From Solwaraspora sp. WMMD1047 (lineage in GTDB: Bacteria; Actinomycetota; Actinomycetes; Mycobacteriales; Micromonosporaceae), in the NCBI RefSeq assembly GCF_029626155.1, contig NZ_JARUBL010000001.1:4878501-4942500 (forward strand): a DNA stretch of 64,000 bases. Reading direction: 5' to 3'. Shown here piece after piece: positions 1 to 64,000 of this stretch. How positions within the stretch are numbered: position 1 is the first letter of the stretch; each line of letters starts with the position of its first letter. A program made the position numbers and the translations under genes. The notes below the pieces were generated by a model. It did no database searches. It saw only the letters and a list, made by a program, of their open reading frames with translations, and was not told the origin of the DNA.

Positions 1-97
1 AACCCAGTCTTTCAGTACTGACTTAAACTCCTTCAGCTTATCGATGCAGCCGAGTACTTTCGTGGAATCGTCCACTCTAGAGACCAGAAGGAGCAAA

Positions 98-400
98 ATG
101 AGAATGATGCTTGCGCGGATCGCCGTGCCCCTCGTCGTGACGGGGTCCATTCTCGCCGTGCCAGCCGCCGCCTCAGCCGTCGGTCCTTGCAACAAGAGCG
201 GGACATCCACATCGATCAGCTACACGTGCGCACAGGGGCCAGGGCCGCAGTGGTTCGCAGCAATCGCTTACTGCATTGACGGATCCGGATTCACCTGGTC
301 ACGTCAAGGGCCCGCACGTCACGGGTCCGGAACATCAACCGCCATCTGCACAGGCGGCGCAGGTACTCACCGCTACGCAGACTCGATGGCCGTCTGGTAG
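98..400 (+). CDS. Small secreted peptide, unknown function
   Basis: Encodes about 100 residues. The start ATG at 98 is chosen because GAAGGAG lies 5 bases upstream; an in-frame ATG at 44 has no such site and would bury the signal peptide. Residues 1-28 are a typical Sec signal (Met-Arg start, hydrophobic core, Ala-rich end AAASA before VGPCNKSG). The mature part of about 70 residues is Ser/Thr/Gly-rich with four Cys (GPCNK, YTCAQ, AYCID, AICTG), so two disulfides are plausible. It is likely exported and folded outside the cell. I do not recognise the family. Base composition is lower in G+C than the genes to the right, a possible sign of separate origin. The gene stands alone; the next gene is convergent and 400 bases away. 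Confidence 0.6.
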   Translation: MRMMLARIAVPLVVTGSILAVPAAASAVGPCNKSGTSTSISYTCAQGPGPQWFAAIAYCIDGSGFTWSRQGPARHGSGTSTAICTGGAGTHRYADSMAVW

Positions 401-810
401 TCCTCCAGGCAGCACCAGAATGTCCTGCTCGGCCGCACTGACCAGAAGTCGCCGACGCTAGTGGCGCACCACATCCGACCATGAGGTATGAGGGGGCCTC
501 CGACCTGGCGTGGATTGCAATTCCCGTCCCGACCGGCCGGAGGCCCCCGCTCCCACAACCCCCGCCAATCGATTCTGGCCGGCTACCTACCCAATGGGCT
601 GCCATAGGGCCTGCAGTACGCCAAGGGCGCCAACACCGTCTCCGCTACACCTTGGACGCGTCCGACCATCGAGCCGATGGATACCGTCTGTGAAGAAGAT
701 TCCAGGCGTTTATGACCTGCATTCAACCGGGACCTGTACCTTCGACGGAAAGGGTCACGTCCCCTGAAGTCTTCCAATCAGACGGCGTTGCGGCCAGACC
801 AACACCGCAA
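401..810. other. Gene-poor stretch between small peptide gene and modC
   Basis: About 410 bases with no frame showing the third-position G/C bias of the neighbours. The region is lower in G+C than average. The only clear structure is the hairpin at 492-548. Short open frames here (for example ending at 767 with a Thr-Gly-Thr-Cys-containing tail) could be debris of another small secreted peptide, but nothing supports translation. Confidence 0.5.
492..548. terminator. Hairpin between convergent genes, possible terminator
   Basis: Perfect 11-bp inverted repeat: GGGGGCCTCCG at 492-502 and its complement at 538-548, separated by 35 bases. The loop is longer than usual and there is no T-run. It lies between the plus-strand peptide gene and the minus-strand mod operon, so it could stop transcription in either direction. 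Confidence 0.4.
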
Positions 811-1950
811 TCAACCGGCGGCCGGATAGGCGCGGGTCTCGGCGGCCTTGACCGCCGCCCAGACCGGCTGGCCGGGCAGCAGGTTCAGTTGGCTGGCGGC
901 GGCCGGGGTGACGTCGGCGGCGGCGGTGATCGGGCCGGTCACCTGGATGCGCAGGTTGTCGCCGTGGCGCTGGATCCCGGCGATCGTCGCCGGCCAGGTG
1001 TTGCGAGGACTGCCGTCGGGCCGGGTCGCGTGCAGTGCCACGGCGCTGGGCGGGAACGCGACGAACACCTCGCCGTCGGTCGGGTCGGCGACGGTGAGGG
1101 TGAGACCGGAGTCGAGGGTCACGCGGTGCCGGTCGGCCCGCCCCCGGTAGAGGTTCAGCCCGACCAGCCGGGCCACGTAGTCGGTGCGGGGGCGCGCGGT
1201 GACGGTGGCCGCGTCGCCCTCCTGCACCACCCGGCCGTCCTCGATGATGACCAGCCGGTCGGCCAGCACCAGCGCGTCGAGCGGATCGTGGGTGACCAGC
1301 AGCGTGGCGCCCGGGTGGTCGGTCAGGTGCCGGTGCAGCTGGGCCCGGGTGTCCAACCGGGTGCGGGCGTCCAGCGCGGCGAGCGGCTCGTCGAGCAGCA
1401 GCAGGGCCGGGTCGACGGCGAGCGCCCGGGCCAGCGCGACCCGTTGGGCCTGACCGCCGGAGAGCTGCGGGGGCCGGCGGCGGGCGTGTTCGGTCAGGCC
1501 GACCCGGTCCAGCCAGCCGGCCGCCCGGTCGCGGGCCCGGCGCCGGTCGACGCCGTGCCGGCGCGGGCCGAAGGCGACGTTGTCCAGCGCGCTCAGGTGC
1601 GGGAACAGCAGGTAGTCCTGGAAGACGACCCCGATCGGGCGCCGCTCGGCCGGCGTGAACGCCCGACTCCCCGGCCGGTCGAGGTCGGCGCCGGCGAGGG
1701 TGACGTGCCCGGCCGTCAGCGGTTGCAGGCCGGCGAGGGCGCGCAGCGCGGTGGTCTTGCCGGCCCCGTTCGGGCCGAGCAGCGCCACCACCTCACCGGC
1801 GGCGATGGTCAGCGGCACGTCGAGCCGGAACTCACCCCGGTCGACGGTCAGCCGCGCGTCGAGCAGCGGCGACGCGCCGGCCCGCTGCGCGGCGCCGACC
1901 GGCACGGCACGATCGCGCGGACCGTCCGGCGTCGGCCGTCTGCCGGTCAT
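811..1950 (-). CDS. modC: Molybdate ABC transporter ATP-binding protein ModC
   Basis: Cytoplasmic ATPase that powers molybdate import with ModB. The 379-residue product has Walker A GPNGAGKT (residues 59-66), the Q-loop near FQDYLLF, the ABC signature LSGGQ (163-167), Walker B LLLLDEP (183-189) and a C-terminal TOBE-like region (about 295-379), where ModC proteins bind oxyanion for feedback control. The start ATG at 1950 overlaps the modB stop in an ATGA arrangement (1947-1950), so the two are translationally coupled. It is last in the operon regulator-modA-modB-modC. Family assignment is firm; molybdate versus tungstate is inferred from the whole operon. Confidence 0.9.
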   Translation of the reverse strand: MTGRRPTPDGPRDRAVPVGAAQRAGASPLLDARLTVDRGEFRLDVPLTIAAGEVVALLGPNGAGKTTALRALAGLQPLTAGHVTLAGADLDRPGSRAFTPAERRPIGVVFQDYLLFPHLSALDNVAFGPRRHGVDRRRARDRAAGWLDRVGLTEHARRRPPQLSGGQAQRVALARALAVDPALLLLDEPLAALDARTRLDTRAQLHRHLTDHPGATLLVTHDPLDALVLADRLVIIEDGRVVQEGDAATVTARPRTDYVARLVGLNLYRGRADRHRVTLDSGLTLTVADPTDGEVFVAFPPSAVALHATRPDGSPRNTWPATIAGIQRHGDNLRIQVTGPITAAADVTPAAASQLNLLPGQPVWAAVKAAETRAYPAAG

Positions 1951-2726
1951 GAGCTGGTCAGCCAGCGGTCGCGTAGCCCGGCGAGGATCGTCACCGAGAC
2001 GGTCAGCAGGATCAGGCTGAGCACGATGGCGGCCTCCAGGTCGGTCTCCAGGGCCAGGTAGACCGCCAGCGGCATGGTCTGGGTGCGGCCCGGGAAGTTT
2101 CCCGCGAAGGTGATGGTGGCGCCGAACTCGCCGAGGGCGCGGGCCCAGCAGAGCACCGCGCCGGCGGCGATGCCGGGGGCGACCAGCGGCAGGGTGACGT
2201 GGGTGAAGGTGGTCCACCGGCCGGCGCCGAGGGTGGCGGCGGCCTCCTCGTACCGGGTGTCGGCGCCGCGCAGCGCGCCCTCCACGGAGATCACCAGGAA
2301 CGGCATTGCGACGAACGCCTCGGCCAGCACCACCCCGGTGGTGGTGAACGGCAGGGTGATCCCGAAGGTGGTGTCCAGCCAGGAGCCGACGATGCCTCGG
2401 CGGCCGAAGACCAGCAGCAGGGCGACGCCGCCGACCACCGGCGGCAGCACCAGCGGGACGGTCACCAGCGCCCGTACCAGCCGGCGGCCGGGGAACTCGA
2501 CCCGGGCCAGCAGCCAGGCCAGCGGTACCCCGAGGACCAGGCAGAGCCCGGTGGCGACCGAGGCGGTCCGTAGCGACAGCCACAGGGCGGTGAGCACGCC
2601 CGGCTCGGTCAGCCGCTCGGGCAGGTCGGCCCAGGGCGTCCGGACGAGCAGCCCGGCCAGCGGCAGCACCAGGAACGCCAGCCCGAGTCCGGCCGGCACC
2701 AGCAGCGCCAGCGGCGGTCGGCGCAT
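1947..2726 (-). CDS. modB: Molybdate ABC transporter permease ModB
   Basis: Inner-membrane channel of the molybdate importer, 259 residues, close to the family length. Several hydrophobic helices are visible (LALLVPAGLGLAFLVLPLAG near the N-terminus, VPLVLPPVVGGVALLLVFG mid-protein, AIVLSLILLTVSVTILAGL at the end). The ATPase-contact EAA loop reads EEAAATLGAGRWTTF, and ARALGEFGATITFAG is characteristic of ModB/CysT-type permeases. The start ATG at 2726 lies two bases after the modA stop. An in-frame upstream extension would run antisense-like through modA and is rejected. The 3' end overlaps modC by four bases. Confidence 0.9.
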   Translation of the reverse strand: MRRPPLALLVPAGLGLAFLVLPLAGLLVRTPWADLPERLTEPGVLTALWLSLRTASVATGLCLVLGVPLAWLLARVEFPGRRLVRALVTVPLVLPPVVGGVALLLVFGRRGIVGSWLDTTFGITLPFTTTGVVLAEAFVAMPFLVISVEGALRGADTRYEEAAATLGAGRWTTFTHVTLPLVAPGIAAGAVLCWARALGEFGATITFAGNFPGRTQTMPLAVYLALETDLEAAIVLSLILLTVSVTILAGLRDRWLTSS

Positions 2727-2728
2727 CG

Positions 2729-3550
2729 TCACGGCACCTGGAAGCCGGCGTCGGTGAGGACGGTCCGGCCCCGGTCGGAGAGGACGAAGTTGACGAACGC
2801 CTGCGCACCGTCGGGGTTGGGCGCGTCGGTGAGGACGACGATCGGATAGTCGTTGACGGCGCCCGCCGACTCCGGGAACTCCACTGCGTCCACATCGTCG
2901 GCGGCAGCCCGCGCGTCGGTGCGGTAGACCAGCGCGGCGTCCACCTCGCCCAGCCGCACCTTCGACAGCGCAGCCTTCACGTCCTGCTCCAGGGTCACCG
3001 GGGTCAGCGTGACACCGGCCGCGTCGAGTGCCTTCCTCGCCGCCGCGCCGCAGGGCACCTGCTCGGCGCAGAGCGCCACCTTGACGTCGGGTCCGGTCAG
3101 GTCGGCCAGGCTGGTGACCGCGCCGGGGTTGCTCTCGGGTACGGCGATGACGAGCTGGTTGCGGGCGAAGGTGGCCGGGCTGCCGGCACCGTTGCCGACG
3201 TCGGTGACGGTCGCCATGTTGGCCGGCGCGGCGGCGGCGAAGACGTCGACCGGGGCGCCCTGGTTGATCTGGGTGGCCAGCGCGGAGCTGCCGGCGAAGT
3301 TGACGACCACCGTCGCGCCCGGGTTCGCGGCCTCGAAGGCGGTGCCGAGCTGGGTGAACGACTCGGTGAGGGAGGCCGCCGCGAAGACGGTGACGGTGCC
3401 GGTGACCCCGGCGCCGGACGGCGATCCGGCCGCGTCCGGGGCGCCACCGCACCCGGCGGCAAGCGTCGCGGCGAGGACGAACCCGAGCGCGGCCGCCGGC
3501 CGGCCGGTTCGCGCCCGCCGGCCGGCGCGAACCGTGGATCGCGCGATCAC
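2729..3550 (-). CDS. modA: Molybdate-binding lipoprotein ModA
   Basis: Extracytoplasmic molybdate-binding protein, 273 residues from a GTG at 3550. The N-terminus has arginines, a hydrophobic segment (AAALGFVLAATLAAGC) and a lipobox-like LAAGC, so it is a lipid-anchored precursor. The mature part begins with VTVFAAASLTESF, the usual ModA opening, and contains VNFAGSSALATQI (oxyanion-binding Ser) and GEVDAALVYRTDA, typical of the family. No ATG fits the signal peptide, so GTG is preferred. A short direct repeat around 3545-3615 (two copies of a DPEHPV-like coding unit) lies at the regulator-modA junction. Confidence 0.88.
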   Translation of the reverse strand: MIARSTVRAGRRARTGRPAAALGFVLAATLAAGCGGAPDAAGSPSGAGVTGTVTVFAAASLTESFTQLGTAFEAANPGATVVVNFAGSSALATQINQGAPVDVFAAAAPANMATVTDVGNGAGSPATFARNQLVIAVPESNPGAVTSLADLTGPDVKVALCAEQVPCGAAARKALDAAGVTLTPVTLEQDVKAALSKVRLGEVDAALVYRTDARAAADDVDAVEFPESAGAVNDYPIVVLTDAPNPDGAQAFVNFVLSDRGRTVLTDAGFQVP

Positions 3551-3597
3551 CGGATGCTCCGGGTCTCGCCGGCCAGCGGTCGCCCCGGATGGCGCGG

Positions 3598-4023
3598 TCA
3601 CGGGGTGCTCCGGGTCCGGACGGGCGTCGGCGGGGCGGCTTTCTCCACCACGACGGTCGTCGACTTGATCACCGCGACCGCGACCGAGCCGACCGCCAGG
3701 TCCAGTGCCTCGACGGCCTCGCGACTCATCAGGGAGACGATCCGGAACGGTCCGGCCTGGATGTCGACCTGGGCCATCACGGTGTCCTTCACCACGGCGG
3801 TGACGATGCCGCGTAGCCGGTTGCGGGCCGAGGAGTCGCCGGCACGGCCGTCCGGCTCGTCGCCCGCCCGCCGGGCGAAAGCGGCCAGGTCGACGCCGTC
3901 GATCACCCGGTGGCCGTGCTCGTCCCGGGCCGCCGACAGCCGGCCGGCGTCGACCCACCGCCGGACGGTGTCGGTGCTCACGCCCAGCAGCTCGGCCGCC
4001 TCACCGATCCGAAACTGCCCCAT
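3598..4023 (-). CDS. HTH-TOBE (ModE-like) molybdate regulator
   Basis: A 141-residue protein with an N-terminal MerR/excisionase-like helix-turn-helix ([20 protein letters not shown], residues 4-23), a short linker and a C-terminal single TOBE/Mop domain (about 72-137, with [19 protein letters not shown]). Proteins of this build precede modABC in many actinobacteria and are thought to couple molybdate sensing to transcription. Here it is the first gene of the mod operon. ATG 4023 is chosen; another ATG is four codons upstream. A TATGGT box sits nine bases before the chosen start, so the transcript may have almost no leader. Function is inferred from domains and position. Confidence 0.8.
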
Positions 4024-4185
4024 GCGACAGACCATACCGTTGGCATCCGCGACAGGAAACTGCTGGACATGCTCGCAGTTGCGTCATCGAAGGACCGCCA
4101 CGGCGACTCGACGCCAGGGGTCGGGGCGGGAAACCGGAAGCGGTGCGCCGGAACAGATTCGCGGCCGGACGCGTTGAATGATCTT

Positions 4186-5205
4186 GTGATCGACGTACCG
4201 TTGTCTGTTCTTGATCTTGCTCCGGTGGCGGCCGGCACCACCGCCGGCCAGGCCCTGCGGCACACCACCGAGCTGGCCCGGCGCACCGAGGAGCTGGGCT
4301 ACCACCGGTTTTGGGTGGCCGAACACCACAACATGCCGGCGATCGCCAGTTCGGCGCCGGCGGTGCTGATCGCCCACCTGGCGGCGGCCACCACCCGGAT
4401 CCGGGTCGGCTCCGGCGGGGTGATGCTGCCCAACCACGCGCCGCTGGTGGTGGCCGAGCAGTTCGGCACCCTGGAGGCACTGCACCCGGGCCGGATCGAC
4501 CTGGGCATCGGCCGGGCGCCCGGCACCGACCAGGTGACCGCGCTGGCGCTGCGCCGGACGATGGAAGGGCTCTCCGCGGAGGGCTTCCCGCAGGAGCTGG
4601 CCGACCTGGAGAGCTATTTCACCGGAGAACGGGCCGGGCCGATCCTGGCCACCCCGGGCCGGGGCGACCGGCCAGCCATCTGGCTGCTCGGCTCGAGCGG
4701 ATTCAGCGCACAGCTCGCCGGCCGGCTCGGCCTGCCGTTCTCGTTCGCCCACCATTTCAGCGCCGCGAACACGCTGCCCGCGCTGGCGCTGTACCGGCAG
4801 AACTTCCGGCCGTCGCGCTGGCTGGACAAGCCGTACGCGATGGTCGCCGTCAACGCGGTCTGCGCCGATACCGACGAGCGGGCCGAATGGCTGTCCGGGC
4901 CGGCCGTGCTGTCGTTCCTGCGGTTGCGGTCCGGCCGGCCGCAGCCGCTGGCCACCCCGGAGGAGGCCGCCGCCTACCCCTACACGGAGGCGGAGCGGCA
5001 GTTCGCCCTCGACCGCCGGACCGGGCAGGCGATGGGCTCGCCGGAGACGGTCCGCCGGCAACTGACCGAGCTGCTGGCCCGCACCGGCGCGGACGAGCTG
5101 ATGCTCACCGCCCTGGTTTACGACCTCGCCGACCGGGTGCGCTCGTACGAATTGATCGCGGAAAAGGTGGCCGGCGGATTGCATCGACAAACGTCGGGGT
5201 CGTGA
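4186..5205 (+). CDS. LLM-class flavin-dependent oxidoreductase (luciferase-like)
   Basis: A 339-residue bacterial luciferase-like monooxygenase, predicted cytosolic, using reduced flavin and O2. Family motifs seen: [11 protein letters not shown] at the N-terminus, [20 protein letters not shown] (about 35-54), [20 protein letters not shown] and [13 protein letters not shown]. The GTG at 4186 is chosen because most homologues start two or three residues before this PLSVLDL motif; TTG 4174 is an alternative. The long in-frame extension upstream is antisense to the regulator and lacks coding features. The substrate cannot be told from sequence. It is transcribed divergently from the mod operon and ends at a hairpin. 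Confidence 0.8.
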
Positions 5206-5319
5206 AACAGGAACTTCATCCCACCGTCACGGCTCCGTCCCGGAACGGCGCCTAGAGTAATACCCGGTGGTGGTTCGACGAGCGCGGTCGGGACGGGCTG
5301 CGCTATGTCGCGGTGTGTG

Positions 5320-5369
5320 TCGCGCCGGGTCGGTACGAGCGGATTCCGCTCCTTACCGGCCCGGCGCGA
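5320..5369. terminator. Bidirectional hairpin terminator
   Basis: Inverted repeat with 16-base arms (5320-5335 and 5354-5369, one mismatch) and an 18-base loop, followed on the plus strand by CTGTTTTCC. It lies between the convergent monooxygenase and rhamnogalacturonan lyase genes. Confidence 0.7.
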
Positions 5370-5394
5370 CTGTTTTCCGGTCAGGCTTTTCCCG

Positions 5395-7680
5395 TCAGCG
5401 GACGTAGATGTTCGGCTGCGCCGGGGTGCTCATGCCGTTTCCGATGAAGAAACTCGGATGCGGCGGCTGGTTGTAGGCGGTGTTCTGCCACGCGATCGCC
5501 ACCCGGTACTGCGCATCGTGCAGCAGGGTGTGGATCCGCCGGTCGGTCTGGTGTGGGGTGGCGTAGATCCGCAGCGCCGACGAGTCGCTGGTCCGCCAGA
5601 TCACCTCCTCCCGCCAGTCCCCGAACAGGTCGCCGGAGAGCGCCGGGGTGGCCTTGGTGCCGTTGTTGGCGGCGACCCCGCTGCCGGTGAGCAGCCGGGT
5701 GTCACCGGAGGTGCCGTACTTGTCGATCCTGGTCTGGTCCAGCAGTTCCCGCACCGGATCCCCGTCCCACCAGGCCAGGAAGTTCGCCGACGACGGCTTG
5801 CGGCCGATATTCGACCCGGTCGGGCTGCGCAGTCCGTCCACGGCGTTCGACCAGGACTCGGCGCCCGCGCTGCCGGCGTAGATGTCGCCCGAGACGCCCC
5901 GGCCGTTGTCACCACCGGCGGCGGTGGACCAGATGACCTGCCCGGTCCGGGCGTCGATCATCGCCGACGACGGCTTGGACCCGTCCTCCTGCACCTTGAA
6001 GTACTCCAGCCCGGGCCGGCTCGGGTTCAGATCCCCGACGTGTCCGGCGTCGCCGTGCCCGAGGCCGCTGTTCCACAGCCCGCTGCCGTTGTCGTTGATG
6101 GTGGCCGCGCCGTAGACGATCTCGTCCCGACCGTCGGCGTCCACGTCGGCGATGGAGAGGCTGTGGTTGCCCTGCCCGGCGTAGGAGCCGTTGCCCGAGG
6201 AGTTGGAGTCGAAGACCCAGCGCTGGGTCAGGCTGCCGTTGCGGAAATCCCAGGCGGCGACCACCGCGCGGGTGTAGTAGCCCCGGGCCATGATCAGCGA
6301 CGGCCGCTGGCCGTCCAGGTACGCGGTGCCGGCCAGGAACCGGTCCACCCGGTTGCCGTACGAGTCACCCCAGGACGAGACGTTCCCCCGGGCCGGCACG
6401 TAGTTGACGGTGGAGGCGACCGCGCCGGTCTGGCCGTTGAACATGGTCAGGTACTCGGGGCCGGCGAGCACGTAGCCGGACGAGTTGCGGTGGTCCGCCG
6501 ACGCGGAGCCGATCACCTGCCCGGTGCCCGAGCGGGTGCCGTCGGCGGTCTTCATCGCCACCTCGGCGCGGCCGTCGCCGTCGTAGTCGTACACCTGGAA
6601 CTGGGTGTAGTGCGCCCCGGCCCGGATGTTGCGGCCCAGGTCGATGCGCCACAGCCGGGTGCCGTCGAGCCGGTACGCGTCGACGTAGACGTTGCCGGTG
6701 TAGCCGGACTGGGAGTTGTCCTTGGCGTTGGACGGGTCCCACTTGAGGACGATCTCGTACTGGCCGTCGCCGTCGAGGTCACCGACGGAGGCGTCGTTTG
6801 CCGAGTAGCTGTACGACTCGCCGGACGGCGTCGTCCCGCCGGGCGGTACCTGCAGCCGCACGTCCAGGTAGCCGTTGGTGAACTGCAACGCCGGTCCGGA
6901 AGGGGCCTGCTCGGCGCCGTTCACCACGGCCCGGACCGTGTACGCGGAACCGGCCGCCGCCCCGGAGTCGAGATAGTTGGTGGAGTTGGTGATCGGGGTG
7001 GAGTTGACCCGGGTGCCGCCCCGGTAGACGTTGAAGCCGGTGCCGGCCGCCTCGGTGCCCAGCAGCCGCCAGGAAACCAGGTTGCCCGAGCCGGACCGGA
7101 CACTGATCAGACCCCGGTCCAGGTCCTCCATCTGCTTCGCCCCGGCCGGCGGCGGCCCGGTGGTCGGCGGCGGCGTGGTCGGGGGCGGCGTGGTGGGCGG
7201 TGGGGTGGTGGGTGGCGGCGTGGTGGGCGGCGGGCCGGTGGTCGGCGGCGGGGTCGTCGGGGTCACGCCGCCGGTGCAGGTGGTGCCGTTGACCGCGAAG
7301 CTCGCCGGCACCGGGTTGGAGCCGGTCCACGACCCGTTGAAGCCGAACGAGGTGCTGGCGTTGGTGGCCAGGTTGCCGTTGTAGCTGACGTTCGTGGCGG
7401 TGACGTTGGCGCCGGACTGGGTGACGGTGGCGTTCCACGCCTGGGTGATGGTCTGGCCGGCGCCGTAGGCCCAGGTGACCGACCAGCCGGTGAGCGGGTC
7501 GCCGAGGTTGGTGACGGTGACGTTCGCCCCGAAGCCGCCGGACCACTGGCTGGCGATCTGGTAGTCGACCCGGCAGCCGGCGGCGGCCGAGGCGACGGTG
7601 GCGAAGCAGACGCCGGCGCCGGCGACGAGCACGCTGGTGCCGGCGGCGAGCAGGGCGGTTCGATGTCGCGAGATGCGCAT
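5395..7680 (-). CDS. Secreted rhamnogalacturonan lyase (PL11) with N-terminal CBM2
   Basis: Secreted 761-residue enzyme cleaving the rhamnogalacturonan I backbone of pectin by beta-elimination. Order: Sec signal 1-34 (ends ATVASAAAG); CBM2 cellulose-binding module about 35-138 (CRVDYQIASQWSGGF, NLGDPLTGWSVTW, closing Cys in TTCTG); Pro/Thr/Gly linker about 140-178; PL11 propeller from about 180 to the end. Blades carry repeated calcium-type loops (DLDGDGQYE, DYDGDGRAE, DVDADGRDE). GLISVRSGSGNLVSWR and the end QPNIYVR are typical of YesW-like lyases. The CBM2 would tether it to cellulose in walls. A LacI-type operator lies 144 bases upstream. The substrate call is by family. Confidence 0.9.
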   Translation of the reverse strand: MRISRHRTALLAAGTSVLVAGAGVCFATVASAAAGCRVDYQIASQWSGGFGANVTVTNLGDPLTGWSVTWAYGAGQTITQAWNATVTQSGANVTATNVSYNGNLATNASTSFGFNGSWTGSNPVPASFAVNGTTCTGGVTPTTPPPTTGPPPTTPPPTTPPPTTPPPTTPPPTTGPPPAGAKQMEDLDRGLISVRSGSGNLVSWRLLGTEAAGTGFNVYRGGTRVNSTPITNSTNYLDSGAAAGSAYTVRAVVNGAEQAPSGPALQFTNGYLDVRLQVPPGGTTPSGESYSYSANDASVGDLDGDGQYEIVLKWDPSNAKDNSQSGYTGNVYVDAYRLDGTRLWRIDLGRNIRAGAHYTQFQVYDYDGDGRAEVAMKTADGTRSGTGQVIGSASADHRNSSGYVLAGPEYLTMFNGQTGAVASTVNYVPARGNVSSWGDSYGNRVDRFLAGTAYLDGQRPSLIMARGYYTRAVVAAWDFRNGSLTQRWVFDSNSSGNGSYAGQGNHSLSIADVDADGRDEIVYGAATINDNGSGLWNSGLGHGDAGHVGDLNPSRPGLEYFKVQEDGSKPSSAMIDARTGQVIWSTAAGGDNGRGVSGDIYAGSAGAESWSNAVDGLRSPTGSNIGRKPSSANFLAWWDGDPVRELLDQTRIDKYGTSGDTRLLTGSGVAANNGTKATPALSGDLFGDWREEVIWRTSDSSALRIYATPHQTDRRIHTLLHDAQYRVAIAWQNTAYNQPPHPSFFIGNGMSTPAQPNIYVR

Positions 7681-7823
7681 GCTGACTCCGATGGTGGCGG
7701 TGCGCGGCGCCGCCCGACGCGACCCTTGCCCGGGTCGGCCGCGGTGCCGCGCCGACGGGGATGGAACGATTCAAACCCCGCTGACTATCGATGGATGCCA
7801 ACTCCTGCGCACCAGCATGCTAA

Positions 7824-7837
7824 GGCAACCGCTTTCC
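7824..7837. promoter_or_regulatory. LacI-type operator upstream of the PL11 gene
   Basis: GGCAACCGCTTTCC fits the imperfect palindrome GG-n-AA-n-CG-n-TT-n-CC with a central CG, the usual LacI-family shape in actinobacteria. It lies upstream of the lyase start on the minus strand. Which regulator binds is unknown; it differs from the palindromes near the two LacI genes in this window. Confidence 0.5.
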
Positions 7838-7858
7838 CGAGACAACACCAACCGGCCG

Positions 7859-7928
7859 TTCACGATCGTCAGGACATCCGGCACGCCAAACGCGCATCAG
7901 ACGTGCCGAATGTCCTGAGGATCGTGAA
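7859..7928. terminator. 27-bp inverted repeat at the end of the GH42 gene
   Basis: Arms 7859-7885 and 7902-7928 are complementary at 25 of 27 positions, with a 16-base loop. The right arm encodes the last residues of the GH42 protein, whose stop (7897-7899) falls in the loop. Position and strength suggest a terminator for GH42 that also separates it from the PL11 promoter; no T-run follows. Confidence 0.6.
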
Positions 7929-9981
7929 CTCCCCGCTCGGCGGCGGGCGCCGGGGAGGGTTCGCGGAGCACTGCGACGCCGCCGGGCGGGACCAGCACCT
8001 CGCTGACCGGCTGCGGATGAGCCAACTCGCCCGGTCCCCGGTTGGCGTCGATCAACACGGTGCCGGATACCGGCACCCGGTGGGGCCGGTCGGTGTGGTT
8101 GAACAGGAACAGCCAGCTCGTGTCCGGGGTGGAGCGGCGGACGGCCTCCACGCCGTCGGGGGCGGCGGGGCAGGTCGGCTCGATGCCGGCGGTCGCCGCC
8201 ATCGACGTCAGCAGCCAGCGGTAGGCAGCCTCGTCGAGCCGGGTCGAGACGTACCAGGCCGTCCCGGACCCGACCCGGTGCCGGGTGACCGCCGGCTGGC
8301 CGGCGAGCGGGCCTTCGGCGTACCCGATGACGGGCTCGGCCCCGGCGAGCCGGACGGTCTCCGACCAGAACGAGCCGGTCGCGCCCGGGGGTTGCGACGA
8401 CAACGTCAGCGTCTCGCCCTCGGCGAGCGGCCAGAACTCCTCCACCCGGATGCCGAGCAGGTCCCGCAGCGCACCCGGGTAGCCGCCCAGCCGTACCCGG
8501 CCATGCTCGTCGGCGACCCCGCTGAGATAGGTCACGACGAGCTGCCCGCCCGCCGCCACCCACTCCCCCAGCTGCGCGGCGAAGGCGTCGGTGACCAGGT
8601 AACGGGCCGGCAGGACCAGCATCTTCCACCGGGCTAGCGGCTCACCCGGTGACACGAAGTCGGTGCCGATGCCGGCCTGCCACAGCGCCCGGTGCGCGGC
8701 CGACACCTCGGCCAGATAGTCCAGCTCCGCAGGTAGACCCGGCCCCTGCAACGCCCACCAGGACTCGGCATCCCAGCCGATGCCGATCGGCGCGTGCACC
8801 GCACCTTCATCCACCTCGGACAGTTGGTCCAGGGTGGCGCCGAGGGCGACCGCCTCGCGGAAGATCCGGCTGTCCGGGCCGGCGTGCGGCACCAGCGCCG
8901 AGTGGAAACGCTCGGCTCCCCCGCGCGGCGCCCGCCACTGGAAGAACATCGCCCCGCGCGAGCCCCGGGCCACGTGCGCGAGGCTGTGCCGGGCCATCCG
9001 ACCCGGCTCCTTGGTGTGCATCCGGCCGGCGGTGTAGATCAGGTTCGGCGCGCTCTCCATCAGCAGCCAGCCCGGCCCGCCGGGGCTGCGCCGCGCCCAG
9101 GAGCGGGCCAGGTCGGCGGCGAGGGCGGTCTGCTCCTCGGCGCCGATGCCGACCTGCGACGGGTAGTGGTCGATCGCGACCAGGTCCACCTCCGCCGACC
9201 AGCGGGCGTGGTCGACCGGCACCCAACCCCCCAGGACGTAGTTGGTGGTCACCGGCACGTCGGGGGTCACGGTCCGCAGCAGGTCCCGCTGATCGGTGTA
9301 CGCGGCCAGCAGCTCGTCCGAACAGAACCGCCGGAAGTCAAGCTCGTGGCCGGGGTTGGCGAGGTAGCGGGTGGCCCGGGGGGTGCCGATCTGCTCCCAG
9401 TCGCCGTAGTGCTGGCTCCAGAAGCTGGTGTCCCAGGCGTCGTTGAGGGTGGCCAGGTCGCCGTGCCGGTGGCGCAGCCAGCGCCGGAACGCCGCCGCGG
9501 AGTGCGCGCAGTGGCAGGCCGCGCTGTACTCGTTGTGCACGTGCCACAGGGCCAGCGCCGGGTGGTCGCGGTACCGCGTCGCCAGCGCGCCGGCGATCCG
9601 CAGCGCCGCCGACCGGTAGGCCGGAGCGCTCGGGCAGTAGGTGTCGCGGCTGCCGTGGTGCAGTCGTACCCCGTCGGCGGTGACCGGCAGCGCATCCGGG
9701 TGGGCGAGCGAGAACCAGGGCGGCGGGGAGGCGGTCGGGGTGGCCAGCGCGACCCGGACGCCGCCGTCGTGCAGCAGGTCGAGCACCCGGTCCAGCCAGC
9801 CGAAGTCGTAGGCGCCGGCGGCCGGTTCCAGCCGGGACCAGGCGAACACCCCGACGGTGACCAGGTTGACCCGGGCCCGCCGCATCAGCTCGACGTCGTC
9901 GGCCCAGACCGCCTCCGGCCACTGCTCCGGGTTGTAGTCGCCGCCGTAGCAGAGCCGGGTCAACCCGCGGGGCCATCGCAT
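7897..9981 (-). CDS. GH42 beta-galactosidase
   Basis: A 694-residue glycoside hydrolase family 42 enzyme removing terminal beta-galactose. The catalytic barrel starts at once (LCYGGDYNPEQWPEAVW); the acid/base Glu is E151 in WHVHNEY and the nucleophile E309 in LLMESAPN. The trimerisation domain (about 385-590) and a C-terminal beta domain follow. No signal peptide, so it is cytoplasmic and acts on imported oligosaccharides. Start ATG 9981 is supported by a promoter TTGACA-17-TAGGTT whose -10 box ends seven bases before it. An upstream in-frame extension across the divergent GH31 gene is spurious. It shares a regulatory region with GH31 and has the ROK-type motif there. Confidence 0.9.
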   Translation of the reverse strand: MRWPRGLTRLCYGGDYNPEQWPEAVWADDVELMRRARVNLVTVGVFAWSRLEPAAGAYDFGWLDRVLDLLHDGGVRVALATPTASPPPWFSLAHPDALPVTADGVRLHHGSRDTYCPSAPAYRSAALRIAGALATRYRDHPALALWHVHNEYSAACHCAHSAAAFRRWLRHRHGDLATLNDAWDTSFWSQHYGDWEQIGTPRATRYLANPGHELDFRRFCSDELLAAYTDQRDLLRTVTPDVPVTTNYVLGGWVPVDHARWSAEVDLVAIDHYPSQVGIGAEEQTALAADLARSWARRSPGGPGWLLMESAPNLIYTAGRMHTKEPGRMARHSLAHVARGSRGAMFFQWRAPRGGAERFHSALVPHAGPDSRIFREAVALGATLDQLSEVDEGAVHAPIGIGWDAESWWALQGPGLPAELDYLAEVSAAHRALWQAGIGTDFVSPGEPLARWKMLVLPARYLVTDAFAAQLGEWVAAGGQLVVTYLSGVADEHGRVRLGGYPGALRDLLGIRVEEFWPLAEGETLTLSSQPPGATGSFWSETVRLAGAEPVIGYAEGPLAGQPAVTRHRVGSGTAWYVSTRLDEAAYRWLLTSMAATAGIEPTCPAAPDGVEAVRRSTPDTSWLFLFNHTDRPHRVPVSGTVLIDANRGPGELAHPQPVSEVLVPPGGVAVLREPSPAPAAERGVHDPQDIRHV

Positions 9982-9988
9982 CGTGCCG

Positions 9989-10017
9989 AACCTAGGCAGG
10001 GCGGTGAGGGCTGTCAA
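9989..10017 (-). promoter_or_regulatory. Promoter of the GH42 gene (leaderless)
   Basis: Read on the minus strand: -35 TTGACA (10012-10017), 17-base spacer, -10 TAGGTT (9989-9994), then seven bases to ATG 9981. Transcription would begin at or next to the start codon. A mirror TTGACA on the plus strand at 10027-10032 makes back-to-back -35 boxes and could serve GH31. Confidence 0.65.
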
Positions 10018-10033
10018 TCTCGACCGTTGACAG

Positions 10034-10058
10034 TTTGTTGGGTTAGCAAAGAAACTAA
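10034..10058 (-). promoter_or_regulatory. Putative ROK/XylR-type operator, GH42-GH31 region
   Basis: The minus-strand sequence matches 18 of 25 bases of the site at 16280-16304 without gaps. Shared pattern: TTAGTT-n2-T-n-TG-n-T-n-AC-n2-AACAAA. This resembles the TTAGTTTGTTT...AACAAACTAA operators of XylR in Bacillus. It lies between the divergent GH42 and GH31 starts and would control both. Confidence 0.6.
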
Positions 10059-10095
10059 TAGAACGCCGTCGGCGCCCGGGAGCTGAGGAGATCGC

Positions 10096-12444
10096 ATGCC
10101 GTACCGTCCGCCCCTGGTACCGCACGAGACCTTCGTCGCCGACCCGCCGGAGCTTCCGGTGCGCGCCCCCGGCGAGCAGGGCCTCTCCGCGCTGACCCGG
10201 GCCGAGGTGCTGGCCACCGACGAACACGGGGTGACCCTGAAGGCCACCACCTCCGACGGCGGATCGCTCGCGGTGCGGGTCGCGGCCGCGGGCGAGGGCG
10301 TCATCCGGGTACGCCTCAGCGAGGACCCGGTGGCGCGCAGCCGGTCGGCCCGCATCCTGCCGCTGGTGCGGCCGGGCACCCACCCCGCCCAGGTACGCGT
10401 CGACGGCGACCGGGTCCGGATCTCGGCCGGCGCGGTCACCGCCGAGCTGCGGCTGGACCCCTGGCACCTGCGGTTCGTCGACGCCGACGGCGAGTTGCTG
10501 GTCGAGCAGAACCCCGGTGAGCAGGACATCAGCGGCCGGCTGCGGACCCTGCCGTTCGGCCGGTCGCTGGCCGACGGCAGCGTGGCCGCGTACCACGAGA
10601 CCTTCACCGCGCCGGGCGACGAGCGCTTCGTCGGGCTCGGCGAGAAGTTCACCCCGCTGGACAAGCGCGGCCAGCGGGCCCTGATGTGGAACTTCGACGC
10701 CTTCGGCAGCGAGTCCGACCGGTCCCACAAGAGCATCCCGCTGTACCTGTCCAGCCGGGGCTACGGGGTGCTCGTCGACAGCGGGATGCCGGTCGAGTTC
10801 GACATCTGCCAGTCCACCCACAGCTGCGTGCAGATAGTGGTCCCGGACGACCTGCTCGACTACTACCTGATCGCCGGGCCGACCCCCGCCGAGCTCCTGG
10901 ACCGCTACAACGGGCTGACCTGCCGGCCGGAGCTGCCACCGAAGTGGGCCTTCGGGAGCTGGATCTCGTCCGGGTTCTTCATCGACACCCAGGAGCACGT
11001 GCTGGAGCGGGCCCGCAAGATCCGCGAGCGCGGCATCCCCTGCGACGTGCTGCACCTGGACTGCTACTGGCAGGTGGCCGGGGCCTGGTCCGACCTGCGC
11101 TGGGACACCGACAACTTCCCCGACCCGGCCGCGATGATGGCGATCCTCGCCGACCAGGGGTTCAAGGTCAGCCTCTGGATGAACCCGTACCTCAGCCAGG
11201 GCAGCCCGCTGTTCGCCGAGGCGGCCGAGGCCGGCTACTTCCTGCGCCGGGCCAACGGGTCGGCCTACGTCGCCGACGTCTGGCACGGCACCCACCCGGC
11301 CTCCGGGATCGTGGACTTCACCAACCCGGCGGCCAGCGCGTGGTTCACCGGGCTGCTGCGGCCGCTGCTGGCACAGGGCGCCGCCGTGTTCAAGACCGAC
11401 TTCGCCGAGGGGGTGCCGGCGGACGCGGTGGCCTACAACGGGATGACCGGCGTCGAGCTGCACAACGTCTACAGCCTGCTCTTCAACGACGCCGTCTCGG
11501 CGGTCACCCGGGAGGTGGCCGGGCACGGCCTGGTGTGGGCGCGGTCGTCGTACCTGGGCGGGCAGCGGCACTCCGCCCAGTGGAGCGGCGACGTCGCCTC
11601 GACCTGGCCGGCGATGGCGAGCACGCTGCGCGGCGGGCTCTCGCACGGCCTGTCCGGCGTCCCGTTCTGGAGTCACGACACCGGCGGCTTCCACGGCACC
11701 CCGACCCCGGACCTCTACGTCCGCTGGGCGCAGTTCGGTGCCTTCTCGCCGCTGTTCCGGTTCCACGGCACCAGCAGCCGGTTGCCCTGGGACTTCCCGG
11801 CCGAGGCCGAGCGTGACGCCGTCGACGCGGTCCGGCTGCGCTACCGGCTGCTGCCGTACCTCTACTCGGCCGCGGTGGTGGCGGCCCGGACCGGTGCGCC
11901 GATGATGCGGGCCCTGCTGGTGGACACCCCGGAGGACCCGGCGGCCTGGCACGCCGAGCTGGAGTACCTGCTCGGCCCGGACCTGCTGGTGGCCCCGATG
12001 ACCAACCCGGACGGGCGGCGGCACCTCTACCTGCCGGCCGGCGACTGGGTGGACTTCTGGTCCGGCGAGTTGCACACCGGCGGGCGGCACCTGCGGGTGG
12101 TCCAGCCGCTGGACCGGCTGCCGCTCTTCGTCCGGCACGGTGCCCTGCTGCCGACCGCCCCGCTGGCCGACTCGATCGGCGACGGGCCGTTCCCGGAGAT
12201 CACCGTCGTCAGCTACGGCGCCATCACCTCCCGGACCACCATCAGCGACGTCGACGGGGACACGGCGGTGACGGTGATCCGCGACGGCGACACACTGCGG
12301 GTGGAGACCAGCGGTCCGGCCCGGGTCCGGGGGGTGGCCCTGGCCGCGGTGGCCGCCGGGCCGCCGGCGCCGAGGCGGTTGCTGCTCAACGGCGTACCGG
12401 CGGCCTTCGTGCCGGCCGACGGACTACCCGCGGTACGCGATTGA
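10096..12444 (+). CDS. GH31 alpha-xylosidase/alpha-glucosidase
   Basis: A 782-residue family 31 hydrolase without signal peptide, predicted cytoplasmic. N-terminal beta-sandwich about 1-270; (beta/alpha)8 barrel about 270-590 with nucleophile D435 in FKTDFAEG and acid/base D499 in QWSGDVAS; C-terminal beta domains follow. FKTDFAEG resembles the KTDFGE motif of YicI-type alpha-xylosidases more than the DMNE motif common in alpha-glucosidases, which is why xylosidase is favoured. ATG 10096 has GAGGAGA eight bases upstream. Divergent from GH42 with a shared regulatory region, suggesting joint trimming of xylosylated, galactosylated oligosaccharides. Exact specificity is inferred. Confidence 0.88.
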   Translation: MPYRPPLVPHETFVADPPELPVRAPGEQGLSALTRAEVLATDEHGVTLKATTSDGGSLAVRVAAAGEGVIRVRLSEDPVARSRSARILPLVRPGTHPAQVRVDGDRVRISAGAVTAELRLDPWHLRFVDADGELLVEQNPGEQDISGRLRTLPFGRSLADGSVAAYHETFTAPGDERFVGLGEKFTPLDKRGQRALMWNFDAFGSESDRSHKSIPLYLSSRGYGVLVDSGMPVEFDICQSTHSCVQIVVPDDLLDYYLIAGPTPAELLDRYNGLTCRPELPPKWAFGSWISSGFFIDTQEHVLERARKIRERGIPCDVLHLDCYWQVAGAWSDLRWDTDNFPDPAAMMAILADQGFKVSLWMNPYLSQGSPLFAEAAEAGYFLRRANGSAYVADVWHGTHPASGIVDFTNPAASAWFTGLLRPLLAQGAAVFKTDFAEGVPADAVAYNGMTGVELHNVYSLLFNDAVSAVTREVAGHGLVWARSSYLGGQRHSAQWSGDVASTWPAMASTLRGGLSHGLSGVPFWSHDTGGFHGTPTPDLYVRWAQFGAFSPLFRFHGTSSRLPWDFPAEAERDAVDAVRLRYRLLPYLYSAAVVAARTGAPMMRALLVDTPEDPAAWHAELEYLLGPDLLVAPMTNPDGRRHLYLPAGDWVDFWSGELHTGGRHLRVVQPLDRLPLFVRHGALLPTAPLADSIGDGPFPEITVVSYGAITSRTTISDVDGDTAVTVIRDGDTLRVETSGPARVRGVALAAVAAGPPAPRRLLLNGVPAAFVPADGLPAVRD

Positions 12445-12463
12445 TCCTCGCGGGCGGGTGAGC

Positions 12464-12498
12464 GGGGCGGGGTGCCCAGGTGGGGGGCGCCCCGCCCT
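12464..12498. terminator. Hairpin between GH31 and the permease gene
   Basis: Arms 12464-12476 and 12486-12498 pair at 11 of 13 positions (GGGGCGGGGTGCC with a GGCGCCCCGCCC-type partner) around a 9-base loop. It separates convergent genes and touches the stop codon of the permease. Confidence 0.5.
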
Positions 12499-13424
12499 CA
12501 GCCCTTCACGGCTCCGACGATCACGCCCTTGACGAAGTGCCGCTGCACGAACGGGTACACCGCGACGATCGGGGCCACCGTCACCACCACCACCGCCATC
12601 TTGATCGCCAGGGTCGGCGGCAACGAGACGCCGACCCCGGTGCCGGAGGTGTTCGGGCTCTGCCCGGCCAGGATGTAGCTCTGCAGCACCCGCTGGATCG
12701 GGAACTTGGAGTTGTCGTCGATGTAGAGCAGGGCGGTGAACCAGACGTTCCAGTAGCCGACGGCGTAGAAGAGGCCGACCACCGCGATCACCGCCTTCGA
12801 CAGCGGCAGCACGATCCGGGCCAGGATGCGGAACTCGCCCGCCCCGTCGATGCGGGCACTGTCCAGCAGTTCCTGCGGGATGTTCTGGAAGAACGCCCGG
12901 ATCACGATCAGGTTGAAGACGCTCACCGCGGTCGGCAGGATCAGCGCCCAGATGCTGTTCTTCAGGCCCAGCCCGGTGACCACCAGGTAGCTGGGCACCA
13001 GGCCCGGATAGAGCAGGAAGGTGAGCAGGAAGTAGAAGAGCAGCCCCCGGTGCAGCACCGATCCCGGCCGGGACAGCCCGTACGCGGCCAGCACGGTCAG
13101 GGTGAGGCTCACCGCGGTGCCGATCACCGTGATCAGCGTGCTGGTCCAGAGCGCCTGGCTGACCTGCCCGCCCGAGAAGACGGTCACGTACGCCGAGAAG
13201 TCGATCTCCCGGGGGATGACCACCAGTCCGCCGGCCTCGTTGATGGTCTGCCGGTCGGCGAGGCTGGTCACCAGGACCACCCACATCGGAATGAGGACGG
13301 CCAGCACGACCAGGGTGAGCACCAGGCCCTTGGCGGCCTGCCCGGCCGGGCTCGGCGGCTCCTCCCAGGCCGGCCGGCCGGTGGCCGCGCGCCGGTTCTT
13401 GGGCGTCGTTCTGGCGATTGTCAT
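12498..13424 (-). CDS. Carbohydrate ABC transporter permease (YtcP-like)
   Basis: A 308-residue inner-membrane permease of the CUT1 sugar family. Six hydrophobic segments are visible (LVLTLVVLAVLIPMWVVLV near 35-53, LLFYFLLTFLLYPGL near 125-140, AVIAVVGLFYAVGYWNVW near 215-232). The ATPase-contact EAA loop reads ELLDSARIDGAGEFRILARI. The N-terminal 30 residues are charged and Pro-rich. The start ATG 13424 overlaps the stop of the partner permease as ATGA (13421-13424). The preceding binding protein and LplB-like permease are on the same strand. No ATPase gene is near; such importers usually borrow a shared MsiK-type ATPase encoded elsewhere. Confidence 0.87.
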   Translation of the reverse strand: MTIARTTPKNRRAATGRPAWEEPPSPAGQAAKGLVLTLVVLAVLIPMWVVLVTSLADRQTINEAGGLVVIPREIDFSAYVTVFSGGQVSQALWTSTLITVIGTAVSLTLTVLAAYGLSRPGSVLHRGLLFYFLLTFLLYPGLVPSYLVVTGLGLKNSIWALILPTAVSVFNLIVIRAFFQNIPQELLDSARIDGAGEFRILARIVLPLSKAVIAVVGLFYAVGYWNVWFTALLYIDDNSKFPIQRVLQSYILAGQSPNTSGTGVGVSLPPTLAIKMAVVVVTVAPIVAVYPFVQRHFVKGVIVGAVKG

Positions 13425-14494
13425 GTCCGCGAATACACCCCCCGTTCGCCGATCGCGTGGGCGAACTTGTTGGCGGCCAGGATGAGCACCAGCCCGACGG
13501 CGGCCTTGAAGAGGCCGGCCGCGGCGCCGAAGCCGTAGTTGCCGGTGGCGATGGAGTGGTAGTAGACGAAGGTGTCCAGCACCTCGGCGGCCTGCCGGCC
13601 GACCGCGTCGCGCTGCAGCATGAACTGCTCGAAGCCGACCGAGAGCGCGTCGCCGAGCCGCAGGATCAGCAGCAGGATGATCACCGGACGCAGGCTGGGC
13701 AGGGTGACGTGCCAGAGCCGGCGCCACCGACCCGCACCGTCCACGGCCGACGCCTCGTAGAGGTTGGGGTCGATCATCGCGATCGCGGCCAGGAAGACGA
13801 TGGTCCCCCAGCCGATGTCCTTCCAGACCGCCTCGGCGGTGACCAGGACGATGAAGGTGTCCGGGTTGGTCATGATGTTCCACGGTTCCAGCCCGGCGTC
13901 GCGCATCACCTGGGAAAGCAGCCCGGCGCCGCCCAGCATCTGCACGAAGAACGTCACCACGAGCACCCAGCTGAAGAAGTGCGGCAGGTAGACGACGGTC
14001 TGCACGAACCGGCGGAGCTTGCTGGACAGGATGCTGTTCAGCATGATCGCCAGGAGGATCGGCAGCGGGAAGTAGAAGACCAGCTGGAACGCGGTGATGG
14101 AGAGGGTGTTCCAGAGCGCGTCCCAGAACGCCGGGTCGCCGAAGAGCGCCTCGAACTGGCCGAAGCCCACCCATTCGCTGTAAAGGAACGCCTGCAGCGG
14201 GGTCTCCCCGACGTACGGGTTGTAGTCCTGGAAGGCCACCAGGTTGCCCAGCATCGGCAGGTAGTGGAAGACCGCCAGCAGCAGCGCGCCGGGGGCGACC
14301 ATCACCAGCAGCGGCCAGTCGCGGCGTAGTCGGGCCCGCAGCGGCATCCGGGACCGGCGGCGGTCGCGACCCGGTCGCCGGCCGGACCGCTGGCCGGGCC
14401 GGCCGGCCTTCTCGGGTGCGGGCGGTGGACCGCCGGGTGGCCGGGTCCGGTCGTCGCCGGCCCCGGCCACCCGGGTGGTGTCGGTGCTACTCAT
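13421..14494 (-). CDS. Carbohydrate ABC transporter permease (LplB-like)
   Basis: A 357-residue CUT1 permease, partner of the downstream YtcP-like protein. The first 60 residues are a Pro/Arg/Gly-rich cytoplasmic tail; membrane helices start at WPLLVMVAPGALLLAVFHYL. EAA loop: NLYEASAVDGAGRWRRLWHV. FQDYNPYVG and WNTLSITAFQLVFYFPLPILLA are typical of the LplB branch, which carries complex plant or host oligosaccharides. The start ATG 14494 lies 12 bases after the binding-protein stop, so the three genes form one operon. Confidence 0.87.
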   Translation of the reverse strand: MSSTDTTRVAGAGDDRTRPPGGPPPAPEKAGRPGQRSGRRPGRDRRRSRMPLRARLRRDWPLLVMVAPGALLLAVFHYLPMLGNLVAFQDYNPYVGETPLQAFLYSEWVGFGQFEALFGDPAFWDALWNTLSITAFQLVFYFPLPILLAIMLNSILSSKLRRFVQTVVYLPHFFSWVLVVTFFVQMLGGAGLLSQVMRDAGLEPWNIMTNPDTFIVLVTAEAVWKDIGWGTIVFLAAIAMIDPNLYEASAVDGAGRWRRLWHVTLPSLRPVIILLLILRLGDALSVGFEQFMLQRDAVGRQAAEVLDTFVYYHSIATGNYGFGAAAGLFKAAVGLVLILAANKFAHAIGERGVYSRT

Positions 14495-14506
14495 CGATCG
14501 GGCTAC

Positions 14507-16189
14507 TCATCGTCCGGCGTCTTCGAGCGCCTTGGCCAGCAGGGCGCGCGCCTCGTCACCGCCGCCGCTGGTCCGCCACTCGTTGACGATGCCGTCCAGG
14601 TCGGTGAGCGGGCGCCGGCCCCGGAGCAGGTCGGTGATCTTGTCCTCGGTCGGCACCTGGGCCGCCTTGTAGGCGGCCGGCATCTCCAGCTTGATCCCGT
14701 CCCACGGGTCTTTCTCCAGGAACTTCACCGTGGCGTTGGAGTAGCTGAGCATGTCCCGCACGTAGGTCGGCGTCTGCGGGGTGGGCTGCAGCACCGGGCT
14801 GCGGCCGCTGATGAAGAAGTACTGGTTCTGGATCTCCTTGAAGCCCAGGTCGGTCTTTGCCGGCCCGTTGGCGTCGCGGGTGTGGTGCTTGCCCTCCACG
14901 CCGTGCTCGCGCAGGTCGAACTCCTTGGTGCCGAACGGGGCCGAACACCAGTTGATGACCCGCAGCAGCTCGTCGACCCGCTCCTCCGGCAGCCCCTTCC
15001 GGATGAAGGTGAACGAGATCGGCTCGTCGTCGCCCCAGGCCAGCGGGTCCCCGCCGGTGGCGGAGAAGAGCGGCACCGGCTGGATGTTGAACCCGGGCGT
15101 CACCTTCTGCTGCTCGGCCTGCATCGGCTGCCAGACGCCGGGGCCGCCCTGCAGGAAGAGAATCTTGCCGCCGTAGAAGAGGGCGTTGGCGTCGGCGCCC
15201 GTGCTGGCCACCAGGTCGGGGTGGACCAGGCCGGCCTCGTACACCTTGATCATGAATTCCACTGCGGCCCGGTACTCCGGGGTCTCGTACTTGAACTCCG
15301 GGGTGCCGTCCGACTTCAGCCGCCAGCCCTGCTTGGAGGCGGGCACCTTGTGGTACATCTGCACCATCGCGAAGATGTCGTTGAAGGCCCAGACGCCCTT
15401 GGCGGTGTCGGTGACCTCCTTGCCCAGCTCCAGCAGCTGGTCGATGGTGGTCGGCGCGGTCAGCCCGGCGGCGTCGAGCAGGTCCTTGCGCTGGAACATC
15501 ATCCACGGCCACGGACCGTCGGTCGGGTTCGGGATCGCCATCAGCCGCTCGTTCCAGAACGAGTTGCGCCAGGCGCCGGTCGGGAAGGTGGCAAGCATCG
15601 GGTACTTGTTCACCGCGTCGCCCTTGAGCCGGTCCGTGAGGTCCTCGAACAGCGCGGCGACCGCGTCCGAGAACCGGGGGATCTTGTCCACCTCCCAGCC
15701 GGGCACGCAGAGCAGCTCCGGCACGTCGCGGGCGCCGAGGATCGCGTTCAGCTTGTCGGCGTAGTTGTTGCCGTCCTGGACGCTGAAGTTGACCGGCACG
15801 CCCAGTTCGGCGTTTATCGCGTCCAGGTAGGCGCTCTGCCCGAGACCGGGCGGCGCCGGGCCCCAGGCCGGGGTCATCGCGCTGATCTCCTGGCCGCTGG
15901 TGCCGGGCTTCTCGGTGATCGCGTCGAAGAGCTCCGGCGGGAAGCTGGTGTAGCCGTCCGGCACCGGGCGGGTGCTGAGCACGTCCGGCTTCGGAATGGC
16001 CAGGTCGAGATTCTTCTGGTTGGGCACCAGCGCGGAGAGCTTGTCGAGGTCCTGGGTGCTGGTGGTGGAGCCGACCTCCTTGCTGCAACCGCTGAGCAGG
16101 CCACCGCCGGCGACGGCGGCGGCGCCGACCCCGAGCAGGCTGAGGAATCTTCTGCGGTCCGTAGCGGCGCTCGCGAGGGATGGGTCCAC
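14507..16189 (-). CDS. Extracellular oligosaccharide-binding lipoprotein (LipO-like)
   Basis: A 560-residue solute-binding protein, the large LipO type that pairs with LplB/YtcP permeases. The N-terminus has a twin-arginine-like DRRRFLSLLG, a hydrophobic stretch and lipobox LLSGC, so it is a lipid-anchored, probably Tat-exported, receptor. The family pattern includes KLNAILGARDVPELLCVPGW and WPWMMFQRKDLLDAAGL. GTG 16189 is chosen over an ATG 17 codons upstream because AAGGGAG lies six bases before it and the shorter form has a compact signal. It is first in the transporter operon and divergent from the ROK gene, with the shared operator between them. Confidence 0.85.
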   Translation of the reverse strand: MDPSLASAATDRRRFLSLLGVGAAAVAGGGLLSGCSKEVGSTTSTQDLDKLSALVPNQKNLDLAIPKPDVLSTRPVPDGYTSFPPELFDAITEKPGTSGQEISAMTPAWGPAPPGLGQSAYLDAINAELGVPVNFSVQDGNNYADKLNAILGARDVPELLCVPGWEVDKIPRFSDAVAALFEDLTDRLKGDAVNKYPMLATFPTGAWRNSFWNERLMAIPNPTDGPWPWMMFQRKDLLDAAGLTAPTTIDQLLELGKEVTDTAKGVWAFNDIFAMVQMYHKVPASKQGWRLKSDGTPEFKYETPEYRAAVEFMIKVYEAGLVHPDLVASTGADANALFYGGKILFLQGGPGVWQPMQAEQQKVTPGFNIQPVPLFSATGGDPLAWGDDEPISFTFIRKGLPEERVDELLRVINWCSAPFGTKEFDLREHGVEGKHHTRDANGPAKTDLGFKEIQNQYFFISGRSPVLQPTPQTPTYVRDMLSYSNATVKFLEKDPWDGIKLEMPAAYKAAQVPTEDKITDLLRGRRPLTDLDGIVNEWRTSGGGDEARALLAKALEDAGR

Positions 16190-16279
16190 GGCGCGCTCCC
16201 TTCGTATCGGCGAGCGGTCCGGCCGGGCGCGGGCGGCCACTCGATTGAGGGTGTGGGGTGGGGCGATGACACGCTAGAG

Positions 16280-16304
16280 TTAGTTCGTCTGATGACTAAA
16301 CAAA
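16280..16304 (+). promoter_or_regulatory. Putative ROK/XylR-type operator, transporter-regulator region
   Basis: Begins TTAGTT and ends AACAAA; the inner TTAGT...ACTAA arms are visible at 16280-16284 and 16295-16299. Identical at 18 of 25 positions to the GH42-GH31 site. It lies between the divergent binding-protein and ROK starts, as expected for autoregulation plus control of the transporter. Confidence 0.6.
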
Positions 16305-16468
16305 AGTAATCGACGGTGCACGGTGCCACAAGATGGCCCACCGGCGCGGCCAGGTAACGAAGATGGCCCGGATCCCGAAAGGTGCGGCATGATGAGGCAC
16401 ACCACCGCGGGCCGGGCGGCACCGGTCGGGAGAAGAACACGCGGGGAGCGGGACTGACCTTGATCACC

Positions 16469-17809
16469 ATGCCGAGCGGGCCACAGCCCGCCGACCTCGC
16501 CGACGTCCGGGCCACCAACCTCGCCGTCGTGCTCCGCTACGTCCGGGCCAACGCGCCCTGCTCGCGGGCGGACATCGCCGCCGCCACCGGGCTCAACAAG
16601 GCCACCGTCTCCAGCCTGGTCGCCGACCTGATCGAACGCCGGCTGATCCGGGAGACCGGGCTCACCGAGAACCGGATCGGCCGCCCCGCGACCATGCTGG
16701 TGCTCGACGGCCAGCCCTACGCCGCCATCGGGCTGGAGGTCAACGCCGACCAGCTCACCGTGCACGCCGTCGACCTGGCCGGCACCGAACTGCTCTCCTG
16801 GCGGCGGGCCTTCCCCGGGCTCGACGCGCCGCCCGGCCGCGCGGTGAGCACCATCGCCGCCCTGGCCGGCCGGGCGGTCAACCGGGTCGGCGCGCAGGGC
16901 CGGCGGGTGCTCGGGCTGACCGTCGGCGTCCCCGGGCTGGTCGACGGGACCGGGACGGTCCGGCTCGCCACCGGGCTCGGCTGGCGGGACGTGCCACTCG
17001 CCGCCGAGCTGCGGCGCGCGATGCGCGACCCGCAGTTCGAGGTGGCGGTGGAGAACGACGCCAACCTCGCCGCCCTGGCCGAACACCGGCAGGGCCCGTA
17101 CGCCGGCACCGACAACCTGGTGCACCTGACCGGCGGCGCGGGCATCGGCGCCGGGGTGGTGGCCGACGGTCGGCTGCTGCGCGGCGGCCGCGGCTTCGCC
17201 GGCGAACTCGGTCACGTGCCGCTCGACCCCGCCGGCCCGCCCTGCCCCTGCGGCCGGCGCGGCTGCCTGGAGGCGGTGGCCGGCATCCCCGCCCTGGTGC
17301 GGCGGGTCCTCCCGGACACCGCCGAGGACGGTCCGCTCACCGACTTCGCCCCGGAGGTGGAACGCATCCGGGGCAGCGCCCGGCAGGGCGACCGGGCCAC
17401 CCTGACCGCGCTCGACGAGGTCGGCCGGCAGCTCGGGTACGCCGCCTCCCTGCTGGTCAACCTGGTCAACCCCGAGGTGGTGCTGCTCGGCGGCTACTTC
17501 GTGGACCTGGCGCCGTGGCTGCTGCCGGCCGCCGAGGCGGAGCTGGCCGCCCGGGCGATCGCCCCGGAGGCCGGCGGCTGCCGGCTGGTCGCCTCCACCC
17601 TCGGCCCGGGGGCCGCCGCCGCGGGCGGCGCCGCCCGCACCCTCGCTTTGGTCGACGCGGGCCGGTTGCCGCCCGTCGGATCGGCTCCCACCACCCCGGC
17701 CCGGCCGGCCGAGCCAACCGGCGTCTCCGGGACCGGGCCGGCGACCGCCGTGACCGGTCCGACCCCCGCCACCCCCGCCACCCCCGCCACCGCGGTCGCC
17801 GCCGGCTGA
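16469..17809 (+). CDS. ROK-family transcriptional repressor (XylR/NagC-like)
   Basis: A 446-residue sugar-responsive repressor. Winged helix at about 15-75 (CSRADIAAATGLNKATVSSLVADLIERRLIRE region), then an actin-like ROK fold: AIGLEVNADQLTVHAVDLAG, VENDANLAALAEH, LTGGAGIGAGVVADG and the zinc-binding GPPCPCGRRGCLEAV. The C-terminal 40 residues are a Pro/Ala/Thr tail that homologues generally lack. ATG 16469 is chosen; TTG 16460, three codons upstream, is closer to GGGGAG and may be the real start. Ligand unknown; xylose or glucose fits the GH31/GH42 context. It faces the transporter operon across a shared operator. Confidence 0.87.
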   Translation: MPSGPQPADLADVRATNLAVVLRYVRANAPCSRADIAAATGLNKATVSSLVADLIERRLIRETGLTENRIGRPATMLVLDGQPYAAIGLEVNADQLTVHAVDLAGTELLSWRRAFPGLDAPPGRAVSTIAALAGRAVNRVGAQGRRVLGLTVGVPGLVDGTGTVRLATGLGWRDVPLAAELRRAMRDPQFEVAVENDANLAALAEHRQGPYAGTDNLVHLTGGAGIGAGVVADGRLLRGGRGFAGELGHVPLDPAGPPCPCGRRGCLEAVAGIPALVRRVLPDTAEDGPLTDFAPEVERIRGSARQGDRATLTALDEVGRQLGYAASLLVNLVNPEVVLLGGYFVDLAPWLLPAAEAELAARAIAPEAGGCRLVASTLGPGAAAAGGAARTLALVDAGRLPPVGSAPTTPARPAEPTGVSGTGPATAVTGPTPATPATPATAVAAG

Positions 17810-17971
17810 CCGGCCGAAAGAGCGGTCCGGGCCGGGCTCCCGGCGATGATGGCGACCAATTCGCCGGCCGGAAACCCTTGACCCGTCCGGCCCGGTGGTG
17901 GAACCTCGAATTGCCTCTGTCGTAACACGTGGGAAACCACCATCGCGGCCGGGCGATTTTTCACACGGTCG

Positions 17972-17985
17972 TCGAAGCGCTTCGA
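17972..17985. promoter_or_regulatory. LacI-type operator 1 upstream of GH3
   Basis: Perfect 14-bp palindrome TCGAAGCGCTTCGA with the central CG typical of LacI-family sites. An identical copy lies exactly 70 bases downstream, about seven helical turns, which would allow looping or cooperative binding. Confidence 0.7.
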
Positions 17986-18041
17986 GCTTCCCGGGCTGGC
18001 GGCCACCCCCCGTATCACCCCGCCATGCCCTCAACACCAAT

Positions 18042-18055
18042 TCGAAGCGCTTCGA
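18042..18055. promoter_or_regulatory. LacI-type operator 2 upstream of GH3
   Basis: Second perfect copy of TCGAAGCGCTTCGA, 50 bases before the GH3 start codon. Probable target of the LacI protein encoded directly after GH3. The region 17810-18105 holds only these sites. Confidence 0.72.
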
Positions 18056-18105
18056 CGGATCCCCTCCTGGGACGCCGGCCGAAGATCACGAAAGGTGATC
18101 GACAG

Positions 18106-21033
18106 ATGAGCGACAGCACCTTCCGCGACCCCGACCTACCGCTGGACGACCGCGTCACCGACCTGCTGGGTCGGCTCACCCTCGACGAGAAGGTCGCGCT
18201 GCTGCACCAGCACCAGGCCCCGGTCCCCCGGCTCGGCGTACCCGCGTTCCGCACCGGCACGGAGGCGCTGCACGGCATGGCGTGGCTCGGCCCCGCCACC
18301 GTCTTCCCGCAGGCCGTGGGGCTCGCCGCGAGCTGGAACCCCGAGCTGATCCGGGCGGTCGGCTCGGCGGTCGGCGACGAGGTGCGCGGCCTGCACCACA
18401 AGGACCCGACCCGGGCCGGGCTGAACGTCTGGGCACCGGTGGTCAACCCGCTGCGCGACCCGCGCTGGGGCCGCAACGAGGAGGGCTACTCGGAGGACCC
18501 CTGGCTGACCGGCGTACTCGGCACCGCGTACGCCGCCGGCCTGCGCGGCGACCACCCCCGCTACCTGCGGACCGCCCCCACCCTGAAGCACTTCCTCGGC
18601 TACAACAACGAGACCGACCGCTGCCTGACCTCCAGCAACCTGCCACCCCGGGTGCTGCACGAGTACGAGCTACCCGCCTTCCGCGCCCCCCTCGCCGCCG
18701 GCGCGGCGGTCGCCGTGATGGCCTCCTACAACCTCGTCAACGGCCGGCCCGCGCACCTGAGCCCGCTCATCGACACCGAGCTGCGCGGGTACGCCGACCA
18801 GGAGATCATGGTGGTCGGCGACGCCGCCGCGGTCTCCAACATCGCCGGCGCCCAGGGCTTCCACGCCGACCACCCCAGCGGCTACGCCGCCGCGCTGCGC
18901 GCCGGCATCGACAACTTCACCGAGGACGACGCCGACTCCCGGCCGACCATCGACCGGATCACCGAGGCGCTGCGGCGCGGCCTGCTCGACGAAGCGGACG
19001 TGGACCGCGCGGTCCGGCGCATCCTGCACGTCCGGTTCCGGCTCGGCGAGTTCGACCCGCCAGCGGCCAACCCGTACGCCGCCGTCACCGCCGACGTCAT
19101 CAACTGCCCGGCGCACCAGGACCTGGCCCGGGAGGCCGCCCGGCAGTCCGTCGTGCTGCTGCGCAACGACGGGCTGCTCCCGCTGACCGCCGGCGGCACC
19201 CGGGTCGCGGTGCTCGGCCCGCTCGCCGACACCGTCCACCAGGACTGGTACAGCGGCACCCCGCCGTACACCGTCTCCGCCCTCGACGGGCTGACCGCCC
19301 GGTTCGGCGCCGACGCGGTCGTCCACCACCCCGGCGTGGACCGGATCGCGCTGCGCCCGTACGGCGCGGCCGGCGCGCCGGTGCGGGCCGGCGACGGACC
19401 GGCCGGCGCCCCGCTCACCACCGCCCCCGCCGGGTCCCCCGGATCGGCCGAGGCCGGCGCCCGGACCTGGTTCGACGTCTTCGAGTGGGGACCAGGCGTC
19501 GTCGCGCTGCGCAGCGTCGCCAACGGCCGGCACGTCGGCGTCGACGCCCGCGGGCTGCTCGTCAACGACCGGCCCGGTCCCGGCGAGTGGGTGGTCCGGG
19601 AGACGTTCCGACTGGTCGACCGGCCGGCCGGCGGGACCGCCCTGCACCACCTGGCCAGCGACCGCTACGTGCTCGTCGGCCCGGACGGTGAACTGCGGGC
19701 CGAAGCGACCGGCCTCGCCGAGGCGACCGGCTTCGTCATCGACGTGGTCGTTGACGGCGCCCGGGCGGCGGCCGCCGCGGCCCGGGCGGCCGATGTCGCG
19801 GTCGTCGTGCTGGGCAACCACCCGATGGTCTGCGGCCGGGAGACCGAGGACCGCACCGGCCTGGCGCTGCCGCCCGCCCAGGAGGCGCTGCTGCACGCCG
19901 TCCACACCGCCAACCCGCGGACCGTCCTGGTGCTGTCCAGCAGCTACCCGTACGCGGTCGGCTGGGCCGACGACCACCTGCCGGCGGTGCTCTGGTCGGC
20001 GCACGGCGGCCAGGAGTACGGCCACGCGTTGGCGGCCGTGCTGGCCGGCGACGCCGACCCCGGCGGCCGGCTCACCCAGACCTGGTACCGGGACGCCACC
20101 GAGCTGCCCGACCTGCTCGACTACGACATCATCGCCACCGACGCCACCTACCTGTACTACCGGGGCGCGCCGCTCTACCCGTTCGGGCACGGCCTGAGCT
20201 ACACCACCTTCGCCTACTCCGAGCTGCGGCTGGGCGCCGGGCAGGTGGACGCCGACGGGGAGGTCGAGGTCTCGGTGCGGGTGACGAACACCGGCCCCCG
20301 GGCCGGCGAGGAGGTGGTGCAGCTCTACACCCGGCAACGCCGGTCCCGGGTCAAGCAGCCGCTGCGTCAGCTGCGCGGCTTCGCCCGGGTGGCCCTCGAC
20401 GCCGGGGCGTCCACCACGGTCCGGTTCCGGCTGCGCGCCGCCGACCTGGCGTACTGGGACGTCACCCGGGGCCGGTACGTGGTGGAGCGCGCCCGGCACA
20501 CGGTGGCGGTCGGCCGCTCCTGCGCCGACCTGGCGCTGTCCGCGCCGCTGTCGGTGCGCGGCGAGCCGGTGGCGCACCGCGCACCGCTGGCCGGTCCGCT
20601 GCGGGCCACCGACCACGACGAGTACGCCGGCACGGTCCCGCTGCCCGACGACAACGGCGGCGGGGCGGTCACCGCCTGGGAGCCGGGCGGCTGGCTGCGG
20701 TTCTCCGGGGTGGACTTCGGCGCCGGGGTCGGCGGCGTGACCGCGCGGGTGGCCGGACGGTCCGGCGCGGGCGGGACCGGCACCCTGACCCTGCGGCTGG
20801 ACGACCCGGTGGCCGGGCCGGTGGCCGGGACGGTACCGGTGCCGGCCGGCGGTGGTGACCGGCTGGCCTGGCGGGAGGTGGCCGGCCGCTGGCTCGGCGG
20901 GGTGACCGGAGTACGAGACCTGTACCTGCTCTTCGACGCGCCGGGCGCTACGGTGAGTTGGCTCGCCTTCGACGCCGAGGCGCGGGCCGATGCGGACGGC
21001 GACCGGTCCGCGGCTGGGAGTGGAGGGTCCTAG
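18106..21033 (+). CDS. GH3 beta-glycosidase with inserted lectin-like domain and C-terminal CBM6
   Basis: A 975-residue family 3 enzyme (beta-glucosidase or beta-xylosidase) without signal peptide. N-terminal barrel about 1-300 (KVALLHQHQAPVPRLGVPAF, NPLRDPRWGRNEEGYSEDP, LKHFLGYNNE); the likely nucleophile is D239 in MVVGDAAAVSN, where most relatives have SDW. The alpha/beta sandwich is interrupted at about 455-550 by a beta-rich insert (VVALRSVANGRHVGVDARGL...) resembling fascin/RICIN-like folds. A fibronectin-III-like domain (about 710-800) and a CBM6-like module (about 840-965) follow. ATG 18106 has AAAGGTG upstream. The stop overlaps the LacI start (TAGTG). Twin operators precede it. Confidence 0.87.
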   Translation: MSDSTFRDPDLPLDDRVTDLLGRLTLDEKVALLHQHQAPVPRLGVPAFRTGTEALHGMAWLGPATVFPQAVGLAASWNPELIRAVGSAVGDEVRGLHHKDPTRAGLNVWAPVVNPLRDPRWGRNEEGYSEDPWLTGVLGTAYAAGLRGDHPRYLRTAPTLKHFLGYNNETDRCLTSSNLPPRVLHEYELPAFRAPLAAGAAVAVMASYNLVNGRPAHLSPLIDTELRGYADQEIMVVGDAAAVSNIAGAQGFHADHPSGYAAALRAGIDNFTEDDADSRPTIDRITEALRRGLLDEADVDRAVRRILHVRFRLGEFDPPAANPYAAVTADVINCPAHQDLAREAARQSVVLLRNDGLLPLTAGGTRVAVLGPLADTVHQDWYSGTPPYTVSALDGLTARFGADAVVHHPGVDRIALRPYGAAGAPVRAGDGPAGAPLTTAPAGSPGSAEAGARTWFDVFEWGPGVVALRSVANGRHVGVDARGLLVNDRPGPGEWVVRETFRLVDRPAGGTALHHLASDRYVLVGPDGELRAEATGLAEATGFVIDVVVDGARAAAAAARAADVAVVVLGNHPMVCGRETEDRTGLALPPAQEALLHAVHTANPRTVLVLSSSYPYAVGWADDHLPAVLWSAHGGQEYGHALAAVLAGDADPGGRLTQTWYRDATELPDLLDYDIIATDATYLYYRGAPLYPFGHGLSYTTFAYSELRLGAGQVDADGEVEVSVRVTNTGPRAGEEVVQLYTRQRRSRVKQPLRQLRGFARVALDAGASTTVRFRLRAADLAYWDVTRGRYVVERARHTVAVGRSCADLALSAPLSVRGEPVAHRAPLAGPLRATDHDEYAGTVPLPDDNGGGAVTAWEPGGWLRFSGVDFGAGVGGVTARVAGRSGAGGTGTLTLRLDDPVAGPVAGTVPVPAGGGDRLAWREVAGRWLGGVTGVRDLYLLFDAPGATVSWLAFDAEARADADGDRSAAGSGGS

Positions 21034-22145
21034 TGTCCGATCCGTCGCAGGCCACCGAACCCGCCGGCCAGGGCGGCGAACCGGCCAAGCGGCCGGACAT
21101 GGTGACGATCGCCGACGTCGCCCGGCACGCCGGGGTGGCGGTGAGCACCGTGTCCTACGTGCTCAGTGGCAAGCGGGCGATCTCCGCCACCACCCGCGAG
21201 CGGGTGCGGGCGAGCGTACGCGCGCTCGGCTACCATCCGAACGCCGGCGCCCGGGCGCTGGCCAGCCGCCGCGCGAACGTGATCGCGCTGGTGCTGCCGC
21301 TGCGGTCCGGGATGCACCTGCCGGTGCTGATGCAGTTCGCCACGGCGGTGGTCACCACCGCCCGGCAGTTCGACCACGACGTGCTGCTGGTCACCGCCGA
21401 CGAGGGTCCGGCCGGGCTGCGGCGGATCGCGGCCAGCGCGATGGTGGACGGCATCGTGCTGATGGACGTCGAGATGCGCGACGACCGGGTGCCGTTGCTG
21501 CGTGAGCTGGCCCGACCGAGTGTCCTGATCGGCTTCCCGGCCGACGCCGCCGGGCTGACCTGCGTCGACCTCGACTTCTACCGGGCCGGCCGCGCCTGCG
21601 TGGAGCATCTGGCCGGGCTGGGACACCGGCGGATCGCCCTGCTCGGCGCGCCGTCCGTGGTCTATGACCGGGACACCGGCTTCGCCCACCGGACCCGGGC
21701 CGGATTCGCCGAGACGGCCCGGGAGCTGGGCATCGCCGCGGTCGCCCAGCCGTGCGAGGAGAACTTCGACGCGGTACGCCGGGAGCTGGCCGGGCTGCTG
21801 GACCGGCATCCGGACCTCTCCGCCCTGGTGGTGCACAACGAGGCGGCGGTCGGGCAGGTGCTGGCCGCGCTCACCGCCCTCGGCCGGTCGGTGCCGGCCG
21901 ACATGTCGGTGCTGGCGATCTGCCCGGACGAGGTGGCCGAGCGGGCCAGCCCGGCACTGACCTCGGTGCTGGTCCCGGCCGAGGAGGTCGGTCGGCAGGC
22001 GGTGTCGCTGGTGATGCGCAAGCTGGAGGGGGAGGCCGTGCCCGAGTCGACGCTGCTCGATCCCCGGCTGACCCTGCGGGCCAGCACCGCGCCACCGGCC
22101 GCCGCGGCCGACCGGCGCGTCCTTGCTCCCGGTCGCCGTGGATGA
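21033..22145 (+). CDS. LacI-family transcriptional regulator
   Basis: A 370-residue regulator with N-terminal LacI helix-turn-helix (VTIADVARHAGVAVSTVSYVLSGKRAISATTRERV, residues about 22-56, hinge near NAGARALASRRANVIALVLP) and a periplasmic-binding-protein-like sensor domain. GTG 21033 shares a base with the GH3 stop, so the genes are cotranscribed and coupled; GGAGGG lies upstream. The natural target is the pair of TCGAAGCGCTTCGA palindromes before GH3, which would make a negative feedback loop released by an oligosaccharide or sugar. Ligand unknown. Confidence 0.88.
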   Translation: MSDPSQATEPAGQGGEPAKRPDMVTIADVARHAGVAVSTVSYVLSGKRAISATTRERVRASVRALGYHPNAGARALASRRANVIALVLPLRSGMHLPVLMQFATAVVTTARQFDHDVLLVTADEGPAGLRRIAASAMVDGIVLMDVEMRDDRVPLLRELARPSVLIGFPADAAGLTCVDLDFYRAGRACVEHLAGLGHRRIALLGAPSVVYDRDTGFAHRTRAGFAETARELGIAAVAQPCEENFDAVRRELAGLLDRHPDLSALVVHNEAAVGQVLAALTALGRSVPADMSVLAICPDEVAERASPALTSVLVPAEEVGRQAVSLVMRKLEGEAVPESTLLDPRLTLRASTAPPAAAADRRVLAPGRRG

Positions 22146-22157
22146 TCGACTCAGTCC

Positions 22158-23594
22158 ATGGCCGCGCACATGGACGCCGAGGAGTTCCGCCGCAACGGGT
22201 ACGCCGTCGTCGACTGGATCGCCGACTACTGGACCACCCTGGCCGACCGGCCGGTCACCTCGGCCGACCCGCCGGGGACGGTGGCCGCGCTGCTGCCGAC
22301 CGGGCCGCCGGAGCGGGGCGAGAGCTTCGAGGAGATCCTGGCCGACCTGGACCGGGTCATCACCCCGGGGCTGACCCACTGGCAGCACCCGGGCTTCTTC
22401 GGCTACTTCCCCGCCAACACCTCCGGCCCGAGCGTGCTCGGCGACCTGGTCGCGGCCGGTCTCGGCGTACAGGGGATGCTCTGGGCGACCGGACCGGCCT
22501 GCACCGAGGTGGAGACGGTGATGCTGGACTGGCTGGCCGAGCTGCTCGACCTGCCGGCAGGGTTCCGCTCCACCGGCCCGGGCGGCGGGGTGATCCAGGA
22601 CTCCGCCTCGTCGGCCACCCTGGTGGCCACTCTGGTCGCGCTGCACCGGGCCGGCGGCGGCCGGTGGCGGTCGGCCGGGGTGGACCGGCGGTACCGGGTC
22701 TACACCTCCACCCAGGGGCACTCCTCGATCGAGAAGGCGGCCCGCATCGCCGGGCTGGGCGACGCCGGGGTGCACCAGGTCGGCGTCGACCCGGCCACCC
22801 TCGCGATGGACCCGGTGGCGTTGCGGGCGGCGATCGAGGCGGACCGGGCCGCCGGCGCCCACCCGACGCTCGTGGTGGCGACCGTCGGCACCACCTCGAC
22901 CACCGCGATCGACCCGCTGCCCGCGATCGGCGAGGTCTGCCGGGAGTACGGCGTGTGGCTGCACGTCGACGCCGCCTACGCCGGGTCGGCCGCGATCTGC
23001 CCGGAGCTGCGCTGGACGCACACCGGCCTGGAGTACGCCGACTCGTACTGCTTCGACCCGCACAAGTGGCTGCTGACCGGCTTCGACTGCGACGCGTTCT
23101 GGGTCGCCGACCGGGCCGAGCTGATCGACGCGCTCAGTGTGCTGCCGGAGTATCTGCGCAACGCCGCGACCGAGTCCGGCGCGGTGCTGGACTACCGGGA
23201 CTGGCAGGTCCCGCTGGGCCGGCGGTTCCGGGCGTTGAAGCTCTGGTTCGTGCTGCGCTGGTACGGCGCCGAAGGGCTGCGCGCGCACGTGCGGTCCGGG
23301 GTGCGGCTGGCCGCCGGCTTCGCCGACCGGGTACGCGCCGACGACCGGTTCGAGGTGGTCGCGGCGCATCCGTTCTCGCTGGTCTGCTTCCGGTTACGCG
23401 ACACCGGCGACGGCGCCGACTCCGACGCGCGCAACGCCGACCTGCTGGCCCGGGTCAACGCGACCGGCCGGATCCAGTTGACGCACACCCGGGTGGCCGG
23501 CCGCCACACCCTCCGGCTGGCGGTCGGCTCGCCGCACACCGGGCCGGAGCACGTCACCGAGGCGTGGGAGCTGATCAATTCACTGGCCAGGTGA
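22158..23594 (+). CDS. PLP-dependent aromatic-L-amino-acid decarboxylase
   Basis: A 478-residue group II decarboxylase converting an aromatic amino acid (Trp, Tyr, Phe or DOPA) to the amine. The PLP lysine is K303 in SYCFDPHKWLLTGFDC; HVDAAYAGSA carries the Asp that contacts the pyridine nitrogen; GLTHWQHPGFFGYFPANTS is the substrate-site motif of the family. Predicted cytosolic. ATG 22158 or 22170 may be used; no clear ribosome site decides. It begins 12 bases after the LacI stop, but function does not link it to that block. The last 20 bases overlap the convergent TauE gene. Confidence 0.87.
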   Translation: MAAHMDAEEFRRNGYAVVDWIADYWTTLADRPVTSADPPGTVAALLPTGPPERGESFEEILADLDRVITPGLTHWQHPGFFGYFPANTSGPSVLGDLVAAGLGVQGMLWATGPACTEVETVMLDWLAELLDLPAGFRSTGPGGGVIQDSASSATLVATLVALHRAGGGRWRSAGVDRRYRVYTSTQGHSSIEKAARIAGLGDAGVHQVGVDPATLAMDPVALRAAIEADRAAGAHPTLVVATVGTTSTTAIDPLPAIGEVCREYGVWLHVDAAYAGSAAICPELRWTHTGLEYADSYCFDPHKWLLTGFDCDAFWVADRAELIDALSVLPEYLRNAATESGAVLDYRDWQVPLGRRFRALKLWFVLRWYGAEGLRAHVRSGVRLAAGFADRVRADDRFEVVAAHPFSLVCFRLRDTGDGADSDARNADLLARVNATGRIQLTHTRVAGRHTLRLAVGSPHTGPEHVTEAWELINSLAR

Positions 23595-24675
23595 CCGTTG
23601 GCCCGCCGGCGGAATCCGACGCGGCGGCGGGCTGCCCGGCACCCGGCCGCCTGGCGTCCTCCTGCAGCTCGGCGCCGGGCCGCCCTCCGTCCTGCAACTC
23701 GGCGCCCGGCAGCCCGGCGCTCGGCAGCTCGGCGCCCGGCAGTTCGGCGCCCGGCAACTCGGCGCCCGGCGGGACGACGCCCGACGGGACGGCGGTGGCG
23801 GCTGCGGCGCGGCGGGAGTGGCGTAGCGCCCGGACCGCGAACGCGGTGGCGGTCAGCCAGCCGGCGACGATGACCAGGTAGACGGTCGACCGGTCGCCGG
23901 CCGGCACCAGGTCGAGCCCGTTCATCAGGGTACGGGCGTTGGTCAGCACGATGAGGCCACCGACCGCGGCGCCGAGCAGCTGGGCCGGCACGATCCGGAC
24001 CAGCCAGGCGGCGATCGGGGCGGCCACCAGGCCACCGGCGAGCAGGGCCGCGACCATCGGCAGCAGGAACCCGCCCGCTCCGAGCCCGATCAGGAAGCCG
24101 ACGCTGGCCGCGGCGGAGACGACGAACTCGCTGGCGTCGACCGATCCGATCACCTTGCGGGGCGCCATCCGCCCGGACACCAGCAGGGTCGGGGTGGCCA
24201 CCGGTCCCCAGCCGCCCCCACCGGTCGCGTCGACGAAGCCGGCGACCAGGCCGAGCGGGGCGAGGAACCGGCCGCGCAGCGGGCGTCGGGCTCGGGCCCG
24301 CACCGGCCGGGAGAAGCGGATCAGCAGGTAGCAGCCGAGGGCGAACAGGATGCCGGCCATCCAGGGCGCGGCCAGGTCGGTGGAGATCGAGCTGAGGAAG
24401 GTGGCGCCCGCGAACGCGCCGAGCGCGCCGGGCAGGGCGATCCGCCGGACCACAGCCCAGTCGACGTTGCCGAACCGCCAGTGCGCCACCCCGGAGGCGA
24501 GCGTGGTGCCGATCTCGGCCAGGTGCACCGAGGCGGAGGCGGTGGCGGGCGACACCGCAGCGAGCAGCAGCAGGGTGGTGGAGGTGACCCCGTACCCCAT
24601 GCCGAGCGCGCCGTCGACCAGCTGGGCGGCGAGGCCGACCAGCGCCAGCACCAGAAGTTTGCGCACCTGAACCAC
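23575..24675 (-). CDS. TauE/SafE-family sulfite or sulfonate exporter
   Basis: A membrane protein of 366 residues with about eight hydrophobic helices and the two inverted half-domains of the family (LVDGALGMGYGVTSTTLLL early; ATGGGGWGPVATPTLLVSG in the second half). It probably exports sulfite, thiosulfate or a sulfonate. GTG 24675 is the only suitable start, with AGGGA just upstream. The last 70 residues form an unusual Pro/Gly/Ala/Glu/Leu tail containing five pentapeptide repeats. It follows an Rrf2 regulator on the same strand, with a dyad between them, suggesting control by sulfur status. Confidence 0.85.
   Translation of the reverse strand: MVQVRKLLVLALVGLAAQLVDGALGMGYGVTSTTLLLLAAVSPATASASVHLAEIGTTLASGVAHWRFGNVDWAVVRRIALPGALGAFAGATFLSSISTDLAAPWMAGILFALGCYLLIRFSRPVRARARRPLRGRFLAPLGLVAGFVDATGGGGWGPVATPTLLVSGRMAPRKVIGSVDASEFVVSAAASVGFLIGLGAGGFLLPMVAALLAGGLVAAPIAAWLVRIVPAQLLGAAVGGLIVLTNARTLMNGLDLVPAGDRSTVYLVIVAGWLTATAFAVRALRHSRRAAAATAVPSGVVPPGAELPGAELPGAELPSAGLPGAELQDGGRPGAELQEDARRPGAGQPAAASDSAGGPTVTWPVN
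23696..23770. repeat. Five tandem 15-bp repeats in the exporter gene
   Basis: Units 23696-23710, 23711-23725, 23726-23740, 23741-23755 and 23756-23770 are near-identical (type AACTCGGCGCCCGGC). On the minus strand they encode PGAEL-type pentapeptides in the C-terminal tail of the TauE/SafE protein. In-frame units suggest a tail that can vary in length without breaking the gene. Confidence 0.85.
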
Positions 24676-24708
24676 CTGTCCCTACTCGGCAATGCCTATT
24701 GTTTTGGT

Positions 24709-24724
24709 TATTCCTATCGGCATA
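24709..24724. promoter_or_regulatory. Dyad upstream of the exporter, candidate Rrf2 box
   Basis: TATTCC-n4-GGCATA is a dyad with one mismatch between the halves, in an AT-rich patch 34 bases before the exporter start. It lies just downstream of the Rrf2 gene and could be that regulator's target. Confidence 0.45.
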
Positions 24725-24803
24725 GTCGAGAATGCCGCCGGGCGGGGTGGCGGTCAAGAGTGTTCCGGTGGGTGGGAGCCCGACGGCGGTCAGGCCGGGT
24801 CGG

Positions 24804-25295
24804 TCAGGTCCAGGCGCTCGGGTCGGCGATCAGGTCGTGGACCCGTGGGGGCAGCTTCCCGGTCGCCACGTCGGCGACCGTGACCAGTTCGAGGATCTCC
24901 CGCTCACTGGCCCGCAACGCGATCCACACCTCCTGCAGCGCCCGCGCCGAACCCTGGTAGCCGAGGTCCTCCGGGCGCTGTCCCCGGATGTTGGCCAGTG
25001 GTCCGTCGATCACCCGGATCACCTCGGCCAGCGAAATCCCGTCGGCCGGCCGGGCCAGCCAGTAGCCGCCCTCGGGACCGCGCTGGGCGTGCACGATGCC
25101 GCCCCGGCGCAGTTGCAACAGGATGCTCTCCAGGAACTTCGGCGGGATGGCCTGGGCGCGGGCGATCTGCTCGGCGGTCACCGGGGTCGGCCGGCGCGGT
25201 GGCGTGCCGTCCGGATCGGCGGGGTCGGTCAGGGCGAGCGCCGCCAGCTCCGCGACGGCCCGCAACGCGTAGTCGACCCGGGCGGAGAGGCGCAT
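24804..25295 (-). CDS. Rrf2-family transcriptional regulator (CymR-like)
   Basis: A 163-residue Rrf2 protein: winged helix with MRLSARVDYALRAVAELA at the start and PPKFLESILLQLRRGGIVHAQRGPEGGYWLARP (about 50-83). The three-Cys Fe-S cluster motif of IscR/NsrR members is absent, so it belongs with CymR-like, cluster-free members that sense sulfur metabolism via partners. TAGCCT ends seven bases before ATG 25295, suggesting a leaderless message. Position before TauE/SafE supports a sulfur link, by inference. Confidence 0.85.
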   Translation of the reverse strand: MRLSARVDYALRAVAELAALALTDPADPDGTPPRRPTPVTAEQIARAQAIPPKFLESILLQLRRGGIVHAQRGPEGGYWLARPADGISLAEVIRVIDGPLANIRGQRPEDLGYQGSARALQEVWIALRASEREILELVTVADVATGKLPPRVHDLIADPSAWT

Positions 25296-25341
25296 GGCTC
25301 AAAGGCTAGTCGGCTTCACACCAACGGGTGACCCCAGGGCC

Positions 25342-26229
25342 TCAGCCGCCGACCCGGCGCAGCAGGCCCTCCTGCACGGCGCTGGCGATGTGCCGGCCGT
25401 CCGGCGCGAACATCCGCCCGGTGGCCAGGCCGCGGGCGTCGGAGGCCGACGGGCTCCAGCAGTCGTAGAGGAACCACTCGTCGGCCCGGAACGGACGGTG
25501 GAACCACAGCGCGTGGTCCAGGCTGGCGCCGATCAGCCCACCGGGGCCCCAGACCTCGCCGTGCACCGACAGCACCGAGTCGAGCAGGGTCAGATCGGAG
25601 GCGTACGCCAGGGCGCAGGCGTGCAGCAGCGGATCATCGGGCAGCTTGCCGTCGATCCGCATCCAAACCCGCTGGTACGGGTCGGCGGGCCGGTCGCCCG
25701 GCCGGACCCAGCCGGGTTCGCCGACGTACCGGACGTCGATCGGGCGCGGGATGACCGCCCAGATGCCCAGCCGCTCCGGGTAGCGGGCGAGCCGCTCGGT
25801 CATCGTCGGCACCTCGTCCGGGCCGGGCACGTCCGGCGGCTGCGGTGCCTGGTGGTCCAGCCCCTCCTCCACCCGGTGGAAGGAGGCCGACATGAAGAAG
25901 ATCGTCTTGCCGTGCTGCAGCGCCACCGACCGCCGGACCGAGAACGACCGGCCGTCCCGGATGTTCTCCACCTGGTACTCGATCGGTTCGGACGGGTCGC
26001 CCGGCCGGACGAAGTAGCCGTGCAGCGAATGCACCAGGCGGGACGGGTCCACCGTCCGCCCGGCGGCCACCAGCGCCTGGCCGGCCACCTGGCCCCCGTA
26101 CACCCGCTGCGGGCCGACCGGCGGGCTCATCCCCTGGAAGGACATCTGGCCGGTCTGCCGCAGGTCGAGCACCTCCAGCAGCTGGTCCACCGCCGCCTGG
26201 CCGCGCACCGCGCTCTCCCCCGCCGTCAC
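25342..26229 (-). CDS. tesB: Acyl-CoA thioesterase II (TesB)
   Basis: A 295-residue double-hotdog thioesterase hydrolysing acyl-CoA to fatty acid and CoA. Motifs: PQRVYGGQVAGQALVAAGRTV, HSLHGYFVRPGDPSEPIEY, DGRSFSVRRSVALQ in the first hotdog; SLDHALWFHRPFRADEWFLYD in the second, with the catalytic Asp in this block. GTG 26229 is the start. It sits 49 bases after the pyk stop on the same strand, with a short GGTCGGAGA-type repeat in the gap (26240-26275). Possibly cotranscribed with pyk. Confidence 0.9.
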   Translation of the reverse strand: MTAGESAVRGQAAVDQLLEVLDLRQTGQMSFQGMSPPVGPQRVYGGQVAGQALVAAGRTVDPSRLVHSLHGYFVRPGDPSEPIEYQVENIRDGRSFSVRRSVALQHGKTIFFMSASFHRVEEGLDHQAPQPPDVPGPDEVPTMTERLARYPERLGIWAVIPRPIDVRYVGEPGWVRPGDRPADPYQRVWMRIDGKLPDDPLLHACALAYASDLTLLDSVLSVHGEVWGPGGLIGASLDHALWFHRPFRADEWFLYDCWSPSASDARGLATGRMFAPDGRHIASAVQEGLLRRVGG

Positions 26230-26278
26230 CGCCGCACCCGATCGGAGACCAGCCGGTCGGAGATCAGCCGGTCGAGGA

Positions 26279-27727
26279 TCACAGCAGGGCTCGCGCGGCC
26301 GCCGCGTCGACGAGCGAGCCGAGCTGGTGCACCCGCAGGGTGTTCGTCGAGCCGGGCGTGCCGACCGGGCTGCCCGCCACGATCACCACGTACTCGCCGG
26401 GGTTGGCGTGGCCGAGCCCGAGCAGGGCCTGGTCGACCTGCCGGAACATGTCGTCGGTGTGCTGGACGAACGGCATCAGGAAGGTCTGCACGCCCCAGGA
26501 GAGGGCGAGCTGGTCGCGCACCTCCGGGACCGGGGTGAAGGCCAGCAGCGGCAGGTCGCAGTGCAGCCGGGAGAGCCGGCGTACGGTGTCGCCGGTCTGC
26601 GAGAAGGCCACCAGCGCCTTGGCGCCGATCGCGCGGGCGATCTGGGAGGCGGCCACGGTCAGCGCGCCGCCGTGGGTACGGGGGTCGTGCTGCAGCCGGG
26701 GCACCCCGATCGAACCGGACTCGGTGGTCGTCACGATCTTGGCCATCGTGCTGACGGTGAGCACCGGGTACTTGCCGACGCTCGTCTCGCCGGAGAGCAT
26801 CACCGCGTCGGCGCCGTCGAGCACCGCGTTGGCGACGTCCGACGCCTCGGCCCGGGTCGGCCGGGAGTTCTCGATCATGGAGTCGAGCATCTGGGTGGCG
26901 ACGATCACCGGCTTGGCGTTCTCCCGGCAGAGCTGCACCGCCCGCTTCTGCACCAGCGGAACCTGGTCCAGCGGCATCTCGACCCCGAGGTCGCCGCGGG
27001 CGACCATGACGCCGTCGAAGGCGAGCACGATCGCCTCCAACTGGTCGACCGCCTCCGGCTTCTCGACCTTGGCCAGCACCGGCCGGTGTACGCCGACCTC
27101 CTGCATGATGCCGTGCACCAGCTTGATGTCCTCGGCGGACCGGACGAACGACAGCGCGACCAGGTCCACCCCGAGGCCGAGCGCGAACCGCAGGTCCTCG
27201 GCGTCCTTCTCCGACATCGCCGGGACGCTGACCGCCACGTTCGGCAGCGAGACGCCCTTGTTGTTGGAGACCGGCCCGCCCTCGGTCACCAGCACCCGGA
27301 TGTCGTTGCCGACCACCGCGGTCACCTCGACGGCCACCCGGCCGTCGTCGATGAGCAGCCGGTCGCCCGGCTTCACCTCGGCCGGCAGCTTCCGGTAGGT
27401 GCAGGAGACCCGGTCCCGGGTGCCCACGATGTCGTCACTGGTGATCACCACGGAGTCGCCGGTCCGCCACTCGTGCGGGCCGTCGGCGAACCGGCCGAGG
27501 CGGATCTTGGGGCCCTGCAGGTCGGCGAGGATCGCCACCGCGGTCCCGTGCGCCTCGGCGGCCTGCCGGACCAGCCGGTACACCTGCTCATGGTCGTCGT
27601 GGCTGCCGTGGCTGAAATTGAGCCGGGCCACATCCATGCCCGCCTCGACGAGGCCCCGGATGCGCTCCGGTGACGAGGTCGCGGGGCCAAGGGTGCAGAC
27701 GATCTTCGCGCGGCGGTTCACGCCCAT
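26279..27727 (-). CDS. pyk: Pyruvate kinase
   Basis: Glycolytic enzyme making ATP and pyruvate from phosphoenolpyruvate; 482 residues, normal length. Seen: RRAKIVCTLGPATSS, MDVARLNFSHGSH, ILADLQGPKIRLG, catalytic region LAKVEKPEAVDQ (Lys of the active site), VMVARGDLGVEMP and IVATQMLDSMIENSRPTRAEASDVANAV. ATG 27727 is given, but a TAGCCT box (27729-27734, minus strand) is only one base from it and exactly seven bases from the in-frame GTG 27721, so GTG 27721 is the more likely start if the message is leaderless. Housekeeping gene, good landmark of chromosomal core. Confidence 0.95.
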   Translation of the reverse strand: MGVNRRAKIVCTLGPATSSPERIRGLVEAGMDVARLNFSHGSHDDHEQVYRLVRQAAEAHGTAVAILADLQGPKIRLGRFADGPHEWRTGDSVVITSDDIVGTRDRVSCTYRKLPAEVKPGDRLLIDDGRVAVEVTAVVGNDIRVLVTEGGPVSNNKGVSLPNVAVSVPAMSEKDAEDLRFALGLGVDLVALSFVRSAEDIKLVHGIMQEVGVHRPVLAKVEKPEAVDQLEAIVLAFDGVMVARGDLGVEMPLDQVPLVQKRAVQLCRENAKPVIVATQMLDSMIENSRPTRAEASDVANAVLDGADAVMLSGETSVGKYPVLTVSTMAKIVTTTESGSIGVPRLQHDPRTHGGALTVAASQIARAIGAKALVAFSQTGDTVRRLSRLHCDLPLLAFTPVPEVRDQLALSWGVQTFLMPFVQHTDDMFRQVDQALLGLGHANPGEYVVIVAGSPVGTPGSTNTLRVHQLGSLVDAAAARALL

Positions 27728-28111
27728 CAGGCTAGTCTCTCTCCCGGATCGGCCCGGTGACCGACCCCTTGCCGGATTTCTAACACGGGTCCAACGTCCC
27801 GCGACGGCCGGCAGTCCGGCGGGTGCGCACGCCGGTGACGTTGGTGGCGGGCGTCAACGGCCGCTGCGGAAGCGTACTCCCGTCCCTCACCCGGTGTCTC
27901 TCCCGGTCGGCCCGGTCGGCGCCGATCGCGAGAACGACCCACCTTACCGGCCAGGAACCCGGTCGGTCCGGCCGGCCCGTGAGCGGGTCGCCATCGCGAC
28001 ATTCTGATTGGTTCATGCCCACACATCTATCAACGGGACATGATCGGCAGTAACGTCCCCTATGCCATCGATGGCGGGGGCCATCGAGGCGGACACAGCA
28101 GAGGGGACTTC
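27728..28111. other. Intergenic region pyk / metalloprotease
   Basis: 384 bases between divergent genes. No convincing frame. It holds the pyk promoter box at 27729-27734 and, near 28060-28075, a CATCGATGG-type short palindrome 40 bases before the protease start. Nothing else recognised. Confidence 0.5.
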
Positions 28112-30046
28112 ATGCGTCGCACGACTGCACTGCTGGCCGTGAGCATCCTGGTGGGTGGACTGCTCACGCCGGCAACCGCGCAGGCCCGGCCGGCCGGCGA
28201 GCCCGACCACGCCGCTTCGGCCACACTGGAGGCGGCCCGACTCGCCGCGGCCAAACCCGGTGGCACCGCCGGCAAGCCGGCCGGCGCCAACCCGTACCTC
28301 GCATTGCTGCCCGATCCGTCCAAGGCCGACTACGCCGGCTGGCGGGCCTGGATGAGCGCGCAGGGCGAGCTACGTGCCCAGCAGAAGGCCAAGCAGCGGG
28401 CACTGGCCCCGACGCCGCTGCTCGTCGACGAGGCCGAGCCGGCTGGCATCCGGGGCTCCAACGAGTCGCCGGCGAACGCGCAACGGATCACCGGGTTCGG
28501 CACCGGCCCGGCGCAGAACCAGCGGATGCGGGTCCTCGGCACCCTCTCCCCCGAGGACGTCGCCATCGAGAGCCTGCCGCCGGGCGAGGAGGACAACGGC
28601 GCGATCCCGCTGGCCACCGAGACCGGCATCGACGAAAACCTCGGCGGCATCACCACCACCGGCGAGATCGGTGACGGGCCGCACGGCAGCGGTGGCACCG
28701 GCAACGGTGACTTCGACTTCTACTCCCTGAGCGCCGCCGCCGGTGACGTGGTCACCGTCGACATCGACACTCCGGACGGCGGCTCGCTCGACTCGGTGGT
28801 CGCCCTCTACGACGAGGCGGGCGAGATCGTCGCCCTCAACGACGACAGCGTCGACGGCCTGGACAGCCTGCTGACCTACGAGGTGACCGTCGCCGGCACC
28901 TACTTCGTGCTGGTCACCGGGTTCCCGGTGCTGCCGAACGACCCGTTCGACTCCGGCAGCGGCACCGGCGCGGACAGCGAGGGACCGTACGCGGTGAGCA
29001 TCAGCAAGCTGGCCACCGACCAGATGGACGTCGACTTCTACGCGGTGCAGCTGCGCAAGGGTGACGTGCTCGGCGCCTCCGTCGCCGGCGCCGCGGCCGA
29101 GGTGACCATCTGGGACACCCCCGGCCAGGAGACGCACGGCTCCACCCAGGACGCCAGCGGCATCTACCCGGCCAGCACCCCGCTGCCGGGCGGCGGCAAC
29201 GCGGTCGCCGACCACGTCGTCGACCGGACCGGTTGGCACTACGTCGGGGTCGCCAGCGGCGACGGGGACTACGACCTCACCGTCGAGGTGTTCCGGCCGG
29301 TGCTGGAGGGCCAGCGGCCGGTGCAGAAGCTCTTCCTGGACTTCGACGGCGCCCGGGTCAACACGGCGATCTTCGGCGGCCCCGGGGTGCGTGACCTCAG
29401 CCCGTTCCGCGCGTTCCTCGGCCAGTGGGGCCTGACCGCCGCCGACGAGAACGCGGTGATCGACGCGATCATCGCCGAGGTGCGGGAGAACCTGCGGCGG
29501 GACATGCTGCAGAGCGGTCTCAACCCGGACTTCGACATCCGGCTGCTCAACAGCCGCGACCACGCGGACCCGTTCGGGCAGCCGAACGTGAGCCGGGTGG
29601 TCATCGGCGGCACCATCGAGGAGTCGGGCGTGCCGACCATCGGCATCGCCCAGTCGATCGACCCGGGCAACTTCGAGACCGAGGAGTCGGCGCTGGTCCT
29701 GCTCGACGTCATGAGCGGTCCGTCCGACGACGAACTCTCCCTGAACTACTACCTCAACGAGGCCAGTGACCGGGTCGCGTTCGTCGGGCAGGCGATCGGC
29801 AACGTCACCTCCCACGAGGCCGGCCACTTCTTCGGCAACTGGCACGTCGACCAGTTCAACGACACGCCCAACCTGATGGATCAGGGCGGCAACTTCCCCG
29901 TCATGTACGGCGTCGGCCCCGACGGCATCGGCGGCACCGCCGACGACACCGACGTCGACTTCGGCGAGGACCACCTGAACCCCGGCGAGGGGTTCACCGG
30001 CATCGAGGACACCCACAGCCGGATCGCTCTCACCGTCACCAAGTAG
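28112..30046 (+). CDS. Secreted metzincin-like zinc protease with pre-peptidase (PPC) domains
   Basis: A 644-residue exported protein. Signal peptide 1-29 (TTALLAVSILVGGLLTPATAQA). Residues about 200-310 form a PPC-type beta domain (DFDFYSLSAAAGDVVTVDIDTP, YDEAGEIVALNDDS, YFVLVTGF) and a second, diverged copy spans about 305-395. The catalytic part is C-terminal: HEAGHFFGNWH fits HExxHxxGxxH with zinc ligands H568, H572, H578 and catalytic E569; M589 in NLMDQGG fits the Met-turn. That is the metzincin pattern. ATG 28112 has AGAGGGGA upstream. PPC domains here precede the peptidase, the reverse of the usual order. It stands alone and ends at a strong hairpin. Confidence 0.75.
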   Translation: MRRTTALLAVSILVGGLLTPATAQARPAGEPDHAASATLEAARLAAAKPGGTAGKPAGANPYLALLPDPSKADYAGWRAWMSAQGELRAQQKAKQRALAPTPLLVDEAEPAGIRGSNESPANAQRITGFGTGPAQNQRMRVLGTLSPEDVAIESLPPGEEDNGAIPLATETGIDENLGGITTTGEIGDGPHGSGGTGNGDFDFYSLSAAAGDVVTVDIDTPDGGSLDSVVALYDEAGEIVALNDDSVDGLDSLLTYEVTVAGTYFVLVTGFPVLPNDPFDSGSGTGADSEGPYAVSISKLATDQMDVDFYAVQLRKGDVLGASVAGAAAEVTIWDTPGQETHGSTQDASGIYPASTPLPGGGNAVADHVVDRTGWHYVGVASGDGDYDLTVEVFRPVLEGQRPVQKLFLDFDGARVNTAIFGGPGVRDLSPFRAFLGQWGLTAADENAVIDAIIAEVRENLRRDMLQSGLNPDFDIRLLNSRDHADPFGQPNVSRVVIGGTIEESGVPTIGIAQSIDPGNFETEESALVLLDVMSGPSDDELSLNYYLNEASDRVAFVGQAIGNVTSHEAGHFFGNWHVDQFNDTPNLMDQGGNFPVMYGVGPDGIGGTADDTDVDFGEDHLNPGEGFTGIEDTHSRIALTVTK

Positions 30047-30068
30047 GCGCCGGCAGCGCAGCACCGTC

Positions 30069-30105
30069 CCCGGCCGGGGTCGCCCACGCGGCGGCCCCGG
30101 CCGGG
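30069..30105 (+). terminator. Strong hairpin terminator after the protease gene
   Basis: 16-base arms 30069-30084 and 30090-30105 with one mismatch and a 5-base loop, 22 bases after the stop codon. Very G/C-rich; no T-run. Confidence 0.7.
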
Positions 30106-30243
30106 CCGTCTGGACCGCCTCCTCCGTTCGGACCGAACCGCGCTGAGCTGGGCCGGTTCACAGTCACGTGATCTTGCTGGCACTTCCCCGACATGATCAA
30201 CGCCGACAGTCTCGGCAACGATCCCTTCGGGAGGAGCAGCAAC

Positions 30244-30546
30244 ATGGCACCAACCCCGCCGACCGACGCCGAACTCGACACCATGATCCGCGCCAGACTC
30301 GCCAGCGTCGGCATCGACCTCGACCAGCTCCCCGCCGGCAGCACCGCGGACCCGGAGACCGGCTCCCCCGGCCGGGACTCCGTACTCGCCTCGCTGCGGT
30401 CCTTCGTGCGCAGCACCGTCGGCACCCTCGCCGCGTACCAGATGCCCGCCCCGACCGGGACGGACCCGGCGCTGGCGATGGCGCTCTCCCAGCAGCCCGC
30501 CCCGATCCTCTACCCCTCGATCAGCACGGAATGGCGGGACGCATGA
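30244..30546 (+). CDS. Small protein coupled to an exported amidase
   Basis: About 100 residues, mostly helical by composition, with no signal peptide or Cys. ATG 30244 has GGAGGAG eight bases upstream; an in-frame ATG 17 codons earlier lacks a site. The stop overlaps the amidase start (ATGA, 30543-30546), so the two are translated together. Small partner subunits (GatC, AtzG) accompany some amidase-signature enzymes, but I see no clear sequence match to either. Function unknown; a chaperone or partner role is inferred only from coupling. Confidence 0.7.
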   Translation: MAPTPPTDAELDTMIRARLASVGIDLDQLPAGSTADPETGSPGRDSVLASLRSFVRSTVGTLAAYQMPAPTGTDPALAMALSQQPAPILYPSISTEWRDA

Positions 30547-32234
30547 GCATCGAACCGCTCGACCGGATCGCCGCCACCGATCCACAGCCACTCGACCGCA
30601 CCGTCGACCGGCGGGCCTTCCTGGCCCGCACCGCCGCGCTGGCCGCCGTCGCCACCGTCGGCGGCACCGTCGGACTACCCGCCGCCGCCCAGGCCGGCGG
30701 CACACTCGCCTTCGGACCGGTCAGCCACCGCGGCCCGTGGCCCGACGGCCAGGCACCCAACCTCGACCGACCCGCCGCCTACGTCCGGCCCCGGCCGGAG
30801 GCGATGGCCGACCCGACCGAGCTGACCATCGCCGAGGCCGCCTGGCTGATCCGGGCCGGCAAACTCACCCCACAACAACTGGTCGAGGCATACCTCGCCC
30901 GAATCACCGCGTACGACGGCACGTACAAGGCGTTCAACCTGGTGCTCGCCGAGGCGGCGATCAAGGCGGCCCGCAAGGCCGGCCGGACCCCGCGCACCGG
31001 GGCACTGCACGGCATCCCGCTGGCCATCAAGGACAACTACTGGACCAAGGGGGTGACCACCACCGCCAACTCGTACCTGTTCCAGGACTTCGTGCCGCCG
31101 TTCGACGCGACCTCGGTGGCCCGGCTCACCGGTGCCGGCGCGATCGTGCTCGGCAAGACCCAGATGGGGCCGCTGGCCACCACCCGGGCCACCACCCCGG
31201 CCGGGGTGGTCACCACCGTGAACGCCTGGACGCCGGGCGATCCGGCAACCAACCCGGGCGGCTCCTCCACCGGCACCGGTACCGCCGTCGCCGGCCGGCT
31301 GGCCACCTCCGGCACCGGAACCCAGACCGGCGGCTCGATCACCGCCCCGTCCAACGCGCAGAACCTGACCGGGCTCAAACCCACCATGGGCCGGGTCTCG
31401 CTGTACGGCATCATCCCGCTCACCTACACCCGCGACCATCCCGGCCCGCTGGCCCGCGACGCCAAGGACGCCGCGATCATGCTGACCGCGATGGCCGGCG
31501 AGGACCCCGCCGACCCGCGTACCCAGGGGTTGCCGAAGGTGCCGAACCTCATCGAGGCGGCCAACCCGGTCTACCACGGCAAGCGGGTCAAGCTGCGCTG
31601 GCGGACCAGAATCGGGGTGCTGCCCGACTTCACCGCCGGCACCTCCCCGACCGCCCAGGCCCGCCAGGCATTCCTGGCCAAACTGGCGGCGATCCCCGGC
31701 GCGAGCGTGGTGGACGTGCCGCTGCCCGACGAGTGGGACCTGCTCACCGGTGGCGCCTTCAACAACGTCCGGCTGCCCGAACGCAGCGAGCCGTTCATGC
31801 CGTACCTCCGCACCGACCTGCGCGGATTCGGGGTTTCGGTGACCAGCTGGCTGCAGGGCGCGCTGCTGGGCGGGACCGAGTTCATCACCGGCCAGCGGGC
31901 CAAGCAACTGCTGCTGGAGCGGGTGCTGGACCAGCTCTTCGACCGCTGTGACGTGGTGGTGCAGACCAGCCCGGTGCCGTTCGACATCATCGGCCTGCCG
32001 GAGATCGCCTTCCCGATCGGTTTCGACCCCGCCGGCGTCCCGATCGGCACCATCCTCGGTGGCCTGCCGTACGCCGAGGACCGGCTGTTGTCGGTGGTGG
32101 CCGCGTACCAGGCGGTCACCGACTGGCACTGGCGCCGCCCGCCGGACCCGGCGCCGGCCGCCGCGGCCGCCCGCACCACGGCGGCGGCACCGCTGCGGCT
32201 GACCGCCGAGGAGGTCGCCAAGCAGAGCCAGTGA
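30543..32234 (+). CDS. Tat-exported amidase (amidase signature family)
   Basis: A 563-residue Ser-cisSer-Lys amidase hydrolysing an amide or ester. Predicted Tat signal at residues 20-50 (DRRAFLARTAALAAVATVGG, AAAQA), so it folds in the cytoplasm and acts outside. Catalytic set: K163 in AIKDNYW, a cis-Ser in NPGGSSTGTG (241-242) and nucleophile S265 in TQTGGSI. NPGGSSTG differs from the usual NPGGSSGG by Thr in place of Gly. The C-terminal 35 residues are Ala/Pro-rich. Substrate unknown. A perfect hairpin follows. Confidence 0.85.
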   Translation: MSIEPLDRIAATDPQPLDRTVDRRAFLARTAALAAVATVGGTVGLPAAAQAGGTLAFGPVSHRGPWPDGQAPNLDRPAAYVRPRPEAMADPTELTIAEAAWLIRAGKLTPQQLVEAYLARITAYDGTYKAFNLVLAEAAIKAARKAGRTPRTGALHGIPLAIKDNYWTKGVTTTANSYLFQDFVPPFDATSVARLTGAGAIVLGKTQMGPLATTRATTPAGVVTTVNAWTPGDPATNPGGSSTGTGTAVAGRLATSGTGTQTGGSITAPSNAQNLTGLKPTMGRVSLYGIIPLTYTRDHPGPLARDAKDAAIMLTAMAGEDPADPRTQGLPKVPNLIEAANPVYHGKRVKLRWRTRIGVLPDFTAGTSPTAQARQAFLAKLAAIPGASVVDVPLPDEWDLLTGGAFNNVRLPERSEPFMPYLRTDLRGFGVSVTSWLQGALLGGTEFITGQRAKQLLLERVLDQLFDRCDVVVQTSPVPFDIIGLPEIAFPIGFDPAGVPIGTILGGLPYAEDRLLSVVAAYQAVTDWHWRRPPDPAPAAAAARTTAAAPLRLTAEEVAKQSQ

Positions 32235-32242
32235 GCAGCAAC

Positions 32243-32284
32243 CAGCCCGGTCCCGGTTCGCGTCGGCGGACCGGGACCGGGCTG
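32243..32284 (+). terminator. Perfect 15-bp hairpin after the amidase
   Basis: CAGCCCGGTCCCGGT at 32243-32257 pairs exactly with 32270-32284 across a 12-base loop, starting nine bases after the stop codon. Confidence 0.75.
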
Positions 32285-32341
32285 GCGGCGGCCGTCTACC
32301 GTGGAGGGAGGTAGCCGCTGAGCCCGGGATCGGAGCTGAGG

Positions 32342-33097
32342 ATGGACCTTTTTCGCCCTGGCAGGCCGCCGGAGTTCCCCGAGATCCCCGAGCCGGCGCC
32401 CACGCCGGCCGCATTCGACCCGTTTGACGACCTGACGGTCAAGGCGATCGCCGCTCCGGACGATTGGCTCGGGGACGACGTGCCCGGGATAGAGTCCGGC
32501 CCCGTGCACCCGGATCCGCTCGACGATCCGCTGGAGCGGCCGGACATCACCGCCCCGCCCGGCCGCGGGCAGACCGAACTGCCGGGGCACAAACTCGGCC
32601 GGCAACCGCTTCTCGATTCGACGGAAGCGTCGGTTCTCACCGGCCCGGAGCCGCCGTTCAGCGAACACCTGGAGCCGATCGGCCGGTCGGCGGAGGACTG
32701 GGCCGTCATCGCGCGGAGCGTCTTCGACCGGGTGCTGGGTATGCCGGGCGACTGGCAGCACCGGGACATCGCCGGCCCGCTGACCGGGGAGGAGCTGTGC
32801 GCGCAGTTACGCCGCTCGCTGGAGCCGACGGACCGGGTGGACGCCTACCGGTTCAGCACCGACGACGGTCGCGAGTTCACCGTCGTGCTGCCCGGCCAGC
32901 ACCGGCCCACCGACCGGATCTTCCAGCGGGTCGGGATCCGGCTGGTTACCGAGGCGACGAAGGCCAGCGTGGACGCCGTGATCGGGGTTCCGGTGCTGAC
33001 CCTGCTGAGCGCCCCGACCGACCTCGCCGGCTCGTTCTTCTACGCCGCCGGCCTGGCCGAACTCGAAGAACTCCTGAAACACCCCCGGCCGTCGTGA
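32342..33097 (+). CDS. Hypothetical protein, 251 residues
   Basis: Not recognised. The first 110 residues are acidic and Pro-rich (PEFPEIPEPAPTPAAFDPFDD), likely disordered. Residues 115-250 look folded, with FSTDDGREFTVVLPG and RVGIRLVTEATKASVDAVIG. A hydrophobic segment near the end (VPVLTLLSAPTDLAGSFFYA) could be a helix but is not a clear membrane anchor. No signal peptide. GAGCTGAGG lies right before ATG 32342. Convergent with the next lipoprotein gene. Confidence 0.65.
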   Translation: MDLFRPGRPPEFPEIPEPAPTPAAFDPFDDLTVKAIAAPDDWLGDDVPGIESGPVHPDPLDDPLERPDITAPPGRGQTELPGHKLGRQPLLDSTEASVLTGPEPPFSEHLEPIGRSAEDWAVIARSVFDRVLGMPGDWQHRDIAGPLTGEELCAQLRRSLEPTDRVDAYRFSTDDGREFTVVLPGQHRPTDRIFQRVGIRLVTEATKASVDAVIGVPVLTLLSAPTDLAGSFFYAAGLAELEELLKHPRPS

Positions 33098-33125
33098 GTG
33101 GCGCGGGACCGGGCCGGCGGCCGGC

Positions 33126-33779
33126 TCAGTTCCGGTCGGGGGCGGGGCCGTTGTCGTTGAACCGGAAGGTGTCGGCGGGTGGCGCGTCACCCAGCTCCTC
33201 CAGGATCAGCCCCGACCGCGCCGACGAGCGCAGGTAGGCAGAGGTGATGCTGATCAGGTAGGTGTCCTCGGCGTCACCCTGGGCGGCCGCGATCTCGAAC
33301 TGCTGGTGCGGCTCCTGCTCGTCGCACTCGGCGCCCTCGACGTGCAACGGCTGCGAGTTGCCCGGGTTGCGTACCTGCCAGCAGACCGGCTCGCCCTCGC
33401 CCGGGCCGCCGCCGGCCCCGAAGTACGACAGGATCAGGAACTTCTGCCCGCCGATCGGGCTCGGCACGAAGAGCTGTCGGCCGCTGTCGTCGTCCACCTC
33501 GCCGAGCCGCCCGCCGTCGGCCAGCGACAGACCCGACTCGAACGCCGCCGTCCGCACGATGGTGACCTGCCGGTCACCGGCGAGCACCGGCGGAAGATCC
33601 GTCGGCGCCGCCGAGCCGCCGGACGGGGCCGGCGTCGGCGAGCCGGTCGGCGAGGGTGTCACCGGGGTGGCGATCGGCGACAGCGAGGGGGTCGCGTCCG
33701 GCGACGAGCTCGTGCAGGCCGCCACCATGGCGGTCACCGCGCACAGCCCGATTCCGGCGAGTCCTCGACGCATCGTCAT
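33126..33779 (-). CDS. Putative lipoprotein with ricin-like beta domain
   Basis: A 217-residue exported protein. Lipobox MVAAC near residue 22, then a Ser/Pro/Thr linker (about 23-62) and a beta-rich domain with FLILSYFGAGGGPGEGEPVCWQVRN, VEGAECDEQEPHQQFEI and YLISITSAYL. The pattern weakly recalls RICIN-type carbohydrate-binding domains but this is only an impression. ATG 33779 has GAGGAGAG five bases upstream. Divergent neighbour at 33990. Confidence 0.7.
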   Translation of the reverse strand: MTMRRGLAGIGLCAVTAMVAACTSSSPDATPSLSPIATPVTPSPTGSPTPAPSGGSAAPTDLPPVLAGDRQVTIVRTAAFESGLSLADGGRLGEVDDDSGRQLFVPSPIGGQKFLILSYFGAGGGPGEGEPVCWQVRNPGNSQPLHVEGAECDEQEPHQQFEIAAAQGDAEDTYLISITSAYLRSSARSGLILEELGDAPPADTFRFNDNGPAPDRN

Positions 33780-33989
33780 GCCACTCTCCTCGTTCGTTGG
33801 CGGACGGGACGTCCGCGGTAGTCCGCCCTGATCTCCCGATCCGTACCCCTCGTACTCCGGACCGAAACGATCAAAAGCACCCCATCGACGCCTTTGGCCG
33901 CCATCCGGTCAACCCGCCGGCGGCGGGAAGGGCGACCACCAATGATCCGGTACGGTCGAGGCGGGGTCGGCGCAGGGCGTGAGGATCGG

Positions 33990-34502
33990 ATGGAGCCGCA
34001 GGAAATCGAGGACGCCGTGGCGGAACTCGACGCGCTCTTCGCCCCGGCCGCGCACGCTCCGGTGGACATCTCCGACCCGGACTGGCTCGCCAAGCTGGCC
34101 GTCGCGCACGCCACCCCGCTCGCTGAGCGACTCGGCGTCGCCGACCGGACCACGGCGGTACTGTCGACGATCATCGATCGGTACGCGACCGGCGACGACG
34201 CGACCCGGACGACCATCCGCGGGCTCTTCGACCGGTACCCGTCGTTCCGGTGGGCCGCCCACCTGCCCCGCGACTGGCGCACCGCCGCCGACTTCCGGGC
34301 CCGGCTGATCCACCTGTCGGCCCGCGACCAGGGCGCGGACACCCGCGACGAACTGATGGCCCTGGACGCCCTGCTCACCCGAGCCCGCGACCTCGGTATC
34401 GACACCGACCCGATCCTGTCCGAGGTGGCCGCGATGTCCAGCACCGTCGACCGCTACGGCACGGGCTCGATGCGCCACCTCCTCCACCGCCCACGCCCCT
34501 GA
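33990..34502 (+). CDS. Hypothetical protein, 170 residues
   Basis: Not recognised. All-helical, acidic cytosolic protein starting EPQEIEDAVAELDALFAPAAH, with RGLFDRYPSFRWAAHLPRDW and LLTRARDLGIDTDP. ATG 33990 has GAGGA four bases upstream; ATG 33942 is an alternative that adds a basic, Gly/Arg-rich stretch. No neighbour suggests a role. Confidence 0.6.
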   Translation: MEPQEIEDAVAELDALFAPAAHAPVDISDPDWLAKLAVAHATPLAERLGVADRTTAVLSTIIDRYATGDDATRTTIRGLFDRYPSFRWAAHLPRDWRTAADFRARLIHLSARDQGADTRDELMALDALLTRARDLGIDTDPILSEVAAMSSTVDRYGTGSMRHLLHRPRP

Positions 34503-34541
34503 ACCCCGGCTCGCCCGCCGATCCGCCGAGTTCGACGCTGA

Positions 34542-34820
34542 TCAGGCTCTGGTCCAGCGCTCGACCCGCGCCGTGACGACGTCGCCCGGGCGCAGCCGTC
34601 GGCTGGACCGCGGGGTCGCGCGCCACGCCGTGACCTGCGGCGACGAACCGTCGTCGAGCACCACGAAGTAGCCGGGCACCAGGCCGGTCCCGTCGGAGGT
34701 GACCGCGGGCGCCCCGGTCCGCTTGGTCAGCCAGGCCAGCGCCCGGCTGTCGTACAGGCTGGTCAGCCGGGCGGTGGACGCGGCGTCGCCGATGGTGCCG
34801 AACGGCACGATGCGCAGCAC
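34542..34820 (-). pseudogene. Probable C-terminal remnant of an unknown gene
   Basis: About 92 codons with good coding bias (LYDSRALAWLTKRTGAP, GLVPGYFVVLDDGSSPQ, RLRPGDVVTARVERW). The reading frame stays open upstream of the GTG at 34820 (ARVTGR-type residues) without any ATG, then turns Pro-rich at about 34850. No ribosome site. It looks like the end of a longer, exported or membrane protein whose 5' part is gone. It abuts another apparently 5'-truncated gene on the other strand. Confidence 0.45.
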
Positions 34821-34984
34821 CCGGCCGGTGACCCGGGCCGGCGCTGGGCCGGCTGGTCGCGGAGGCGTACCCGCAGCTCACCGCGAGTGCGTCCGTCGGT
34901 GAGCTGCAGACGCAGCTCGCCCGCCGCACCGGCGCGACCCGAGGAGTCAGGTCCGGCTGGTTCCGCGCCGGTACCGTCCGTACC

Positions 34985-35428
34985 GTGGACCAAGGGTATC
35001 GGCTCGGCCCCGCGTCGGCGGTCGTCGTGCTGGGTCTGGCCGGGTTCGTGGCGCTCGGTGCCGCGTTCTGGAACACCAGGCCGGACCCGTTCCAGGTGGA
35101 CGTGAACGCGCCGACGACCATCACGGTTGTCCGGGGGCAGCGGTTCACCCTGGCGCGCACCTTCACCGAGCCGGCTGCCGCCGGCTGCCTGGTGGCCCCG
35201 GCGGACGGTGAGCGCCGCCGGGTGACCGTGCGGCCCGGTCCGGACGGCGTCCACCACGTGTCGGCCTGGTGGTCGGGGACCGCCGCCATCACCTGTGACC
35301 AGCCGGTCAACGGCTCCGTGTTCAGCCGGCACTTCCCCGCCTTGCCGATCGGGCTCGGCATCGCGGCGGCGGTCCTGTTCCTGGCTCTCTTCCTCACCCT
35401 CGGCGCGATCTTCGAATGGGCGGGCTGA
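34985..35428 (+). CDS. Small membrane protein, possibly 5'-truncated
   Basis: Given from GTG 34985 as 147 residues: helix ASAVVVLGLAGFVALGAAFW (11-30), an extracytoplasmic beta-rich part with two Cys (AGCLVAP, ITCDQPV), and a second helix (FPALPIGLGIAAAVLFLALFL). The frame continues upstream to a stop near 34833 with coding bias and plausible residues (RLVAEAYPQLTASASVGELQ) but no ATG, GTG or TTG. So either the true gene uses a rare start or its 5' end was lost. Function unknown. It ends at a perfect hairpin. Confidence 0.55.
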   Translation: MDQGYRLGPASAVVVLGLAGFVALGAAFWNTRPDPFQVDVNAPTTITVVRGQRFTLARTFTEPAAAGCLVAPADGERRRVTVRPGPDGVHHVSAWWSGTAAITCDQPVNGSVFSRHFPALPIGLGIAAAVLFLALFLTLGAIFEWAG

Positions 35429-35435
35429 GCTGGTT

Positions 35436-35468
35436 GGCCGGTGCGGAGTGCCCAACTCCGCACCGGCC
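35436..35468. terminator. Perfect bidirectional hairpin
   Basis: GGCCGGTGCGGAGT (35436-35449) pairs exactly with 35455-35468 across a five-base loop. It lies between the convergent membrane-protein and GH5 genes. Confidence 0.78.
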
Positions 35469-35518
35469 CTACCCGAATGGTCAGCCCGGCCGGTCCCCTG
35501 CCGGGCGTCCCGGGCTCA

Positions 35519-37621
35519 TCAGGTGGTGCTGCCGGTGACCGTAGTTCCGGACTTGGTGATGCGGTAGGTGATCTGGGTGCCGCTCCAGAAGTGGAACGTC
35601 AGGTTGACGGTGCCGTCGTTGACCTCGGCGAAGAACTCCGGCTTCAGGATGATGGTGTTGGCGGCGTAGTCGGGCTGGAAGTGGGTCCAGAACTCCTTGT
35701 AGGAGGTCCAGTTCGCCGGCCCGGCGCCGCTGCCGTCGGGGTACTTCGCCTCCATGGTGGCGAGCTGGTCGCCGCGGAACTGGGTGGGGATGGCGAACGA
35801 GCTGGTCGGGCCGGTGGCTGCCGCCTGGGTCGGCCGGTCGTAGCTGAGGATGCTGAGCTGCCACGGCACGCCCGCGGAGAAGCGGGCCTCGATGGTGGCG
35901 TTCACCCCGTACGCGCGGTTGCCGACCAGCCGGGTCACGGCCGCGGCGGTGAGCGTGAGGGTGTTGCCGGAGACGGTGTAGTCGGTGCCGTTGGCGAGCT
36001 GGGTGTTGCCCTGCCACAGACCGCGGAACGACAGGCCGTTCAGGTTGAGGGTGAGCGACTTCGCCGTGATGGAGCCGGTCCGGGGTACGTAGATCTGGTC
36101 CGTCGAGGCGGTCGCGGAGCGGGTGGTCAGGCTCGCCTTCATCATTTCGTAGATGCCCTGGTCGCGCCAGCGCAGCTCGGGACGGTGCAGGAACGATCCC
36201 GCGTCCCACAGCATCGTGGTGAGGTTCCTGATCCGGGCGTTGTATCCGACCGACTCGAAGAACTTCAGCAGTTCGCCGCGGTTGATGATGCCCGGTCGGG
36301 TGTAGTCGTAGCTGAGCAGCGCCCACTCGCCGATGATGACCGGGATGTCCCGCTGGACGAAGGTGTTGTGCGCCCGGTCGAAGGTGCCGAGGATGTCCTG
36401 TTCGACGTTCGTGTCGTACCGGGTGCCGCCGGCGATGTTGACGCTGAACGGCCACCAGCCGTAGAAGTGGATGGTGGCGGCGAGGTTGGGGTCGTCCAGC
36501 TCGTTGATCGTGGCCAGCAGCGCGTCCAGCCGGCCCTGCTCGCCGTTGGTGTGCAGGGTCGGCAGCACCAGCAGCCGGGTGGCGTTGCCGCCGCCGGTCC
36601 CGCGTACCAGGCGGACGAACTCCAGGTTGAGCTCGTGCAGCCGCTGGTCGCTCTCGGCGTCACCGGAGGTGCCGGCGAACTGCGGTTCGTTGATGCTCTC
36701 GAAGACCAGCTTCGACGAGTGGCTCCGGAACGTCGTGGCGAGCTGGGTCCAGAGCGCCCGGTAGCGGTTCATCACGGTGGTGCGGTCGCCGGGGTAGGTG
36801 TTGATCCACTGCCAGGAGTCGTGATGCAGGTTGATCATCACGTAGAAGCCCTCCGCGAGGGACCAGTCGATGACCTGCTGGACGCGGTTCAACCAGACCG
36901 GATCGATGGTGTAGTCGGGCGCCGCGCCGTGGTGGTTGCTCCAGGTGATGGGGATCCGGATGCTGTTGTATCCCTGGGACCGGAGGTAGTGCAGCATCTC
37001 CCGGGTGGTCAGCGGGTTGCCCCACGAGGTCTCGTCGGGGATCGCGTCGAAGGTGTTGCCCAGGTTCCAGCCGGGCTGCATGGCCGCGACCTGGGCCATC
37101 GGGTCCTGCGGCTGCGGCGTCGGGGACGGCGACGTGGTGGGAGTGGGGGTCGGCGTCGGCGTCGCGGTGGGGGTCGGCGACGCCGTTGGCCCGACGTTGC
37201 CGGTGCACGCGACGCCGTTGAGGGTGAACGAGGTGGGGGCGGTGTTGCTGCCCGACCAGGCTCCGTTGTAGCCGAACGAGACCGAGCCGTTGGTGGCGAT
37301 GTTCGCGTTGTAGCTCATGTTCGTGGCGATGGTCTGGCCACCGGAGGTGGTGACGGTGGCGTTCCAGGCCTGGGTCACCCGTTGCCCGGCCGGGAACGTC
37401 CAGACCAGCCGCCAACCGTTGATGGGGTCGCCGAGGTTTGTCACGTTCACGTTCGCGGTGAAGCCGCCCGACCACTGGGCCGAAACCGTGTACGCCACCC
37501 GGCAGCCGGCCGCCGCCTGCGCGTTGGCGCTCACCATTGTCGCCGCCACCAGCAGCGCCGCCACCGCCGCGGCGACGATGCTGACCCGCCAAGGGATCTT
37601 CCTTGTGTTCGACGAACTCAT
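35519..37621 (-). CDS. Secreted GH5 (subfamily 4-type) endoglucanase/xyloglucanase with CBM2 and CBM46
   Basis: A 700-residue secreted enzyme cutting beta-1,4-glucan backbones. Order: Sec signal 1-37 (ends ANAQAAAG); CBM2 about 38-140; Pro/Thr/Ser linker about 140-170; GH5 barrel about 175-500 with QPGWNLGNTFDAIPDETSWGNP, acid/base E312 in SINEPQF and nucleophile E432 in VIIGEWAL; an Ig-like X2 module about 515-605; a CBM46-like module at the end. GH5_4 plus Ig plus CBM46 is the layout of BhCel5B-type enzymes, which favour xyloglucan. ATG 37621 has GAGGAG eight bases upstream. A promoter with an operator at the start site precedes it, divergent from a LacI gene. Confidence 0.9.
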   Translation of the reverse strand: MSSSNTRKIPWRVSIVAAAVAALLVAATMVSANAQAAAGCRVAYTVSAQWSGGFTANVNVTNLGDPINGWRLVWTFPAGQRVTQAWNATVTTSGGQTIATNMSYNANIATNGSVSFGYNGAWSGSNTAPTSFTLNGVACTGNVGPTASPTPTATPTPTPTPTTSPSPTPQPQDPMAQVAAMQPGWNLGNTFDAIPDETSWGNPLTTREMLHYLRSQGYNSIRIPITWSNHHGAAPDYTIDPVWLNRVQQVIDWSLAEGFYVMINLHHDSWQWINTYPGDRTTVMNRYRALWTQLATTFRSHSSKLVFESINEPQFAGTSGDAESDQRLHELNLEFVRLVRGTGGGNATRLLVLPTLHTNGEQGRLDALLATINELDDPNLAATIHFYGWWPFSVNIAGGTRYDTNVEQDILGTFDRAHNTFVQRDIPVIIGEWALLSYDYTRPGIINRGELLKFFESVGYNARIRNLTTMLWDAGSFLHRPELRWRDQGIYEMMKASLTTRSATASTDQIYVPRTGSITAKSLTLNLNGLSFRGLWQGNTQLANGTDYTVSGNTLTLTAAAVTRLVGNRAYGVNATIEARFSAGVPWQLSILSYDRPTQAAATGPTSSFAIPTQFRGDQLATMEAKYPDGSGAGPANWTSYKEFWTHFQPDYAANTIILKPEFFAEVNDGTVNLTFHFWSGTQITYRITKSGTTVTGSTT

Positions 37622-37790
37622 CCTGCATCTCCTCGCCATCATGGCGTCCGCGGAAAGTCTGGGGGGATCGGTACGCGCCCGGTGGTCGGGCGCCGCGCGC
37701 AGCCGGAAACGGCGGCGGTGTACGCGGGGCCTGCCCGGGCCGCCGCGACGAGTGATGGGACTCCCGCGATAGAAACGATCGCTCATCAGG

Positions 37791-37838
37791 AGCGGAAAGT
37801 TTCCGGCACGGACGTTACAGTTTACGTCGAGCAGCGTC
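37791..37838 (-). promoter_or_regulatory. GH5 promoter with palindromic operator at the start point
   Basis: On the minus strand: -35 TTGACG (37833-37838), 17-base spacer, -10 TAACGT (37810-37815). The palindrome CGGAAA-G-TTTCCG at 37791-37803 covers the expected start point, an ideal place for repression. The LacI gene to the right is the likely source of the repressor. Confidence 0.6.
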
Positions 37839-37959
37839 AATGACTGCCGAGCGGTGCTCCCGACTACCCTTGCGGTGGACGCGCTGGCACTCTCCGCAGG
37901 ACGGTCAGGGTGGAGAAGTGCCCACAGTCGCGGCGGTCGGCCGAGGAAGGGGGGTCGGG

Positions 37960-39015
37960 TTGACAACTGCCGAGCCGGGCGGGCCGGTCACCGAACTGAA
38001 ACCGCTGCTCGGTGATCCGACGAGGCCGGTGACGATCGCGGCCATCGCCGAATCCGCCGGGGTGTCGATCCCGACCGTGTCCAAGGTCATCAACGGCCGG
38101 TCCGGCGTGGCCGCCGACACCCGGGCCCGCGTCGAGGCGGTGATCAGCCAGCACGGCTACCGCCGACCGTCCCCGGCCGTCCGCAGCAACACCCTGGAGC
38201 TCGTCTTCGAGGAGATCGAGGACATGTGGGGGCTGCAGATCATCCGTGGTGTCGAGCGGGTGGCCAGGCAGCAGCGCGTCGGGGTGGTCCTGACCGAGTT
38301 CGGACCACAGCGCAACGCGATCCGGTACTGGATCGACGACACCATCTCCCGCCGTCCGGACTGTCTGGTGACGGTGGCCCAGCTGAGCGAAGAGCAGCGT
38401 AACCAGTTGCGGGCCCGCGGCATCCCGCTGGTGGTCTTCGACCCCACCAGCGAGCTACCCGACGGCGTCCCCTTCGTCGGGGCGACGAACTGGGCCGGCG
38501 GCCGGTCCGCCACCCGGCACCTGATCGGGCTGGGCCACCGCCGGATCGCGATGATCGGCGGCCCCGAGCGGATCCTGTGCTGCCGGGCCCGACTGGACGG
38601 CTACCGCTCCGCGATGGACGCCGCCGGCCTGCCGGTGGAGCCCGCGCTGGTCACCCATACCGGCCTGCACCAGCAGGACGGCGAGGTCGCCGCGCTCGAC
38701 CTGCTGAACCGGCCGGATCGTCCGACCGCGATCTTCGCCTGCAACGACCTCCAGGCGCTGGGCGTCTACCAGGCCGCCCGCAAGTTGGGGCTGCGGATCC
38801 CGGCCGACCTCAGCCTGGTGGGATTCGACGATCTGCCGGTGGCCAACCTGGTCGACCCTCCGCTGACCACCGTCCACCAGCCGCTCATCGAGATGGCCGT
38901 CACCGCCACCGAGCTGGCGCTCGCGCTCGGGCGCGGCGAGAAGATCAGGCAGACCGGGCTGGAACTGGCGACGACCCTGACCGTCCGGCGGAGCACCGCG
39001 CCGCCCGCGGCCTGA
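37960..39015 (+). CDS. LacI-family regulator next to the GH5 gene
   Basis: About 351 residues. Helix-turn-helix VTIAAIAESAGVSIPTVSKVINGRSGVAADTRARVEAVI (about 22-60) and a sugar-sensing domain (LVVFDPTSELPDGVPFVGATNWAGGRSAT, GHRRIAMIGGPE, PTAIFACNDLQALGVY, LSLVGFDDLPVA). The start is uncertain: TTG 37960 follows GAGGAAGGGGGG; GTG 37918 is also possible. It probably represses the divergent GH5 gene through CGGAAAGTTTCCG and perhaps the GTGAGCGTTCAC site beyond its own 3' end. Confidence 0.85.
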   Translation: MTTAEPGGPVTELKPLLGDPTRPVTIAAIAESAGVSIPTVSKVINGRSGVAADTRARVEAVISQHGYRRPSPAVRSNTLELVFEEIEDMWGLQIIRGVERVARQQRVGVVLTEFGPQRNAIRYWIDDTISRRPDCLVTVAQLSEEQRNQLRARGIPLVVFDPTSELPDGVPFVGATNWAGGRSATRHLIGLGHRRIAMIGGPERILCCRARLDGYRSAMDAAGLPVEPALVTHTGLHQQDGEVAALDLLNRPDRPTAIFACNDLQALGVYQAARKLGLRIPADLSLVGFDDLPVANLVDPPLTTVHQPLIEMAVTATELALALGRGEKIRQTGLELATTLTVRRSTAPPAA

Positions 39016-39061
39016 TTGAAATCCTCCGGAGGCTCTGGCAGCCTGATGTTCATCGATATAG

Positions 39062-39073
39062 GTGAGCGTTCAC
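39062..39073. promoter_or_regulatory. LacI-type operator before the CBM2 remnant
   Basis: GTGAGCGTTCAC fits GTGA-n-CG-n-TCAC, a LacI-style palindrome with central CG. It lies 25 bases before the ATG at 39098, with a TATAGG box at its left edge. Confidence 0.45.
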
Positions 39074-39097
39074 ATCGATGCCGTGAGGAGAGCCGAC

Positions 39098-39415
39098 GAT
39101 GCGACCACGACCGCGCCGCCGCCGGCCGGAGCGTGCGGGGCGACCTACCGGACGGTCAACTCCTGGCCGGGCGGCTTCCAGGGCGAGGTGACCGCGGCCG
39201 GTGCGGCCGTCGACGGCTGGACCGTGCAGTGGACCCTGGGCGGTGGTCAGACCATCAGCCAGGTCTGGAACGGCACGCTCAGCACCAGCGGCTCCACGGT
39301 GTCGGTCCGTAACGCCTCCGACAACGGCTCGCTGCCGGCCGCCGGCTCCACCACGTTCGGCTTCCTCGGCAGCGGCAGCCCGTCCGCCCCATCGCTGACC
39401 TGCACCAGCCCCTGA
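39098..39415 (+). pseudogene. Remnant of a CBM2-containing secreted enzyme
   Basis: The 3' part encodes a Thr/Ala/Pro linker followed by an almost complete CBM2 (ACGATYRTVNSWPGGFQGEV, AAVDGWTVQWTLGGGQTISQVWNGTL, closing Cys in LTCTSP). It has no signal peptide or catalytic domain. ATG 39098, with GTGAGGAG seven bases upstream and an Arg-rich MRPRPRRR opening, is in a different frame from the CBM2 and stops early. The simplest reading is a secreted CBM2 enzyme gene that lost its signal and catalytic regions by an internal deletion that also shifted frame. The operator and ribosome site survive. Confidence 0.6.
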
Positions 39416-39613
39416 CAGCCACCCGACCGGCCGCCACCTCGACGGTCGGTCGGCAGACCACCAAACCAGTTCCCGCGAAGCCGGCACGGGGTGCCGGCCT
39501 CGCGGCCGTTGACCAGCCCACGAATTTCCGTCCCACCATGCAACCGATGCCACGGCGATCCCGTATCAGAGGCGTCCAGATGGCAAGTGGGGACGACGAG
39601 AGGTGGGTGGCCA

Positions 39614-40117
39614 GTGAGACGGCCTTCCGAGCAGGATCGCGAGTTCACCGAGTTCGTGACGACCCGGCGTGCCGCGCTGGTCCGGGTGGCGACACTGTTG
39701 GTCTCCGGTGACCTGGCCAAGGCCGAGGACGTGGTACAGACGGCGCTGACCCGCCTCTACCTGGCCTGGCCAAGGGTCCGGCCGGAAACCGTCGACGCGT
39801 ACGCGCGGCGGTGTGTCGTCAACGCCGCGTCGGACGAGCGCCGCAGCCTGTTCCGGCGACGCGAGCAGGTACGGGCGCAGTTGCCCGACGTCGCCGCCAC
39901 GACCACGGACAGCGACGAGACAACGGTGCTGGCGTTGCTGGCCACCCTCCCGGCGAGCATGCGGGCGGCGGTGGTGCTGCGCTACGTCGAAGGGCTGAGC
40001 GTCGCCGAGACCGCCGACGCCATGCGGTGCAGCGAGGGCAACGTCAAGAGCCAGAGCTCCCGCGGTCTGGAGCGACTACGGGCACTCCTGCCCGAACGCG
40101 CGAACCACTTCGCCTGA
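39614..40117 (+). CDS. ECF sigma factor, SigE-like family
   Basis: A 167-residue RNA polymerase sigma factor. Region 2 at about 5-75 (EFTEFVTTRRAALVRVATLLVSGDLAKAEDVVQTAL) and region 4 at about 105-155 (LPASMRAAVVLRYVEGLSVAETADAMRCSEGNVKSQSSRGLERLR, the DNA-reading helix). GTG 39614 is chosen to match the family N-terminus, with GGTGGG upstream. It is followed after 36 bases by a gene for a one-helix membrane protein, the usual partner arrangement. Signal unknown. Confidence 0.88.
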   Translation: MRRPSEQDREFTEFVTTRRAALVRVATLLVSGDLAKAEDVVQTALTRLYLAWPRVRPETVDAYARRCVVNAASDERRSLFRRREQVRAQLPDVAATTTDSDETTVLALLATLPASMRAAVVLRYVEGLSVAETADAMRCSEGNVKSQSSRGLERLRALLPERANHFA

Positions 40118-40153
40118 CCCATTCCCGAACCGCCTGATCGAAGGAGTACCGAC

Positions 40154-40840
40154 ATGCCAGACGTCGTGGACGTCCTGCGTACCCTGCCGCAGACCGTCAC
40201 CCCCGACCGGACCAGCCCGGAGATGGTCGCCGCCGACGTGGCCCGGGGGCAGCGCGCCCTGACCCGCCGCCGCCGGCAGCGGTTCGCGTTCTCCGGCGCG
40301 GCGGTCGCCGCCGTCGCCGCCGTGGCGGTGGGCGCCGGCCAGCTCGGCCAGCCCGCCGGCGCCCCGACCGCCGGCACGACGGGAACCGGCCCGACGGCGC
40401 AGACGCTGCGGCTGGTCGCGTACACCGGCACCCAGCCGGTCGGCTTCGAGGTGAGCACCGTGCCGCAGGGCTGGCAGGTGATCTCCTCGGACACCAGCAT
40501 GTTCGTGGTGATGCCGTCCGGTCAGGACCCGGCCCCGGCCGCTCCCGGCAGCGCGGTCAGCCTGCGGGGCCGGATCTCGGTGTCCCTGGAGAGCCTGTCC
40601 CGGCTCCCCGACGACTCGCCCGTCACCCAGGTCGACATCAACGGCCGGACCGGCCGGCTCGGCTCGCCCTGGGAGACGCCGGGCGAACCGTCCGACACCC
40701 GCTGGCTGATCTTCCCGGTCGCCTCGGGCCAGCGGGTCCTGGTGCAGGTCCCGGGCGAGCTGGGCCTGCGCGACGACCAGATCGTGCGCTTCGCGGAGGG
40801 CATCACGGTCACCGACCAGGCGGAGTCGGTCGGCGGCTGA
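40154..40840 (+). CDS. Anti-sigma-like single-pass membrane protein
   Basis: A 228-residue protein: cytoplasmic N-terminus about 1-46 with basic RRRRQ, a membrane helix about 47-63 (FSGAAVAAVAAVAVGAG), then an external part with a beta-rich region (LVAYTGTQPVGFEVSTVPQGW, WLIFPVASGQRVLVQVP). It lacks the zinc-binding HxxxCxxC motif of ZAS anti-sigma factors. Cotranscribed with the ECF sigma gene, so it probably restrains that sigma factor in response to an outside cue; this is inference from order. Confidence 0.7.
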   Translation: MPDVVDVLRTLPQTVTPDRTSPEMVAADVARGQRALTRRRRQRFAFSGAAVAAVAAVAVGAGQLGQPAGAPTAGTTGTGPTAQTLRLVAYTGTQPVGFEVSTVPQGWQVISSDTSMFVVMPSGQDPAPAAPGSAVSLRGRISVSLESLSRLPDDSPVTQVDINGRTGRLGSPWETPGEPSDTRWLIFPVASGQRVLVQVPGELGLRDDQIVRFAEGITVTDQAESVGG

Positions 40841-40852
40841 GCAGCCGGTCGA

Positions 40853-40896
40853 GACCGGGGCCGTACGAACGCCGCAACGTCCGTACGGCCTCGGTC
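40853..40896. terminator. Bidirectional hairpin between sigma operon and NACHT gene
   Basis: 15-base arms 40853-40867 and 40882-40896 with one mismatch and a 14-base loop, between convergent genes. Confidence 0.7.
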
Positions 40897-40925
40897 GGTC
40901 GGCGGGTCGCGGCGTCGTCGGCAGG

Positions 40926-43073
40926 TCAGGGTACGAGTGCTCGCAGCCTCTCGGCGGTGGCCCGCTCGTCATCCCGGGAGCGATGCGTCCGCCAGTCCGG
41001 CCAGCAGTCGGCGAAAAAGTCCAGCAGTTCGCGGTGCACGAAGATGTATCCGTCACCGACCTGGCGCAGAATGAGACACCGCACGCAGTGGTCGAGGAAC
41101 GGCAGGTACGGCAGCGGCACGACCCCCTTGCGCGCCAGCGCCCGCCGGATCAGCCACTGCTCGAGCATCGGGGTGAAAGCCGTCTCGGTGAGCACGAAGA
41201 CGGCCGAGCCGACAGCGGTGAAAGCACCGACGCGTTGCGCCGCATCGGCGCCAGCGAGCACGGCTGCCGCGGCTGCCGCGGCTGTCCCGGCCAGCACGGC
41301 AACGATCACCACGCCCAGCAGGCTGCCGCGAAGTCTCATCCGCATCAGCGGGGAGGGCACCTCCACCCGACCGGTGCCGTCGTCCGGGCGCGGCGCGGGT
41401 ATCCAGTGCAGATGCAGCAGCAGATCGTCGACGGCGCCCCAGAGCAGCGCGATCGTCACGGCGGCGACCGCGGTATAACCCGCCATCGCGAACCCGCCGT
41501 GCGGCCAGCCGAGTAACGCTCCGATGGCGGCGCCACCGCCGGCGACGACCCCGAGCCCCGTGGGCGCGCGCAGCAGCTCCACGGCGTTGTCCCAGGTGCC
41601 GGAGGCCCAGAGCAGCGGTAGGCGGCCGCCACCCCGGTCGCCCTCCCGCTCGCTCCTACCCTCCGCGAGGTACGACGCCCCGTCATACGAGAGGTTGCGG
41701 TGCCCGGCGAGGATGAGCAGCCCACACACCACGCCGACGGCGGCACCCGAGACCCCCAGCAGCGGGTATCCCAGCCCAGCGAGCAGCAGCCCGGCCGCCG
41801 TCGAGGTGACCACCGCGGCATGTTCCTGACGATCAAGCCACCCGGATGACCACCGGGCGGAGATGGTGTCGATTGTGAACACGGTCAGGCTCCTCCGCCG
41901 GAGGTTGCCACCGAGCGCCGCGAGGTGACGCACGGTGGCGGCCGGCGGAAAGTTCGGGTTCGGCCGGCGGGTGAGCATGGTGCGCACGTACGTGGTGTAG
42001 AGCCGTTGCCGCCCGCGCGTCGGAGCGTCGGTCGTGCCCGGTTCGGGCGCGGTCCGGGGCTCGGGAGCGGGCCGACCCCGCCGATCGGCGTGGGCCAGCG
42101 CGACGATGCTCAGCAACAGTGGTGAGTCGATGAGGTCCCACAGTCCTGGGTCGGCGTCGAGAGCGGCCCGGATGCCGGTGGCCGCCGTCCCCGCGCGGTC
42201 GAGGAAGGCGCCGATCTGTGCCTGACTCAACGGCTGGATGATCACCCTGGCGTAGAGCCGCAGGGTGGTGTCGAGGCGGTCGTGCTCCTCGGTGCGGCAG
42301 CACACCGCCAGCGGCACGGCACCGTACGTGCGGCGGAACGTGTTGATCGCCGCCACGCATGCCTCACGGTACTCGGGCGCCACCTCGTCGAGACCGTCGA
42401 GCAGCGGCAGCAGACGTTCCTCGGCCACCCAACGCGCCGACAACTCGCGTGGCATGCCGTACCGCTCGGTCAGCTCGTCGGCCAGCCACTCGGCCACCGG
42501 CTTGCGTAGGCGAACCCACGACGAGAGATTGAGCACCACGGGGGCCGGATAGGTGGAATCGGCGTTGGCGCGGGCAAGCAGATCCCGGGCCAGCTCCAGC
42601 AGCATGGTGGTCTTGCCGGAGCCCGGCGCCCCGATGATCACGATCGCCTCGTCGAAGGTGTCGAAGAGGTCGCTCATCGTCCGCCCGGCCGGCTGTGGTT
42701 GCGGCACGCCGCCGGACCGCGCGGCGGTCACGTCCCACGGGTGTCCCTGCTGTTGCACCGTCTCGAAGCCGAGCTCGATGCGCGCCTCGTGGTAGAGCGA
42801 GCCCTCCAGGACGCTACGCACCCAGTAGCGGTCGACCCGGCCGAGCAGCGTACGTCGGTAGCGATCCTCGGCACCGAGTGCGGCCGGCACGGCCGGCCGA
42901 TCGCGGCGCAGCTCAAGGACGATCAGCGCCGCGGCTCCGAGCAGGGCCAATGGCCAGGCGAGCCACAGGTAGGGTCCCCAGTCGTCCGGCAAGGCGGCGG
43001 ATCCCACGTTCGTGGCGACACCCAGCGCAAGGGAGCAGACCACCGTGGCGATGATGATCGTGGTCCGGCGCAC
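40926..43073 (-). CDS. Membrane-embedded NACHT-domain STAND NTPase
   Basis: A 715-residue protein. Two N-terminal helices (about 4-28, 36-54), a cytoplasmic NACHT module with Walker A GAPGSGKT (148-155), Walker B/acidic LLPLLDGLDEV (about 224-234) and CCRTEEHD sensor-like motif, then several further hydrophobic helices from about 410 to 610 (AGLLLAGLGYPLLGVSGAAVGVVCGLLIL and others) and a C-terminal region with FVHRELLDFFADCWPDW. No LRR, TPR or nuclease-like end is visible. NACHT proteins act as ligand-triggered switches, some in phage defence. GTG 43073 is favoured: TTGTAC-18-TAGACA lies six bases upstream, suggesting a leaderless message. Role unproven. Confidence 0.8.
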   Translation of the reverse strand: MRRTTIIIATVVCSLALGVATNVGSAALPDDWGPYLWLAWPLALLGAAALIVLELRRDRPAVPAALGAEDRYRRTLLGRVDRYWVRSVLEGSLYHEARIELGFETVQQQGHPWDVTAARSGGVPQPQPAGRTMSDLFDTFDEAIVIIGAPGSGKTTMLLELARDLLARANADSTYPAPVVLNLSSWVRLRKPVAEWLADELTERYGMPRELSARWVAEERLLPLLDGLDEVAPEYREACVAAINTFRRTYGAVPLAVCCRTEEHDRLDTTLRLYARVIIQPLSQAQIGAFLDRAGTAATGIRAALDADPGLWDLIDSPLLLSIVALAHADRRGRPAPEPRTAPEPGTTDAPTRGRQRLYTTYVRTMLTRRPNPNFPPAATVRHLAALGGNLRRRSLTVFTIDTISARWSSGWLDRQEHAAVVTSTAAGLLLAGLGYPLLGVSGAAVGVVCGLLILAGHRNLSYDGASYLAEGRSEREGDRGGGRLPLLWASGTWDNAVELLRAPTGLGVVAGGGAAIGALLGWPHGGFAMAGYTAVAAVTIALLWGAVDDLLLHLHWIPAPRPDDGTGRVEVPSPLMRMRLRGSLLGVVIVAVLAGTAAAAAAAVLAGADAAQRVGAFTAVGSAVFVLTETAFTPMLEQWLIRRALARKGVVPLPYLPFLDHCVRCLILRQVGDGYIFVHRELLDFFADCWPDWRTHRSRDDERATAERLRALVP

Positions 43074-43155
43074 GGAACATGTCTACCGTCGTGGCCTCCG
43101 GTAGTACAACCAGGACTTTCGGTGATCCCGGGCCGCCGAACCGGTGGCCCGTCCC

Positions 43156-43875
43156 TCAGGCCCCGGCGAGGATGGCGCTGAAGCGCTGCTCGGCCAGGTC
43201 GAGCTGGTCGAGCACGTGCCGGCGGACGTCGTCGTCCAGCGGCGTGTCGGGGCGGGTGACAAGTTCCCGCAGGATCGGCACCAGCGGGCGGTACTTGGTC
43301 GCCGCCCGGCCGGCCTTCGGTGCGGTGGTGTGGATGACGCCCACCCCGTTGTCGGTGAAGTCGGAGAACTTGATGACCCGCGCCCACGGATCCCGGTCCA
43401 GGCTGCTCGCGACGTGCTCGCGGTACTGCTGGTAGGCGTCGCGGTCGGGGTCGTAGCGCGGGTTGGTGACCGAGGCGACCAGCGCGGCCACCCGTACCCC
43501 GAAGTCGCGGGCCAGCACCGCGAGCGCCGCCTCGGTCGGGTCCTGGGCCGCGGACCCGGCGAGTTCGGCGGGGTGGTCCTCCACCGCGTCGTGCAGCAGC
43601 GCCGCGACCAGCACGTCCACGTCCCGCACCCGGTAGTAGCAGATGATCCGGATGGTCACCCGCAGCAGGTGGTTGAGGTACGGCTCGCGGACCCGCCGGT
43701 CGTCGCGGTGCAGCCGCTCGGCCAGCGCCAACGCCCGCCGCAGCCGGTCCCGGGCCGGCTCGTCGAAGCCGGCGATCTCGAGCGCGAAGCGCTGCCGCAG
43801 CCCGGCCTCGCCGTACACCTCGGTGACCGCGTGCAGCGGCATCGACGTTAGGTACGCCGGCATCACCTCGTCCAT
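43156..43875 (-). CDS. Stand-alone HD-domain protein, RelA/SpoT hydrolase-like
   Basis: A 239-residue protein. An HD phosphohydrolase core is visible: H in YLNHLLRV, HD in VAALLHDAVEDHPAE, and D in VIKFSDFTDNGVG near the end. These are the metal ligands of the (p)ppGpp hydrolase half of RelA/SpoT; the synthetase, TGS and ACT domains are absent, as in small alarmone hydrolases. ATG 43875 is chosen since TAGACA lies six bases upstream (leaderless); GTG 43881 is two codons earlier. It precedes the NACHT gene on the same strand with an 82-base gap. Substrate is inferred. Confidence 0.75.
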   Translation of the reverse strand: MDEVMPAYLTSMPLHAVTEVYGEAGLRQRFALEIAGFDEPARDRLRRALALAERLHRDDRRVREPYLNHLLRVTIRIICYYRVRDVDVLVAALLHDAVEDHPAELAGSAAQDPTEAALAVLARDFGVRVAALVASVTNPRYDPDRDAYQQYREHVASSLDRDPWARVIKFSDFTDNGVGVIHTTAPKAGRAATKYRPLVPILRELVTRPDTPLDDDVRRHVLDQLDLAEQRFSAILAGA

Positions 43876-43948
43876 GCCCACTGTCTACCGCAATCGTCCA
43901 ACCGGTGCCGTCCCCGGGCCGTTGTGGCCCGGTCCTATCCTGCCGATC

Positions 43949-45058
43949 ATGAACCTGCGTACCCCGGGAATTGTCCATCGTGTCGCGGTCCTCGCCACGG
44001 GCGTCGCGGTCGGCGCCGCCTCGGCGACGCTTGCTCCCGCGCCGGCCGCCGCCGCGCCGTTTCCGGGCGCCGGTGGTTACGTCTGGGGCTATCAGCCGAC
44101 GGTCGCCAGCTACGTGATCCCGGAGAGTGCCGGGAGCACCTTCTACGGCGCCAACGACGGTGCCGGTCCGACGACGGTCACCCGGTCGTCGACCGGCCGG
44201 TACAGCATCCGGTGGGGCGGGCTGGGAACGGCCGCGCCGGCTGGCGGCGGGGTCGCGCACGCCAGCGCGTACGGGTCGACGAGCGACCTGTGCGCGGTGA
44301 TCTCCTGGGGTCGCGGAACGGACGTGGTGGTGAGCGTGGCCTGCTACGACCGGACCGGCGCGCCGAAGGACACCTTCTTCACCGCGAACTGGACGGCGGT
44401 TGCCGGCGAGCTGACCGGTGACCACTACAGCTACCTCTGGGCGGACCAGCCGACCACCGCCAGCTACGCGCCGGCCAGCCACTACCGGTACGACGCCAGG
44501 GGCGTCGCACCGTGGGTGTTCCGGGACGGGGTGGGCGACTACCGGGCCTATCTGCCGAGCACCCACACCTATCCGGAGCAGGTGACGACGTTCTACCAGA
44601 CCACGGCGTACGGGGCGGCGGCGGTGAGTTGCAAGGTCACCGGATACCTGGGCGGCGGGGTGGTCCGGGTGCGGTGCCGCAGCGCCGCCGGGGCGCTCGT
44701 CGACACCCGGTTCTCGCTGACCTTCGCACCGTCCAACCTGCTGATGCGGATCGCCCCGACCTCGTTGAGTCAGGTGACCCTGGCCGGCACCACCCCGGGT
44801 TTCGCCTGGAACAGCGACAGCAACCTCAGCCACCTGCGTACGGTCACCCGGCTCGGCACCGGCAGCTACCGGGTCTTCTATCCCCAGATCGCGAGCCCGT
44901 ACGGACACGCGGTGGCCCGGGCGACCGGCACCACCGACTCCCGCTGCCACGCGTCGGGCTGGTCGTCCGCCGGCTCCGACGAGAACATCTCCGTCCGCTG
45001 CGTGGACAGCGCGGGCGCCGCCGTCGACTCGCCGTTCTCGGTCGCGTTCACCTGGTGA
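43949..45058 (+). CDS. Secreted protein with four degenerate beta repeats
   Basis: A 369-residue exported protein with a Sec signal of about 35 residues (APAPAAAAPFPG). The mature part consists of repeats of about 80 residues, each with a YVWGYQPTVASYVIP-like opening (YLWADQPTTASYAP in the second, GFAWNSDSNLSHL in the last), a Y-x-V/I-x-W/F strand, a mid Cys and a closing V-x-C-x-D/S-AGA-x-D-x-x-F motif (VACYDRTGAPKDTFF; VRCRSAAGALVDTRF; VRCVDSAGAAVDSPF). Cys pairs probably staple each unit. Function unknown, perhaps adhesion. TATCCT ends seven bases before ATG 43949 (leaderless). Confidence 0.75.
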   Translation: MNLRTPGIVHRVAVLATGVAVGAASATLAPAPAAAAPFPGAGGYVWGYQPTVASYVIPESAGSTFYGANDGAGPTTVTRSSTGRYSIRWGGLGTAAPAGGGVAHASAYGSTSDLCAVISWGRGTDVVVSVACYDRTGAPKDTFFTANWTAVAGELTGDHYSYLWADQPTTASYAPASHYRYDARGVAPWVFRDGVGDYRAYLPSTHTYPEQVTTFYQTTAYGAAAVSCKVTGYLGGGVVRVRCRSAAGALVDTRFSLTFAPSNLLMRIAPTSLSQVTLAGTTPGFAWNSDSNLSHLRTVTRLGTGSYRVFYPQIASPYGHAVARATGTTDSRCHASGWSSAGSDENISVRCVDSAGAAVDSPFSVAFTW

Positions 45059-45142
45059 ACCGACCGGGAGCGGCAGCCTGAAACCGATCGGGCCGGCACC
45101 CGGGCCACTAACGACAACGTTGATGCGATATAGAATCCCGGC

Positions 45143-45814
45143 ATGATCTCCGAACTCGACCTCGGCGCGGTCGCCGCGCTCACCGATCCGGTCCGGCGGG
45201 CGGCGTACCAGGTGGTGGCGGCCAGCGATGTCCCGGTGGGGCGGGACGAGGTGGCGGCGAGCCTCGGGGTCGGCCGCACGCTGGCCGCCTTCCACCTCGA
45301 CAAGCTGGTGGACGTGGGCGTGCTGGAGGTCTCGTTCGCCCGCCGGTCCGGCCGGTCCGGACCCGGCGCCGGCCGCCCGGCGAAGCTGTACCGGCCAGCG
45401 GTCACCGAGCACGCCGTCAGCGTCCCGCCCCGCGCGTACCGGACCGGCGCCGAGATCCTGGCTGAGGCGCTCGACCGGTCGGGAGCCGACGCGACCCTCT
45501 ACGAGGTGGCCCGCCGGCACGGCCACCGGGCCGGCACGGACCGGGCCGGTTCGGAGCCACCACCGTCCGATGAGGACGTACTGGATCTGCTCTCCGCGAA
45601 CGAGTACCGACCCGAGCGCGAGGACCAGGTCATCCGGCTGCGCAACTGCCCGTTCCACGTGCTGGCGGAGCGGTTCCCGCCGCTGATCTGCGGGATGAAC
45701 CTCGCGCTCGTGGACGGTCTGTTGGCCGGAGCCGGGGTCACGACCTGGACGGCCGCCCTGGACCCGGCGGTGGGTCGGTGCTGCGTGGCGCTGACTAAAA
45801 ACAATAAGGATTGA
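45143..45814 (+). CDS. HTH regulator with C-terminal cysteines (SufR-like)
   Basis: A 223-residue ArsR/DeoR-like winged-helix regulator (LTDPVRRAAYQVVAAS; RTLAAFHLDKLVDVGVLEVSF). The C-terminus holds C-x13-C (RNCPFHVLAERFPPLICGM) and, 29 residues later, CC (GRCCVAL). SufR-type regulators bind an Fe-S cluster with four similarly placed Cys; here the third SufR position is missing and the last is doubled, so cluster binding is uncertain. TAGAAT ends six bases before ATG 45143 (leaderless). A CAACGTTG palindrome at 45115-45122 may be an operator. Followed by a DUF3291 gene. Confidence 0.75.
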   Translation: MISELDLGAVAALTDPVRRAAYQVVAASDVPVGRDEVAASLGVGRTLAAFHLDKLVDVGVLEVSFARRSGRSGPGAGRPAKLYRPAVTEHAVSVPPRAYRTGAEILAEALDRSGADATLYEVARRHGHRAGTDRAGSEPPPSDEDVLDLLSANEYRPEREDQVIRLRNCPFHVLAERFPPLICGMNLALVDGLLAGAGVTTWTAALDPAVGRCCVALTKNNKD

Positions 45815-45839
45815 CAATAGAGCGCGGGCCTGGTGTGCT
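45801..45839 (+). promoter_or_regulatory. Promoter and repeats before the DUF3291 gene
   Basis: TTGACA (45811-45816), 17-base spacer, TGTGCT (45834-45839), six bases before ATG 45846. The stop codon of the upstream regulator (45812-45814) lies inside the -35 box. Two direct ACAATA copies (45801-45806, 45814-45819) flank it and may bind the regulator. Confidence 0.55.
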
Positions 45840-45845
45840 TCCGGC

Positions 45846-46325
45846 ATGCCCACCAGTCGTCACCACCTCGCCCAGCTGAACATCGGTCGGCTCCGCGCTC
45901 CGCTGGACGACCCGTCGATGGCCGACTTCGCCGCCGCGCTGCCGGTCATCAACGCCCTCGCCGACGCCTCCCCCGGATTCGTCTGGCGACTGCAGGAGGA
46001 GGGCGCCGACGACGCCACCGGCCTGCGTCCGCTGGACCAACCGGACGTCATCGTCAACCTCTCGGTCTGGACCGACGTCGAGACGCTGCGCGCCTTCACC
46101 TACCACTCGGCGCACCTGGAATCGCTGCGCCGGCGCCGGGAGTTCTTCGACCACCAGGGGCTCCCCGCCTACCTGGTGCTGTGGTGGGTGCCGGCCGGGC
46201 ACCTGCCGACCGTGGCCGAGGCGTTGCAGCGGCTGGAGCTACTCGCCGCCGACGGCCCGGGACCGCGGGCCTTCACCTTCCGGGAGACCTACCCACCACC
46301 GGACTGCGCCGCCGGGCCGACCTGA
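45846..46325 (+). CDS. DUF3291 protein
   Basis: A 159-residue cytosolic protein of the DUF3291 family, an ABM/EthD-like ferredoxin fold. Typical motifs: HHLAQLNIGRLRAPLDDP, FVWRLQEE, VNLSVWTDVETLRAFTYHSAH, PAYLVLWWVPAGHLPT and the end FTFRETYP. Members are often annotated as monooxygenase-like but biochemistry is lacking. It has its own leaderless-type promoter and is likely controlled by the Cys-containing regulator just upstream. Confidence 0.85.
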   Translation: MPTSRHHLAQLNIGRLRAPLDDPSMADFAAALPVINALADASPGFVWRLQEEGADDATGLRPLDQPDVIVNLSVWTDVETLRAFTYHSAHLESLRRRREFFDHQGLPAYLVLWWVPAGHLPTVAEALQRLELLAADGPGPRAFTFRETYPPPDCAAGPT

Positions 46326-46348
46326 CCCCGGCAGGCGTACACCTGGCA

Positions 46349-46389
46349 ACGCTGTCGCCGTCCGCCACGGGGGAGGGCGGCGACAGCGT
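46349..46389 (+). terminator. Hairpin after DUF3291
   Basis: ACGCTGTCGCC (46349-46359) pairs exactly with 46379-46389; loop of 19 bases. Between convergent genes. Confidence 0.6.
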
Positions 46390-46421
46390 CCGCCGCTTGA
46401 CCAGTTGGCCCGCAGTACCAC

Positions 46422-46937
46422 CTAACCCGTCGCGGCAGCGACGGTTTCCAGCGCGAACTCTCGACCGGCAAGGACCCCGCTCGGTGCGGCGACGGCTATC
46501 GCGACGTTCGCGACCGAGACGCCGCGTGCCTCGAATGCACCGTGGACCATTGTCGACGCCGCTACCGCCTGTCCGTCGACGACGAGCATCCGGCCAGCAG
46601 TTTCTGACGGACGCTCGCCCAACACTTCGTGCCGGGGGCCGCGGTGCTGCGGATGACGCTCCTTGAGGATGAGATCTCCGAGCACCTGCCAGAGATGCTC
46701 GGAGATCTCAACCCGAGACCAGGCGTACGGGCGGCGCGTCACCACGTGGATCGGCGAGCCGTCTGCTGTGACGTATTCCCATTTGAGCAGCACCGGATGG
46801 GAGACCGGAACAGTTCCATGCCGCTCGTGCTCCGAGTCGGAGAAGATCTCCACACCGACGGGAGTGCAGAACGGTGCCCGCACCCGTGCGTGACGCTCAC
46901 CGAACGACACCGAATGGTCCTGCCAGGAGGCGTGCAT
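46422..46937 (-). CDS. Hypothetical protein, 171 residues
   Basis: Not recognised. No signal peptide; mixed alpha/beta, with PVLLKWEYVTADGSPIHVVTRRPYAW and GRMLVVDGQAVAASTMVHG. Lower G+C and weaker codon bias than neighbours, suggesting a foreign origin. It follows the secreted-protein gene (46959) by 21 bases, so they are probably one operon. The start ATG 46937 has GGAG nine bases upstream inside a GGAGATCTCC palindrome. A perfect 14-bp inverted repeat built on the same GAGATCTC core lies within the gene. Confidence 0.55.
   Translation of the reverse strand: MHASWQDHSVSFGERHARVRAPFCTPVGVEIFSDSEHERHGTVPVSHPVLLKWEYVTADGSPIHVVTRRPYAWSRVEISEHLWQVLGDLILKERHPQHRGPRHEVLGERPSETAGRMLVVDGQAVAASTMVHGAFEARGVSVANVAIAVAAPSGVLAGREFALETVAAATG
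46671..46709. repeat. Perfect 14-bp inverted repeat inside a coding region
   Basis: GAGATCTCCGAGCA (46671-46684) and its exact complement (46696-46709) around an 11-base loop. A further GGAGATCTCC copy overlaps the ribosome site of the same gene (46941-46950). Could form a stem in the mRNA or be a protein site. Confidence 0.7.
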
Positions 46938-46958
46938 GGTGGAGATCTCCTAACCCGA

Positions 46959-47564
46959 CTACACGTACTTGTGCGCGATTGGCCCGAGCGCGAAGCAGAT
47001 CGTTCCGTTCCACAGGACGACGGTGCCGACGATCACCTCGGCGGTGACCCAGGTCGGACCACCGGCCGTGAAGGTGTGCCAGGCCTGCCAGCTGTGCTCC
47101 GAGGCGTGCAGCCGGTCGAACCTCTTGATGCTGACCCCGTAGTCGTCAAGCACGGAGACACTCCAGGTCTGCTGGACCGCTCCAGACATTCCGGAGTTGA
47201 GTCGCCAGCCGGTGTGGATCTCGGCCTGGTGGTTACCCAGCCCGTACAGGTAGACGAAGGACCTGCCGCAATTGCCGACCCGCTCGTCCTGAACGACGGC
47301 TTCGGCGGGCCGGTAGTCGGGGGCCGAGCCCTTCGGCACCGAGTACTCGCGACCGTTCTCGTCGGTACGAATCTCGTAACCGTTCGCCTTGGCCACCGCG
47401 CGATCGTACCCGACGACGTTCATCGCGGACTCGAACACGGAGACGCGGGCCGGCCCTTCGCCCGCCGACGCGGGCGCGGCGAGGCCCACCGCCACGAGTG
47501 CACCGACCGCGACAACCGCCAGCAGTCGTTGCGCCCTTTTCCCGGACACGGTAGCAATCGACAT
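46959..47564 (-). CDS. Secreted protein, unknown function
   Basis: A 201-residue exported protein. ATG 47564 has GAAGGTGGGG upstream and gives a clear Sec signal (RLLAVVAVGALVAVGLAAPASAGE, cleavage near 34). The mature domain has two Cys (VGNCGRSF and GTICFAL) and aromatic-rich strands (HSWQAWHTFTAGGPTWVTAEVIVG). It resembles nothing I can name. It is upstream of, and probably cotranscribed with, the 171-residue hypothetical gene. The 418 bases upstream are AT-richer than the rest of the window. Confidence 0.65.
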   Translation of the reverse strand: MSIATVSGKRAQRLLAVVAVGALVAVGLAAPASAGEGPARVSVFESAMNVVGYDRAVAKANGYEIRTDENGREYSVPKGSAPDYRPAEAVVQDERVGNCGRSFVYLYGLGNHQAEIHTGWRLNSGMSGAVQQTWSVSVLDDYGVSIKRFDRLHASEHSWQAWHTFTAGGPTWVTAEVIVGTVVLWNGTICFALGPIAHKYV

Positions 47565-47982
47565 TCTTTCCCCACCTTCTGCACGACGAAGGATCGGGAC
47601 GGCATTTACATTTATGCCATCGCCGCTCTTGGATTGCCCGAGCCTACTTTCTCCGGCGCCCCTACCGCTGCCCACGCGCGCGGCAGCCCCGGTCAGCACC
47701 GGCTAGATCGATTCCGGACAGTAGGGAATAGGTGCGCCCCGAACGACATTCGTACTGGTGGGGAAGGTTTCGCCGGCCGGCGTCTGATACAGATGGTGAC
47801 AGGTAACAGATCCATAAACATTGATTTCTACAAACATTTTGACCAGACGCTGACATGCGGCCGCCAGAATCGGCGATCAATCGCCGAACGGGCCGCGGTG
47901 CGACCAATTAAGCGAAACAACCATCGTTCTGGTTTGCCATCGCCGCCCCGGCGTGCAGGGCGGCGACAGCGCATCGACTCGG
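47565..47982. other. AT-richer intergenic region with a dyad
   Basis: No convincing coding frame. Low G+C around 47780-47935. Structures seen: GGCAT-n8-ATGCC at 47601-47618, a dyad TCGGCGAT-CA-ATCGCCGA at 47871-47888, and the hairpin at 47941-47965. Perhaps promoter and operator DNA for the secreted-protein operon, or debris of transferred DNA. Confidence 0.5.
47941..47965 (-). terminator. Hairpin after the 343-residue secreted protein gene
   Basis: CGCCGCCC (47941-47948) pairs exactly with GGGCGGCG (47958-47965) across nine bases, about 18 bases past the stop codon of the minus-strand gene. Confidence 0.6.
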
Positions 47983-49014
47983 CTACCGCTTGGCGGCCGG
48001 GGCGATCTCGTACCGGACGCCGCCCAGGTCGGCGCGGCGGGCGCCGGTGGTGTCCGGACCGAACTGGGTCACATCCAGCCCGGCCCGCTCCCGGGCCTCG
48101 CCGCCACCCACGAAGGAGATCCGGAAGGTGAGCCGCTCGCCCGGGGCCAGCAGGATCCCGTTGATGCTGGCACCGGCCGGTTCGACGATCTCCACCTGGG
48201 TCTGGCCGACCTGGCGGATGCCCTTGCCCTGGCCCCCGCCGGCCCGCCAGCGCTCGAACAGTGCCGGTCCGAGGTCGACCACGATCCGCCCGCCGAGGTC
48301 CTGGAACGCTCTGCCGAACGGCGTGAACAGCACGTCGTTCGCGGTCGTCTGGCGCAGCGTGTTGCCGATCGCGAACGGTCGGTCGCTGACGCCATCACCC
48401 GGCTGCGGGTGCACCGAGTCCACGTTGCGCCAGACGATGTTGTTGTTGTTCCGGGTGTTCGGGCCGATGTCCGGGCCTTCCCCGGTCATCGGATCGGTCT
48501 GCGACACCCAGCGGGCGATCAGGCAGAAGTGCCCCGGCCCGGGTACGCCGGTCCACGGCAGCATCACCGTGGTCGTGCCGGCCGGCACGCTCAGGGTCTG
48601 CGAGCCGATCACCGTCCACGCCGCCGGCCAGGCCGCGCCGCCGCCCGGGGTGGTCCGGTAGACGGTAATCGTGCCGGTGCTGTCACCCGAGCCGTACGGG
48701 CCGGGGTTGCGCAGGGTGACGAAGACGTAGTTGGTCTGGCCGACGATCGGGTTCTGGCTGGCCGCGCAGAGCGCCGGCCCGTTGCAGACCCTGATGTCCG
48801 GGCTCTGCCACAGCGGGTTCAGGGTATGCGGTTCGACACCGATGTCGTCGGCGGTGTCGCGCAGGTAGACGTCGGTGCGGTCGGTGACCGCGGCGCCGCC
48901 CTCGTCGGCGGTGACCGCGCCGAGCGCCGGGCCGGACCCGGCGACCGACAGCAGCAGCGTCAACGCCGCTCCCGCCGCCAGCGCTCGGAACTGCCTTCTC
49001 CTGCTACCCAACAT
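47983..49014 (-). CDS. Secreted protein with CARDB-like beta domain
   Basis: A 343-residue exported protein, Sec signal about 1-32 (ALAAGAALTLLLSVAGSGPALGA). Residues about 45-185 resemble CARDB-type adhesion beta-sandwiches (SPDIRVCNGP, NYVFVTLRNPGPYGSGDSTG, VPAGTTTVMLPWTGVPGPGHFCLIARW), and a second beta domain follows (FRISFVGGGEARERAGLDVTQFGP). Two Cys pairs possible. ATG 49014 has GAGGAGG five bases upstream. A GACAACGTT element upstream (49051-49059) also occurs before the SufR-like gene. Function unknown; perhaps surface binding. Confidence 0.65.
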   Translation of the reverse strand: MLGSRRRQFRALAAGAALTLLLSVAGSGPALGAVTADEGGAAVTDRTDVYLRDTADDIGVEPHTLNPLWQSPDIRVCNGPALCAASQNPIVGQTNYVFVTLRNPGPYGSGDSTGTITVYRTTPGGGAAWPAAWTVIGSQTLSVPAGTTTVMLPWTGVPGPGHFCLIARWVSQTDPMTGEGPDIGPNTRNNNNIVWRNVDSVHPQPGDGVSDRPFAIGNTLRQTTANDVLFTPFGRAFQDLGGRIVVDLGPALFERWRAGGGQGKGIRQVGQTQVEIVEPAGASINGILLAPGERLTFRISFVGGGEARERAGLDVTQFGPDTTGARRADLGGVRYEIAPAAKR

Positions 49015-49157
49015 TGGGCCTCCTCAGTAGACGGACCGACTCGGTTCGTTGACAACGTTCCTGAGCCGCGAATCGACAGATAGATACGTCCGTCGATGAG
49101 CGTGGATGTCAGATGGCGGGCAACAACCCAACTCCGCCGGCATCACCGGGAAAGCCG

Positions 49158-49186
49158 TTGTCCGCCCCGATCGGGCGCCGTACCGT
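49158..49186 (+). promoter_or_regulatory. rtcB promoter (leaderless)
   Basis: TTGTCC (49158-49163), 17-base spacer, TACCGT (49181-49186), seven bases before ATG 49194. This supports the internal ATG as the true rtcB start. Confidence 0.6.
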
Positions 49187-49193
49187 CGCTCGC

Positions 49194-50393
49194 ATGAACC
49201 ACACCCTGCTGTCCGGCACCCGCGCCCCGGTCAAGGTCTGGACCGACCCGTCGACCATCGAGCCCGACGCCGCCCGGCAGCTGCGCAACATCGGCGCCCT
49301 GCCCTGGGTCGAGGGGGTCGCCGTGATGCCCGACGTGCACTACGGCAAGGGCGCCACGGTCGGCTCGGTCATCGCCATGCGGCAGGCCCTCGCCCCGGCC
49401 GCGGTCGGCGTCGACATCGGCTGCGGGATGTCCGCGGTCCGCACCAACCTGACCGACGCGGACCTGCCGGACGACCTCGGTGCCCTGCGTACGGCGATCG
49501 AGGCGGCCATCCCGGTCGGTTTCCACGCCCACGACGACCCGGTCAACCCGTACCGGGTGCACGGTCTGCCGACCGCCGGCTGGGGCGACTTCTGGGCCGG
49601 CTTCCGCGACCTGCACGCGGGCGTCGGGGCGCTGGAGTCGCGCGCCCAGCGGCAGCTCGGCAGCCTCGGTGGCGGCAACCACTTCATCGAGGTCTGCGTC
49701 GAGCAGGGCGGCGACGACGCCGGTCAGGTCTGGCTGATGCTGCACTCCGGTTCCCGCAACATCGGCAAGGAGCTGGCCGAGCGGCACATCGGGGTGGCGC
49801 GGAAGCTGCCGCACAACGCCGACCTGCCCGACCGCGACCTGGCGGTCTTCCTCGCCGGCACCCCGGAGATGGCCGCCTACCGGCGCGACCTGGCCTGGGC
49901 CCAGGAGTACGCGGCCCGCAACCGGGCGATCATGCTGGCCCTGCTCTGCGGGGTGCTGCGCGACGCGGTGCCGGCGGTGCGCTTCGCCGAGCCGATCTCC
50001 TGCCACCACAACTACGTGGCCGAGGAGACCTACGGCGGGGTGGAGCTGCTGGTCACCCGGAAGGGGGCGATCCGGGCCGGCCGGGGTGACCTGGGGATCA
50101 TCCCGGGCTCGATGGGGACCGGCTCCTACATCGTGCGCGGGCTGGGCAACGCCGACGCGTACTGCTCCGCCTCGCACGGCGCCGGGCGGCGGATGTCCCG
50201 GTCGGCGGCGAAGCGGGCCTTCGACGTCGACGACCTGGCCGCCCAGACGGCCGGGGTGGAGTGCCGCAAGGACGCGGGTGTGGTCGACGAGATCCCGGCC
50301 GCGTACAAGGACATCGGCGCGGTGATCGAGCAGCAGTCCGACCTGGTCGAGGTGGTGGCGCACCTCAAGCAGGTGGTCTGCGTCAAGGGTTGA
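49194..50393 (+). CDS. rtcB: RtcB family RNA ligase
   Basis: A 399-residue GTP- and manganese-dependent ligase that joins RNA 2',3'-cyclic phosphate and 5'-OH ends. Metal ligands and motifs seen: VGVDIGCGM (D74, C77), GSLGGGNHFIEV, HSGSRNIGKELA, SCHHNYVAEE, IPGSMGTGSYIV and ASHGAGRRMSR carrying the guanylated His. ATG 49194 is preferred over ATG 49113, whose 27 extra residues are Pro-rich and unlike the family. No archease, RtcA or RtcR gene is adjacent. The gene converges on an AlkZ-like gene with an eight-base gap. Confidence 0.93.
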   Translation: MNHTLLSGTRAPVKVWTDPSTIEPDAARQLRNIGALPWVEGVAVMPDVHYGKGATVGSVIAMRQALAPAAVGVDIGCGMSAVRTNLTDADLPDDLGALRTAIEAAIPVGFHAHDDPVNPYRVHGLPTAGWGDFWAGFRDLHAGVGALESRAQRQLGSLGGGNHFIEVCVEQGGDDAGQVWLMLHSGSRNIGKELAERHIGVARKLPHNADLPDRDLAVFLAGTPEMAAYRRDLAWAQEYAARNRAIMLALLCGVLRDAVPAVRFAEPISCHHNYVAEETYGGVELLVTRKGAIRAGRGDLGIIPGSMGTGSYIVRGLGNADAYCSASHGAGRRMSRSAAKRAFDVDDLAAQTAGVECRKDAGVVDEIPAAYKDIGAVIEQQSDLVEVVAHLKQVVCVKG

Positions 50394-50401
50394 CCCGGCC
50401 G

Positions 50402-51496
50402 TCAGTCGTCGTCGAAGTCGACGCCGGCGAGGGTGGCCGAGCGGTATCCGGCGAGCCGCTCGGCCTGCTCGGCGACGGCCGACCGGGTGGCGGCGGGGAG
50501 CTTCCGCCAGGGCTGTACGGCGACCCGCAACCTCCGCCCGGAGGTGCGGGGCCGCCAGGTGCCGACCAGGTCACCGCCGGCCAGCACCGCGCCGGGCCGG
50601 CCCAGCACCGGCCACAGCTGCTTGGCCTGGCCGGCGTCGGCGGTCAGGGTGGTCCGGTCCCTGGCCTGCAGGAAGAGGTCGTACGGGCCGAGCAGCCGGA
50701 CGCCGGCGGCCGGCGCTGACCCCAGCGCCGGCTCGTCGGCGGCCAGGATCGACCGCGGCTCGCCGTCGACCACCACCTCGACGGCGTCCTCGGGCCAGCG
50801 GGCCCGCACCTCCTTCACCGGCGCGTCGAGGAACTCGGCCACGTGTTTGGGGTTGGCCGGGCCGAGCAGCCGCAGGTAGCCGCGGATGAGGTCGAACCGG
50901 TCGCCCGCCGCGGCCGCCGTCCGGAACCCGGGGATCGGCCGCAGCACCGGCGGCGACGTGTCGATCTCCAACTCCAGACCGGCCCGGAGCGCGGCCAGCC
51001 GGAACGGCTGCTCGTAGACGTGCGTCGCGTCGCACGCCCGGCAGAACCGCAGGTACGGCTCGGGCAGCACAGTGGCCAACCGGCCCGAGGCATCACCCTT
51101 GACCATCGGTCCGGTGACGATGGCCCGCAGGTGGGCGGCCACCTCGTCCAGGGCGGCCAGGTTGTCGATCCCGGCGGCCCGCAGCGGTTTGGCGGCGTCG
51201 AAGATGCGCCGGCCCGCGTCGGCGTCCGAGAACGGCTCCACCGCGGCGGCCACCTCCGGCAGGTCGGCCCGCCGGTACAGATGCGGAGCGCCGCGGATGG
51301 TCCAGAGCAGGATCAGCTCCTCGGCCGGCAGGGTCGCCACGTCGACGCCGCGCACGGCGAGTGCCCAGCCGGCCCCGTCCGGCCCGGTCTGCTGCACCCC
51401 GAGATCGAGAACGGAGGTGTCCCCCAGGCCGCCCCGGTCCCGGTCGAGCTGCTGGGCTCGGATCCGGAAACTGCGCACCTGATGAGCGTCGACCAT
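50402..51496 (-). CDS. Winged-helix DNA-binding protein, AlkZ/YcaQ-like
   Basis: A 364-residue protein of the HTH_42 superfamily, which includes DNA glycosylases AlkZ and YcaQ that remove alkylated or crosslinked bases. Seen: VRSFRIRAQQLDRD at the start, LDLGVQQTGPDGAGWALAVRG (QQ in the place of the catalytic QxQ/QxD region), LLWTIRGAPHLYRRADLP, GRLATVLPEPYLRF and ALVTWRP-like GDLVGTWRPRTSGRRLRV at the end. Whether it is an active glycosylase is not clear. TTGGCG-16-TATGGT ends six bases before ATG 51496, so that start is chosen over longer frames. Confidence 0.75.
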   Translation of the reverse strand: MVDAHQVRSFRIRAQQLDRDRGGLGDTSVLDLGVQQTGPDGAGWALAVRGVDVATLPAEELILLWTIRGAPHLYRRADLPEVAAAVEPFSDADAGRRIFDAAKPLRAAGIDNLAALDEVAAHLRAIVTGPMVKGDASGRLATVLPEPYLRFCRACDATHVYEQPFRLAALRAGLELEIDTSPPVLRPIPGFRTAAAAGDRFDLIRGYLRLLGPANPKHVAEFLDAPVKEVRARWPEDAVEVVVDGEPRSILAADEPALGSAPAAGVRLLGPYDLFLQARDRTTLTADAGQAKQLWPVLGRPGAVLAGGDLVGTWRPRTSGRRLRVAVQPWRKLPAATRSAVAEQAERLAGYRSATLAGVDFDDD

Positions 51497-51696
51497 TCCC
51501 CCACCATAGGTGTGGGGTCCGACTCGCCAATCGCCGTCCCGGTGGTGAGCAGTGGATACGTCGCGTAGCGTCGACAACGGCCCGGGCGGCGCGGCGAACC
51601 TGCCACTGCGGCTGAACCTTCCGCGGGGTATCCACGTATGCATGAGATGCGGCGAAGATCGGCCGGCCGCGGAACAGAGGCCCTGGTGACGGAGGA

Positions 51697-52593
51697 ATGG
51701 TGACGGTAAGCGCTCGCAGCGGTTCAGCCCTCGGGGTCCACCCGCCGACGGTGGGCCTGGCCGCCCAACTCGTCGTGCTGGCGTCACTGGCGGTGACCGT
51801 CAGTCTCGGCACCGCGGGCTGGCTCGCCGGCGCCGGGTACGCCCTGAGTAGCTACGTCCTGCTCTCCCGGGCGCTGCGCCAACCCGACGTGCACGGCTGG
51901 GGGCCGGCAAACACGGTCACCCTGGCCCGGCTGACGCTGGCCGGCGGGGTGACGGCCCTGGTGGCCGACTCGATCTGGGCGCCGCCGCCGGTGGCGGCGC
52001 TGACCGCGCTGGCCGCGGTGGCGCTGCTGCTCGACGCGGTCGACGGTCAGGTCGCCCGCCGCCGGGCCTGCACGTCGCGGTTGGGTGCGCGGTTCGACAT
52101 GGAGGCCGACTCGGTGCTGGTGCTCGTGCTGAGTGTCTACGTCGCCATGTCGTTGGGCTGGTGGGTGCTGGCGATCGGCGCGTTCCGGTACGTCTTCGTC
52201 GTCCTGACCTGGGTCTTCCCCTGGCTGACCGCGCCCCTGCCGCCCCGGATGTCGCGAAAGGTGGTCGCCGCACTGCAGGGTGTCGTGCTTGTCGTGGCCA
52301 CCGCCGGGGTGCTGCCGCGCTGGCAGGCGACGCTGGCCGTCGGCGCCGCGCTGGCGCTGCTGGTCTGGTCGTTCGGCACCGACATCCGCTGGTCGTGGCG
52401 GCAGGCGGCAACGACCGCCGACGCCGCCGGCACCCTGGGCACCGCCGGGGACGGCGCTGCGGTGCCGCCGGACGTGCGGGCCACGGCCCCGGTACACCGC
52501 TTCCGGTCGGCACCCACGCTCGACCTCGACCCGGAGCCGGTTGCCGCGGGGCTGCAAGCGACGGACTACCCGGTGGTGCTCTCCGAACGCTGA
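51697..52593 (+). CDS. CDP-alcohol phosphatidyltransferase family membrane protein
   Basis: A 298-residue membrane enzyme that transfers a phospho-alcohol from a CDP-activated donor. The full family motif is present: D113-x2-D116-G117-x2-A120-R121-x8-G130-x3-D134-x3-D138. About six hydrophobic helices surround it; residues about 235-298 are a soluble, Ala/Pro-rich tail. GGAGGA is directly before ATG 51697, so GTG 51700 may be the real start. The tail overlaps the convergent FkbM gene by 28 bases. Next to FkbM and a phosphatase-superfamily membrane protein, it may build a lipid or envelope polymer. Confidence 0.85.
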   Translation: MVTVSARSGSALGVHPPTVGLAAQLVVLASLAVTVSLGTAGWLAGAGYALSSYVLLSRALRQPDVHGWGPANTVTLARLTLAGGVTALVADSIWAPPPVAALTALAAVALLLDAVDGQVARRRACTSRLGARFDMEADSVLVLVLSVYVAMSLGWWVLAIGAFRYVFVVLTWVFPWLTAPLPPRMSRKVVAALQGVVLVVATAGVLPRWQATLAVGAALALLVWSFGTDIRWSWRQAATTADAAGTLGTAGDGAAVPPDVRATAPVHRFRSAPTLDLDPEPVAAGLQATDYPVVLSER

Positions 52594-53372
52594 CCGTCGA
52601 ACGCCGACACGGCGTACACATCGCCGGCGTTGGCCTGGTGCGGCAGCGCCAGGAGATGCGTCCGCATCTGGTCGCCGGGGATCCACCGCTGGAAGGTCAG
52701 CGTCATGCTCTCCCCCAGGGCGACGTCGAAGCCGGCGAAGCCGAGCTCGGTCAGGCGCTCAAGGCAGCGCCCGGCGACCTCGCGCGCGATGGTGGTGAAC
52801 TCGAACGACAGCGCGGTCAGCGGACGGCTCAGACCGGCCAGCACGGCGTCCTCGAAGCCCTCGACGTCGATCTTCGCGAAGACGGGTTCGCCGTACTCGG
52901 CCACCAGCCGGTCCAGGGTCACCGCCGGGACCTCGATCTCGGCGTCCCAGACCTGGTCGCGCCACCCGTTCGCGTCCCGCGCCGCCCGGACGAACTCCGG
53001 CGAGGCGGTGGAGACGGTGGGGTTGGCGGAGTTGACCCGCAACCGGGCGCTGCCGGGCTCCGCACCGCAGACCGCCTCCACCAGCGTGACCTGGTCGTCC
53101 CCGCCGTAGATGGCGCGGATGGCGCGCGCGCAGGCCGGCTGCGGTTCCACCGCCACCACCCGGGCCCCGAGCCGGCGGAAGCTGCCGATCCGGTCGCCCA
53201 CGTGGGAGCCGACGTCGAAGACGAGGTCGCCGGCCGAGACGAACCGGGCGTAGAAGGCGTCCATCGCCGCTTCCTGTTCCGGGTCGCCGTAGTAGAACTC
53301 CAGCGAGCGCCGGAGCCCGGCGGTGGCCGGGTCGGACTTGAGCGATTCGATCACCGCGGCGTCTGGGCGCAT
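52566..53372 (-). CDS. FkbM-family methyltransferase
   Basis: A 268-residue SAM-dependent methyltransferase. Motif I is VFDVGSHVGDRIGSFRRLGARVVAVEPQP (about 51-79); the FkbM domain signature FAKIDVEGFEDAVLAGL lies at about 165-181. It likely O-methylates a sugar or polyketide-like acceptor. ATG 53372 is supported by TAGGGT six bases upstream (leaderless). It lies 58 bases after the phosphatase-superfamily gene stop, separated by a 7-bp hairpin (53387-53409), so it may be transcribed on its own. Confidence 0.85.
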   Translation of the reverse strand: MRPDAAVIESLKSDPATAGLRRSLEFYYGDPEQEAAMDAFYARFVSAGDLVFDVGSHVGDRIGSFRRLGARVVAVEPQPACARAIRAIYGGDDQVTLVEAVCGAEPGSARLRVNSANPTVSTASPEFVRAARDANGWRDQVWDAEIEVPAVTLDRLVAEYGEPVFAKIDVEGFEDAVLAGLSRPLTALSFEFTTIAREVAGRCLERLTELGFAGFDVALGESMTLTFQRWIPGDQMRTHLLALPHQANAGDVYAVSAFDGQRSESTTG

Positions 53373-53430
53373 GTCGAAACCCTAGACCGGCGGGCGCCGG
53401 ATCCGCCGGCATCGGCCCGGTCGGCGCTGG

Positions 53431-55167
53431 TCAGAAGGCACGCAGGAACATGTCGCGGAAGGTGTCCATCCGCCAGACCGGAGCCTGCGGATCGGGATTG
53501 AGGCCCTCCTGCCAGCCCCAGCCGGAGATCCGGTCCAGCACGTCCGGGTCGCGCGCGACGATGGTGATCGGCACGTCCCGATCGGCGCCCTCGCCGGTGA
53601 TGGCCGGCGCCGGCTGGTGGTCACCGACGAAGACCAGGACGAGATCCTCGTCACCGTAGGTCTCGACGTAGGAGATCAGGCTCGCCAGCGAGTTCTCGAT
53701 GGCCCGCTGGTAGCCGCCGCGTACCTGGGCCGGCTTCTTCCAGGAGGCGTCCTTCGACCTGTCGTCCTTGGCCATCGGGCCGAAGATCGAGCCGTCGCCG
53801 ATGGCGTTCCAGTCGACCAGCTCCGCGGTGGGGGTCCACGGCGCGTGGCTGGAGACCAGGGCGATCTCGGCCATCACCGGCCCGCGGTCGGCCCGGGACC
53901 GCTCCAGGCGCTCGAACGCCGCCAGGGTGTACTGGTCGGGCATCGGGGCGAAGCCGAACTTCGGACCCCGGTAACCCAGGTGCTCGGGACCGTAGATCTG
54001 GTCGGAGTCGAAGAACTCGCCCTCCGGCCACGCCTTGGTCAGGGCCGGCATCACGATGACGGTCCGCCAGCCGGCCCGCTGGAACGCCCCGTTGAGGGTC
54101 AGCCGGTCGCTGGTGACCAGGTCGTTGTAGAGGAACTGGTTGTCGGTCCACATGCCGGAGAGCAGCGTCGCGTGGGCCAGCCAGCTCCCACCGCCGGCCG
54201 TCGGCGAGGTGAGGAAGGCGCTGCGGGAGTCGTACCCGGCGGCTCGCAGCCGGCGGGTGCCGTCGTCGAGCAGGGCGTCGATCCGGGGCGCGATCTGCGG
54301 ATGCTCGACCGCGACCCGGCCGTAGCTCTCCACGAAGGAGAAGAGCACGTCCTTGCCGCGCAGCCCGGTCAGCAGCTGCTCCCCGGTGGCCTGGTCGAAG
54401 TCGTCGATCCGCACTCCGGCCGCGAACGCCTCCTGGTTGCGCAGGCCGTCGCGTACCTGCAGCGTCCGGTCGTAGGCGAGGGTGGCCGCGCTGTCCGCGG
54501 CGACCGGCAGCCCGGGGACGATCTGCGCGCCCGACGCCGCGCCGAGGACCCAGAGCACCGTGAGCACCGCGACGGTCCGGCTCGCCGCCGTCTCGTGATC
54601 GCCCGCCACGCTGGTCAGCCGGCGGACCGACAGCACCATGGCGACGAGTACGGCGACGGCCAGCGCCACCGCCCCGATCGCGGTGCCGACCGCACCGGCC
54701 CGCCCGACCGACTCGGTGAGGAAGTCCACCCCGGCGGTCAGGAACGTCCAGTCGAAGATCGGGTCGAACGGCCGGGCGAAGACCATGAAGAAACCCATGT
54801 CAAGGACCTTCAGGACGACCAGCAGACCGAGGACCAACCCCACCGGTACGGCCACCACCCGCCTGGCCCGGGCCGGCAGGGCGAGCAGCAGGGCGGCACC
54901 GAGCAGCCCTTCCAGCGGAACGCGGACGAACGCGCCGGGAGTGAGCCGACCGAGCTCGTTCGGCGCGACAAGCGCGACCAGCACCAGCAGCAGGGCGGCC
55001 CCGGTCAGCCCGGCGGCCAGCACCCGGCGGATCCGGCCGCGGTCGCGCCGGTCGCCGCGGCTGGCGGACCCCTCGGCAGGCCCCTCGTCGGGCCGCTCCG
55101 GAGCGTCCGGACGCGTGGGTGACCGACGAAGGAGTGCTGGCAGCGACACTACGCGGGGACCTTCCAT
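53431..55167 (-). CDS. Membrane alkaline-phosphatase-superfamily protein (sulfatase/LtaS-like)
   Basis: A 578-residue membrane protein. The N-terminal 45 residues are basic; five hydrophobic helices follow (about 47-215, e.g. GLTGAALLLVLVALVAP, VVAVPVGLVLGLLVVLKVLDMGFFMVFARPF). The extracytoplasmic domain has GKDVLFSFVESYGR (metal-site start), SPTAGGGSWLAHATLLSG (nucleophile region), LVSSHAPWTPT and VLVFVGDHQPAPAI (metal ligands D-H). It could transfer or remove phosphoglycerol, phosphoethanolamine or sulfate. Start uncertain: ATG 55167, or GTG 55149 after GGAAGG. It groups with the CDP-alcohol transferase, suggesting envelope work. Confidence 0.82.
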   Translation of the reverse strand: MEGPRVVSLPALLRRSPTRPDAPERPDEGPAEGSASRGDRRDRGRIRRVLAAGLTGAALLLVLVALVAPNELGRLTPGAFVRVPLEGLLGAALLLALPARARRVVAVPVGLVLGLLVVLKVLDMGFFMVFARPFDPIFDWTFLTAGVDFLTESVGRAGAVGTAIGAVALAVAVLVAMVLSVRRLTSVAGDHETAASRTVAVLTVLWVLGAASGAQIVPGLPVAADSAATLAYDRTLQVRDGLRNQEAFAAGVRIDDFDQATGEQLLTGLRGKDVLFSFVESYGRVAVEHPQIAPRIDALLDDGTRRLRAAGYDSRSAFLTSPTAGGGSWLAHATLLSGMWTDNQFLYNDLVTSDRLTLNGAFQRAGWRTVIVMPALTKAWPEGEFFDSDQIYGPEHLGYRGPKFGFAPMPDQYTLAAFERLERSRADRGPVMAEIALVSSHAPWTPTAELVDWNAIGDGSIFGPMAKDDRSKDASWKKPAQVRGGYQRAIENSLASLISYVETYGDEDLVLVFVGDHQPAPAITGEGADRDVPITIVARDPDVLDRISGWGWQEGLNPDPQAPVWRMDTFRDMFLRAF

Positions 55168-55359
55168 CTGGCTCGTGGCAACTGGACGGGTTGTCGACGG
55201 TCGCGCGCGGACCGGACGGGTGGTCGTGCCACCGTATCCCGATCATCCACACGCGCGCGGAGCCCGCCCGGTTCATTCCCACGACAGGGCGACGGGCGGG
55301 ACCTAATGCCCTGCCGGTGGGTCGGCCGTCCGGTTAGCGTCGGCGACGGAGGTGGAGCG

Positions 55360-56188
55360 ATGCGGGTCGCCGTGTTCAGCCCCAAACCGTACGACGAGCG
55401 GTTTCTTCGGGCCGCGAACGACGGGGCCGGGCACGACCTGGTGTTTCTGGAGCCCCGGCTGACCCCGGCGACCGTGCCGCTGGCGGCCGGCTGCCCGGCG
55501 GTCAGCGCCTTCGTCAACGACGACCTCGGCGCCGAGGTGCTCACCGCGCTCGCCGCCACCGGTGTCCGGCTGGTGGCGCTGCGCTCGGCCGGGTTCAACC
55601 ACGTCGACCTGGCCACCGCGGCCCGGTTGCAGATCACCGTGGCCCGGGTGCCGGGCTATTCTCCGCACGCCGTCGCGGAACACTGCGTCGGGCTCATCCT
55701 GGCGCTCAACCGGCGGATCCACCGCGCCTACAACCGGGTACGCGAACACAACTTCGCGTTGACCGGGCTGCTCGGCTTCGACCTGTACGGCAAGACGGTC
55801 GGGGTGGTCGGCACCGGCAAGATCGGTGTCTGTCTGATCCGGATCATGGCCGGGTTCGGCTGCCGGGTGCTGGCCACCGACCCGTACCCGTCGGCGGAGG
55901 CGGTCCGGGCCGGCGCCGAGTACGTGCCGCTGGAGACGCTGCTGGCCGAGTCGCACATCGTCACGCTGCACTGCCCGCTGACCGCCGACACCTTCCACCT
56001 GATCGACGAGAAGCGCATCGGGCAGCTCCGCGACGGGCCTGACCACCTTCCCGAACGTGCTGATCACCGGGCACCAGGCGTTCTTCACCGAGGAGGCGCT
56101 ACACAACATCGCGGAAACGACGATCGCCAACCTCTCCGCGTTCGCCCGCGGCGAGGGCGCCGCGCACCCGGTCACCGCCCCGGGCTGA
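55360..56188 (+). pseudogene. D-lactate dehydrogenase-like gene broken by an internal deletion
   Basis: ATG 55360 (GGAGGTGGAG upstream) opens a D-2-hydroxyacid dehydrogenase: MRVAVFSPKPYDERF, LRSAGFNHVDLATAA, VGVVGTGKIGVCLIRIMAGFG (NAD site), [18 protein letters not shown]. At about 56035 the protein jumps, in another frame, to [25 protein letters not shown], the family C-terminus, ending 56188. The section between, normally about 55-60 residues with the NTSRG catalytic Arg and the catalytic Glu, is missing. The frame therefore changes and the product would be inactive. The breakpoint is clean, with no insertion. Confidence 0.85.
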
Positions 56189-57097
56189 CGCGGCACCGAC
56201 GGCGGGGCCGCGGGCGGGCCGACCGGCGCCGACGCCGAGCAGGTCGGCGAGCCGGGCCGCGTCCCGTTGGGCCTGGCCGGCGCAGCAGTTGTTCAGCAGG
56301 ACGTGGAGGGTGCCGGCCCGCCGGGCGTACCCGCGCAGCCGGCGCGCCCACCCGACCAGCTCCTCCTCGCCGTACGCGTACCGGAACTTCTCCCGCTTGT
56401 CGCCGCTGTCCCAGGCCGGGCTGTGGCCGTGCAGCCGCACCACCGCCGGCTCGGCGGTGACCGCCAGCAGCGGCGGCACCGACTCCGGGTGGCCCTGCGG
56501 CATGTCCACCCCGACCAGGGAGATGTCGTTGCCGGCCAGGAACTCACGGGTCCGGTCGGCCGCCGCACCGTGCAGCCAGGAGCCGTGCCGGAACTCCACG
56601 GCCACCCGGGCCGGCCGGCACCGCTCGGCCGTTTCGGCGATCCGCCGCCGGGCCGCCTCGCCGTCGACCAGCCACGGCGGGAACTGCAGCAGCACCACGC
56701 CGAGCTTGCCGGCCCCGGCCAGCGGATCGAGCACCGCGTGGAACCTGGCCCACAGCTCGTCGTACGCCGAAGCGGCCAGGTCCCGACGCCGCACCCGGTC
56801 GTGCCGGCCGGTCGGCCGCAGGTCCCTCGGCAGCGCGGAGACCGGGGTGGGGTGGCCGGTGAACAGGCCGAACGCCTTCACGTTGAAGGTGAAGTCGGGC
56901 GGCGTCCGGTCGGCCCAGGCGGCGGCGGTCTCCACCGCCGGCAGCGCGTAGTAGCTGGTGTCCACCTCGACCAGGTCGAACCAGCCGGCGTAGTAGGCCA
57001 GCCGGCCGGCCGGGGTGTTGAACTCCCGCGGGTACCACCCCGAGTCCACCAACGACCGGTCCGCCCACGACGACGTGCCCACCCGGATCTCGCCCAT
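56099..57097 (-). CDS. DUF72 protein
   Basis: A 332-residue TIM-barrel-like DUF72 protein. Seen: [106 protein letters not shown] and [23 protein letters not shown]. The last 35 residues run antisense through the dehydrogenase remnant (56099-56188) and look non-family, so the original stop may have been lost. Biochemical role is not known for the family. Confidence 0.82.
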
Positions 57098-57106
57098 ACC
57101 TCCGGT

Positions 57107-57544
57107 TTATCCAGATCGGACACCCGTCGAAACCTCGGATTCGACCGCCCTGGTCCCGTCGTAGCTGGCCCGGGCGGCGTGCACCTGCTCGATGTGGGTC
57201 TCCGCCCAGTCCTTGATGGCCCGCTGCACCGGCAGCAGGCTCTCGCCGAGCGGGGTGAGCCGATAGTCGACCCGGACCGGCACCGACGGCGTCACCGCGC
57301 GGGTCAGCAACCCGTCGCGTTCGAGTTTGCGCAGCGTCTGGGTGAGCATCTTCTGGCTGGCCCCGCTGATGGTGCGGGACAGCTCGCTGTACCGCCGCGG
57401 CCCGTCGGCGAGCGCGCTCAACACCAGCGTCACCCACTTGTCGCTGAGGGTGGCGAGAAGTTCGTGGCCGGGGCAGCCGGCCAGGTTGGCGTTGTACCGC
57501 TGGCGGTCCCGCTCGCGGCGGGCGGCGGCGGGCAGGGTGACCAT
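57107..57544 (-). CDS. HxlR-family regulator
   Basis: A 145-residue winged-helix regulator. NLAGCPGHELLATLSDKWVTLVLSALADGPRRYSELSRTISGASQKMLTQTLRKLERDGLLTR is the family core, with the conserved Cys at about residue 24 that can sense aldehydes or oxidants. GGAGG lies nine bases before ATG 57544. It is divergent from a quinone-oxidoreductase-type gene across 79 bases, a common regulator-target pair. Confidence 0.88.
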   Translation of the reverse strand: MVTLPAAARRERDRQRYNANLAGCPGHELLATLSDKWVTLVLSALADGPRRYSELSRTISGASQKMLTQTLRKLERDGLLTRAVTPSVPVRVDYRLTPLGESLLPVQRAIKDWAETHIEQVHAARASYDGTRAVESEVSTGVRSG

Positions 57545-57623
57545 CGGTCGTGCCTCCGGGGTTCGCTACGCACCTGGAGGTGCCTTCTTACCAATGGAGA
57601 GTAACGCCCCTAGCGTTCGGATC

Positions 57624-58562
57624 ATGCGAGCTGTCATCGTCCGCCGCTTCGGCGGCCCCGAGGTATTGGAAATCGCCGACCTGCCCAGTCCCGAACCCGG
57701 TCCCGGCCAGCTCCGGATCCGGGTCGCCGCGGCGGCCGTGAACCGGATCGACCTCTCCACCCGCAGCGGAGCGCTCACCGAGGCCGGTCTGCTGCCGCGC
57801 GGCCTACCCGAGGTGGCTCTCGGCTGGGACGTGGCCGGGCAGGTGGACGCCGTCGGCGCCGGGGTGACCCGCCACCGGGTCGGCGACCGGGTGATCGGGC
57901 TGCGCGACGTGCTCTCCGCCGGCGGCGCGCAGGCCGAACAGGTGGTCCTCGACGCCGGTGCGGTAGCACCCGCGCCGGCCAGCGTTCCGGTGGAGCTGGC
58001 GGCCGCCCTGCCGCTGATCGGGCTCACCGCCGACCGGTCGCTGACCCTGACCGGACTGCGCGCCGGCGAGACCCTGCTGGTCACCGGCGCGGCCGGCGGC
58101 GTCGGCGGCCTGCTGCTCCAACTGGCCGCGCCGCGCGGCATCCGTACCGTCGCGGTCGCCGACGCGGCCGACGAGCCCTACGTCCGCGGGCTCGGCGCCG
58201 ACGAGTTCGTCGCCCGCACCGACCGGCTCGGCACGGCGGTTCGGCGGATCGTCCCGGGCGGGGTGGACGCCGTGGTCGACGCTGCCGTCGTCGGCGTCGC
58301 CGCCCACGAGGCGCTGCGCGGCGGCGGCACCTTCGTCGCGCTCGTCGCACCGTTCGCGCCGCCACCGCTGCGGGCCACCCGGGTCCTCGTCCAGGAGGTG
58401 TACGCCGACGGCGCCCGGCTGGCCGAACTCGCCGCCGGCGTCGACGCGGGCCGGCTGACCCTGCGGCTCGCCGGGACGCTGCCGCTGGCGCGGGTGGCCG
58501 AGGCGCACGACCGGCTCGCCGCGGGCCGGCTGCCCGGCCGACTCGTCCTGTTGCCCGGCTGA
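57624..58562 (+). CDS. Quinone oxidoreductase-like MDR dehydrogenase
   Basis: A 312-residue NADPH-dependent medium-chain reductase. MRAVIVRRFGGPEVLEIADLPSPEPGPGQLRIRV is the family start; LGWDVAGQVDAVGAGV and VTGAAGGVGGLLLQLA (Rossmann AAGGVG motif) follow. The zinc ligands of alcohol dehydrogenases are absent, so it is a quinone-reductase type. ATG 57624 is chosen; TAGCGT ends seven bases upstream (leaderless). Probably controlled by the divergent HxlR protein in response to quinones or aldehydes. Confidence 0.87.
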   Translation: MRAVIVRRFGGPEVLEIADLPSPEPGPGQLRIRVAAAAVNRIDLSTRSGALTEAGLLPRGLPEVALGWDVAGQVDAVGAGVTRHRVGDRVIGLRDVLSAGGAQAEQVVLDAGAVAPAPASVPVELAAALPLIGLTADRSLTLTGLRAGETLLVTGAAGGVGGLLLQLAAPRGIRTVAVADAADEPYVRGLGADEFVARTDRLGTAVRRIVPGGVDAVVDAAVVGVAAHEALRGGGTFVALVAPFAPPPLRATRVLVQEVYADGARLAELAAGVDAGRLTLRLAGTLPLARVAEAHDRLAAGRLPGRLVLLPG

Positions 58563-58636
58563 CCCTGCGCCGGGCGCCCGGACCCGACGGCTTCTAAACT
58601 TGCTCCTCGGGGCGACCGAGGAGACCGGATGAGGCT

Positions 58637-58741
58637 GCGCTGGACCGTCGGGCTGCGCTCGACCGCCACGACGCGCTCGACCGCCACGATGCGCCCGACC
58701 GCCACGATGCGCCCGACCGTCAGGATGTGTTCTACCGTCGG
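58637..58741. repeat. 18-bp tandem repeat, 5-6 units
   Basis: Units start at 58637, 58655, 58673, 58691 and 58709, with a partial unit from 58727. Core type GCGCTCGACCGCCACGAT; inner units 2-4 differ at one or two bases, the ends diverge. It lies in the upstream region of the NB-ARC/TPR gene. The phase is a multiple of three, but no convincing coding frame covers it. Confidence 0.85.
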
Positions 58742-58873
58742 AGTGGGGCCCCTGACCCCCCGTGCCGCCAGGGGCCGCCACCCATACTCTGCCGGAGCCG
58801 GTGGGGTCGCGGCGGCATTCCCGGACGATCCCGGACGCCGAACGCCATTCCGGGTACGCTACGGAGCCGGACT

Positions 58874-61447
58874 GTGACGCAGACCGAACCGGCCCGGCCC
58901 CTGACGGAGCTGCCCGATCCGAGCCAGGCACGCAACCTCGACGAGTTGATCGAGCGGCTCCGGCTGCTCAAGATCTGGGCCGGCGACCCGTCGTACGAGA
59001 CGATCAAGGATCGAATCAACGCGGAACCGGCCCGCCCGGCCGCCGAACTGGTGCGCAAGAACACCGTGGCGGACTGCTTCAAGGTCGGCCGCCGCCGGGT
59101 CAACACCGACCTGGTCGTCGCCGTGGTGCAGGCGCTGCAGCCCGATGCCGGCTACGTCGCGCAGTGGCGCCAGGTGCTGCGCATCGTGCTCGCCGAGAGC
59201 CGCGCCGCGGTCCAGGTCCGCGCCCATGACCGGCTGCCCGCCGACATCGACGGATTCACCGGTCGCGCCGCCGAACTGGACCGGCTGCTGAGGATCGGAC
59301 CGACCGGCGACGACCGGGCCCAGGTGGTGGTGATCGAAGGGATGGCCGGGGTCGGCAAGACCGGGTTCGCGGTGCACGCCGCGCACCGACTCGCCGGGGA
59401 ACGCGCCGTCGACCGGGTGCTCTTCGTCAACCTGCGGGGCTTCCATCCCGACCCCGGCCAGCCACCGGCCGACCCGGGCGCCGTGCTGGACAGCTTCCTG
59501 CGCCTGCTCGACGTGCCGGGGCAGCGGATCCCGCATGCGCTGCCGGACCGTCGGTCGGCGTTGCGTCGCCAGCTCACCGGCCGCCGGGTGCTGATCGTGC
59601 TCGACAACGCCGCCGACGAGGAACAGGTGCGGCCGCTGCTGCCCGGCCTGCCCGGCAGCCTCACCCTGGTCACCAGCCGGCGCCGGCTGACCGGCCTGCG
59701 CCCCACCCTGCACCTGCGGCTGGACGTGTTCACCCACCGGGAGGCGACCGATTTCCTCAGCAGGGCGGTGCCCGAGGTGCCGCTCGGCGAGGACCCGGAG
59801 GCGCTCGACCGGGTGGCCCGGCGCTGCGGCCGGCTCCCGCTGGCTCTCGGCCTGCTCGCCGCCCACATGCGCACCAAGCCCGGCTGGACCTGCTCCGACC
59901 ACGCCGACTGGCTCGACCAGCGGCACCGGATGCACCGGCTGGACACCGAGGTGGGGCTCGCGCTCACCATGTCCTACCAGGGTCTGGAGCCCGCGCGGCG
60001 GGAGCTGTTCCGGCTGCTGGCGGTGCATCCCGGCCAGGACCTCGACCCGTACGCGGCCGCCGCGTTGACGGGCGTGGACCTGGCCGTGGCCCGGGACGTC
60101 CTGCGCCGGCTCGCCGACGAGCATCTGCTGCAACGCACCTGCCCCGACCGGTTCGGCTTCCACGACCTGGTTCGCGCGTACGCGATGGACCGCAGCCAGG
60201 ACGAGGACCGGCCGGCCGCCCGCCGGGACGCGGTGGGCCGGCTGCTGGATCACTACCTGGCCACCGCGGCGGCGGCGATGGACGCCCTGGTCCCGGCCGA
60301 GCAACACCGCCGGCCCCGACCCACCCGGCCGGCCGACGGGCCGGTGGTGGACGATCCGGAGGCGGCCCGCGACTGGCTGGACGCCGAGCGGGTCAACCTG
60401 ATCGCGGCGACCGGGCTGGCCGCCACCGATGGCTGGCCCCGGCACGCGACCGGACTGGCCGCCACCCTCTTCCGCTACCTGGAGACCCGGGGCGACCACG
60501 GGGACGCCGTCACGGTGCACAGCCACGCCCGGCGGGCCGCCCGGGACAGCGGCGACCTGGCCGCCGAGGCGCAGGCGCTGACCGACCTCGGCGTCGCCAC
60601 CCGGCACCTCGGCAACTACCGGCAGGCGCTGGACCACCTGCGGCGGGCGGTCGGGCTGGCCCAGCGGGCCGGGCATCGCGAGGGGACCGCCCGCGCGCTG
60701 GCCAACCTCGGCCTGGTCTACCGGCGGCTGGGCGAGTATCCGCACGCCATCGCCCACTATGAGCAGGCCCGCGAGGTGTTCCGGGAGATCGACGACCGGG
60801 TCGGCGAGGCACAGGCGGTGGCCTTTCTCGGTGTCGTCTACGAGCTGTCCGGACGGTTCGAGGAGGCGGCCGAGCACCAGCGGCAGGCGCTGACGCTGTG
60901 CCGCGAGATCGGTGACCGGACCGGCGAGGCGTACGCGCTGGGCAATCTCGGCTTCGTCTACCAGCGGCTGGGCAGCTACCAGGCGGCCGTCGAGCACCTG
61001 GAACAGGCCCTCGCCAGTTGCCAGCGGCTGGGTGACCGGCACGGCCAGGGGCACGCGTACACCGATCTCGGGGTGGTCCACCAGCGGCTGGGCCACCATC
61101 CGGAGGCGATCGCCCAGCACCGGCTGGCGCTGGCGGTCTTCCGGGAGACCGGGGACCGCGGCGGCGAGGCGGAGGCGCGCAACGGGCTCGGCGAGGCGCT
61201 ACGCGCTTCCGGCCGTCCGGTCGAGGCGCGGGCCGAGCACCGTACCGCGCTCGCCCTCGCCACCGATGTCGGCGACCGCTACGAGCAGGCGCGGGCCCAC
61301 GACGGGCTGGCCCACGCCCACCAGGCGACCGGCGACCCCGACCGGGCCCGCCGGCACTGGGAGCGGGCGCTCGCGCACTACGCCGACCTCGGCGCGCCGG
61401 AGGCCGTCCAGGTCCGCGCCGCCCTCGCCGGACCGCACGGGTCGTGA
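58874..61447 (+). CDS. NB-ARC/TPR STAND regulator (AfsR-like without SARP domain)
   Basis: An 857-residue signal-transduction ATPase. Residues 1-100 are a helical, XRE-like domain (LDELIERLRLLKIWAGDPSYETI, VADCFKVGRRRVNTDLVVAVVQAL) common in actinobacterial NB-ARC proteins. NB-ARC at about 125-400: P-loop GMAGVGKTG (G156, K162), RVLIVLDNAADEEQVRPLLPG, TSRRRLTGL, RCGRLPLALGLLA. The C-terminal half has about seven TPR units of 40 residues (ALTDLGVATRHLGNYRQALDHLRRA and successors). GTG 58874 has GGAG eight bases upstream. Likely senses a ligand or partner through TPRs; target unknown. Confidence 0.87.
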   Translation: MTQTEPARPLTELPDPSQARNLDELIERLRLLKIWAGDPSYETIKDRINAEPARPAAELVRKNTVADCFKVGRRRVNTDLVVAVVQALQPDAGYVAQWRQVLRIVLAESRAAVQVRAHDRLPADIDGFTGRAAELDRLLRIGPTGDDRAQVVVIEGMAGVGKTGFAVHAAHRLAGERAVDRVLFVNLRGFHPDPGQPPADPGAVLDSFLRLLDVPGQRIPHALPDRRSALRRQLTGRRVLIVLDNAADEEQVRPLLPGLPGSLTLVTSRRRLTGLRPTLHLRLDVFTHREATDFLSRAVPEVPLGEDPEALDRVARRCGRLPLALGLLAAHMRTKPGWTCSDHADWLDQRHRMHRLDTEVGLALTMSYQGLEPARRELFRLLAVHPGQDLDPYAAAALTGVDLAVARDVLRRLADEHLLQRTCPDRFGFHDLVRAYAMDRSQDEDRPAARRDAVGRLLDHYLATAAAAMDALVPAEQHRRPRPTRPADGPVVDDPEAARDWLDAERVNLIAATGLAATDGWPRHATGLAATLFRYLETRGDHGDAVTVHSHARRAARDSGDLAAEAQALTDLGVATRHLGNYRQALDHLRRAVGLAQRAGHREGTARALANLGLVYRRLGEYPHAIAHYEQAREVFREIDDRVGEAQAVAFLGVVYELSGRFEEAAEHQRQALTLCREIGDRTGEAYALGNLGFVYQRLGSYQAAVEHLEQALASCQRLGDRHGQGHAYTDLGVVHQRLGHHPEAIAQHRLALAVFRETGDRGGEAEARNGLGEALRASGRPVEARAEHRTALALATDVGDRYEQARAHDGLAHAHQATGDPDRARRHWERALAHYADLGAPEAVQVRAALAGPHGS

Positions 61448-61494
61448 CCGCGGATCAGCCGGCCGAGTGCCTCGGCCCGCTCCAGCAGCTCCAT
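61448..61494 (-). pseudogene. Possible 5' stub of a lost regulator gene
   Basis: On the minus strand, ATG 61494 begins MELLERAEALGRLIRG, an opening typical of large LuxR-type ATPase regulators, then runs antisense into the NB-ARC gene. TACGAT lies eight bases upstream. Only about 16 codons look genuine. Speculative. Confidence 0.3.
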
Positions 61495-61601
61495 CGCGGT
61501 TGATCGTAACCAGCCGCAGCGGTGGGGCGGGTGGGCGTCGCGGCCCGGTTCGGCTCGGTAATTCGGTCGCGGTTCACCGTGGGCCGGCTACGGTTGCTGC
61601 C

Positions 61602-62099
61602 ATGTCGCCCGTGCAGTGGCGTACCTCCCGGCTGGTCCTGCGGCCCGTGACAATGGCTGACCTGGACGCGTTCGTCGCCGTCGAGTCCGCGCTCCGGTCG
61701 CGCCGGCAGCCGCCCGGTCAGCCGCCGGACCCGGCGTACTCCGCCCGCCTGTTGGCCGCCTTCGTCGACGTGTGGGAGGGCGGGGAGCTCGGCTACTGGA
61801 CGATCCGGTACGACGGCGAGATCGCCGGGTTCGGTGGCGTGCGGCCCAAACGGTGGCGGGACCGGGACTGCTGGAATCTCTACTACCGGTTGGCGCCGCG
61901 GTGGTGGGGGCGGGGCATCGCGACCGAGATGGCCCGGGAGGCGGTCGCGGTGGCGGCGGTCGCACACCCGCGGTGGCCGGTGCTGGTGGAGACCCGACCC
62001 GACAACGCCCCGGCGATCCGGGTCGCCGAGCGGGCCGGCCTGACCCGCCGGCCGGCCGAGCCGGGCGACGAGTGGGCCGTGCTGTTGCTGGAACGGTAG
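61602..62099 (+). CDS. GNAT N-acetyltransferase (RimJ/RimL-like)
   Basis: A 165-residue acetyl-CoA-dependent acetyltransferase: WRTSRLVLRPVTMADLDAF at the start, LGYWTIRYDGEIAGFGGVRP, LYYRLAPRWWGRGIATEMAREAV (acetyl-CoA loop, in place of RxxGxG/A) and ETRPDNAPAIRVAERAGL. TACGGT ends seven bases before ATG 61602, so the message is probably leaderless. Substrate unknown. Convergent with the TetR gene, only three bases between stops. Confidence 0.87.
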   Translation: MSPVQWRTSRLVLRPVTMADLDAFVAVESALRSRRQPPGQPPDPAYSARLLAAFVDVWEGGELGYWTIRYDGEIAGFGGVRPKRWRDRDCWNLYYRLAPRWWGRGIATEMAREAVAVAAVAHPRWPVLVETRPDNAPAIRVAERAGLTRRPAEPGDEWAVLLLER

Positions 62100-62102
62100 G
62101 GG

Positions 62103-62765
62103 TCAGGCCGGGTCGGGCAGCACGGCCTGGCGCAGCTGGCCGGTCAGCCACTCCCGGAACTCCTCCTCCGACCACCCGCACCGCAGCACCAGCGCCCCGT
62201 AGAGGGCCGGGTCGTTGCACATCCACACCGCGTCGATCGCCCGCTCGACGTCGTCGCCCTGCCGCAGCGGGCCGAGCTCCCGGGCCTGCTCGACGACCAT
62301 CCGGGCGCCGCTGCGGCGGTTGCGCAGCAGCGTCTCCCAGACCTCGGCCACCTCGGCCGACTCGTCGGCGGCCCGGCGCACGGTCTCGAAGATCCCCGCG
62401 GCGCGGCCGCCGATCAGGGTGCATACACCGGCGTAGGCGGTCAGCAGGTCGGACTGGGTGCGGGCGTCCCAGACCGGCCGGTACCAGGGCCGCTGCGCCA
62501 CCGGTACGGGCTCGTCGTCGCCGGCCAGCGCCTCGTCGAGGACCTGTCGCAGCAGGCCCGGCTTGGAGCCGAAGGCGGCGAAGACCGTCGGCCGGGCCAC
62601 CCCGGCGGCGGCCGCCACGTCGGCGAGCGAGGTGCGCCCGTAACCGCGCGCCACGAACAGCTCGGCGGCCGCGCCGACGATCGCCCGCCGGGTGCGGCGG
62701 GCGCTCTCTTCGCGGACGGCCGAGCGGTAGGTCCGGGTCGGCTTTCCGTCCTTGACATCTGCCAT
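62103..62765 (-). CDS. TetR-family regulator
   Basis: A 220-residue repressor. HTH at about 25-65 (AAAELFVARGYGRTSLADVAAAAGVARPTVFAAFGSKPGLLRQVL), then a helical ligand domain. ATG 62765 is the start. Divergent from a cupin gene across about 96 bases that contain overlapping TAGAC/GTCTA half-sites, the probable autoregulatory operator. Ligand unknown. Confidence 0.88.
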   Translation of the reverse strand: MADVKDGKPTRTYRSAVREESARRTRRAIVGAAAELFVARGYGRTSLADVAAAAGVARPTVFAAFGSKPGLLRQVLDEALAGDDEPVPVAQRPWYRPVWDARTQSDLLTAYAGVCTLIGGRAAGIFETVRRAADESAEVAEVWETLLRNRRSGARMVVEQARELGPLRQGDDVERAIDAVWMCNDPALYGALVLRCGWSEEEFREWLTGQLRQAVLPDPA

Positions 62766-62783
62766 GACATGGCCACACTATCA

Positions 62784-62806
62784 GTCTATCTACTAGACGG
62801 TGTCTA
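62784..62806. promoter_or_regulatory. Overlapping dyads, probable TetR operator
   Basis: GTCTA-n5-TAGAC-GGT-GTCTA: three half-sites give two overlapping palindromes (62784-62798 and 62794-62806) between the divergent TetR and cupin genes. Confidence 0.6.
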
Positions 62807-62861
62807 TTGAAAATACTCGGCTCTATCCAAGAGACCGGTGTCCAACGAAACGAGGGGTCCC

Positions 62862-63341
62862 GTGTCCACGAGTCCGTACCTGCTCCGGGCCGACGAAGGT
62901 GAGGCGCACTGGTTCACCGGCAGCCTGGTCACCGTCAAGGCCACCGGCGCCCAGACCCGCGGTGCGGTCACCGTGGTCGAGTTCGTCAACCCGCCCGGCT
63001 TCGCACCGCCGCTGCACCGGCACCAGGACGAGGACGAGCTGTTCTACGTGCTCTCCGGCGACGCCGAGTTCCGCTGCGACGGCAAGGCGTTCGTCGCCGG
63101 TCCGGGCGACTTCGTGCTGCTGCCGGTCGGGTTGCCGCACACCTTCCTGGTCGGGCCCGACCAGCCGCTGCGCACGCTGCAGATCACCACCCCGGCCGGC
63201 TTCGACCGGTTCGCCGCCGAGGCCGGCACCCCCGCCTTGCACCGGTGGCTGCCCGACCCGGCGCCGATCGATCCGGCCGCGCTCGGCCACGCCGCCGCCC
63301 GGCACGGCATCGAGCTGCTCGGACCGCCACCAGCGCACTGA
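62862..63341 (+). CDS. Cupin-domain protein
   Basis: A 159-residue single-cupin protein. Metal-binding motif 1: PPLHRHQDEDELFYVLSGDAEFRCDG; motif 2: GPGDFVLLPVGLPHTFLVG. Resembles quercetinase-like or mannose-isomerase-like small cupins of unknown substrate. GTG 62862 is chosen because GAGGGG lies four bases upstream; an in-frame GTG at 62838 is less well supported. Probably repressed by the divergent TetR protein; followed by lipoprotein genes. Confidence 0.82.
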   Translation: MSTSPYLLRADEGEAHWFTGSLVTVKATGAQTRGAVTVVEFVNPPGFAPPLHRHQDEDELFYVLSGDAEFRCDGKAFVAGPGDFVLLPVGLPHTFLVGPDQPLRTLQITTPAGFDRFAAEAGTPALHRWLPDPAPIDPAALGHAAARHGIELLGPPPAH

Positions 63342-63370
63342 CCAGCCCGAACCCACCAGGAGGTATTCCC

Positions 63371-63898
63371 ATGACCGACTCCCCCGCGCCCGCCCGGTGG
63401 CGCCAGCTCGCCGTCCGCGCCGCCGCCCTCGGGCTGCTCCTCACGGCGGCGGCCTGCGGTTCGCCGGCGGCCGACGACGACCCACCGGCCGCCGGCGCCG
63501 GGACGACCGCGGCGGCCGACGCCCCCGCCGAGCCGGTCGACGTGTGCGCGCTGCTCACCCCCGACGAGGTCGACCCGGTGATCGGCGCCAACGACGGTGG
63601 GCGGCGCAGCGACGGCGACGACGGCGGCTCCTGCGTCTGGGAGAACCCGGAGACCTACCACTCCATCACCGTCAGCATCGGCGACGCCGGCACCGCCGCC
63701 AGCGGCGAACTGCCCGCCGAGTCCGACTACGGGACCACCGAACCCGGCCCCGACGGCATCCGGTTCGCCCCCGGCAACATCGCCGAGTTCGTGGCCGGCA
63801 ACCGCAGCTGCGAACTCCAGGTCGTCACCAGCGTCACCGACGAGACCGACCGGCCGACCATCGTCCGCCTCATCGGCCTGGTCCGCCAGCGTCTCTAG
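63371..63898 (+). CDS. DUF3558-type lipoprotein
   Basis: A 175-residue lipoprotein. Signal with lipobox TAAAC at about residue 29, a short Ala/Pro linker, then a DUF3558-like domain (VDVCALLTPDEVDPVIG, GSCVWENPETYHSITVSIGD, CELQVVTSVT) with three Cys. AGGAGG lies seven bases before ATG 63371. Common in actinobacteria; role in envelope or transport unclear. In line with the cupin gene and a following lipoprotein gene. Confidence 0.82.
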   Translation: MTDSPAPARWRQLAVRAAALGLLLTAAACGSPAADDDPPAAGAGTTAAADAPAEPVDVCALLTPDEVDPVIGANDGGRRSDGDDGGSCVWENPETYHSITVSIGDAGTAASGELPAESDYGTTEPGPDGIRFAPGNIAEFVAGNRSCELQVVTSVTDETDRPTIVRLIGLVRQRL

Positions 63899-63916
63899 CG
63901 CGAAGGAGAAGACATC

Positions 63917-64000
63917 ATGTACGACGTCCGCGGGGCCGCCGTGCTCGGCCTGATCGCACTCACCCTGGCCGCAACGGCCGGCTGCGGCGGAGCCGACCAG
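63917..64000 (+). CDS. N-terminus of another lipoprotein (cut by window end)
   Basis: ATG 63917 has GAAGGAGA upstream and encodes 28 residues to the window edge: MYDVRGAAVLGLIALTLAA followed by lipobox TAGC. Eighteen bases after the DUF3558 stop, so the two are likely one operon. The rest lies outside. Confidence 0.7.
   Translation, partial: MYDVRGAAVLGLIALTLAATAGCGGADQ

Follow-up and report, generated by a model that had tools for sequence, protein, structure and literature searches.

The locus lies in a 64,000-nucleotide stretch of the Solwaraspora sp. WMMD1047 genome (the window), in which the gene order is GH42 (minus strand), GH31 (plus), permease C (minus), permease B (minus), solute-binding protein (SBP; minus), ROK (plus), and GH3 (plus). 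We assigned the GH42 gene (7897 to 9984, minus strand) to a beta-galactosidase-like enzyme by sequence and profile match, and the GH31 gene (10096 to 12444, plus strand) to a YicI-type alpha-xylosidase homologue by profile matches and alignment to YicI. E. coli YicI was the closest relative of the GH31 protein, and the YicI active-site segments DC[FY]W, KTDF, and GD are kept in the aligned HLDCYW, FKTDF, and WSGD; the NCBIfam alpha-xylosidase model NF007940 scored 582.3 bits, just below its cut-off of 606, but was nonetheless the best match. On the minus strand, the ABC transporter genes encode permease C (12498 to 13424) and permease B (13421 to 14494), both identified by profile match, and a solute-binding lipoprotein (14507 to 16189), identified by profile match and structure comparison. 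The nearest solved structures to the SBP, which bind maltose and sulfoquinovosyl-glycerol, were too distant and were rejected as a guide to its substrate. On the other side of the locus, a gene for a family-11 rhamnogalacturonan lyase with a CBM2 domain (5395 to 7680, minus strand) adjoins GH42, placing the locus in a wider plant cell-wall region.

The ROK-family repressor gene (16460 to 17809, plus strand, with a start codon at 16460 or 16469) encodes an N-terminal winged helix-turn-helix and a ROK domain, with a PF00480 score of 155 bits, N-terminal MarR_2 and HTH_IclR-type matches, and a full-length alignment to the ROK regulator 1z05. By inspection rather than by profile, the zinc/sugar-site signature is present as GELGH and CPCGRRGCLE, and the kinase ATP signature is absent, with GLEVNADQL in place of the DxGGT-type motif. 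Downstream of ROK and without an operator of its own lies the gene for a GH3 glycosidase with a C-terminal CBM6-like domain (18106 to 21033, plus strand). ROK and GH3 are co-directional neighbors, and because the distance between them is 9 to 500 bp at most loci, the two may share a transcript. No obvious signal peptide was seen on reading the GH31, GH42, and GH3 sequences, and thus hydrolysis by the three glycosidases is probably intracellular.

The paired motif and its overlap with putative promoters

A sequence-only reading of this DNA had reported two related 25-mers, at 10034 to 10058 on the minus strand and at 16280 to 16304 on the plus strand, and we confirmed that they are identical at 18 of 25 positions. 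The pattern common to both occurs twice in the window compared to 0 occurrences expected from dinucleotide shuffles, and its only two exact sites in the whole 8.16-Mb genome are at this locus; a reversed-pattern control over the same genome gave 0 matches. Since the pattern was derived from the two sites themselves, we separately shuffled the two intergenic regions and found that pairs sharing a 25-mer at 18 or more of 25 positions arose with a P of 0.04 (2,000 dinucleotide shuffles). Because such a match appears in about 4% of shuffles, the pair from this one genome is only suggestive, and it is the comparison with relatives that settles its standing as a candidate operator pair.

The full unit is a 29-bp imperfect dyad, TTAGTTyGTyT-N7-AAACAAAcTAA, of which the 25-mers are truncated copies. 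A scan of dyad centers placed the best center at the middle of the 29-mer (0.566, versus a mean of 0.246 with a standard deviation of 0.08), and we dropped the originally proposed 25-bp unit for this dyad. Operator A (10030 to 10058, minus strand; TTAGTTTCTTTGCTAACCCAACAAACTGT) lies in the GH42/GH31 intergenic region and operator B (16280 to 16308, plus strand; TTAGTTCGTCTGATGACTAAACAAAAGTA) between the transporter and ROK genes; A and B are unlike at 7 of the 25 positions, and A has the lower score. When the whole genome was searched with a model built from relatives, scoring 150 of 432 first-look candidates, A and B were the only sites at an E value of ≤10. A wide regulon was rejected, given no third genomic site at this threshold and few off-locus matches in relatives, and the loci of the ROK paralogues checked in this genome had no matching site.

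Both dyads overlap putative promoter elements. The putative GH31 promoter (10027 to 10056, plus strand), in which TTGACA (10027 to 10032) and GAAACT (10051 to 10056) are 18 bp apart, is conserved in relatives and is overlapped by operator A. In five relatives (L038, L042, L046, L055, and L163), the GH31 start codon is only ∼6 to 8 nucleotides past GAAACT, which supports this hexamer as the −10 element and suggests that the GH31 transcript is leaderless in those genomes. The putative transporter promoter (16303 to 16331, minus strand) pairs TTGTGG (16326 to 16331) at 17 bp with TACTTT (16303 to 16308), a −10 element inside operator B. The same arrangement, TTGTGG-17 (or 18)-TAnTTT with the −10 element in the right arm of operator B, was found at nearly all SBP/ROK sites. 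Toward ROK, a candidate −10 element, TAGAGT (16275 to 16280, plus strand), abuts the left arm of operator B, and no conserved −35 element was found to accompany this TAgAGT-like sequence. One dimer bound at B could block transcription in both directions.

Distribution of the dyad in related genomes

The check that had been proposed for the motif, a scan of related genomes beside GH31 and ROK genes, came out in its favor: the 29-bp dyad recurs upstream of both the transporter/ROK pair and GH31/GH42 across Micromonosporaceae, and the same site is present between SBP and ROK in one Streptosporangiaceae genome (Thermocatellispora, L122). Of 40 related loci compared, most have this gene set, with mostly high synteny, and the consensus upstream of ROK across relatives is TTAGTTcGTCTggtGACTAAACAAAcTAg, again a 29-bp imperfect dyad. 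We trained a matrix on the ROK-side (SBP/ROK) sites only. At a score of at least 20, it found these training sites upstream of SBP in 37 of 39 cases and upstream of ROK in 33 of 41, counts that are partly circular. The GH31/GH42-side sites were outside the training set and so provide an independent test, in which scores of at least 15 were found upstream of GH31 (19 of 22) and GH42 (16 of 22). No upstream region of permease B (0/33), permease C (0/38), or GH3 (0/37) reached 15, and the maximum score in 1.68 Mb of reversed-sequence controls was 16.9.

A model built from the sequences of 37 sites found mostly two sites per relative, nearly all of them at this locus, and no site at an E value of ≤0.1 in 20 relatives without a ROK orthologue. 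In a held-out set of 40 genomes that were outside the model and had been picked for having a site, the site was 30 to 260 bp upstream of the ROK orthologue in 36 (distances read from tables). The exceptions were G141, in which no orthologue was found, G164 and G183, in which the site is ∼15 kb away, and G231 (of the same genus as G003), in which it is on a different contig. In a few orthologue-bearing genomes (G044 and G061), the ROK gene had no site. Members of the ROK clade have a nearly invariant recognition helix, LNKATVSSLV, and L067, which has LTKATV, contains neither the site nor the locus. Second ROK-clade copies are present in L062 and L063, where they have the same orientation as the adjacent transporter and the standard site is missing from the intervening DNA; in L062, weak variants of the site are present further upstream. 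These copies are possibly subfunctionalized duplicates.

Natural REARRANGEMENTS were found in G003, G036, and three members of genus g11. The transporter operon of G003 (L162:3881-7552) has moved to a position ∼390 kb from ROK, GH42, and GH3, and a strong site is kept 56 bp upstream of SBP. In G036, GH31 and GH42 are separated by 2.4 kb and have one site each, while in the three g11 genomes (L035, L036, and L037), no GH31 was found in the locus and the GH42-upstream site remains. The sites go with their target genes, as expected for operators of a diffusible repressor. The operator retained in L035 to L037 is of the GH31/GH42 type and includes a TTGACA that would face the missing GH31.

A proposed ROK regulon and its relation to XylR

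The observed sites, their conservation, their co-occurrence with ROK, their retention after rearrangement, and their overlap with promoters lead us to conclude that the two motifs are very probably operators of the ROK protein encoded at 16460 to 17809, which would bind them in a local, autoregulated regulon. The binding, repression, ligand release, and substrate in this model are deduced from sequence. A ROK dimer without ligand would bind both 29-bp dyads. On operator B, it would cover the transporter promoter at its −10 element and start region, and it would abut the candidate ROK promoter; on operator A, it would fill the −35/−10 spacer of the GH31 promoter, between GH31 and the divergent GH42. 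A sugar freed from imported oligosaccharides is predicted to bind the ROK domain and release the DNA, and this release would induce import through the SBP and two permeases together with hydrolysis inside the cell by GH31, GH42, and GH3, with GH3 probably induced through co-transcription with ROK.

Judged by the enzyme families, the substrate is probably xylose-containing oligosaccharides, plausibly from xyloglucan, our best guess if an alpha-xylosidase, a beta-galactosidase, and a GH3 enzyme work together on an oligosaccharide after its import; other oligosaccharides that contain xylose or galactose are conceivable. For this plant-polysaccharide uptake locus, which is conserved across Micromonosporaceae, the model would name an operator, a regulator, and a regulon in concrete terms, and it possibly provides a tight sugar-inducible promoter for actinomycetes.

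The sequence-only reading had tied GH42/GH31 to the transporter and ROK genes and likened the motif to XylR operators. The tie is borne out by co-occurrence, by conservation, and by the movement of sites with genes, and the half-site resemblance is real, but we found a spacing of N13 here compared to N9 in Bacillus and no support for equating this ROK protein with XylR. Still, the sites could be XylR operators with xylose as the inducer, either because the locus ROK is the xylose repressor or because the XylR of this genome acts there; we consider this unlikely. In its favor, the half-sites agree with those of the Bacillus xyl operator, TTAGTTTGTTTGGGCAACAAACTAA, which has N9 spacing (PMC12034463). 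Bacillus subtilis XylR is also a ROK repressor, with a near-identical half-site (TTAGTTTGTT/AACAAACTAA) and sites beside the regulator and target genes (PMC12034463, PMC2873477). However, its operator is a 25-bp dyad, TTAGTT-N9-AACAAA, and it controls xylA and xylB, genes that are not at the locus described here.

In this genome, xylA maps to G000:C1:1360276 and is next to a different ROK gene (G000:C1:1358960-1360150), so the xylA/xylB linkage typical of XylR is absent from our locus. The ROK protein encoded divergently from xylA is likely the XylR of this genome; it is 43% identical to the locus ROK and is its closest paralogue in the genome. Another operator, typically CAAATAATTCAACCGnTAAACAAAT and located downstream of TTGACA, is common to the xylR-xylA region of this genome and those at sixteen relatives' loci. 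The copy in this genome (L089:4706-4740, or G000:C1 about 1360205-1360240) belongs, with those in L099 to L118, to a set conserved in Micromonosporaceae. In a common register, this operator is TTAGTT-like-N9-AACAAA (ATAATT-N9-AACAAA in our genome), whereas sites A and B are TTAGTT-N13-AACAAA in a 29-bp dyad rather than a 25-bp unit with N9. Because xylA has a divergent ROK gene of its own, with an operator whose spacing is 4 bp shorter, we rejected the locus ROK as XylR. The recognition helices also differ (LNKATVSS in the locus ROK versus LTRATVSA/T in XylR, with LTRATVSA in this genome), and the relatives-based model found no site in the xylA region. Both operator types contain AAACAAA, and in a tree, XylR is sister to the locus ROK clade on a long branch; cross-binding by XylR through the shared half-site is conceivable.

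By these comparisons, the locus ROK is a paralogue of XylR with related predicted half-sites and wider spacing, which corrects a likely misnaming as XylR. A literature search returned no description of the locus or regulator in the papers covered. We tentatively suggest, as a possibility somewhat short of even, that this ROK protein is a regulator, so far undescribed, through which Micromonosporaceae control their use of xyloglucan oligosaccharides, and that it is separated from XylR within one cell mainly by the 4-bp difference in how far apart the near-identical half-sites lie. Paralogous ROK repressors with similar half-sites would offer a clean test case for possible discrimination by spacing.

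It is considerably less probable that the motif represents a promoter element common to both regions, or a chance AT-rich match in GC-rich DNA, and no operator. The P of about 0.04 for the 18/25 match taken alone would fit such a reading, as would the overlap of the dyads with −35 and −10 elements, which contributes TTGACA- and TAnTTT-like letters. Against it, conserved letters run through both dyad arms and past the promoter hexamers, the best dyad center is that of the 29-mer, and the sites are confined to this locus and to orthologue-bearing genomes. Least probable of all is that another regulator encoded elsewhere, for example of the AraC or LacI type, binds the dyads and that the ROK gene is a co-controlled neighbor; the identity of the regulator is deduced, but site presence or absence tracks the locus ROK and the half-sites resemble those of the studied ROK regulators XylR (PMC12034463) and RokB (TTTGTTC-11-GAACAAA; PMC4856308).

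Two actinobacterial systems can be compared with the proposed ROK operators. Streptomyces coelicolor RokB belongs to the ROK regulators and has TTTGTT/AACAAA as its inverted repeat, but its spacing is wider, it has a proposed role in amino acid metabolism, and no glycosidase/transporter locus is involved (PMC4856308). Mycobacterium smegmatis XylR differs in controlling a xylose metabolism cluster and in its half-site letters, but it is likewise an actinobacterial ROK-type protein with autoregulation and a footprinted dyad, TTATGTTC-N7-GAACAAAA (PMC10138657).
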